NCBI GenBank assembly: GCA_003551925.1
Contig: PUOA01000042.1
Span: forward strand, 1 to 40,430
Reading direction: 5' to 3'
DNA length: 40,430 bases
Source: Paracoccaceae bacterium
GTDB taxonomy: Bacteria > Pseudomonadota > Alphaproteobacteria > Rhodobacterales > Rhodobacteraceae
The notes under the pieces were generated by a model, which saw nothing but the letters and a program-made list of their open reading frames with translations, was not told the origin of the DNA and searched no databases. Position numbers and translations under genes: made by a program. How positions within the stretch are numbered: position 1 is the first letter of the stretch; the number at the start of each line of letters is the position of its first letter. Below, piece by piece: positions 1 through 40,430 of this stretch.

Positions 1-2077
1 CCAGCACCTCGCAGGCGCGGCGGTTGGAAAACCGCGCCAGATGCGCGCGCGAACGCCAGTCGGCCAGCAGCGGCACCGCCAGCCCGCGCCGCCGCAGCGC
101 CCAGCGCTTGAGCACATACTTGACCATGTCGGCGGTATACAGCGTGACAGGAGCGGAGGATGAGACGCGCAGCCGCGTTCCCGTCAGCCGTGCCAGCGCC
201 GCGAAATAACCGCGCGCCGACAACAGCGGCGGACCGACGAGGTTGAACGCCTGCCCCTCGATCCCGGCGGTCTCGGCGGCGCGGATCAGCCCATCGGCCA
301 CGTCCTCGGCCAGCACCAGCGGCAGCTTGTTGTGCCCGCTGCCCCAGACGCGCACCGCGCCCGCGCCGTGCCAGCGCCCCAGCCCCCAGTGCTGCAACGG
401 ACCGCCCGGGCCGATCACGATCCCCGGCCGCGCGATCACCAGCCCCAGCCCGCGCGCGCGGTGCAGCGCCATGAGCCGCTCCTCGCACAGCGCCTTGGAG
501 CGCGCATAGAGGTTGCGCCGCTCCATCGGCCCGAAGGGCGTGTCCTCGGTGATCGTGCGCGCGGGGTCCGAGGCGTCATAGGACGCGATCGTGCCGGTAT
601 AGACGACGCGCGGCACGCCTGCGTCCAGCGCCGCCTCGGCGATGGTTTCGGTCACGGCGACGTCGTTGCGCAGATAGCCCTCCCAGTCGGGCTCCTCGGC
701 GCGGGCGAGGTGGTGGACGCAGCGCACCCCCGCCATCGCGCGCGTCAGCGCCGCGCGGTCGGTCAGCGGGGCCGAGACCAGCTCGACCGCCGCGCCGAGT
801 TCCGCGAAGGGGTTGGTTCGGCCCCGGCTGAGCACGCGCACCCGGTCACCGCGCGCCACAAGCGCCCGCACCAGCGCGCGGCCCACAAAGCCGGTGCCGC
901 CGATCACCAGAGCGCCGGGCGCGGTCTTGGGCGCGGTCTTGGGCGTGGTCTTGGGCGTGGTCTTGGGCGCAGTGTCGTGCGCGTGGGTGGTCGCGGGCGT
1001 CGGCGCGGGGCTTCCGGGCAGCAGCGCGGCCGCCGCTTCGACCGAAGCGATCACCTGCGCCGCGCTGTCGCCCGAAAACCGCGCATCGATGGCCTGCCCG
1101 CGCCGGATCGCCTGCGCGAAGGCGGCAAACGCTGCGCGGAAGCCCAGCGCGTAGGGCTGGTCGCGGTTGAGCGACACCGCCTCGCGCCAGCCGTTGCGCA
1201 GCCCCTCGGCCGCGTGCTGGCGCGCGAGCGCAAACTGGCGACGCAGCGGGTTGACCACGATGTCCGACGTGTTGGGCGCATCGATCACCAGCGTGTCGGC
1301 GCCGTAATCATACTGCGCGCTGGCGGCGACGCCGCGCAGGCTCAGGCTGCGCTCCTCCATCCCCTCGACCAGTGACACCGACAGGCACAGCTCGGTCACG
1401 CCGGCGCGCGCTTCCAGCCGCCAGCCCTGCGGGATCACGATGCCGCCCGGCAGCGTGACAGGGCGCAGCACGCGCAGCTGCAACTCCTGCGGAGCGCCGA
1501 ACAGGTCATGAGCGAAGGCGTGCAGATGCGGGCCAAGTTCCAGCATCAGGTTCTGCGGGTGGCGCAGCATCCACAGCCCGAACGGCCCCGAACGCAGCGG
1601 CGGCAGCGGAAAATGCCAGCGGATCTCGGCCCGGTCGACGCGCCCGATGCGCCCGTCCGCCAGCGCCGCCTTCAGCCGTGCATAGCCGGGCTGGCCCAGA
1701 AAGTTGTGACAGACCGCGATCACGCGCCGGGCTTCGTCGGCGGCCTGCACCATCGCGCGCGCCTGCGCGGCGGTGGTCGCGAAGGGCTTTTCGACCAGCA
1801 CATGCAGCCCCGCACCCAGCGCCTGCAGCGCAAGGTCATGGTGCGTCCCGGGCGGGGTCAGGATGTGCACGGCATCGACCGCCTGCGCGGCAATCATGGC
1901 GTCCAGACTGTCGAAGGCGCGCGCCCCGTGCTGCCCCGCAAGCGCCTGCGCCGCGCCGGTCGCGGGGTCCGCGACCCCGGCGAGCGCCACCCCCGGCACC
2001 CGCGCCAGCCCCGCCGCGTGCCAGCCGGCGATGTAACCCGCGCCGACCAGCCCGATTCTGATGGGGTCCTGCGTCAT
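1..2077 (-). CDS. Fusion of Gfo/Idh/MocA-family oxidoreductase (N-term) and NAD-dependent epimerase/dehydratase (C-term), truncated by window edge
   Basis: Minus-strand translation from ATG at 2077 gives MTQDPIRIGLVGAGYIAGWHAAGLARVPGVALAGVADP...HVLVEKPFATT (Rossmann GxGxxG and EKP motif), then an xPKT repeat linker, then ALVIGGTGFVGRALVRALVARGDRVRVLSRG...ARSKALCEERL (extended SDR). The frame stays open to base 1, so it is absent from the ORF track. Confidence 0.85.
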   Translation of the reverse strand, partial: MTQDPIRIGLVGAGYIAGWHAAGLARVPGVALAGVADPATGAAQALAGQHGARAFDSLDAMIAAQAVDAVHILTPPGTHHDLALQALGAGLHVLVEKPFATTAAQARAMVQAADEARRVIAVCHNFLGQPGYARLKAALADGRIGRVDRAEIRWHFPLPPLRSGPFGLWMLRHPQNLMLELGPHLHAFAHDLFGAPQELQLRVLRPVTLPGGIVIPQGWRLEARAGVTELCLSVSLVEGMEERSLSLRGVAASAQYDYGADTLVIDAPNTSDIVVNPLRRQFALARQHAAEGLRNGWREAVSLNRDQPYALGFRAAFAAFAQAIRRGQAIDARFSGDSAAQVIASVEAAAALLPGSPAPTPATTHAHDTAPKTTPKTTPKTAPKTAPGALVIGGTGFVGRALVRALVARGDRVRVLSRGRTNPFAELGAAVELVSAPLTDRAALTRAMAGVRCVHHLARAEEPDWEGYLRNDVAVTETIAEAALDAGVPRVVYTGTIASYDASDPARTITEDTPFGPMERRNLYARSKALCEERLMALHRARGLGLVIARPGIVIGPGGPLQHWGLGRWHGAGAVRVWGSGHNKLPLVLAEDVADGLIRAAETAGIEGQAFNLVGPPLLSARGYFAALARLTGTRLRVSSSAPVTLYTADMVKYVLKRWALRRRGLAVPLLADWRSRAHLARFSNRRACEVL
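923..970. repeat. 12-bp in-frame tandem repeat (ggtcttgggcg[c/t]) x4 encoding an xPKT linker
   Basis: Four consecutive units ggtcttgggcgc/ggtcttgggcgt/ggtcttgggcgt/ggtcttgggcgc at 923-970. Confidence 0.9.
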
Positions 2078-3090
2078 CCCTGTCCCGCCTGCCTGTATTC
2101 GATCAATCTCGGCGCCGCGCCCCGCCACCGCCGCAGCCGCCAGCGCAGCATCCCGGCCAGATTGGCGGGCTTCGACGCCATGAACAACAGCGCCGCGCCC
2201 AGCGCATCGCGCCCCGAAAACCCGCGCGCGCGAAACCGGGCCGCCATCCGCACGATCGCGGCCGCATAGAGCGCCGCGATCCCCGGCACCAGCACCGGCA
2301 CCAGCACCGGCACCAGCACCGGCGCCAGCACCGCCGCCACCAGCGGCAGCACCAGCGCCCAGGCCCAGGCGCGGCGCCGTTCGGCGCGGAAATAGCCGGG
2401 GTGCAGATCGCCCACCTGCGCGAAGCCGTGGCCCGCGCGCACCGCCCGGCGCCAGAACTGGCCGAAGCGCAGCATCCGCGCGTCATGCTCAGCCATGTCG
2501 GCGTCCATACGGTGCAGCGTCCAACCCGCGGCGCGCAGGCGCAGCGCCATCTCGTCATCCTCGGCGGCGATCACGTCGTCGCGGAACCCGCCGATCGCGT
2601 GCAGGGGGGCAAAGCGCATCAGCACCACACCGGTGCAGGCGGGCGTTTCGCCCGGCGCGGCGCGCCACTCGTCCGCGATCAGGCGGTTGTAGAGGCTCGC
2701 CTCGGGCGCGGCCTCGGCCGTGTGGCCGTGCACGGCGGCGGCGCGCGGGGTCGCGTCCAGGAACGCGGCCCCGCGTGCGACCCATGCGGGGCGCGGCACC
2801 GCGTCGCCGTCCTGCAACTGCACGAATTCGGGCGGATCGCCCGCCAGCGCCGCCAACCCCGCATTGCGCGCGCGCGCCGCGCTGAACGGGCGCGCAGGGT
2901 CGAGCGCGATCACCTCGGCCCCTTCCGCGCGCGCGCGCTCGGGGCTGCCATCATCCGAGCCGCTGTCGACATAGACCAGCCGGCGCACCTGCGGGGCCAG
3001 CGCGCGCAGGCAGGCGACCAGCCGGTCGCCCTCGTTTCGGCCGATGACGACCGCATCGGTGCGGCTGCGCGCGTTGCTGTGTTCGGGCAT
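2074..3090 (-). CDS. Glycosyltransferase family 2 (GT-A) with C-terminal hydrophobic region
   Basis: 338 aa; TDAVVIGRNEGDRLVACLRAL...LVYVDSGSDDGSPERARAEGAEV...ARNAGL...VQLQDGDAVP is typical GT2. Stop overlaps the downstream oxidoreductase start (ATGA). Confidence 0.85.
   Translation of the reverse strand: MPEHSNARSRTDAVVIGRNEGDRLVACLRALAPQVRRLVYVDSGSDDGSPERARAEGAEVIALDPARPFSAARARNAGLAALAGDPPEFVQLQDGDAVPRPAWVARGAAFLDATPRAAAVHGHTAEAAPEASLYNRLIADEWRAAPGETPACTGVVLMRFAPLHAIGGFRDDVIAAEDDEMALRLRAAGWTLHRMDADMAEHDARMLRFGQFWRRAVRAGHGFAQVGDLHPGYFRAERRRAWAWALVLPLVAAVLAPVLVPVLVPVLVPGIAALYAAAIVRMAARFRARGFSGRDALGAALLFMASKPANLAGMLRWRLRRWRGAAPRLIEYRQAGQG
2285..2332. repeat. 12-bp in-frame tandem repeat (ggcaccagcacc) x4 encoding VLVP/VLAP units in the GT2 C-terminus
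   Basis: ggcaccagcacc x3 followed by ggcgccagcacc. Confidence 0.9.
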
Positions 3091-3227
3091 GGGTCCGGTT
3101 GCTTAAGGGGCCGGGTGGAGCAGACCACCCATCGGCGGCAAGAACAAGCTTCCGGCGGCGAAATTGGGGCACCGTGCGGGCGCGCCGGTGGTTTTCGCAC
3201 CCGCGTGGTGCAGTCAGGCGCGGGGGT

Positions 3228-3246
3228 GCGGGGGCGCAGCCCCCGC
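3228..3246. terminator. Perfect GC hairpin downstream of dnaE2 (possible terminator)
   Basis: GCGGGGGC-GCA-GCCCCCGC: 8-bp perfect stem with 3-nt loop in the dnaE2-GT2 intergenic region. No T-tract. Confidence 0.4.
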
Positions 3247-3307
3247 CCGCACGCAGTGCCAGAAGGCGTGCGCGCGCCAGCGCGCTCCGCTGGATCACGC
3301 TCCCGCG

Positions 3308-6300
3308 TCAGTGGAAATCGCGGCTGGGGAACAGCGCCCTGGCCTGGTCGCGCGGGTGTCGGGCGCGGGGGGCGGGATGGGTCGGCGCCGCGTTGGGCAC
3401 CGGACGGCGCGCCTCGTCCGAGCGGCCTTCGGTCGGGTCGATCAGCCGGCCTTGCCCGAGCGCCAGCAGGCGGGGCGACAGGTCCTCGACCGTCTCGGCG
3501 ATCACATGGATCACCACGCCCTCGCGCTGCACCCGGCCGGTGACGCGCAGCAGCCGTCCCCCGATCACCGCGCGGCGGAAACGGTCGTAGACCTTCGGCC
3601 AGACCACCACATTGGCGACCCCGGTCTCGTCCTCCAGCGTGACGAAGATCACCCCCGAGGCCGTGCCCGGCCGTTGCCGCGTGATCACCAGCCCGCAGAT
3701 CGTCACCCGCCCGCGCGCGCCCTCCAGCCCTTCATGCGCGGTCAGCCCCGCCAGTGCGGGACGCAGCAGCTCCATCGGATGCGCGCGCAGGCTCAGCCGC
3801 AGCGACAGGTAATCCTCGACCACCGCCTCGCCCAGCGTCATGTCGGGCAGCGCGACCGGGGCGTCGGCGATCCCCTCGCCATCGGCGCCGGCAAACAGCG
3901 GCAGCGGCTTGGGTGCCCGCAGCGCGCGCACCGCCCACAGCGCCGCGCGGCGCGCGAGCCCGGTGCTGGCGAAGGCGTCGGCCTCGGCCAGCCGTTCCAG
4001 CGCCGTCACCGGCACGCCCGCGCGCCGCCACAGGCTTTCGGCGTCGGGGTAGCCGTTGCCGCGCGCGGCGACGATCCAGGCGGCATCCTCGGCGCCCAGC
4101 CCCTTGACCTGCCGAAACCCCAGCCGCAGCGCGAGCGCACCGTCGGCGCGCCGCTCCAGCGTGCAGTCCCAGCCGGAGGCGTTCACGCAGACCGGCCGCA
4201 CCTCGACCCCATGCTCGCGCGCGTCGCGCACGATCTGCGCGGGCGCGTAGAACCCCATCGGCTGGCTGTTGAGCAGCGCGCAGGCAAAGGCCGCCGGGTG
4301 GTGGCGCTTCATCCAGGCCGAGGCATAGACCAGCAGCGCAAAGCTCGCCGCGTGCGATTCGGGAAAGCCGTATTCGCCGAAGCCCTCGATCTGCGCGAAA
4401 CACGCTTCGGCAAACGCGGGGTCGTAGCCGCGCGAGAGCATGCCGTCGATGAACCGGTCCCGGAACGTGCCGATGGTGCCCATGCGCTTGAAGGTGGCCA
4501 GCGATCGGCGCAGGCGGTCGGCCTCTTCCGGGGTGAAGCCGGCGGCCACCACGGCGATCTGCATCGCCTGTTCCTGAAACAGCGGCACGCCCAGCGTGCG
4601 CTCCAGCACCCCGCGCAGCGCGGCCGAGGGCAGATGCACCGGCTCCTTTCCCTGCCGGCGGCGGATATAGGGGTGCACCATGCCGCCCTGGATCGGGCCG
4701 GGACGGACGATCGCGACCTCGATCACCAGATCGTAGAAGCAGCGCGGGCGCATCCGGGGCAGGAAGTTCATCTGCGCGCGGCTTTCCACCTGGAACACGC
4801 CGATCGCGTCGGCGCGGCACAGCATGTCGTAGACCGCCGGGTCCTCACGCGGGAGGGTTTCGAGATCGACCTCGCCGCCGCCGTGCTCGGCGATCAGCGC
4901 GAAGCCCTTGCGCAGGCAGGTCAGCATCCCCAGCGCCAGCACATCGACCTTCAGGATGCCCAGCGCGGCGATGTCGTCCTTGTCCCATTCGATGACGCTG
5001 CGCCCCTCCATCGCGGCGTTGCCGATGGGGCAGAGCTCGTCCAGCCGGCCGCGGGTGATGACGAAGCCGCCGACATGCTGGCTCAGATGGCGCGGAAAGC
5101 CGATGATCTCGGCGATCAGCGCCATGGTCTGCGCCAGCCGCCGGTCGGTGGGGTCGAGCCCCAGTTCGGCCAGCCGCGCGGGGTCGGGCGGGCCCGAGCG
5201 CCAGCCCCAGCTGCTGCCGGCCAGCGCGCCCAGCATGTCGGCCGACAGCCCCATCACCTTGCCGACCTCGCGGATCGCGGCGCGGGTGCGGAAATGGATC
5301 ACCGTTGCGGTCAGCCCGGCGCGGTGTCGGCCATAGCGGGCATAGATGTGCTGGATCACCTCCTCGCGCCGCTCGTGTTCGAAATCCACGTCGATGTCGG
5401 GGGGCTCGCCGCGGGCTTCGGACATGAAGCGCTCGAACACCATCGAGATCGTGTCGGGCGGGACCTCGGTGATGCCCAGCGCGTAGCAGATCACCGAATT
5501 GGCGGCCGAGCCGCGCCCCTGGCACAGGATTCCGCGCGACCGGGCGAAGGCGACGATGTCGTGCACGGTCAGGAAATAGGCGGCAAAGCCCAGCGCGGCG
5601 ATGACGCGCAGCTCCCTGGCGGCCTTGTCGGCGGTGTCGGGGGGCACGCCGCGCGGGAAGCGGCGCCACAGCCCGGCATGGCTGAGGCGCTCCAGCCGGG
5701 CCTGCGCGGGCTCGCCGTCGGTGATCTCGTCAGGGTATTCGTAGGAGAGTTCGTCAAGCGAGAACGCGCAGCGGTCGGCGATCTCGAGCGTGCGGCGCAG
5801 CGCGGCGGGATGGGCGGCGAAGAGGCGCGCCATCTCGGCCGGGCTGCGCAGGCGCGCTTCGGCGTTGGGCAGCGCGCGGGTGCCGATGGTGTCGATGGTC
5901 AGCCCCTCGCGCAGGCAGGTCAGCACATCGGCCAGCCGGCGGCGGCGGGCGTGGTGCAGCAGCACGTCGCCCAGCGCCACCATCGGCACGCCCAGCCGCT
6001 GCGCCAGCGCTGCGCGGGCCCCCAGCCGCGCACGGTCGCGCCCGTCATAGCGCGGCGCGGCGCCCAGGAACACGTTGCCCGGAAAGCGCGCGGCCAGCCG
6101 CCGGGTCTCGGCCAGCGCGCGGTCGGGCGCGGCATCGGGGGGCAGCGCGATCAGGATCAGCCCGGCGCCATGCTCCAGCAGATCGGCAAGCGCGATGTCG
6201 CAATCGCCCTTGGCGGCGCGCATCTTGCCCAGGCTCAGCAACCGCGACAGCGCGGCATAGGCGGCGCGGTCGGTGGGCAGCGCCAGCCAGTGCGCCGCGC

Positions 6301-6673
6301 AGTCGCGCAGCACCAGCCGCGCGCCGACGATCAGCCGGGGCAGGGGGCCGGCGGGCACCGCAAGCCGCGCGCCGGGGTCGCGCTGGCGGCTGGAGGGGTC
6401 GGTCCGCCCCTGCCCGCGGATTTCGGCCGACCCGCCTTCGGCCGCGGCGCGGGCCAGTTCGCGCAGCGCCACATGCGCGCGCACCACCCCCGCAAGGCTG
6501 TTGCGGTCGGTGATGGCGATGGCGGAAATCCCCAGCTCGGCGGCGCGGGCGACCAGTTCCTCAGGGTGCGAGGCGCCGCGCAGGAAGCTGAAATTCGACG
6601 TCACGCACAGCTCGGCATAGCCCCGGCGCGTGATCGCGCCGGGCAGGGGGGTGGGTGGCGAGTCGCTGGGCAT
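3308..6673 (-). CDS. dnaE2: Error-prone DNA polymerase III alpha subunit DnaE2
   Basis: 1121 aa; PHP domain start YAELCVTSNFSFLRGASHPEELVARAAELGISAIAITDRNSLAGVVRAH, plus PDIDVDFEHERREEVIQHIYARYGRHRAGLTATVIHFRTRAAIREVGKVMGL and a C-terminal OB fold. Confidence 0.97.
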   Translation of the reverse strand: MPSDSPPTPLPGAITRRGYAELCVTSNFSFLRGASHPEELVARAAELGISAIAITDRNSLAGVVRAHVALRELARAAAEGGSAEIRGQGRTDPSSRQRDPGARLAVPAGPLPRLIVGARLVLRDCAAHWLALPTDRAAYAALSRLLSLGKMRAAKGDCDIALADLLEHGAGLILIALPPDAAPDRALAETRRLAARFPGNVFLGAAPRYDGRDRARLGARAALAQRLGVPMVALGDVLLHHARRRRLADVLTCLREGLTIDTIGTRALPNAEARLRSPAEMARLFAAHPAALRRTLEIADRCAFSLDELSYEYPDEITDGEPAQARLERLSHAGLWRRFPRGVPPDTADKAARELRVIAALGFAAYFLTVHDIVAFARSRGILCQGRGSAANSVICYALGITEVPPDTISMVFERFMSEARGEPPDIDVDFEHERREEVIQHIYARYGRHRAGLTATVIHFRTRAAIREVGKVMGLSADMLGALAGSSWGWRSGPPDPARLAELGLDPTDRRLAQTMALIAEIIGFPRHLSQHVGGFVITRGRLDELCPIGNAAMEGRSVIEWDKDDIAALGILKVDVLALGMLTCLRKGFALIAEHGGGEVDLETLPREDPAVYDMLCRADAIGVFQVESRAQMNFLPRMRPRCFYDLVIEVAIVRPGPIQGGMVHPYIRRRQGKEPVHLPSAALRGVLERTLGVPLFQEQAMQIAVVAAGFTPEEADRLRRSLATFKRMGTIGTFRDRFIDGMLSRGYDPAFAEACFAQIEGFGEYGFPESHAASFALLVYASAWMKRHHPAAFACALLNSQPMGFYAPAQIVRDAREHGVEVRPVCVNASGWDCTLERRADGALALRLGFRQVKGLGAEDAAWIVAARGNGYPDAESLWRRAGVPVTALERLAEADAFASTGLARRAALWAVRALRAPKPLPLFAGADGEGIADAPVALPDMTLGEAVVEDYLSLRLSLRAHPMELLRPALAGLTAHEGLEGARGRVTICGLVITRQRPGTASGVIFVTLEDETGVANVVVWPKVYDRFRRAVIGGRLLRVTGRVQREGVVIHVIAETVEDLSPRLLALGQGRLIDPTEGRSDEARRPVPNAAPTHPAPRARHPRDQARALFPSRDFH

Positions 6674-6678
6674 GGACG

Positions 6679-6693
6679 GAACATATCATGAAC
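6679..6693 (-). promoter_or_regulatory. Alphaproteobacterial LexA/SOS box GTTC-N7-GTTC upstream of dnaE2
   Basis: Plus strand gaacatatcatgaac = minus strand GTTCATGATATGTTC, 5 bp upstream of the dnaE2 ATG (6673). Confidence 0.8.
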
Positions 6694-6735
6694 ATGTGCC
6701 GGATGCCAGTATCGGGCGCCGTCCCGGCAGGGCGC

Positions 6736-7545
6736 TCAGCGGAAGGCGTCGCAGGGATCGGGGCGGTCCACCGGGTCGGTCACGATCCACAGATCGAAGG
6801 GCGGGTCGCCCTCGGGCGCGGCTTCCAGCTGGCCGAGGCTGAGCACCTGAATCCCCGGCGCGGCGTGCGCAAGCTTCGCGGGGATGCCCTGATCGGTGCG
6901 CGCGTGCCCGGTGCCGGTGATCACGGCGACCGGCCCGCCGCCTGATTCGACCGCGTTCAGCGCGACCTGCGCCAGCCGCGCGTCGCGCAGCCGCTGGACA
7001 AGCACCATGTCGGGCAGCATCTCCTCGGGGATCGCGTCGCAATGCGCGGCAAGCTGGTCGGCCTCGCGCGCGGCCTGTTCGTCGGGGTCGAGCGGCTGGT
7101 CGAGCCCGAAAAGCGCAGCTTCGGGGCCGAATGCCTCCGCGGCCGACTGGCCGAACAGGGCGCGCGCTTCCTCGCGCGGGAGCGCGGCGCCGAAGATCTC
7201 GGCCGCGGGGGCGGCGGTGAAGATCGGGTGATACATGGCGAAATCGGGCCAGCCGGAGTCCGCCCAGTCCAGCGCCTCGGCCAGCGCGGCGGCATCGCCA
7301 CGATTGGCGGGGGTGACGCGCGCGGCCTGATCGGGGGTCAGCATCTCGAACACCAGCGCGGTGGGCTGAAGCGCAGCGACCGCGCTGGCCTGGTTGGCGT
7401 GGTGGTCGGGATTGTCATGCACTTCGCCCAGGATCACCACATCGGCGCGCGGCAGGGTGCGCAGATCGGCGGCGTCGATTTCCGCCGCAAAAGCGGGCGC
7501 CGCAGCGCCCGCCAGCAGGAGTGCAATTGCGCAGGCCTGTCTCAT
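6736..7545 (-). CDS. ChaN-family (PF04187-like) exported putative heme/iron-associated protein
   Basis: 269 aa; signal peptide MRQACAIALLLAGAAAPAFAA, then LPRADVVILGEVHDNPDHHANQ...LVFEML and VAVITGTGHARTDQGIP. Confidence 0.8.
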   Translation of the reverse strand: MRQACAIALLLAGAAAPAFAAEIDAADLRTLPRADVVILGEVHDNPDHHANQASAVAALQPTALVFEMLTPDQAARVTPANRGDAAALAEALDWADSGWPDFAMYHPIFTAAPAAEIFGAALPREEARALFGQSAAEAFGPEAALFGLDQPLDPDEQAAREADQLAAHCDAIPEEMLPDMVLVQRLRDARLAQVALNAVESGGGPVAVITGTGHARTDQGIPAKLAHAAPGIQVLSLGQLEAAPEGDPPFDLWIVTDPVDRPDPCDAFR

Positions 7546-8420
7546 GCCAGGAAGTGGTGAACCTCGCGCGACTGCCCTTCGAGGTTGCGGCGCATCTTGG
7601 CGAAGGCGGCGGCTTCAAGCTGGCGCACGCGCTCCTTGGACAGGCCAAGCTCGTCGCCCAGCGATTCCAGCGTGCGCGGGTCCTCGCGCAGCTTGCGCTC
7701 GCGCACGATGAAGCGCTCGCGGTCGGTCAGCGCGCTCATCGCCACCAGCAGCCACTCGCGCAGCTGCGCCTGGTCAAGCCGTGCCTCCACAAGCTCGCTG
7801 CCGCCGTCACCGTCATCCTGCAGCGTGTCGATCCACTCGCGCCCGTCCTCGTCCGACGACTGTGTGGCGTTGAGCGAGTAGTCCATGCCCGAAAGCCGGC
7901 CTTCCATCATCTCGACGTCATGCAGCGGCACGCCGACCTCGGTGGCAACCATTTCCAGCAGCTTGTGACGTTCCAGCGTCTCGCCGCGCGCGGCGGCCTC
8001 ACGCTCCAGCCGCGCCTGCACCCGGCGCATGTTGAAGAACAGCGACTTCTGGCTGGACGTCGAGCCGGTGCGCACCAACGACCAGTTGCGCATCACGTAA
8101 TCCTGGATGCTGGCGCGGATCCACCACACCGCATAGGTCGAAAACCGCACGCCGCGATCTGGGTCGAACTTGTCGGCGGCCTTCATCAGGCCCAGCCCGG
8201 CCTCCTGGATCAGGTCGTTCATCGGCGCGCCATACCGGCGGAATTTGGCGGCCATCGAGATCGCCAGCCGCATGTAGGCCGTGATCAGCCGGTGCAGCGC
8301 GGCCTCGTCGCGGTGATCGCGCCAGGCATAGGCCAGTTGCGCTTCGGTTTCCGCATCCAGCAGTTCGGCTTTCATCGCGCGGCGCGAAAACTGTCGATCG
8401 TCCTGTCCGTCAAAAGGCAT
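7542..8420 (-). CDS. rpoH2: RNA polymerase sigma-32 family factor, RpoH-II type
   Basis: 292 aa; YMRLAISMAAKFRRYGAPMNDLIQEAGLGLMKAADKFDPDRGVRFSTYAVWWIRASIQDYVMRNWSLVRTGSTSSQKSLFFNMRR. Closer to recalled Rhodobacter RpoHII than to RpoHI. Stop overlaps the ChaN start (ATGA). Confidence 0.9.
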   Translation of the reverse strand: MPFDGQDDRQFSRRAMKAELLDAETEAQLAYAWRDHRDEAALHRLITAYMRLAISMAAKFRRYGAPMNDLIQEAGLGLMKAADKFDPDRGVRFSTYAVWWIRASIQDYVMRNWSLVRTGSTSSQKSLFFNMRRVQARLEREAAARGETLERHKLLEMVATEVGVPLHDVEMMEGRLSGMDYSLNATQSSDEDGREWIDTLQDDGDGGSELVEARLDQAQLREWLLVAMSALTDRERFIVRERKLREDPRTLESLGDELGLSKERVRQLEAAAFAKMRRNLEGQSREVHHFLA

Positions 8421-8466
8421 GGTGATCTCCGGAGCTGTCTTGTTCCCGTTCCCTGTTTATGCCCAG

Positions 8467-8495
8467 TCTTACGGGCCAGCCCCGCGCCCGGATGA
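8467..8495 (-). promoter_or_regulatory. Putative RpoE (ECF)-type promoter of rpoH2: TCATCC-N18-TAAGA
   Basis: Minus strand TCATCC (8495-8490), 18-nt spacer, TAAGA (8471-8467), about 47 nt upstream of the ATG. One mismatch to the R. sphaeroides sigma-E consensus TGATCC-N18-TAAGA as I recall it. Confidence 0.6.
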
Positions 8496-8527
8496 CTCTG
8501 CACACGAAGCCGTGTGCTGCGCAGCGG

Positions 8528-9388
8528 TCAGTCGGTGTGCGGAACGGGCTCGGCGGCCTGCGGTGCAACGGGGGCGGTGGCGCGCACCCACCAGCCGCGA
8601 TGCGTCGCGGACAGGGTGCGCGCGGCCTGTCGCGCGGCGGCGGCGTCGGGGAACAGCCCGAAGCAGGTGGCGCCCGATCCCGACATCCGCGCCAATGCGC
8701 AGCCGGGCGTTGCGCGCAGCGCCGCCAGAACCTCGGCGATGACCGGAAGCGCCGTGATCGCAGGGGGTTCGAGGTCGTTGCGCATGCCCGACAGCCAGTC
8801 GATCAGCGCAGGCGTGTCCGGCCAGCGGGGCAGCGTCTCGGGCATCGGCGCCTTGTCGCGCCGCGTCAGGCGGGCGAAAACCTCGGGCGTGGAGAGCGCG
8901 GCGCCGGGATTGACGAGCACCAGCCACACGGGCGGCAGCACGGGGACCGGGTCCAGGACCTCGCCGATGCCGCGCATGCGACACGGTGCCGCAGAAAGGC
9001 AGACCGGCACGTCCGCGCCCAGCGCGGCCGCGTCGGGCAGGGGGCGCCCGGTCAGCCGCGCCAGCAGCCGCAACGCCGCCGCCGCATCGGCCGACCCGCC
9101 GCCGATCCCGGCGGTCACCGGCAGGCGCTTGTCCAGCGTCAGTGCCGCGCCCGTGACCCCCATCGCACGCGCCGCGCGCAGCACCAGATTATCGGATGCG
9201 ACGGGCAGGTGCCGCGCCATCGCACCGCTGACCTGCAACGACAGTTCGGCCGCCGGGCGGGCCGAGACCACGTCGCCCGCATCCACGAACACCACCAGAC
9301 TGTCCAGCAGATGATACCCATCCGCGCGCCGCCCGGTAACGTGCAGCGTCAGGTTGATCTTGGCAGGCGCGAGGCAGCTGAGCATCAT
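8528..9388 (-). CDS. ispE: 4-diphosphocytidyl-2-C-methyl-D-erythritol kinase
   Basis: Internal start [38 protein letters not shown] motif [21 protein letters not shown]. The longer ORF start at 9571 would overlap the upstream TPR gene. Confidence 0.93.
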
Positions 9389-9398
9389 CGCGGCGAGG

Positions 9399-11099
9399 TC
9401 ACTCGGCGGCGGCCTGCGCTTCGGCCTCCTCCTCCTCAAGCACCACGTCGAGGCCGACCTCGAGCTTGCGGCGGATGCGGTCGACCTCGAGGTCGGGATG
9501 CGGCGCGAAGGACAGCGCGCGGCGCCACTGGAAGCGGGCTTCGCGCTCGCGGCCGACCATCCAGTAGACATCGCCCAGATGGTCGTTGATGATCGGGTCC
9601 GAGGGCAGCAGTTCGACCGCGCGCTCCATCACCGGCAGCGCCTCGTCATAGCGGCCCAGCCGGTAGAGCGCCCAGCCCAGACTGTCGGTGATGTAGCCCG
9701 AGTCCGGGTCGCCTTCGACCGCGCGCTCGATCATGTCGAGCGCCTCGTCAAGGTCGCGACGCTCCTCGACCAGCGAATAGCCAAGGTAATTCAGCACGCT
9801 GGGCTGATCGGGGTTGAGGTCCAGCGCGCGGCGGAAATAGGCTTCGGCCTCGTCGAACCGGTCGTCGCGTTCCAGCGCGATGCCCCTGGTGAAGAACAGC
9901 ACCCAGTGCCGCGCTTCGGCTTCGGGCAGCAGGTCGATCGCGCGTCCATAGGCACGCGCGGCCTCGGCGAAACGTTCGTCGCGGCGCAGCAGGTCGCCAA
10001 GCGTGCTGTGGACGAGGACCTCATCGGGGACTTCCTCGGCCAGGGCGCGCAGGGCCTCGATGGCGCCGTCGACATCGCCCTTTTCGAACAGCGCCTGCCC
10101 GCGGCCCAACTGCGCGCCCAGAAAGAACGCGGCGTCCGGCGGGATCTGCGCATAGGTCGCGTCGGCAAGCTCGAACTGCTCCAGCGCCTCCAGCAGCCGG
10201 CCCGCCATCAGGATCGCGTCGTGGTGGTCGGGGTTCAGATGCGCCGCCAGCCGCGCGTAGATCAGCGGCAGCTGTTCGCCGTCATCGGACCCAAGCAGGC
10301 TGGCAAGGACGAAATACACCTCGGCCATCCCCTGCGCCGGCGAGGTGACCAGATCGAAGGGCGGCGCGGCGCCGTCGGCGAGCGCGGCGCGCAGCGCCCG
10401 GATATCGGGCTCGGCGTCCTGGCTGAAGGCGCTGTCGGCAAGCGCGCGTGCCTCGTCGAGCCGGTCGAGCTGGGCCAGCACCTGGATGCGCGCCAGCATC
10501 CCGCGCCGGCCCATGCCGATGGGCTGCCCGTCGCCGCCCGAGAGGATGTCATGCGCACTTTCGAAGTCGCCCACCATCGCCAGCGCCAGCGCCCGGTGAT
10601 ACTGCGCGAGCACGCGCAACTGCGGCGCTTCGGCGGCGGCTTCGAAGCGCGAGATGGCGTCGGACATGCTGCCGGCGCCGATCGCGGCCCAGGCAGGCGC
10701 CAGCGCATCGGTCAGCGCGCCGGTGTCGGCAAGCGGCGGCTCGGCAGCGACCACGGCGGCGTAATCGCCCTGCACAAACGCGTCCGCCTGCAGCGTCAGC
10801 GAGGCGATCTCGCTCTGCACCCCGGCGGCCAGAAGATCGCGCGCCACCGGCACCGCCGCGTCGACATCCCCCAGCGCCAGATGCGCAACCAGCAGACGAT
10901 CCAGGAAGAACGGATCCTCGGGCGCCAGCATGTTGGCGCGGCTGTAGTATTCCACCTGCGCGGCGAAATCGTTGGACCCGACCGCGGCGCGCCCGGCCAG
11001 AAGCGCGCCCGCAAGCCCGCCATCGGCGGCTGGCTCCTGCGCGGTCAGCGGCGGCGCAAGGACGAGCGCTGCTATCGCGAGAGGGGCAAGTCTGATCAT
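9399..11099 (-). CDS. Exported tetratricopeptide repeat protein
   Basis: Likely start [28 protein letters not shown] (signal peptide); multiple TPRs such as [84 protein letters not shown]. Confidence 0.88.
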
Positions 11100-11228
11100 C
11101 GCGCGCACGCTTCGTCCTCCTGCATCGGTGTCCCGCCGGTCTTGCGCGCAGCCTAGGGGCGTGCTGCCCGGCTGGCAATCACTGCCCGTCACACGCTTGC
11201 GTGCGCCGCAGGTGCGCGGTGCCGGCGC

Positions 11229-12875
11229 TCACATGTTGGGATAATTCGGCCCGTCGCCGCCCTGCGGAGTGACCCATTCGATGTTCTGGCTGGGGTCCTT
11301 GATGTCGCAGGTCTTGCAATGCACGCAGTTCTGGAAGTTGATCACGAACTCGGGCTTGCCGTCCTTTTCGACCACCTCATACACCCCCGCCGGGCAATAG
11401 AGCCGCGCGGGCTCGCCATAGTCGGGCAGGTTGACCTTGATCGGCACGCTCGGGTCCCTGAGCGTCAGATGCGCGGGCTGGTTTTCATCATGGTTGGTGA
11501 AGGAATACGCCACGTTGGTCAGCCGGTCGAAGCTGAGCTTGCCGTCGGGCTTGGGGTAGTCGATGGGCGTGTGCTTCGACGCCTTGCCGGTGGCTTCGGC
11601 ATCGGTCTTGCCGTGCGGCATCGTCCCGAAGAACGAAAACCCCAGCGTGTTGGTCCACATGTCGAGCCCGCCCAGCCCCAGCGCCGGCGTCAGCCCCCAT
11701 TTCGACCACATCGGCTTGACGTTGCGCACCTTCTTGAGCTCGCGCCCGACCGGGCCGCGGCGCAGCGCCTTTTCGTACTCGGTCAGTTCGTCGCCCGCAC
11801 GGCCTGCCGCGATGGCCGCCTGCGCAGCCTCGGCCGCGGCGATGCCCGACAGCATGGCGTTGTGATTGCCCTTGATGCGCGGCACGTTCACCAACCCGGC
11901 CGAGCAGCCCAGCAGCGCGCCGCCCGGGAACGCGACCTGCGGGATCGACTGGTAACCGCCTTCGGAAATCGCCCGCGCGCCATAGGCCACGCGCTTCCCG
12001 CCCTCCAGCAGATCGGCCACCATCGGGTGATGCTTGAAGCGCTGGAACTCCATATAGGGGTAAAGATGCGGGTTTTCGTAGTTCAGATGCACCACGAAAC
12101 CGATCAGGATCTGGTTGTTCTCGAAATGGTAGATGAAGCTGCCGCCGCCGGCGTTGCGGCCCAGCGGCCAGCCCATCGAATGGGTGACCGTGCCCTCGCG
12201 GTGCCTTTCGGGGTCGATCTCCCAGATTTCCTTCATCCCGAGGCCGAATTTCTGCGGCTCATGCCCCTTCGACAGGTCGAACTTCGCCATAACCTGCTTG
12301 GACAGTGATCCGCGCACGCCCTCGGCCAGCAGAACGTATTTGCCGTGCAGCTCCATCCCGGGTTCGTAGTTGGGGCCGGGCGCGCCATCGGGGGCGCGGC
12401 CGAACTCGCCCGCAACCACGCCCCTGACGCGCCCGCCCTCGCCATGAACCAGCTCGGAACAGGCCATCCCGGCGAAGATCTCGACCCCCAGCGCCTCGGC
12501 CTGCTGGGCCATCCAGCGGCAGACATTGGCCATCGACACGATGTAATTGCCGTGGTTGCGCATCAGCGGCGGCATCGGCCAGTTGGGGATGCGCAGCTGG
12601 CCCGCGGGGCCCATCAGGTAGAACTCGTCGCGCGTCACCGGCACGTTGACCGGCGCGCCAAGCTCGCGCCAGTCGGGCAGCAGCGCGTCCAGCCCCGCCG
12701 GGTCCAGCACCGCGCCCGACAGGATATGCGCGCCCACCTCCGAACCCTTCTCGAGCACCACCACCTGCAGATCGGGGTCCAGCTGCTTGAGCCGGATCGC
12801 GGCCGACAGCCCGGCAGGCCCGGCGCCCACGATGACGACATCGTATTCCATGGCTTCGCGTTCGATCTCGGTCAT
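11229..12875 (-). CDS. Electron transfer flavoprotein-ubiquinone oxidoreductase
   Basis: MTEIEREAMEYDVVIVGAGPAGLSAAIRLKQLDPDLQVVVLEKGSEVGAHILSGAVLDP; C-terminal 4Fe-4S NCVHCKTCDIKDPSQNIEWVTPQGGDGPNYPNM. Confidence 0.96.
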   Translation of the reverse strand: MTEIEREAMEYDVVIVGAGPAGLSAAIRLKQLDPDLQVVVLEKGSEVGAHILSGAVLDPAGLDALLPDWRELGAPVNVPVTRDEFYLMGPAGQLRIPNWPMPPLMRNHGNYIVSMANVCRWMAQQAEALGVEIFAGMACSELVHGEGGRVRGVVAGEFGRAPDGAPGPNYEPGMELHGKYVLLAEGVRGSLSKQVMAKFDLSKGHEPQKFGLGMKEIWEIDPERHREGTVTHSMGWPLGRNAGGGSFIYHFENNQILIGFVVHLNYENPHLYPYMEFQRFKHHPMVADLLEGGKRVAYGARAISEGGYQSIPQVAFPGGALLGCSAGLVNVPRIKGNHNAMLSGIAAAEAAQAAIAAGRAGDELTEYEKALRRGPVGRELKKVRNVKPMWSKWGLTPALGLGGLDMWTNTLGFSFFGTMPHGKTDAEATGKASKHTPIDYPKPDGKLSFDRLTNVAYSFTNHDENQPAHLTLRDPSVPIKVNLPDYGEPARLYCPAGVYEVVEKDGKPEFVINFQNCVHCKTCDIKDPSQNIEWVTPQGGDGPNYPNM

Positions 12876-13033
12876 GCGTCGTTCCCCGGCTCGGCTGTCT
12901 TCAAGGTCATGCTCTGCGGCGGTTATCGCAGCGCAGCGGCTGCGGTCAACGTCCACAAGCGCCGCAGATAGCGCAACCGGTCCGCTCCGCCGCCCCGCCG
13001 CAGTCATTTTTTGCCAGACTTCGCGGCTATCCG

Positions 13034-13624
13034 GTGGCCATGACCGAGCTCAGCCCCTCCTGCGCCGTGGCCCCGGCGTCGACCGATGCGGCAAGCGTGA
13101 CCGCGCGCAAGGTCGCCGTGGCGGTGCTGGTCGATTACGGGCGCCACCTGTTCATCGCCCGGGCCGCGCGTGAGACCGGGAGGATGGCGCTGGCGGCGAA
13201 TTCGGCGCATTTCCTGACCGATTCGCCGGCGTCGCTGGCGGTGATGATCGGGCTGATCGCGGCGCATGCCGGCTTCCCCGTTGCCGACACGCTGGCCACG
13301 CTGGTGGTGGCGGGGTTCCTGACCCTGACCGCGGCGCGGGTGGGGCAGCGGGCGGTGGCGATGCTGCTCGACCGCGTGGACCCGGCGCAGTCGCTGCAGG
13401 TGCTCGAGGCGCTTCAGGCTGACCCGCGCGTGCGCGCCGTCACGGTGCTGCGCCTGCGCCGCCTGCCGCATGAGATGCAGGTCGATGCGGGGCTTGATGC
13501 CAACACCGCCACCACCGACGAGGCCGAGGCGCTGCGCGCGGCGCTGGGCGATGCGCTGCGCGGCGCGCTTTGCGTGCCGGTGCGCCCGCTGATCGCGATT
13601 CGCGCCGTGCCGAGACGGCAATAG
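13034..13624 (+). pseudogene. N-terminally truncated cation diffusion facilitator (CDF) protein
   Basis: 196 aa; retains ALAANSAHFLTDSPASLAVMIGLIAAH (TM5 HxxxD), the following helix [15 protein letters not shown] and a CTD, but lacks the N-terminal membrane segments with the other half of the metal site. Confidence 0.6.
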
Positions 13625-13679
13625 CGCTTGCATTCAAGCGCGCGCTGCGCTCAACTGGTTGCCGGAGATGACCTGCCCC

Positions 13680-13704
13680 GACAGCCGTCGCGGGCGGTCT
13701 TTTT
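13680..13704 (+). terminator. Intrinsic terminator immediately upstream of greA
   Basis: GACAGCC-GTCGCG-GGCGGTC (7-bp stem with one mismatch), then TTTTT at 13700-13704. Confidence 0.65.
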
Positions 13705-13722
13705 GCATGATGGTGATGCGCT

Positions 13723-14193
13723 ATGGAAAAGCTGCCCCTGACGAAAGCCGGTCACACGGCGCTGGACGCCGAGCTGAAGCGGCTGAAATCCGAAGAGCGC
13801 CCGGCGATCATCCGTGCCATCGCGGAAGCGCGCGAACACGGGGACCTGTCCGAAAACGCCGAGTATCATTCGGCGCGCGAAAAGCAGAGCTTCGTCGAAG
13901 GCCGGATCAAGGAGATCGAGGCGATCCTGTCGCGCGCCGAGGTGATCGACCCCGCGCGGCTGGCGGGCGCGATCAAGTTCGGCGCGCGGGTGCGCGTCAT
14001 CGACGAGGACACCGAGCAGGAACACGCCTACCAGATCGTCGGCGAGGCCGAGGCGGACATCGAGCGCGGGCTTCTCAACATCAAGTCACCACTGGCCCGC
14101 GCGCTCATCGGCAAGGAAGAGGGCGACAGCGTCGAGGTGCGCACCCCCGGGGGCACGCGCAGCTACGAGGTCGTCGAAATCATCTATCGCTGA
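13723..14193 (+). CDS. greA: Transcription elongation factor GreA
   Basis: 156 aa; MEKLPLTKAGHTALDAELKRLKSEERPAIIRAIAEAREHGDLSENAEYHSAREKQSFVEGRIKEIEAILSRAEVID. Confidence 0.98.
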   Translation: MEKLPLTKAGHTALDAELKRLKSEERPAIIRAIAEAREHGDLSENAEYHSAREKQSFVEGRIKEIEAILSRAEVIDPARLAGAIKFGARVRVIDEDTEQEHAYQIVGEAEADIERGLLNIKSPLARALIGKEEGDSVEVRTPGGTRSYEVVEIIYR

Positions 14194-14750
14194 GCGCTCG
14201 CGCCGTTGAATGCAGCCTCGGGACCGGGGCCAGCGCCGGAGGCGCGGCCGAGGCACCCTTTGCACGTGCCACCGGGCCCATTGTCTGGCGGGCCATGTGG
14301 CTGGCTCGTCCGGTTGCTCGACCACCCCGCGACGCGCGGCACCGGGGCAGACGCGCCCGGCGCCGCGCCGCCAAGGTGATCAGCAACCAGCGTGCGCCAG
14401 TCGAACGACCCCGCGCGGAGCCACGGCCGAAGGCCGCCGCGCATCGCCGGGCCGCCCTCCGGGCTCGGCGATCTGGCTTCGGCAGGCGCACAGCCGCCCC
14501 GTCATGCGGTCCCGGCCGGACCGAGATGACATGGCCCGGGCGTCCCATCGCCGCACCGCGCCCCGTCAATGCGCTTTCGTGGTGCCTCGACCTGGTGGGT
14601 GATCACGCGAGGAACGATCAGGCCCCGCGCGGCGTTCAAGGCGCGGGCGATGGCTGCGGATTGCCCCCATTGGGTGCCCGAAGCAGAAGCGCGCTTGCCG
14701 CGGATCCTTTCGATTGCACCTGCCGCGCGGTGCTCTTCGAGGTTGCTGCG

Positions 14751-14806
14751 TTCACGGTTCACGGTTCACGGCTCACGGCTCACGGCTCACGGTTCACGGT
14801 TCACGC
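14751..14806. repeat. 7-bp tandem repeat (TTCACGG/CTCACGG) x8, intergenic
   Basis: ttcacgg x3, ctcacgg x3, ttcacgg, ttcacgc, with no interruption. Confidence 0.92.
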
Positions 14807-14898
14807 CCCCCCGCTTACGGCCTGCCGCATTCGCAGCGTCGTTGCTGCGCCGCACGGCAGCGGCGGTGATGCAGTCTGCGCTCGGCCCACATCAAGGA

Positions 14899-16743
14899 TC
14901 ACCGTCCGACACCCGAGCGGCTGCTGACATGGCGCACCCTTGCGGCACGGGCGGGGCTTGCCGGGCGAGCGTCCATGCCAGAGGATTGCGGTGCGATGCC
15001 CGGCTCCAGGCCCGAACCCAGGCCCGAACCCAGGCCCGAACCCAGGCCCGAACCCAGGCCCGGCTCCAGGCCCAGATCCAGGCCCGAACCCAGGCCCGAA
15101 TCCAGGCCCTGTGCGGTTGTCCGTGGGGCGACGACCGGGTCGGTCACCTTCAGCGCGCCGGCTGCGGCCTGGGTCCGTGCACGCTCGAGGGTCGAGGGCG
15201 GGGGCGCGGGGAGCGCCGCGGCACGCAGACGGATCACAACCATGCGCCCGCGGGCCTCGTGCGCGGAGACATCCAATTGCGTCCCGTCGCGCAGCGTGAC
15301 GATTCCATTGACGGCGTTGCCCTGCCCGCCGCTTCGGCCCAGGGCTGCGATCCGGCTCCAGATCGGGTCCGACGCGGCGCGCGAGGCCCAGGCATCGACC
15401 GCCTGTTCGAGGCAGCGCGGAGAGGTCACGCTTTCGGGCGCCGTGCCCCAGAGCGTGTGGCAGGCGGTATTGGCCAGCACCAGCGTCCCGTCCGGGCCGA
15501 ACACTGCCTGCGCCTCGGGGAGCGCATCGAGTGCGGTCTGCGCGGCCTCGATCTGGGTGCGAAAGCTGCGCGCAAGACTGGTTTCGCTGGTCACATCCTC
15601 CAGGAAGAAGGCGAGCCCGCCATCAGGGTGTGGATGCCCCGCAACATGCAGCGTCTGCCCGCCGGGTTGGTGCCATTCGGCCTGATACCCCTCGCCTTCG
15701 GCGTGCTGCTCGATCTCCAGCAGGCTTGCGCGCCATGTCTTGAAGTCGCGCGGCTCCGGGAGCACACGCGCCTCGCGCAGCGCGTGCAGAACCTGTTCGA
15801 GGCTGGGTCGCCGGGCCAGAAAGCTTGACGGAAGCCCGGTCAGATCGGTCAGCGCGGGGTTGAAGATCTGCAGCCGCCGCGACCGGTCGAACACCGCCAG
15901 CCCGATCGGAAGGGTCGAAAACGCCCGTGTGAGCGTCTGAAGCAGCTCGCGCCGCGTGATTTCGGCTTGCGCCGCCGCATCTGCGGGGATCGCGTAATGA
16001 ACCACCCCGCTGTCGCAGGCGGAGGCGTGATGCTCGAACACATGCGGCGTGTGCGCGAGGGTCAGCGCGAGCAACGCGCCGGGCTCAGCGGCGCTGGTGT
16101 CGAACAGGATCGGCAGCGGCCAGCGCAGGTCCGCAAGCCCGTCGCCCGACCGCGCGGCCGCATCCAGATAGGCGCCGTTCGCCCAGATCACATTGCCCTG
16201 CGCGTCTTCACGCCAGATCAGGACGGGAGCGTTGCCGGCGCAGTGGCGCAGGGTCTTGAGCTCGTCTTCGAGCGCGGCGAAGCTGAACTGGTCGATCGAC
16301 ACCAGCCTGCCCGGGCTTTCCGTCTGCGCGAGCGCCAGATGCGCGAGTCCGCCCTTCCATTCCGCCTCGAGCGCGTAGTCGCTGCCGTCCGCGGCCGTGA
16401 GCGACAGCCGCCCGCGATCGGCCAGCGTCGCCAGCTGGGTGGTCAGATCGGGAAAATGCGGCTCAAGGAAGCGCAACAGCAGGCTCAGATGGTCGGCCGC
16501 GCCCGTGTCCTGCGATCCCGCCCCGTCGCGGATGGTCTTCAGCAACGCGTGCGCGCGGTCGTTCGCGTCGACGAGCGTGCGGTTGTCGAAGACGAAACGC
16601 GCGCTGGCCGACCCGTCCGCGAGTTCACCGATCCCGGTGACAGGCTGACGCCGCAGAACCACATGCGCGAGCATCAGCGCCGCGAGCGCGCCGAGCACGG
16701 ACGTCGCCACGATGACGACGGGCAGCAACAGGGTCGGTGTCAT
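14899..16743 (-). CDS. divL: Membrane-anchored multi-PAS protein without recognizable kinase domain (DivL-like)
   Basis: 614 aa; N-terminal TM MTPTLLLPVVIVATSVLGALAALMLAHVVL; PAS segments LLQTLTRAFSTLPIGLAVFDRSRRLQIFNPALTDLTGLP and LDALPEAQAVFGPDGTLVLANTACHTLWG; ends in a GLGS-repeat tail with no HisKA/HATPase. Position beside regB fits my recollection of R. capsulatus divL. Symbol is tentative. Confidence 0.65.
   Translation of the reverse strand: MTPTLLLPVVIVATSVLGALAALMLAHVVLRRQPVTGIGELADGSASARFVFDNRTLVDANDRAHALLKTIRDGAGSQDTGAADHLSLLLRFLEPHFPDLTTQLATLADRGRLSLTAADGSDYALEAEWKGGLAHLALAQTESPGRLVSIDQFSFAALEDELKTLRHCAGNAPVLIWREDAQGNVIWANGAYLDAAARSGDGLADLRWPLPILFDTSAAEPGALLALTLAHTPHVFEHHASACDSGVVHYAIPADAAAQAEITRRELLQTLTRAFSTLPIGLAVFDRSRRLQIFNPALTDLTGLPSSFLARRPSLEQVLHALREARVLPEPRDFKTWRASLLEIEQHAEGEGYQAEWHQPGGQTLHVAGHPHPDGGLAFFLEDVTSETSLARSFRTQIEAAQTALDALPEAQAVFGPDGTLVLANTACHTLWGTAPESVTSPRCLEQAVDAWASRAASDPIWSRIAALGRSGGQGNAVNGIVTLRDGTQLDVSAHEARGRMVVIRLRAAALPAPPPSTLERARTQAAAGALKVTDPVVAPRTTAQGLDSGLGSGLDLGLEPGLGSGLGSGLGSGLGSGLEPGIAPQSSGMDARPASPARAARVRHVSSRSGVGR
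14999..15106. repeat. 12-bp in-frame tandem repeat (cccgaacccagg and variants) x9 encoding GLGS/GLEP/GLDS units
   Basis: Nine consecutive 12-mers; protein GLDSGLGSGLDLGLEPGLGSGLGSGLGSGLGSGLEPG. Confidence 0.92.
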
Positions 16744-16795
16744 GCGAATCTCCGTCGCAGGTGCCGAGCACTTGCGTCACCATCGACAGAATTGG

Positions 16796-16810
16796 TTAAG
16801 GCGGGGTTAA
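16796..16810 (-). promoter_or_regulatory. Full CtrA-type binding site TTAA-N7-TTAA upstream of the divL-like gene
   Basis: Plus ggttaaggcggggttaag = minus cTTAACCCCGCCTTAACC, i.e. TTAACC-N5-TTAACC, about 53 bp upstream of the ATG at 16743. Confidence 0.7.
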
Positions 16811-16853
16811 GCCCGGGACGGGTCGCGATTTTCCCGCGTGGTGCCGCGCCCGT

Positions 16854-18239
16854 TCAGTGGGTCGGGACATTCGGACCCGCGGGTGCCGCCGGGTCGGCTT
16901 CGATCCGGTCGCGCGGCCAGGCAAGCTCGACCAGCGCGCCGCCCGTGCGCGCCTGGGGTGGCAGCCCCGGCGTGTCGCGCGCGGTGTTGGCGAAGCCCAG
17001 TCGCGCTCCGGTGCGTTCGAGCAACGTCTTGGCGATGAACAGGCCCAGCCCCATGCCGTCGTAGCCCGGCCGCTCCGATCCGCCTGCCGCCCCGCGCCTG
17101 CGGCGCAGGAACGGCTCGCCGATGCGGGCGATCAGTTGCGGATCGAAGCCGGGGCCGTCATCGGCCAGGCGCAGGCGCAGCTGCGCGTCGTCCCAGTCGG
17201 CGATGACCCAGACCTGCGAGCCGGCGAAATCGACCGCATTCTGAATCAGGTTGCGCAGCCCGTGCACGATCTCGGGGCGCCGCTGGATCACGGGCTGGCG
17301 CTGGTCCGCGCCGGGCGCAGGGTTGAACACGAAGGCGATGTTGCGGCCACGATTCACATGCGGCTCGGCGGCTTCGCGCAGCACCGCTTCGAGCGGGGCG
17401 TGCCGCATCTGGGTGTCCTGCTTGCCCGCGGGGCCCATCGCGCGCAGGATGTCGCGGCAGCGGTCGGCCTGGCTGCGGATCAGCTCGGCGTCCTCGCGCA
17501 GATCCGGGTGGTGGGCCAGTTCGGTGGCCAACTCGCTGCTGACCAGCTTGATCGTGGCCAGCGGCGTGCCCAGTTCATGCGCCGCCGCCGCCACCACGCC
17601 GCCCAGATCGGTCAGCTTCTGCTCACGCGCGAGCGCCATCTGCGCGGCCAGCAGCGCGTCGCTCATGGTGTCGATTTCGCGCGTGACGCGCCCGGCGTAG
17701 AAGGCCTGGAACACGATGCCCGTGACGATCGCCAGCCAGAAGCCGAAGGAAAACAGCGGGTCGATCGCCAGCACCGAGCCATCGGCGAAGCGCAGCGGCT
17801 CATATGTCACCGCCAGCAGTGAGATCAGCACCACCGCCACCCCGCCCAGAAACAGCGTCGCGCGCATCGGCAGCGCCGAGGCCGAGATCGTCACCGGCCC
17901 CAGCATCAGCAGCGCGAAGGGGTTGGTCAGCCCCCCGGTCAGATACAGCAGCACGCCAAGCTGGGCGATGTCGAACAGCAGCGTCAGCATGGTCTCGCCT
18001 TCGGAGAGGCGCTTGTTTTCGGGAAACAGCACCGCAGCCAGCAGGTTCGACAGCACCGACGCGCCTACCACCGCATAGCACAGGCCCAGCGGGAGCGTGA
18101 TGTCCAGATACCGATCCGCGACGGTGATCGCCACAAGCTGGCCGAACACGGCCAGCCAGCGCAGCAGCGTCAGCGTGCGCAGCCGGATCCACTGGCCGCG
18201 ATTCTCGCGGCTGGAGGGGCCGAGCCCGGTGGCATCCAT
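16854..18239 (-). CDS. regB: Redox-sensing histidine kinase RegB/PrrB
   Basis: Six-TM N-terminus with GGLTNPF (quinone-site motif), H-box AAAAHELGTPLATIKL, redox-Cys region LIRSQADRCRDILRAMG, and N/G boxes. Confidence 0.95.
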   Translation of the reverse strand: MDATGLGPSSRENRGQWIRLRTLTLLRWLAVFGQLVAITVADRYLDITLPLGLCYAVVGASVLSNLLAAVLFPENKRLSEGETMLTLLFDIAQLGVLLYLTGGLTNPFALLMLGPVTISASALPMRATLFLGGVAVVLISLLAVTYEPLRFADGSVLAIDPLFSFGFWLAIVTGIVFQAFYAGRVTREIDTMSDALLAAQMALAREQKLTDLGGVVAAAAHELGTPLATIKLVSSELATELAHHPDLREDAELIRSQADRCRDILRAMGPAGKQDTQMRHAPLEAVLREAAEPHVNRGRNIAFVFNPAPGADQRQPVIQRRPEIVHGLRNLIQNAVDFAGSQVWVIADWDDAQLRLRLADDGPGFDPQLIARIGEPFLRRRRGAAGGSERPGYDGMGLGLFIAKTLLERTGARLGFANTARDTPGLPPQARTGGALVELAWPRDRIEADPAAPAGPNVPTH

Positions 18240-18276
18240 TCGCTGGGTCCTGTTGTCACATCCGGTCGAGCGTGGA

Positions 18277-18305
18277 TTGATAAGCGCGGCGCGTTGGGGC
18301 ATCAA
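18277..18305. promoter_or_regulatory. Putative divergent regB/senC promoter: minus TTGATG-N17-TATCAA; plus TTGATA-N17-CATCAA
   Basis: The same two hexamers, 17 bp apart, read as a promoter on both strands. About 38 bp from the regB ATG and 28 bp from the senC ATG. Confidence 0.45.
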
Positions 18306-18333
18306 GGCGCGGGTTGCCGCAGGGAGCTGTGCG

Positions 18334-18957
18334 ATGTTTCGCGTCTATTCCGTGATAGCCGCCGGACTGGTGGCGGTGTTGCTGGGCGGGCTTGGCTACA
18401 TGATGCTGAGCGGACCGCAGAGCGGCGATTTTTCGCAGTGCCGGGCCACGCAGATCGCCGGCGGGGCGGGCGCCATCGGCGGCCCGTTCGAACTGGTGGA
18501 TCACACCGGCGCGACGGTCACGGATGAAACGCTGCTGACGCGGCCCACGCTGATCTATTTCGGCTACGCGTTCTGCCCCGATGTCTGCCCGCTCGACGTG
18601 CATCGCAACGCCATCGCAACCGAGATCCTGGCCGAGCAGGGGATCGACCTGCAGCCGGTGTTCATCTCGGTCGATCCGCGCCGCGATACGCCGGATGTGC
18701 TGCGCGAGTTCACCGCGGCCATGCACCCCGAGATGGTGGGCCTGACCGGCACCGAAGAACAGATCCGCGCCGCCGCGCGCGCCTACCGCGCCTACTTCGC
18801 CGTGCATGATGACGGCGACGACGAGTTCTACCTGATCGACCATTCGACCTTCAGCTACCTGATGCTGCCCGGCCACGGCTTTGTCGAGGTGTTCCGCCGT
18901 GATCTGTCGCCCGATGCGTTGGCCGAGCAGATCGCCTGTTTCGTCGATGCCGCCTGA
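18334..18957 (+). CDS. senC: SCO1/SenC/PrrC family protein
   Basis: 207 aa; N-terminal TM, TLIYFGYAFCPDVCPLDVHRNA (CxxxC) and IDHSTFSYLMLPGHGFVEVF. Confidence 0.95.
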   Translation: MFRVYSVIAAGLVAVLLGGLGYMMLSGPQSGDFSQCRATQIAGGAGAIGGPFELVDHTGATVTDETLLTRPTLIYFGYAFCPDVCPLDVHRNAIATEILAEQGIDLQPVFISVDPRRDTPDVLREFTAAMHPEMVGLTGTEEQIRAAARAYRAYFAVHDDGDDEFYLIDHSTFSYLMLPGHGFVEVFRRDLSPDALAEQIACFVDAA

Positions 18958-18960
18958 GAA

Positions 18961-18988
18961 TTGACCGCCCGGCGTGCCGCGCTAGAAC
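18961..18988 (+). promoter_or_regulatory. Putative sigma70-type promoter for regA: TTGACC-N16-TAGAAC
   Basis: TTGACC at 18961-18966, TAGAAC at 18983-18988, just after the senC stop. Confidence 0.5.
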
Positions 18989-19012
18989 CGGGTCATGAAC
19001 AGGATCATTCGG

Positions 19013-19579
19013 ATGACAGACGCCTCTGCCGACGCTGCCCTGCCGGAGATCGGTGACGATCCGTCGCTGCTTCTGGTGGATGATGACGAAGTGTTCCTGC
19101 GCCGTCTCGCCCGCGCCATGGAGAAGCGCGGATTCGATGTCGCAACGGCCCAGAGCGTGGCCCAGGGCAAGCGCCTTGCGGTTGACGGCATGCCGGCCTA
19201 CGCCGTGGTCGATCTGCGGCTGGAGGATGGGAACGGGCTCGACGTGGTCGAGGCGCTGCGCGCACGCCGCCCCGACAGCCGGATCGTCGTGCTGACGGGC
19301 TATGGTGCGATCGCGACCGCCGTGGCGGCGGTCAAGATCGGTGCGACCGACTACCTGTCCAAGCCGGCCGACGCAGACGACGTGGTGCGCGCGCTGCTGT
19401 CAAGCGGCGAGGCGCTGCCCGAGCCGCCCGACAACCCGATGTCGGCCGATCGCGTGCGCTGGGAGCATATCCAGCGGGTTTACGAGCAATGCGACCGGAA
19501 CGTGTCGGAAACCGCGCGACGGCTGAGCATGCACCGGCGCACATTGCAGCGGATCCTCGCCAAGCGCGGGCCACGCTGA
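19013..19579 (+). CDS. regA: Response regulator RegA/PrrA/ActR
   Basis: PSLLLVDDDEVFLRRLARAMEKRGFDVATAQSV...VLTGYGAIATAVAAVKIGATDYLSKPADADDV; C-terminal Fis HTH HIQRVYEQCDRNVSETARRLSMHRRTLQRILAKRGPR. The ORF start at 18995 is possible, but MTDAS at 19013 is preferred. Confidence 0.95.
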   Translation: MTDASADAALPEIGDDPSLLLVDDDEVFLRRLARAMEKRGFDVATAQSVAQGKRLAVDGMPAYAVVDLRLEDGNGLDVVEALRARRPDSRIVVLTGYGAIATAVAAVKIGATDYLSKPADADDVVRALLSSGEALPEPPDNPMSADRVRWEHIQRVYEQCDRNVSETARRLSMHRRTLQRILAKRGPR

Positions 19580-19590
19580 CGCCTAGCCGC

Positions 19591-20190
19591 CTAGCCGCCC
19601 AGCAGCATCAGCGCCACGCTGAGCGCGATGCTCGCGCCCATGGCGATATTGAACGCCTTCAATCGTGCGGGCACCGACAGGAAGCCGCGCAACGCCTGAC
19701 CGCCCGCCGCCCAGGCGAAAGATGACGTCGCCCCCGCGAGCGCGAAGGCCAGCGCCACCATGCCGGCGGTGCGCAACGGCGCCTCGGCGGTAATGAACTG
19801 CGCCGAGATCGCGACCGCCATCACCCATGCCTTGGCGTTGATCCACTGGAACGCCGCCGCCTGCACGAAGGTGAACGGCCGCGGCTCGCCGCGGCGCGAG
19901 GGCAGCCCGCCGGTCGTCGCGATCTGCCACGCCACCCACAGCAGGAGCGCCGCGACGCCCCAGCGCACCAGCTCGCGCAGCAACGCCGATTGCTGGAACG
20001 CTTCACCCAGGAACACGGCGACCAGAAAGATCATGCCGGCAAACCCCAGCCACACGCCGTGGACATGCGGCATGGTGCGGCGCAGCCCGAAATTGACCCC
20101 CGACGCGGCCAGGAGCGCATTGTTGGGTCCCGGTGTCCAGCACCCGGCGATGGCCAGCAGCAGAAGCGCGGTGAAGGTGTCGAACGTCAT
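19591..20190 (-). CDS. LysE/RhtB family translocator
   Basis: MTFDTFTALLLLAIAGCWTPGPNNALLAASGVNFGLRRTMPHVHGVWLGF; hydrophobic, 199 aa. Confidence 0.9.
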   Translation of the reverse strand: MTFDTFTALLLLAIAGCWTPGPNNALLAASGVNFGLRRTMPHVHGVWLGFAGMIFLVAVFLGEAFQQSALLRELVRWGVAALLLWVAWQIATTGGLPSRRGEPRPFTFVQAAAFQWINAKAWVMAVAISAQFITAEAPLRTAGMVALAFALAGATSSFAWAAGGQALRGFLSVPARLKAFNIAMGASIALSVALMLLGG

Positions 20191-20251
20191 CAGGGGGATG
20201 CCCGGAAAAATGGGTCTGTGATGCTGACCTTTGCGCGTTCGCCCGCGGCTG

Positions 20252-21403
20252 TCAAGCCAGCAGCGCCGCGCGGTCAAGCGCGAAGTCCGACGCCACCCAG
20301 CGCCATTCCAGTTCGCGCAGCCGCGCACCCAGCGCCGGGCCGGTGTAGTCGGGCATCAGGTCGCGCGCGGCGACGGGGAAGCGCTGCGCCGCCCCGCGTG
20401 CGACCTCGGCCTGCCAGCCGGGGGGCAGCAACTCGCACCGCCGAGCGGCCTGCGCGAGCACCGCGTCGCAGCCCAGATCGGTGCCCAGCCAGTAGCCCAG
20501 CGCGGCGGGCGCGGCGTCGGTGGCGGCGTGCTGGCGCAGATGCGACAGGTCGCGTGCCTCGGCCCGGCTGAGGCGCAATGCGTCGCGCGCGGTGTCGTCC
20601 CGCGGGGCCAGCGCGGCAAGCCGGCGCAGCCAGCGCGGGGGCAGCACGCCGCCTTCCAGATGCACCATCAGCGCCAGCGGCGCGGGGTCGGCGCCGGGCA
20701 GCACGCGGGCCAGCACGCCGGTGTCGGCCATCGCGCCGAGCGCGCGCGACGGGTCGGGGGCGGCGAGCAGCTTGCGCGTCTCGGTGCCGATGCGTTCGGC
20801 CGACAGCGTTGCAACGCCCGCCGCATGCGCCGCGCAGGCGGCCAGCGCCTCGGGCTCCATCGGCCGGACCGGGTCGCCGAAATGCGCCTGAAACCGGAAA
20901 TAGCGCAGGATGCGCAGGTAATCCTCCCGGATGCGGTCGGCGGGGGCGCCCACGAAGCGGATGCGTCGCGCCATCAGGTCGGGCAGCCCGCCCAGCGGGT
21001 CGGTCAGCCGACCATCGGCGCCGACGTAAAGCGCGTTGATGGTGAAATCGCGCCGCGCGGCGTCATCCTCGAGCCGGTCAGAGTAGGCGATCACCGCGTG
21101 GCGGCCGAAGGTCTCGACATCGCGGCGAAAGGTCGTGACCTCGAACCCCTGTCCGTCGGCGACCACGGTGACGGTGCCGTGGTCGATCCCCGTGGGCACG
21201 GGTTTGAGACCTGCAGCCTTGGCCAGCGCAGCGACCTGCGCGGCGGGGGCGTCGGTGGCGATGTCGACATCCGACACCGGCCGCCCGATCAGCGCGTCAC
21301 GCACGCAGCCGCCGACGCAATACGCCTGGTGCCCGGCCGCGCCCAGCATGCCCAGCACCGCCTGCGTCGGTCCCTGCGTCAGCCACGCGCCGGTTATCCG
21401 CAT
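20252..21403 (-). CDS. CCA tRNA nucleotidyltransferase / poly(A) polymerase family
   Basis: AYCVGGCVRDALIGRPVSDVDIATDAP...RRDFTINALYVGADGRLTDPLGGLPDLMARRIRFVGAPADRIREDYLRILRYFRF. Confidence 0.93.
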   Translation of the reverse strand: MRITGAWLTQGPTQAVLGMLGAAGHQAYCVGGCVRDALIGRPVSDVDIATDAPAAQVAALAKAAGLKPVPTGIDHGTVTVVADGQGFEVTTFRRDVETFGRHAVIAYSDRLEDDAARRDFTINALYVGADGRLTDPLGGLPDLMARRIRFVGAPADRIREDYLRILRYFRFQAHFGDPVRPMEPEALAACAAHAAGVATLSAERIGTETRKLLAAPDPSRALGAMADTGVLARVLPGADPAPLALMVHLEGGVLPPRWLRRLAALAPRDDTARDALRLSRAEARDLSHLRQHAATDAAPAALGYWLGTDLGCDAVLAQAARRCELLPPGWQAEVARGAAQRFPVAARDLMPDYTGPALGARLRELEWRWVASDFALDRAALLA

Positions 21404-21407
21404 CGCC

Positions 21408-22019
21408 TCACCCCTGCGTTGGCATTCGCTCGGCCAGCCCGCGCAGCATCCGCGCCGTGGCCCCCCAGATGTAATAGGGTCCCCAGGGCACGATATAGTA
21501 ATGGCGCCACTGGCCCAGCCACAAGCGCCGTTCCACGCGGTAGCGCGCGGGGTCGGTGACATGCGCGAGCGGGACCAGGAAGACCTCGTCGACCTCGCCC
21601 GGTTGCGGGCGGGGGCGAAAGCCCGGGTCGATCCGCGCCAGCACCGGGGTGACGGCGAAGCCGGTGACGGTTTCGTGCACCGGCAGGTGGCCCAGCGTCG
21701 TGACGGCCTCGGGCGGCAGGCCGATCTCCTCCTGCGCCTCGCGCAGGGCGGCGGCTTCGACCGAGGGGTCGGCGTCGTCCTGCTTGCCGCCGGGAAAGGC
21801 GATCTGCCCGGGGTGGTGGCGCAGATGCGAGGCGCGCTTGGTCAGCACCAGCCGCGCGCCGCCGGGGTGCGCCTGAACGCCCACCAGCACGCCCGCCGGG
21901 CGCAGCGGCGCGGTGCGCGCAGGCCGGGGTGCGCTGTGGTTGAGGTCATGGTCGCTTGACCCCGCCGCCGGCGCGGCGAGCGCGCGCAGGAGCGGGGCGA
22001 GTGGGTCAGCTGCCGTCAC
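21408..22019 (-). CDS. NUDIX hydrolase, CoA pyrophosphatase-like
   Basis: HHPGQIAFPGGKQDDADPSVEAAALREAQEEIGLPPEAV (Nudix box with the LLTxR-like upstream motif LVLTKRASHLRHHPGQ). Confidence 0.88.
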   Translation of the reverse strand: MTAADPLAPLLRALAAPAAGSSDHDLNHSAPRPARTAPLRPAGVLVGVQAHPGGARLVLTKRASHLRHHPGQIAFPGGKQDDADPSVEAAALREAQEEIGLPPEAVTTLGHLPVHETVTGFAVTPVLARIDPGFRPRPQPGEVDEVFLVPLAHVTDPARYRVERRLWLGQWRHYYIVPWGPYYIWGATARMLRGLAERMPTQG

Positions 22020-22995
22020 CCGGAGCCTCTTGCGTGGCCTCGAACCCCAGCGTTGCGGGGTCCAGCACGTAATGCGCGCCGCAGAACTGGCAGTCGGCGG
22101 TCACCGTGCCTTCGGGCGTGACCATGGTGGAGATGTCGCGCGCCGAGTAGATCGACAGCGAGTTGCGGACCTTCGCCTCGGAGCAGGTGCACCCGAACTG
22201 CACCGCCTGAGCGTCGAACACGCGCGGGGCTTCTTCGTGGAACAGCCGGATCAGCAGTCCCGTGGAGTGCAGGTCGGGGCCGATCAGCTCGTCGGGCTCG
22301 ACCGTGTCCAGCAGCAGGTTGGCGCGGCGCCAGTTCTCGCCCTCGGGGCCCGATCCGGCGACATCGCCGGCACTGAGCAGCCCGCCATCGCCGCTGCCGC
22401 CGCCGGTGACATGGGGGCTTGCCTTGGGCATGTGCTGGAGCATCACGCCGCCGCTGCGCCAGCTGCCACCCGCGCGGTCGAAATGCAGCGCGAAACGGGT
22501 GGGGAGTTGTTCGGACTGGGCGAAATAACCTTGCGCGCAGTCGGCGAGCGACGTCCCCGCAATGGGCGTGATGCCCTGATAGGGCGTGCTGCCCGCGCCC
22601 TGATCGATGAGGATGGCGAAATAGCCGCGCCCGATCTGGTCGAAGCCGGGGCTGTCGTCGCGCAGGCGGTCGGCGTCGAAGCTGGCATAGGCGCGGACAC
22701 GCGCGGGCGCGCCCTCGGATGTGGGGGCGAAGTAGTCGGTGGCGATCAGCCGCGCCGGCCCGTCGCCGCGCACCTGCAGCGAGAGCCGCCAGCGCAGCTT
22801 GATCGTCTGGCCGATCAGCGCGGTTAGCAGCGCGGCTTCGGCGACCAGCGCTTCGATCGCGTGCGGATAGGCGTGCTGGCCGAGGATCCGGCCCAGCGTA
22901 TGGTCAAGGCGCGCGACACGCCCGCGGATGTCCGAACGGTCGAGCTGGAAGGGCAGGACCGTGTCATCCCATGCGATTCGGGCGCCGAGGCTCAT
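22006..22995 (-). CDS. hslO: Redox-regulated chaperone Hsp33
   Basis: MSLGARIAWDDTVLPFQLDRSDIRGRVARLDHTLGRIL...; C-terminal zinc motif CTCSEAKV...CQFCGAHYVLDP. Overlaps the nudix start by 14 bp. Confidence 0.93.
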   Translation of the reverse strand: MSLGARIAWDDTVLPFQLDRSDIRGRVARLDHTLGRILGQHAYPHAIEALVAEAALLTALIGQTIKLRWRLSLQVRGDGPARLIATDYFAPTSEGAPARVRAYASFDADRLRDDSPGFDQIGRGYFAILIDQGAGSTPYQGITPIAGTSLADCAQGYFAQSEQLPTRFALHFDRAGGSWRSGGVMLQHMPKASPHVTGGGSGDGGLLSAGDVAGSGPEGENWRRANLLLDTVEPDELIGPDLHSTGLLIRLFHEEAPRVFDAQAVQFGCTCSEAKVRNSLSIYSARDISTMVTPEGTVTADCQFCGAHYVLDPATLGFEATQEAPGDGS

Positions 22996-23040
22996 GCTGC
23001 GCCCCGCCCGATACGGCCGCGCATGTGCCGGGCGGTGGAG

Positions 23041-23105
23041 GGGGGCTGTCTGCCCCCCGCGTCCTGCGGACGCTCCCCCCGAGGATATTTGGGCCAGGAT
23101 GAAAG
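23041..23105. repeat. Probable dispersed Rhodobacterales intergenic palindromic element with conserved tail gaggatatttgggccaggatgaaag
   Basis: Two adjacent hairpins, GGGGGC-tgtct-GCCCCC (23041-23057) and GCGTCC-tgc-GGACGC (23059-23073), then ccccccgaggatatttgggccaggatgaaag. Resembles a repeat I recall as common in Rhodobacteraceae genomes. Confidence 0.5.
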
Positions 23106-23202
23106 GGGCAGGGCGGCGTTGGGTGTGGGGTGTGTCATCTGCATCGGGGCTGCATATATGACGCGGAGGCGGTTGGCCAAGGGTGTAAGCGAGGGCGCAA
23201 GG

Positions 23203-23637
23203 ATGATCCGACGTCACGGGGCGCTGCGCGAAGCGGGGCGGGACTATCGCCGCCGGGTGGGGGTCTATGCGGTGGTGCTGCGCGTGGCAGGCATGTGTTG
23301 CTGACCCGGCAGGCGGGCGCGCGTCCGGCACTTCAGCTTCCGGGCGGTGGGGGCGACCCGGGCGAAGCGGGGTTGGTGGCGCTGCACCGCGAGGTCGGCG
23401 AGGAGACCGGGGGGCGTTCCGGCGGTTTGCGTTCATGCCCGAATACGCTCTGCGGGCCGACAAGCTGTGCGCGCATTATCGGGCGCGTCCGGTGCGCAGG
23501 CTGGGTGCGCCGTCGGAGCCGGGGCACAGCGCGCACCGGGTCGAGGCGGCGCGCGCGCCGGGGCTGCTGGACAATGACGGCGACCGGGCGCTTCTGCGCG
23601 CGGTGCTCAGTCGGCAAGCCAGGGGCGGAAGGTCCTG
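23203..23637 (+). pseudogene. Frameshifted NUDIX hydrolase
   Basis: Homology runs through three frames: MIRRHGALREAGRDYRRRVGVYAVVLR (frame 1), GRHVLLTRQAGARPALQLPGGGGDPGEAGLVALHREVGEETGG (frame 3), AFRRFAFMPEYALRADKLCAHYRARPVRRLGAPSEPGHSAHRVEAA (frame 2). Confidence 0.85.
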
Positions 23638-24116
23638 AGCACCTGCGCGTAGACCGGGCGCTTGAAGGGCACGATCGCGTCGAGCAGGGCGGTGGCGCCC
23701 ATCCAGCGCCAGGCGGTGAATTCGGGGTGCGCGGTGGCCAGATCGATCTGATCGTCGCGCCCGAGGAAGCGCAGCAGGAACCAGCGCTGTTTCTGGCCGC
23801 GGTAGCGCCCGCCCCAGAGCTTCGGGACCAGCGCGGGGGGCAGGTCGTAGCGCAGCCAGTCGGGCGTTTCGGCGAGGCCCTCGACCAGCGCGGGAGGGAT
23901 GCCGGTTTCCTCCTCGAGCTCGCGCAGGGCGGCGGTGCGCGGGTCTTCGCCTGCGTCGATCCCGCCCTGGGGCATTTGCCAGGCGGGGGCGCTGGCATCG
24001 CCGCGCTGACCGGCGAAGAGCTGGCCGCGCGCGTTCACCAGCGCCACGCCGACGCAGGGGCGGTAGGGCAGACGGGCGCGCGGATCGTCGCCCGTCGGCG
24101 TGGTGGGTTTCGTCAT
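23607..24116 (-). CDS. rppH: RNA pyrophosphohydrolase RppH
   Basis: 169 aa; [58 protein letters not shown]...[33 protein letters not shown]. Confidence 0.95.
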
Positions 24117-24123
24117 CGCAAGC

Positions 24124-25461
24124 TCAGCGCGTCAGGTTGAACGCCGACAGCCCGCGCAGCATGTCGATCGCGAAGCCGAGCTGGTAATCCTCGGCGCGCA
24201 GTTCGGCGGCCGCTTCGGCGCTGCGTTGTTCATCCTCGAGTTGCCGGCGCTGATCGTCCGACATGGTCTGGTTGTCGAGCCGCCCGCGCAGGTCGTTTTC
24301 CGAGCGGAAGGGCCGTGCCACGGGCTCGTCGTCCTCGTCGGCGGCGGCGATGCGGCGCGGCTGTTCGACCACGATGTCGGGCGACACGCCGAGCGCCTGG
24401 ATCGACCGCCCCGATGGCGTGTAGTAGAGCGACGTGGTCAGCCGGATCGCACCGTCGCCGCGCAGCGGCATCACCGTCTGCACCGATCCCTTGCCGAAGC
24501 TGCGGGTGCCGACAACGATCGCGCGGCGGTGATCCTGCAGCGCGCCCGCCACGATTTCCGAGGCCGAGGCCGAGCCGCTGTTGATCAGCACCACCATCGG
24601 CGCGCCGTCGATCATGTCACCGGGCTGGGCGTTGAAGCGTTCGCCCGCGCCGTCCTCGCGGCCGCGGGTGGACACGATCTCGCCTTGATCGAGGAACGCA
24701 TCGGTCACGCGGATCGCCTGGCTGAGCAGTCCGCCGGGGTTGTTGCGCAGATCGAGCACGACGCCTTCAAGCGCATCCAGCCCGCCGATTTCCTCGATCG
24801 CGTCCTCGAGCCCGTCGCGCAGGTTGGGGAAGGTCTGTTCGTTGAAGGTGCTCACACGCAGCACCACCGTGTTGCCTTCGATGCGGGTGCGCACGGCCTG
24901 CACGCTGATGGTGTCGCGGATGATCGACAGGTCGAAGGGCTCCGCTTCGCCCTCGCGCACGACGGTGATGATGATCTCGGAGCCCACGGGGCCGCGCATC
25001 AGGTCCACCGCCTCGCCGAGCGTCATGCCCATGATCGATTCGCCGTCGACATGGGTGATGCGGTCGCCCGGTTCGACGCCGGCATCATCGGCGGGGGTGC
25101 CGTCCATGGGGGCGATCACCTTGACGACGCCGTCTTCCATGCTGACCTCGATCCCCAGGCCGCCGAAGGTGCCGCGCGTCTGGCTGCGCATCTCGTCGAA
25201 ATCATCGGGGGGCAGGAAGCCCGAATGCGGATCGAGCGAGCTGAGCATGCCGTTGATCGCCGCCTCGATCAGTTTCTCCGGCGCGACCTCGTCGACATAT
25301 TGGGCGCGGATCCGTTCGAACACGTCGCCGAACAGGTCGAGCTGCTGGTAGACCGAGCGGTTGCGCTCCTGTTCCTGGGCGACCAGAGGCCCTGCGACCT
25401 GCGTTGCGATCAGGAGCCCGGCAGCGATACCGCCCAGTCCTGCCATCCAGAATTTTCTCAT
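24124..25461 (-). CDS. ctpA: C-terminal processing protease (S41)
   Basis: 445 aa; PDZ domain [42 protein letters not shown]; catalytic regions [40 protein letters not shown]. Confidence 0.95.
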
Positions 25462-25507
25462 CGCGCGTGTGCTCCCTTGTCAGGCGGTCCGGCGGCGTGC
25501 GGACGTG

Positions 25508-26656
25508 TCAGTCCCCGCCCTCAGTCAATGCGAACCAGGGGCCGGGGTCAACCGGCTCTCCGCCTCGTCGCATTTCAAGATAGAGTGTCTCCGTGCGCTC
25601 TCCAGTGACGAGCGCGCGGGTGTGATCGTCGGGCTCGGGCATGAGGCCGAGCGCGGTGTCGCGCGCAACGATATCGCCCGCGCCGACATGGGCTTCGGCC
25701 AGCCCGCCGATCACCAGCAGGTGGCCGTCGGCGGGTTCCAGGATGACGACGTGATCGTGCCCGCGCAGCGGTCCCGCATAGCGCACGGTTGCAGCCCACG
25801 GCGCGGTCACCAGCGCGCCGGGGGCGGTGGCAAGCACGATCCCGGGGCGGGCGATCCCGGCGGCGTCAGCTTCGTTCATCGCCCGCAGGAGCGTTCCGCG
25901 CACGGGAAGCGTGAGCGTGCCGCGCGCCTGCGCGAAACCGTCCGGGGCCGCGCCTGCGCCATCCGGGGCCGCGCCGCCGCGCGCGGCCAGCCCGCGGGCG
26001 AACTCATCCAGCGTGTCGGCGGCGTCGGCGAGCGCGGCCATGATCGCGGCGCTGGCGGTGGCGTCCTGTGGCAGGTCGGTGCGGTCGGACATGGCGCGGC
26101 GCAGCTCGGCGCGCGCGGCCTGTGCGGTCTCCAGTCCGTCCAGGAGCACCGCCGTGGCCATGTCGCGGGCCTCGCGAAGCGCGCGGGCCTCGCGCAGCTC
26201 GGCGCCGAGCGCCTCGGCCTCGGCGCGCAGGGCCGGGGTCAGCTCGGTCAGCAGCATGCCGGCGCGGGCGGTGCCCAGCGGTCCGGCAGGGTGCGCCAGT
26301 TGCGCTGGCCCGGATTGCACCTGCCCGATGGTGGCCAGCACGCCCAGGATGCGCGACAACTCGGTGCTGCGGGCGTCGAACCGGCGCTGCAGCGTGGCCT
26401 GGCGCAGCGTGGCGGCGCGCAGTTCGGTGCGCAGCGCTTCGAGCCCGTCCTCATAGGCGCGGATGCTGCGGGTCAGCGCCTCGGCGCGGTCGGTGCCGCG
26501 CGCGGCCCGCTCGAGGGCTTCGGTGGCCTCGGTCAGCGCCTGCGCCGCGGCGCGGGCGCGGTCGGCGGGATCGGCGTGGACGGGCAGCGCCAGCGCGCCG
26601 ATCAGTGCCCCCGCCGCCGCGATGCGGCACAATGACAGGCGCCGCGCCCGGGTCAC
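25508..26656 (-). CDS. EnvC-like murein hydrolase activator (coiled coil + degenerate LytM domain)
   Basis: GTG start overlapping the gpmI stop (GTGA); signal peptide VTRARRLSLCRIAAAGALIGALALPVHA; coiled coil; C-terminal M23-like fold GRGHDHVVILEPADGHLLVIGGL...YLEMRRGGEPVDPGPW lacking the canonical HxH (first residues of quote approximate: PLRGHDHVVILEP). Confidence 0.82.
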   Translation of the reverse strand: MTRARRLSLCRIAAAGALIGALALPVHADPADRARAAAQALTEATEALERAARGTDRAEALTRSIRAYEDGLEALRTELRAATLRQATLQRRFDARSTELSRILGVLATIGQVQSGPAQLAHPAGPLGTARAGMLLTELTPALRAEAEALGAELREARALREARDMATAVLLDGLETAQAARAELRRAMSDRTDLPQDATASAAIMAALADAADTLDEFARGLAARGGAAPDGAGAAPDGFAQARGTLTLPVRGTLLRAMNEADAAGIARPGIVLATAPGALVTAPWAATVRYAGPLRGHDHVVILEPADGHLLVIGGLAEAHVGAGDIVARDTALGLMPEPDDHTRALVTGERTETLYLEMRRGGEPVDPGPWFALTEGGD

Positions 26657-28176
26657 GTCCGGATCAGGCTCTGGCCCGTCATTTCGGGCGGTGGGGCGAG
26701 CCCCATCAGCGCCAGCAGCGTGGGCGCCACATCCGCCAGCCGACCGCTGTCCAGCCGCGCCCCCGCCGGCCCGCCGATCAGCGCCACGGGCACCGGGTTG
26801 GTGGTGTGCGCGGTGTGCGGCCCGCCGGTCTCGGGGTCGATCAGGCATTCGGCGTTGCCGTGGTCTGCCGTCAGCAGCATCGCCCCGCCCGCGCGCTGAA
26901 GTGCCCCGAGCGCCCGGCCCAGCCCGGTGTCCACGGCCTCGCACGCGGCGATGGCGGCGGCCAGATCGCCGGTGTGGCCGACCATGTCGGGGTTGGCGTA
27001 GTTGACCACGATCAGATCGTAGCCGGCGCCGATGGCGTCCACGAGCCGGTCGGTGACTTCGGCTGCGGACATTTCGGGTTGCAGGTCATAGGTCGCCACC
27101 TTCGGGCTTTGCGGCATGGCGCGGTCCTCACCCTCCTCGGGCTCCTCGCGCCCGCCGTTGAGGAAGAAGGTCACATGGGGGTATTTCTCGGTCTCGGCCA
27201 GGCGGAACTGGCGCAACCCGTGCGCGGCGACCCAGGCGCCCAGCGTGTTGTCGATGCGCCGCTTGGGGTAAGCGGTGGTCATGAAGGCGTTGTGCGCGTC
27301 CGAGTATTCGACCATGCCCAGCAGCGCCTCCCAGTCGGGCAGGTGGCCGCGCTCGAACCCGGTGAAGGACGGCGCACCCAGCGCGGCGAGGATCTCGCGC
27401 GCGCGGTCGGCGCGGAAGTTGAGGCAGAAGAACCCGTCCGCGCCCTGCACGCCGGCATGACCGTCGATCACGGTGGGGGCGATGAACTCGTCGGTTTCGC
27501 CGCGCGCGTAAGCCTGGGCCACGGCGGTGGCGGCGTCGGGGGCGCGGTGCTCGGCGCGGGCACGAACGATGGCGGCGAAGGCGCGTTCCACGCGGTCCCA
27601 GCGCCGGTCGCGGTCCATCGCCCAGTAGCGCCCGATGACGGTGGCCACATGCGCGCCCTCGGGCAGCGACGCGCTCAGCGTGTCGATGAAGCCTTTGGCG
27701 GAACTCGGCGCCACGTCGCGCCCGTCGGTGATGGCGTGGATCGCCACCGGCACGCCCGCGCCGGTGATCGCGGCCACTGCCGCCTGCAGGTGCGCGATGT
27801 GCCCGTGCACGCCGCCATCCGAGACCACGCCCATCAGATGCGCCGTCCCGCCCGAGGCGCGCAGCTTCTCGATGAACCCGCGCAGCGCGGGGTTTTCGGC
27901 AAACGAGCCATCCTCGACCGCCAGATCGATCTGGCCCAGATCCATCGCCACCACGCGGCCCGCGCCGATATTGGTGTGTCCGACCTCGGAATTGCCCATC
28001 TGCCCGGCGGGCAGGCCCACATCGCGGCCATGCGTGACCAGCCGCGCGGTGGGGCAGGTCGCCATGACGCGGTCGAAATTCGGCGTGCGGGCCTGCGCGA
28101 TGGCGTTGCCGTCGGTGCGGTCCGACAGCCCCCAGCCATCGAGGATGCACAGCACGACGGGGCGGTGATGGGTCAT
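26653..28176 (-). CDS. gpmI: 2,3-bisphosphoglycerate-independent phosphoglycerate mutase
   Basis: 507 aa; RPVVLCILDGWGLSDRTDGNAIAQARTPNFDRVMATCPTARLVTHGRDVGLPAGQMGNSEVGHTNIGAGRVV. Confidence 0.97.
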   Translation of the reverse strand: MTHHRPVVLCILDGWGLSDRTDGNAIAQARTPNFDRVMATCPTARLVTHGRDVGLPAGQMGNSEVGHTNIGAGRVVAMDLGQIDLAVEDGSFAENPALRGFIEKLRASGGTAHLMGVVSDGGVHGHIAHLQAAVAAITGAGVPVAIHAITDGRDVAPSSAKGFIDTLSASLPEGAHVATVIGRYWAMDRDRRWDRVERAFAAIVRARAEHRAPDAATAVAQAYARGETDEFIAPTVIDGHAGVQGADGFFCLNFRADRAREILAALGAPSFTGFERGHLPDWEALLGMVEYSDAHNAFMTTAYPKRRIDNTLGAWVAAHGLRQFRLAETEKYPHVTFFLNGGREEPEEGEDRAMPQSPKVATYDLQPEMSAAEVTDRLVDAIGAGYDLIVVNYANPDMVGHTGDLAAAIAACEAVDTGLGRALGALQRAGGAMLLTADHGNAECLIDPETGGPHTAHTTNPVPVALIGGPAGARLDSGRLADVAPTLLALMGLAPPPEMTGQSLIRT

Positions 28177-28252
28177 GCGCCTCTCCAGTTGCCGCAGGAT
28201 GGGGGCGCGGCGGGCGCGCCGTCAACCCCCCCGCCGCCTGCGCGCGCGGAAT

Positions 28253-29476
<1,224 letters not shown>

Positions 29477-29592
29477 CTGCGGCTCCGTGGTTCCAGGGCG
29501 CCCATCGTCTAGAGTCTTTGCCGAGGCGCGGCAAGTGGCCGGCGGTTTGCAATTCCCGCGCGGACGCATAGCTGAAGGCCGAAGAAGGGGGC

Positions 29593-29848
29593 ATGACGCA
29601 TGAACACCGAAGCGCCGGGGCGCGCGCGCAGTGGTCGTCGGAGCCCGCGTTCGTCTTGTCGATGGCGGCCGCGGCGGTAGGGCTGGGGAACTTCTGGCGC
29701 TTTCCCTGCATGGTCGGCAAAAACGGCGGCGGGGCGTTCATCCTTGCCTATCTGATCGCGCTGGTGGTCGTGGCGGATCTTCGTGGTCGGGCGCAGCCTG
29801 CCGTTTCCGGGCGCGGGGCTGTTGATCTGGCGGCGGGTGGCGGGGTAG
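29593..29848 (+). pseudogene. Remnant of a sodium:neurotransmitter symporter (SNF/SLC6) family gene
   Basis: [47 protein letters not shown] is the SNF N-terminal signature. It is lost after about 60 codons, where another frame gives WRIFVVGRSLPFPGAGLLIWRRVAG*. Confidence 0.8.
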
Positions 29849-29882
29849 TCCGGGGCACCCAACCCCGGCAGGAGGCCCTGAC

Positions 29883-30320
29883 ATGCCCGACACTCCCGCG
29901 CGCCTCGACCTGCTGCGTGGCGTGGTCCACCCGTGGCATCACGACCATTTCGGCCACATGAACGTGCGCCATTACGCGCCCTTCTTCGACGACGCGGTCT
30001 ATCACATGTGGACACGGCTGGGGCTGCCCTACTCGGCGATGCAGGCCGAGCACGGCGTGCACACGGTCACCGCCCGGGCGACGACCGGCTTCGTGCGCGA
30101 ACTCACCGCCGGCGATCTGATCGCCATCGACGGCGCGGTGCAGCGCATCGGCACCAAAAGCTGCGGCTTCCATCTGCGCATGCTGCACGCCGACACCGGG
30201 GCGCTCCACGCCACCTATGACGTGGTCGAGGTGTTCTTCGACCCGCGCACGCGTGGGTCCACCGCGATGCCCGCCGCGGTCCGCGCGCGGCTGCAGCCCT
30301 TCCTGCTGCCGGAAGGCTGA
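29883..30320 (+). CDS. Hotdog-fold thioesterase (4HBT-like)
   Basis: 145 aa; RGVVHPWHHDHFGHMNVRHYAPFFDDAVYHMWTRLGL...FVRELTAGDLIAIDGAVQRIGTKSCGFHLRMLHADTGALHATYDVVEVFFD. Confidence 0.85.
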   Translation: MPDTPARLDLLRGVVHPWHHDHFGHMNVRHYAPFFDDAVYHMWTRLGLPYSAMQAEHGVHTVTARATTGFVRELTAGDLIAIDGAVQRIGTKSCGFHLRMLHADTGALHATYDVVEVFFDPRTRGSTAMPAAVRARLQPFLLPEG

Positions 30321-30327
30321 GCGCGGA

Positions 30328-30672
30328 CTACGGATCGGTCGGCTCGGTCATCCCCGGAACCGTCCGCACAAGCTCGGCGCGCGCCGCCGCGTAGGCGGCG
30401 CGCAGCTGCTCGATCGTGCCGTCGGGCAACGGAGTGCCCGCACGCGCGGTGGCCTCGCCGGCCTCGCACTGCGCGACGACGTCGACAAGCCCGATATTGG
30501 CTGCGGCCCCGCGCAGGAAATGCAGGTCGGCCGCAACTGACTGCGGGGGGGCGTTCGGGCACAGTGCGGCCACCGCGTCGTCCATTTCCTGCACGAACAG
30601 CGCCATGAGCTCGGCCATGGCGTCGGCGCCGACATCGGCGCGCAGTTCGTTCATGCGGGTCCAGTCGATCAT
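30328..30672 (-). CDS. Hpt domain phosphotransfer protein
   Basis: 114 aa helical protein with LHFLRGAAANIGLVDVV (Hpt HxLRG motif). Confidence 0.82.
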   Translation of the reverse strand: MIDWTRMNELRADVGADAMAELMALFVQEMDDAVAALCPNAPPQSVAADLHFLRGAAANIGLVDVVAQCEAGEATARAGTPLPDGTIEQLRAAYAAARAELVRTVPGMTEPTDP

Positions 30673-30693
30673 GTGTCATCTCCTTGCGCTGTG

Positions 30694-30745
30694 CGCAGAC
30701 TGGCTCAGACTGGCTCAGACTGGCGCAGACCGGTTAAGACCGGGT
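30694..30745. repeat. 10-bp imperfect tandem repeat (ctcagactgg) x5 between divergent hpt and RR-PP2C genes
   Basis: cgcagactgg ctcagactgg ctcagactgg cgcagaccgg ttaagaccgg. Confidence 0.85.
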
Positions 30746-30900
30746 TTCGGACGGCGAGCCCCGGCGGCGATCCTCGGCGGCGATCCGCGGCGGCCCCGGC
30801 CCCGACCCCCGCCCCGCTTCACGCGATCTTAAGACACCGGCGGCATCAATGCACGTGACCGGGGCGCTCTCCGGCAGGCTGCAACAATCTGGACGGGTGA

Positions 30901-32166
30901 ATGTCGCTGCTCTCTCTGAATCAGCCCAGCGTGGTCGACGGGCAAGTGATTCGTCGCATTCTGGTGGTGGATGACAGCCGCTCGCAGCGGGCGCTTCTGT
31001 CGCGGCAACTGCGCGCGCTGGGCTACGAGATCGTGGAGGCCGCCACCGGGGACGAGGCGCTCGCGCTGTGCGGCGAAGCGCAGTTCGATCTGGTTCTGTC
31101 GGACTGGATGATGCCCGGCATGGATGGCCTCGCCTTCTGTCGCGCCTTTCGCGCGCTCGAGCGCGAGGCGTATGGCTATTTCATCCTGCTGACCTCGAGG
31201 AACGAGGCTGGCGCGGTGTCGCGCGGGCTCGATGTCGGTGCCGATGATTTCCTGACCAAACCCGTGAGCGGGGATGAACTCCGCGCGCGAATCGGTGCCG
31301 CCGAGCGGCTGCTCCGGATGGAACGCGACCTGCGCGAGAGCAATCGCCAGATGACCGCCACGCTGACCGAGCTGCGCGCGCTCTACAGCGCACTCGACCG
31401 CGACCTGATCGAGGCGCGCAAGCTGCAGCAATCGCTGATCCCCGAACGCCATCGCCGCATCGGCGACTCGGCGGTGTCGCTGATGCTGCGGCCGTCCGGG
31501 CATGTGGGGGGCGACATGGTGGGGTTCTTCCAGATCTCGCCCACCGAACTCGGGCTTTACGGAATCGATGTCGCGGGGCACGGCGTGACCTCGGCGCTGA
31601 TGTGCGCGCGGCTCGCGGGGCTGTTCTCGGGCACCGCACACAGCCAGAACATCGCGCTGCGCCGGACCGGCCAGCAGGTCGCGGGACGCCCGCCCGACAC
31701 CGTCGCGGCGCGGCTGAACACCCTTTTGCTGTCCGAGCTCGAGACCGAACACTACTGCACGCTGTGCTACGCCGCCGCCAATCTGGCCAGTGGGCAGGTG
31801 CGGCTGGTCCAGGCCGGGCATCCGCACCCTCTGGTCCAGCGGGCCGATGGCAGCATCGCCTTCCTCGGGCAGGGCGGCCTGCCCGTGGGCCTGCTGGAAG
31901 ACGCAAGCTATACCGCGACCGATGTGCGCCTCGCTCCGGGGGATCGGCTGCTGATCTACTCTGACGGCATCACCGAAAGCACCAACCCCGACGGGGCCGA
32001 GCTCGGCGAGGAGGGGCTGACACGCATCATGCGCAAACTGCGATTCATCCGCGGACCCGAACTGCTCGAGGCGCTGGACTGGGAACTCGGCCGCTGGAAC
32101 GGGCGCGACGAATTGCGCGACGATGTCTCGGCGGTGCTGTTCGAATTCGACGGGCACGCGGGCTGA
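30901..32166 (+). CDS. Response regulator fused to PP2C-type (RsbU/SpoIIE) serine phosphatase, RbaY-like
   Basis: REC: RRILVVDDSRSQRALLSRQLRALGYEIVEA...LVLSDWMMPGMDGL...LLTSRNEAGAVSRGLDVGADDFLTKPV; PP2C: HVGGDMVGFF, DVAGHGVTSALM, QAGHPHPLV, IYSDGITES, DDVSAVLFEF. Confidence 0.93.
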   Translation: MSLLSLNQPSVVDGQVIRRILVVDDSRSQRALLSRQLRALGYEIVEAATGDEALALCGEAQFDLVLSDWMMPGMDGLAFCRAFRALEREAYGYFILLTSRNEAGAVSRGLDVGADDFLTKPVSGDELRARIGAAERLLRMERDLRESNRQMTATLTELRALYSALDRDLIEARKLQQSLIPERHRRIGDSAVSLMLRPSGHVGGDMVGFFQISPTELGLYGIDVAGHGVTSALMCARLAGLFSGTAHSQNIALRRTGQQVAGRPPDTVAARLNTLLLSELETEHYCTLCYAAANLASGQVRLVQAGHPHPLVQRADGSIAFLGQGGLPVGLLEDASYTATDVRLAPGDRLLIYSDGITESTNPDGAELGEEGLTRIMRKLRFIRGPELLEALDWELGRWNGRDELRDDVSAVLFEFDGHAG

Positions 32167-32400
32167 TCGGTCCCGTCGGCCCTTTCGCAGATGCGCGGGG
32201 GCCGGGGTCCCTGTCGGGCACATCTCGTGCCGCGCGTGCGGGGGACGCAGGCTTTGCGCCGGGGCGTCGCGCTTGCGAAGCGGCTGCATGCCCGCACCGC
32301 CAGTGTCGGGCGCGGCGCGCGCGGCCGCGGGTGCCCCGGGCGCAGTATCACGCGGGCGTCGCTTGATGGCTTCGGGCGCGGGTCAGGGGAATGCGGAGCG

Positions 32401-32460
32401 CCGCCCCCTGTCGACAGGTCGGCGATCGCCGGGGGCCGGCGACGTGTCGACAGGGGGCGG
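32401..32460. repeat. 60-bp inverted repeat with 16-bp perfect arms in a convergent intergenic region
   Basis: CCGCCCCCTGTCGACA (32401-32416) ... TGTCGACAGGGGGCGG (32445-32460); GGCGATCGCC at 32421-32430 in the loop. Confidence 0.92.
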
Positions 32461-32602
32461 CCAGACATGACCCGTGGACCCCCTGCGGCGGCGAAGCCGG
32501 TTCTGCGCAGGGTCGGGGGCTGCTTGTGCGGGCGGACCCGTGAGCCCCCACCGCGCGCCCATGCGACCGGATCGCCAGAAGGTGTTGCAGACCGCCGGAC
32601 GG

Positions 32603-35128
32603 TCAGCCTGCCTCCGGACGGTCGCGCCGTTGCGGAAGGGTGCCGCGCGGCAGCGTCACGCCGCGCACACGCGCGCTGTCGCGGACGACCGCGCGCAATT
32701 CGGGGCTGGATTCGAGCAGCCGCTTGAAGCGGGTCTCGTCCAGAACAAGGATGGTCGAATGTGTGAGCGCCGTCACCTGCGCGCGCCGACGGTGGCGGGC
32801 GAGCACCGCCAGCTGGCCGAACATGTCGCCGCGCCCCAGCCGGGTGCGCTGGCCGGCGGCATCGACCTCGACCGCGCCCGAGGCGATGAAGAAGATGCTG
32901 CGCGCGGTCTCGCCCTTGCGGATCAGGACGTCGCCCGGGGCCGGGTAGATCGCCTTGAGCGCGCGCGCGAGCCGCCGCTGCTGGACCTTGCTCAGGCTCT
33001 TGAACAGCTCCAGACGCGAGACCAGCTCGGACTTCTGCAGCGCCAGATCCAGCGGCGGGCGGATGTCGGCATCGGCGCGCATCCGCGCCAGCCGCGCGGT
33101 GAGCGTGGCATGCAACTCGGGTCCGATCAGCCCGTCATCGCGCAGCTGATCGTATTCGCGTTCCTCCAGCCGCAGCGCCGTGCGGCGGATGAACTGGCGC
33201 TCCAGCTGTTCGGCGTAGCCCGGATATTGCAGGCGCAGCCCCTCGATCGCGTTTTCGGTGTCGGACATGCGGCGGTCGAGCAGCTCGTGCAGCAACTCGG
33301 CCACGCGCCGGCCGTGGACGCGCACGATCTTGCTGTCCAGATAGCCGTGCAATTCGCGCAGGATCTGGCGCTGATAGAGCAGGATCTCGAACCGGTCCGC
33401 CGCCTGCGCGGCCAGCGGCCCCGAGATCCGCAGCCGGTTGTTCAGCCACACCGCGAGCGTGAACAGCCGCCCCCGGCCCAGCGCCTCGCGCCCCGCGCGG
33501 CGGTATTCGGTCCGCCCGCCGCTGCGCGTGCGCTCGATCAGCCGGTCGACATCGGACAGCATCGCCTCGACCTGCCGCATCGAGATCAGCTGCTGGCGGA
33601 AATTCTCGAGGATCAGGTCGCGCTCGCGCCCCGCCAGCGCGACCAGCCCCAGCGTGATGCGGTCGCGGTCCTGGATGCGGGTGTCGTCCTCGGTTTCCTG
33701 AATGGCCTTGTCCAGCCGCTCGGCGAAGCGCTTGGCCTCGGACCGCGTGACCTCGCGCGGGAGTTCGTTGCGGCTGGTCAGTTCGGCCACATCCTCGCGC
33801 ACGTTCTGCAGCGCCACCGCGATCACCTGCTTGGACAGCGCCCCGTCCAGCGGTGACAGCCGGTCCAGCCCCAGCAGCCGCAGCATCATGCGCAGTGTGG
33901 TGCCCTGCACGATCAGCGTGAACAGCACGAAGCCGGTGGCGAGGATGCCGACCAGCCGCTTGACCTCGGTCGGAACTGCGGGGTTTTCGGTGACAGCCAG
34001 CGCCAGCGCCAGCGTGACCGCCCCGCGCAGCCCGCCCCACAGGATCGCCACGCGATAGGGCGCGTCGATCCGCGGCGACAGCCGCAGCGCGGTCAGGATC
34101 GGCATCACCCCGAACAGGATCGCCACCCGCGCCGCCACTGCCGCCGCGATCACCACGCCCAGAAGCAGCAGATCGCCCGGTTTCGCCGCACCCAGAAGCT
34201 GCGGGATCAGCAGCGCGGCCAGCACGAACACCAGCGCGCCCGCCCAGTGCGCCAGCAGGTCCCAGACCTCGCGCAGGTAACCCCAGGCGACCGGCGGGAT
34301 GCGCGCCGGGCCCATCAGGTTCAGCGTCATCCCCGCCACCACCACCGCGATCACCCCCGAGGCGCCGATGGCGCGCTCGGCCAGCACATAGGCGACATAG
34401 GGGATCGCCACCGACAGCGACACCTGCGAGAGCGGATGCGTCGCGATCACCCGGATCAGCCAGATCAGCACCCGCGCCACCAGCCAGCCGATCGCCGCGC
34501 CGCCCACGAACAGCACCGGCAGTTGCAGCAGCGCCTCGAGCGCACCCGGCGACGGGCGCGAGGGCAGCATGATGTTGAGAAACAGCGCGAACAGCGCGAT
34601 CGCGGCGGCGTCGTTGAGCAGGCTCTCGCCCTCGACGATCCGGGTCAGCCGCTGCGGCGCGGCGATGTTGCGAAACAGGCTCACCACCGCCGACGGGTCG
34701 GTTGTGGACACGATCGCGCCGATCAGCAGGCAGGCCACCAGCGACAGCGCCGCCACCTGGTAGAGCGCGTAGCCGATGGCGAAGGTCGACACCACCACCG
34801 CCAGCACGGCCAGCACCAGGATCGGCACCCAGTCATCGGCCATCCGCCGCAGGTTCAGCCCCAGCGCCACCTGAAACAGCAGCGTCGGGAGGAACACGAA
34901 CAGGAACGTGTCGGCGCGGATCGGGACTTCGCCGATGATCTGGGTGATCGGGGCCAGCGCCGCGGGCAACTCGAGCGTCGGCAGCAGCCCCGCAACCAGC
35001 CCGAGCACCACGCCGATACCGGCCAGGATCACCGTGAACGGCAGCCGCAGTCGCGCGGCCAACGGCTCGCCCAATCCGATGATGATGAAAAGTGCGGCGA
35101 CAAACCCCGTCAGGATCGCTATATCCAT
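32603..35128 (-). CDS. CPA1-type Na+(K+)/H+ antiporter with C-terminal cyclic-nucleotide-binding-like domain
   Basis: 841 aa; multi-TM N-terminus (LIGAIVSTTDPSAVVSLFRNIAAPQRLTRIVEGESLLNDAAAIALF); C-terminus LFKSLSKVQQRRLARALKAIYPAPGDVLIRKGETARSIFFIASGAVEVDAAGQRTRLGRGDMFGQLAVL. Confidence 0.93.
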   Translation of the reverse strand: MDIAILTGFVAALFIIIGLGEPLAARLRLPFTVILAGIGVVLGLVAGLLPTLELPAALAPITQIIGEVPIRADTFLFVFLPTLLFQVALGLNLRRMADDWVPILVLAVLAVVVSTFAIGYALYQVAALSLVACLLIGAIVSTTDPSAVVSLFRNIAAPQRLTRIVEGESLLNDAAAIALFALFLNIMLPSRPSPGALEALLQLPVLFVGGAAIGWLVARVLIWLIRVIATHPLSQVSLSVAIPYVAYVLAERAIGASGVIAVVVAGMTLNLMGPARIPPVAWGYLREVWDLLAHWAGALVFVLAALLIPQLLGAAKPGDLLLLGVVIAAAVAARVAILFGVMPILTALRLSPRIDAPYRVAILWGGLRGAVTLALALAVTENPAVPTEVKRLVGILATGFVLFTLIVQGTTLRMMLRLLGLDRLSPLDGALSKQVIAVALQNVREDVAELTSRNELPREVTRSEAKRFAERLDKAIQETEDDTRIQDRDRITLGLVALAGRERDLILENFRQQLISMRQVEAMLSDVDRLIERTRSGGRTEYRRAGREALGRGRLFTLAVWLNNRLRISGPLAAQAADRFEILLYQRQILRELHGYLDSKIVRVHGRRVAELLHELLDRRMSDTENAIEGLRLQYPGYAEQLERQFIRRTALRLEEREYDQLRDDGLIGPELHATLTARLARMRADADIRPPLDLALQKSELVSRLELFKSLSKVQQRRLARALKAIYPAPGDVLIRKGETARSIFFIASGAVEVDAAGQRTRLGRGDMFGQLAVLARHRRRAQVTALTHSTILVLDETRFKRLLESSPELRAVVRDSARVRGVTLPRGTLPQRRDRPEAG

Positions 35129-35203
35129 GCGACCAGATTACCCGCCGCATGCCGCGCGCGGAAGGCCGCACGCCCCCGCACACGAAGGATTTTTCAGCGA
35201 CGC

Positions 35204-35830
35204 TCAGGCGTCGGGCGTCTGTGCCGCGATGGCGTCCGGGCTCAGGGTTGCCGCGTTGTCGGGTCGCTCGGCTTCGGGGCGCGGGCGAAACCAGTCGGGG
35301 TTCGACGCCATCCAGCGTTCGATCGACGCGGCGACGTTCTGCGACAGGTTCTGCATCTGCTGTTCGGCGGTCTGCGTCAGCCCCGAGCCGACCAGCGTCT
35401 CGCCCGACGGGCTTTCGAGCACGGTGATCCGGTGCGGGCGCTCGTTGATCTTGCCGCCGGCCTCGTCATCCCAGATCGTCACCGCCACGATCAGCGCCGA
35501 GCGCGGTGCGGCCACCAACGGGATCCCCGGAACGGCAAGCACATAGCCCTGCACGGCCACCGCGATGTGATAGAAGGTGTCGCCATCGTAGCGGCCGAAG
35601 CGGCGCTGCAGTTCCGAGGTGATCGACGCCTCCCAGTCCGCCGGATCAGCGCGGCGCGAGGCCGGCCCGATGGTCGCGTTTTCGGCCACCACGATGGCGT
35701 GGCCCAGCCGGAAATCGCCCAGCTCGGCCCGCTCTGCGCCCAGCTGCGCCCCCGACGCGCAGGCAGAAAGCAGCAGGGCCGCGCCCAGCAGCGCGGCGCG
35801 TCGGGTCAGCGTGGTGGCGGATCGGAACAT
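35204..35830 (-). CDS. Predicted lipoprotein, function unknown
   Basis: 208 aa with lipobox LLLSACASGAQ; otherwise no family recognised. Confidence 0.75.
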   Translation of the reverse strand: MFRSATTLTRRAALLGAALLLSACASGAQLGAERAELGDFRLGHAIVVAENATIGPASRRADPADWEASITSELQRRFGRYDGDTFYHIAVAVQGYVLAVPGIPLVAAPRSALIVAVTIWDDEAGGKINERPHRITVLESPSGETLVGSGLTQTAEQQMQNLSQNVAASIERWMASNPDWFRPRPEAERPDNAATLSPDAIAAQTPDA

Positions 35831-35915
35831 GGAACAGCGAGCCTTTGCTATGAGCGTGCACGTTCCCTGTTAGCCGATCCGGGCGCGTCAGACAATGCAG
35901 GGGCCGGCCGCGCGA

Positions 35916-38222
35916 TCAGGCGAAACGGTTGTCACGCGGAAACCCGCGCGGGGCCATGCGGCCGGCGCCGGCGCGCTTGCCCAACCAGTCGGTCAGGTCG
36001 GGTTCGTGCCGTGTGCGCCCGGCGGGGTCCTTCCAGCGCAGCCCGTCGGCCAGATCGAAGCTGGTCAGGTCCGACAGCCCGCCATCGCGATATTTCTGCA
36101 GCCGCACGCCCTTGCCGCGGGTCATCTCGGGCAGCTCGGCGGCCGGGAACACCAGCAGCTTGCGGTTTTCGCCCACCACGGCGATGTGATCGCCCTGCAG
36201 CGGGCGCACGCACAGCGCGCGCGCCGGCGCCTTGACGTTGAGCACCTGCCGACCCGCGCGCGTCTGCGCCAGCACCTCGTCGGCGGGGACCACGAAGCCG
36301 TCGCCGGCGGTGGAGGCCACGATCAGCCGCACGCCGGGGCGGTGGACGAACAGCGCGACGATCTCGGCCTCGTTGGGCAGGTCGACCATCAGCCGCACCG
36401 GCTCGCCCATGCCGCGCCCGCCGGGCAGGCTGGCCACGGGCAGCGTGTAGAACCGCCCCGTCGAGCCCAGTAGCACCAGCTTGTCGGTGGTCTCGGCGTG
36501 GAACACGAAGCGGCCGGCGTCGCCGTCCTTGAACTTGAACTCCTGATCGAGCGCGACATGCCCCTTCATGGCGCGGATCCAGCCCATCTTCGAGCACACC
36601 ACGGTCACCGGCTCGCGGTCGATCATCGCTTCGACAGGGACCTCCTCGGCCTCGCCGGCCTCGGCAAAGCCGGTGCGGCGCGCGCCGGCGGCGGTGCCCT
36701 TGCCGAACTCGGCCTGCACGGCGCGCAGCTCGCGGATGATGCGCTTCCATTGCAGGCGCTCCGAGGCCAGCAGGTCCTCGATTTCGGCACGCTCGCGGAT
36801 CAGCGCGTCGCGCTCGCGCCGCAGCTCCAGCTCCTCCAGCCGGCGCAACGAGCGCAGGCGCATGTTCAGAATCGCCTCGGCCTGCACTTCGGACAGCTCG
36901 CCCTCGCCCGGGGCGGGGGGGACGTAATCGGCCTCGGACATCGCGCGGGGGAAATCGCGGCCCCAGACCTCGCGCATCAGCGCGTCGCGCGGGGCCTCGT
37001 CGTAGCGGATGATGTCGATCACCCGGTCGAGGTTCAGATACGCGACGATGAAGCCCTCGAGCACCTCGAGCCGGTGGTCGATCTTGCCCAGCCGGTGCTC
37101 GGACCGCCGCCGCAACACGTCGCGCCGGTGGTCGAGGAACGCGCGCAGCACCTCGCGCAGCGAACACACCTTCGGCGTGCGCCCGTCGATCAGCACGTTC
37201 ATGTTCAGCCCGAACCGCGTCTCCAGATCGCTGTTGCGGAACAGCAGGCCCATCATCATCTCGGGCTCCACGGTGCGCGAGCGCGGCTCCAGCACGATGC
37301 GCACATCGTCGGCGCTTTCGTCGCGCACATCGGCCAGCAGCGGCACCTTGCGGGTCTGGATCAGCTCGGCCAGCTTCTCGATCAGCCGCGACTTCGGCAC
37401 CTGATAGGGGATCTCGGTGACCACCACCTGCCACGCGCCGCGCGGCAGCGGCTCGACCTCCCAGCGCGCGCGCAGCCGGATCGACCCGCGGCCCGAGGCA
37501 TAGGCGGCGGCGATGCTCTCGGGCGGCTCCACGATCACGCCGCCGGTGGGGAAATCGGGGCCGGGGATCAGCCGCATCAGCGCGGCGTCGTCAAGCTCGG
37601 GGCGGTCGATCAGCGCGCAGGCGCCCTCGATCAGCTCATCGAGGTTGTGCGGCGGCACGTTGGTGGCCATCCCCACGGCGATCCCGCTCGCGCCATTGGC
37701 CAGCAGGTTGGGAAACGCCGCCGGCAGCACCTCGGGCTCGGTCAGGGTGCCGTCATAGTTGGGGCGGAAGTCGACGGCGTTCTCGGCCAGCCCGTCCAGC
37801 AGGCGTTCGGACGGCGCCGCCATCCGCGCCTCGGTGTAGCGCGCGGCGGCGGGGTTGTCGCCGTCGATGTTGCCGAAATTGCCCTGACCGTCCACCAGCG
37901 GGTAGCGCATGGCGAAATCCTGCGCCAGCCGCACCATCGCGTCGTAGATCGCCGCGTCGCCATGCGGGTGGTAATTGCCCATCACGTCGCCGGTGATCTT
38001 GGCGGATTTGCGGAACGCGCCGGTGGGCGACAGCCGCAACTCGCGCATGGCGAACAGGATGCGGCGATGCACCGGCTTCAGCCCGTCGCGCGCGTCGGGC
38101 AACGCGCGGTGCATGATCGTCGACAGCGCGTATTGCAGATAGCGCTCGCCCAGCGCGCGGCGCAGCGGCTCGGAAAGCGGCGGCGGGTCGTCGGGGGCGG
38201 TGAGGTCGCTGTCGTCGGACAT
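35916..38222 (-). CDS. parC: DNA topoisomerase IV subunit A
   Basis: 768 aa; [103 protein letters not shown]. Confidence 0.97.
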
Positions 38223-38346
38223 GGCCCCGTGTCTAGCCCCGCCCGCGCGGGCCGTCCAGCGCCATCGCGCGAACGTGCGGCACCGGCCCTTGCCCGGTTG
38301 GCGGGCGTGGGCGTAGGCTGCACCAGGGGATCAGAGGGAGCATGGC

Positions 38347-40194
38347 ATGACCATCCGACGGGGGGCGCTGGCCGGAGGTGTGGCGCTGCTGCTGGCCGCG
38401 CCGGTTGCAGCCGAGGTCGACATCCGCGCGGTGACGCTGTCCACCGCCGGCACCGCGCTGCTCGAGGCCACGGGCCGGCAGGGCGAGGACGGCCTGACGC
38501 TGTCGCTGCGGCGCGGCGACCTTGATGCGTTCCTGAAATCGGCGGTGATCGCCGACCCCGTCGGCGCGCTGCCCGAACTGCGCCTGCCGGGCCCCGGCGC
38601 GCTGCAGGACGCGTTCGACCTGTTGCCCATCGACGCGGACGCGCTGGCCGACCGCGCCCGGCTGCTGGGCGCCTTCACCGGCGCCGGGGTCGAGGCCGAG
38701 CGTCGCGGCGTTACCCTGCGCGGCCGGCTGATGGGCGTGGCCGCGCGCGATTGCGAGGCCGGGCGCTGCCATGTTCTGAGCCTGCGCGACGATGCCGGCA
38801 CGCTCCACGCGTTCAACCTGAGCCCGGCGCTGGCGGTGCGGTTGACCGACGCCGCGGATCAGGCGGTGCTCGACCGTGCGCTGGAGGCGCAGCGCGCGGC
38901 GGCGAATGGCGGGCTGATCCCGGTGCGGATCGACAGCGCGGACCCTGCCGACCGCGAGGTCGCGCTGAGCTGGCTGCAGGACGCCCCGCAGTGGCGGACC
39001 GCCTGGCGCGCGGTCGAGCGCGACGACGGGCTGGAACTGACCGGCTGGGCGGTGGTCGAGAACACCACCGGGCACGACTGGGACGCGGTGGACCTGACGC
39101 TGGCCACCGGCGCGGTGCAGGCGCTGCGGGTGCCGCTTTATGACCGGCTCCCGGCGCCGGACGCCGCCTTCGCCCCCGAGATGCTGGCCGCCGACGCGCC
39201 GCGCCGCGCGCTGGCCGCGCCCGAGCACGCGGTCGCCGACGCGCAGGCCGATGACGGCGCCAGCTTCACCCGCTTCATGCTGCAGGCCCCGGTGACCTTG
39301 GCGGCGGGCGAGATGATCAGCCTGCCCTTCCTGCGCGAGACGCTGGCCGATGCGCGGCGGCTGGTGCATCGCGGCGGCGCCGGCGCGCGGCACCCGCAAC
39401 TGGCGCTCGAACTGGAGAACCCGCTGCCGCTGCGCCTGCCCGCGGGCGTGCTGACGCTCTACGAGGACGGGCGCGGCCATGCCGGCGACGCCATGGTCCC
39501 CGAGCTTGCCCCCGGCGCGCAGGCGGTGGTCGACTTCGCCCGCGACACCGCCATCACCATCGCCGAAGAGACCAGCCGCACCGAGCGCGTGCGCGAGCTG
39601 CGCATCCGCGACGGCGTGATGGAGCTGCGCGAGGATCTGGAGCGGCGCACGCGCTACCGCATCGACGGCGCCGCCGACCGCGCGCGCACCCTGACGCTGG
39701 ACCACCCGCGCGACTCCGACTGGGACCTGCTGACCGAAGGCGGCGAGGAACGGCTCGACGCGACACGCTGGGAGGTCGACGTCCCCCCCGGCGCGCTGAC
39801 CGTGTTCGAGGTCCATGAGCGCCAGCCGCGCCTGCGCCGGATCGCGCTGGCCGATCTCGACGCCGCGGCGCTGAGCCGCTGGCAGCGCGACGCCCCCGAC
39901 GACGCGGCGCGCGCGCTGCTGGCCGAACTGGCCGCGCTGCGCAGCCGGATAGAGGCGCTGCGCCGCGACGCCCAGCGGCTGCGCGCGCTCGAGGACGATC
40001 TGAGTGCCGAGCAGGAGCGGCTGGTGGGCGTCATCACCGCGCTGGGCACCGACAGCGCCGCCGATCGCGACCGCCGCGCGCGGGTCGATGCGCTCGACGC
40101 CGAGATCACCGCCGCCGCTACCGAGCGCCGCACCGCCGAAGCCGAGGCCGATCGCCTGCGCGCCGAGCTGGCCGCGCGTCTGTCCGCCGACTGA
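38347..40194 (+). CDS. Exported DUF4139-type protein
   Basis: 615 aa; signal peptide; beta-rich middle region [40 protein letters not shown] and [23 protein letters not shown]-terminal coiled coil. Confidence 0.75.
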
Positions 40195-40222
40195 CACCCG
40201 CAGCCCCCCGCGCAACACGCGC

Positions 40223-40251
40223 TTGATTTTTTCCCGCCCAATGAGTAATGC
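40223..40251 (+). promoter_or_regulatory. Putative sigma70-type promoter of tuf: TTGATT-N17-TAATGC
   Basis: TTGATT 40223-40228, TAATGC 40246-40251; leader of about 50 nt to the ATG at 40310. Confidence 0.55.
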
Positions 40252-40309
40252 GGCGCGCGAGAACGATCCGGGGTCGGCTGTGACCCCTCAACAACGGGGT
40301 GCCGAAGGC

Positions 40310-40430
40310 ATGGCAAAGCAGAAGTTCGAACGCAACAAGCCGCATGTGAACGTTGGCACGATTGGCCATGTTGACCACGGCAAGACGACGCTGACGGCGG
40401 CGATCACGAAGTATTTCGGTGATTTCCGCG
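40310..40430 (+). CDS. tuf: Elongation factor Tu, truncated by window end
   Basis: [40 protein letters not shown]. Confidence 0.98.

Follow-up and report, generated by a model that had tools for sequence, protein, structure and literature searches.

A CtrA-type box conserved upstream of kinase-less divL in Rhodobacteraceae points to CtrA feedback on its own phosphorelay

In the DivL-CckA module of Caulobacter crescentus, DivL acts on CckA; DivL of the Caulobacter type is a long, Tyr-bearing pseudo-kinase that is read by DivK, and its PAS region is homologous to that of the protein described below. In Rhodobacter capsulatus, DivL reportedly acts on CckA as well, and Westbye et al., in work of 2018 from which we take the sign of DivL action, are said to have found that loss of DivL lowers CtrA phosphorylation. 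In Rhodobacterales, the short form of DivL is general (PMC9430884). For this order, it was predicted by Brilli et al. (2010) that cckA and the gene of the kinase-less DivL are both under CtrA control, and a possible feedback was noted (PMC2877005). Their 'cluster B' prediction, made with a Caulobacter matrix on the few genomes of the time, is like the present case in the regulator, the target, the kinase-less DivL and the feedback idea. In Dinoroseobacter shibae, Wang et al. (2014) described a CtrA site at the divL promoter, and they saw divL expressed less when ctrA, cckA or chpT was mutated (PMC4046655). CtrA-divL feedback is thus not new, having been predicted for Rhodobacterales in 2010 and accompanied by expression data from Dinoroseobacter in 2014. 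Counting against it, the predicted phosphorelay sites given by Koppenhoefer et al. (2019), in the parts of that study drawn on here, are those of ctrA and cckA, not divL (PMC6473078). Compared with the 2010 prediction, our analysis counts the exact motif, with a spacing control, and its position in about 89 genera, and tests the associated GANTC site; it concerns another genus than D. shibae and draws on sequence, whereas for D. shibae expression data exist. In Rhodobacter sphaeroides, a CtrA box precedes osp, the gene of another CckA regulator, by 54 bp, nearly the same distance as at divL (PMC9430884). Osp inhibits CckA, whereas DivL is believed to promote phosphorylation from CckA to CtrA.

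The window, the whole 40,430-nt stretch of DNA analysed here, carries the gene of a 614-aa PAS protein on the minus strand (14899..16743). A domain search found PAS_7 at residues 277-387 and PAS_4 at 405-464, an N-terminal hydrophobic stretch is present, and the same search found no HisKA or HATPase domain in the 614 residues, only PAS domains; a PDB search with the protein gave no match. A 14-row family profile led to long proteins, mostly open frames of about 700-1080 aa, in other alphaproteobacterial families. The H-boxes of three of them read SYELRTPL, SYQLRTPL and SYQLRNPL, with Tyr where kinases have His, a replacement that is the mark of DivL. Because these profile homologues are long DivL proteins with the H-box Tyr, the window gene is, by homology, the short, kinase-less DivL of Rhodobacteraceae, in agreement with the preliminary description, in which it was called a kinase-less DivL-like gene. 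Of 121 family genomes searched, 110 have a divL homologue, and all five genomes of the genus have one. The C-terminal tail of the protein (window 14970-15110) is a degenerate Gly-Ser-Leu repeat, GLGSGLGSGLGSGLGSGLEPG. Upstream and in the same direction lies regB, encoding an ActS/PrrB/RegB redox histidine kinase (16854..18305, minus strand; the frame is taken from the first TTG, and the true start may be internal), and divergent from it is regA, encoding an ActR/PrrA/RegA response regulator (18995..19579, plus strand).

The 110-bp gap from the regB stop to the divL start (16744..16853, minus strand) holds the presumed divL promoter and a full CtrA-type box, TTAA-N7-TTAA, at 16796..16810. On the minus strand, the box reads TTAACCCCGCCTTAA from 16810 to 16796 and is followed by CC (TTAACCCCGCCTTAACC from 16810 downward); the forward-strand letters at 16796-16810 are TTAAGGCGGGGTTAA. 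The exact pattern occurs only once in the window and not at all in 100 dinucleotide shuffles. In the whole genome of the same organism (3.02 Mb), it was found at 8 places, two of them overlapping, compared with 2 for the backwards control pattern. The preliminary description had thus been right in placing a full box upstream of the PAS gene; the distance from the box end to the divL ATG (16743), given there as about 53 bp, measures 52 bp.

To follow the box through the family, we used two partly overlapping sets of loci: the divL upstream regions of 93 family genomes from about 89 genera (each genus represented once, except for that of the window, with weaker partial matches left out) and 70 named loci. 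Of the 93 genomes, 86 have an exact box no more than 150 bp from the start of divL, and so have 68 of the 70 named loci, with one further locus differing by a single mismatch; for both sets together, the exact box within 150 bp was counted in 154 of 163 loci. Among the other seven genomes of the first set, five carry a box that differs by a single letter and lies about equally far from divL, and in G087 an exact box precedes a start that is misplaced; G024 is the only genome of the 93 in which no box was seen upstream of divL. Conservation of the motif in the orthologous regB-divL gap, on which the preliminary description had let its proposal stand or fall, is therefore borne out. All five genomes of the genus have the box. 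The box-to-start distance has a median of 50 bp (quartiles 45-55). Furthermore, a half-site spacing of 7 was found in 86/93 regions, any other spacing between 0 and 20 in at most 3/93, and the control stretch from -1000 to -300 contained a box in 1/93. Because of this conservation, the box is far beyond chance, and a chance occurrence is ruled out by the shuffles together with the conservation and its spacing control. The second half-site mostly runs into CC and then an A/T-rich stretch, forming an oriented TTAACC(A/T)TT extension, of which the window box has the oriented TTAACC, and a weak A/T element lies near +27 to +32 in the family upstream regions. Since the exact box has been kept while DivL identity to the window protein is only about 33-48% in the sampled family rows, its conservation points to selection on the site.

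We consider it probable, at roughly 85%, that the box is a functional site for phosphorylated CtrA (CtrA~P) and the upstream part of a divL promoter that CtrA activates, so that a positive loop is closed. Were transcription to begin near +39, counted from the first base of the box, the box centre would lie near -32, as is usual for promoters that CtrA activates. The oriented TTAACC(A/T)TT extension and the weak A/T element would fit an activated promoter of this kind, with a putative -10 element and start site. In this organism, CtrA~P would be expected to bind the box and activate divL, with transcription beginning about 25 nt past the box, inside the regB-divL gap; with a start site there, divL would not depend solely on read-through from regB. 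DivL would in turn favour the kinase activity of CckA and hence ChpT-mediated phosphorylation of CtrA, and the result would be a positive transcriptional loop beside the CtrA-cckA loop. CtrA feedback on divL, as put forward in the preliminary description and predicted earlier in the literature, is the best reading of the locus, given how the box is conserved in the family. Conservation of the box across about 89 genera turns a few-genome prediction into a near-universal feature of Rhodobacteraceae, and would put CtrA-to-divL feedback at the core of the family's circuit that controls motility and also, in the case of R. capsulatus, gene transfer agents. The divL box itself offers one small, defined mutable site.

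CtrA might instead bind the box and repress divL, which would make a negative loop such as Osp forms in R. sphaeroides. CtrA can repress where its site overlaps the promoter core, and the Osp loop shows that a negative CtrA loop exists in the same order (PMC9430884); however, in D. shibae, mutation of ctrA, cckA or chpT makes divL expression fall rather than rise (PMC4046655), and the box-to-start distance of about 50 bp resembles the 54 bp of osp, which is itself CtrA-activated (PMC9430884). Repression is therefore unlikely. An account that we regard as improbable is that most divL expression comes from read-through of regB, with the box of minor effect, or that the box serves another TTAA-type regulator of the Fnr/Dnr kind. 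The arrangement of the genes lends itself to the former, since regB is the same-direction upstream neighbour in 155/163 loci, with a median gap of 113 bp; yet the box is also present in all of the other 8 loci, in which regB was not seen upstream. As for the latter, the TTAAC half-site is common to Dnr and Fnr sites, and FnrL is reported to bind near divL in R. capsulatus (PMC7232146), but Dnr/Fnr sites are inverted, TTAAC-N4-GTCAA, whereas the divL box is a direct repeat, TTAA-N7-TTAA, of invariant spacing.

The preliminary description had also noted GAATC, a GANTC (CcrM-type) target, at 16746..16750, overlapping the ribosome-binding region of divL. The site is indeed there, as part of the Shine-Dalgarno stretch GGAGATTCGCATG on the minus strand; a regulatory role for it is unsupported. 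That it would add CcrM/GcrA methylation timing of divL to CtrA control, as that description went on to suggest, could draw on the presence of CcrM in the same genome (a RAMA-domain protein, 389-aa open frame) and on the rarity of GANTC in the window, where it is depleted about fourfold (32 sites, against 140 expected from shuffles), while all five genomes of the genus have one between box and ATG. However, GANTC occurs in 37 of 153 box-to-ATG intervals, against a shuffle average of 30 and with 13 of 200 shuffles reaching 37, and it is not conserved at a fixed promoter place: of the five genomes of the genus, two have it at -7 and three at -30 or -31. In addition, the CtrA circuit of the Rhodobacterales cluster has been described as isolated from GcrA and CcrM (Brilli et al., PMC2877005). 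With a near-chance frequency and no fixed position, GANTC is ruled out as a methylation switch, and we hold methylation timing of divL to be very improbable.

The genome that contains the window encodes ChpT and a 688-aa hybrid kinase whose best match is to CckA models, though below their curated cut-offs. The cckA gene (L206:918-2984, minus strand) is itself preceded by a near-full box, TTAA-N7-TTTA, at 3032-3046, 47 bp before its start. Neither ctrA nor sciP was found in this assembly, a point against CtrA control of divL here, whereas ctrA is present in all four congeners, in which ctrA and sciP adjoin mnmA. What the assembly has of mnmA starts only with residue 271, at base 3 of contig C312 (C312:1-329), just where sciP and ctrA would be expected next. 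Because the neighbouring mnmA is cut at a contig end, the absence of ctrA is likely an assembly gap; a contig break at the ctrA locus is the simplest account, and the strain would likely carry the gene. True loss of ctrA was set aside for the same truncation of mnmA at base 3 of C312.

Across 120 family genomes, ctrA and divL were both found in 107 and neither in 7, with ctrA alone in 5 and divL alone in 1; their joint loss is significant by Fisher's test at p = 1e-7, a value uncorrected for kinship. Six of the seven genomes lacking both (G014, G029, G060, G092, G104 and G111) are at least 95% complete, G111 being scored as divL-less since its sole match is a weak PAS match. To judge from gene content, the absence of both genes from near-complete genomes is joint loss of the pathway, which favours a functional tie between divL and ctrA.

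Outside the family, the exact box was found in 3 of 27 DivL loci, nearly all of them long; as the long genes were taken with unrefined starts, some boxes may have been missed. In this sparse class-wide sample, the box thus accompanies short DivL in 154/163 loci and long DivL in 3/27, two of these from one family, so that long homologues of the Caulobacter type seldom have it. The protein tree has a branch with full support, on one side of which stand the short DivLs. We tentatively suggest, as a possibility rather than an expectation, that on the Rhodobacteraceae stem the divL box was gained as DivK and the pseudo-kinase part of DivL were lost, and that control of CckA may have moved from a DivK-DivL protein switch to transcriptional self-feedback on divL. 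The three long divL genes with an exact box (L228, L229 and L237), two of which come from one family, may show a pre-truncation state.

Other exact boxes in the genome of the window have as neighbours the genes of argininosuccinate lyase and of an MshEN-domain glycosyltransferase, or lie in a fliP neighbourhood. Finally, two CtrA boxes overlap in tandem, TTAACGTGGCCTTAACGAAACCTTAACC (L003:2001-2026), 43 bp upstream of a gene whose product has a staphylococcal-nuclease-like (SNase) domain.
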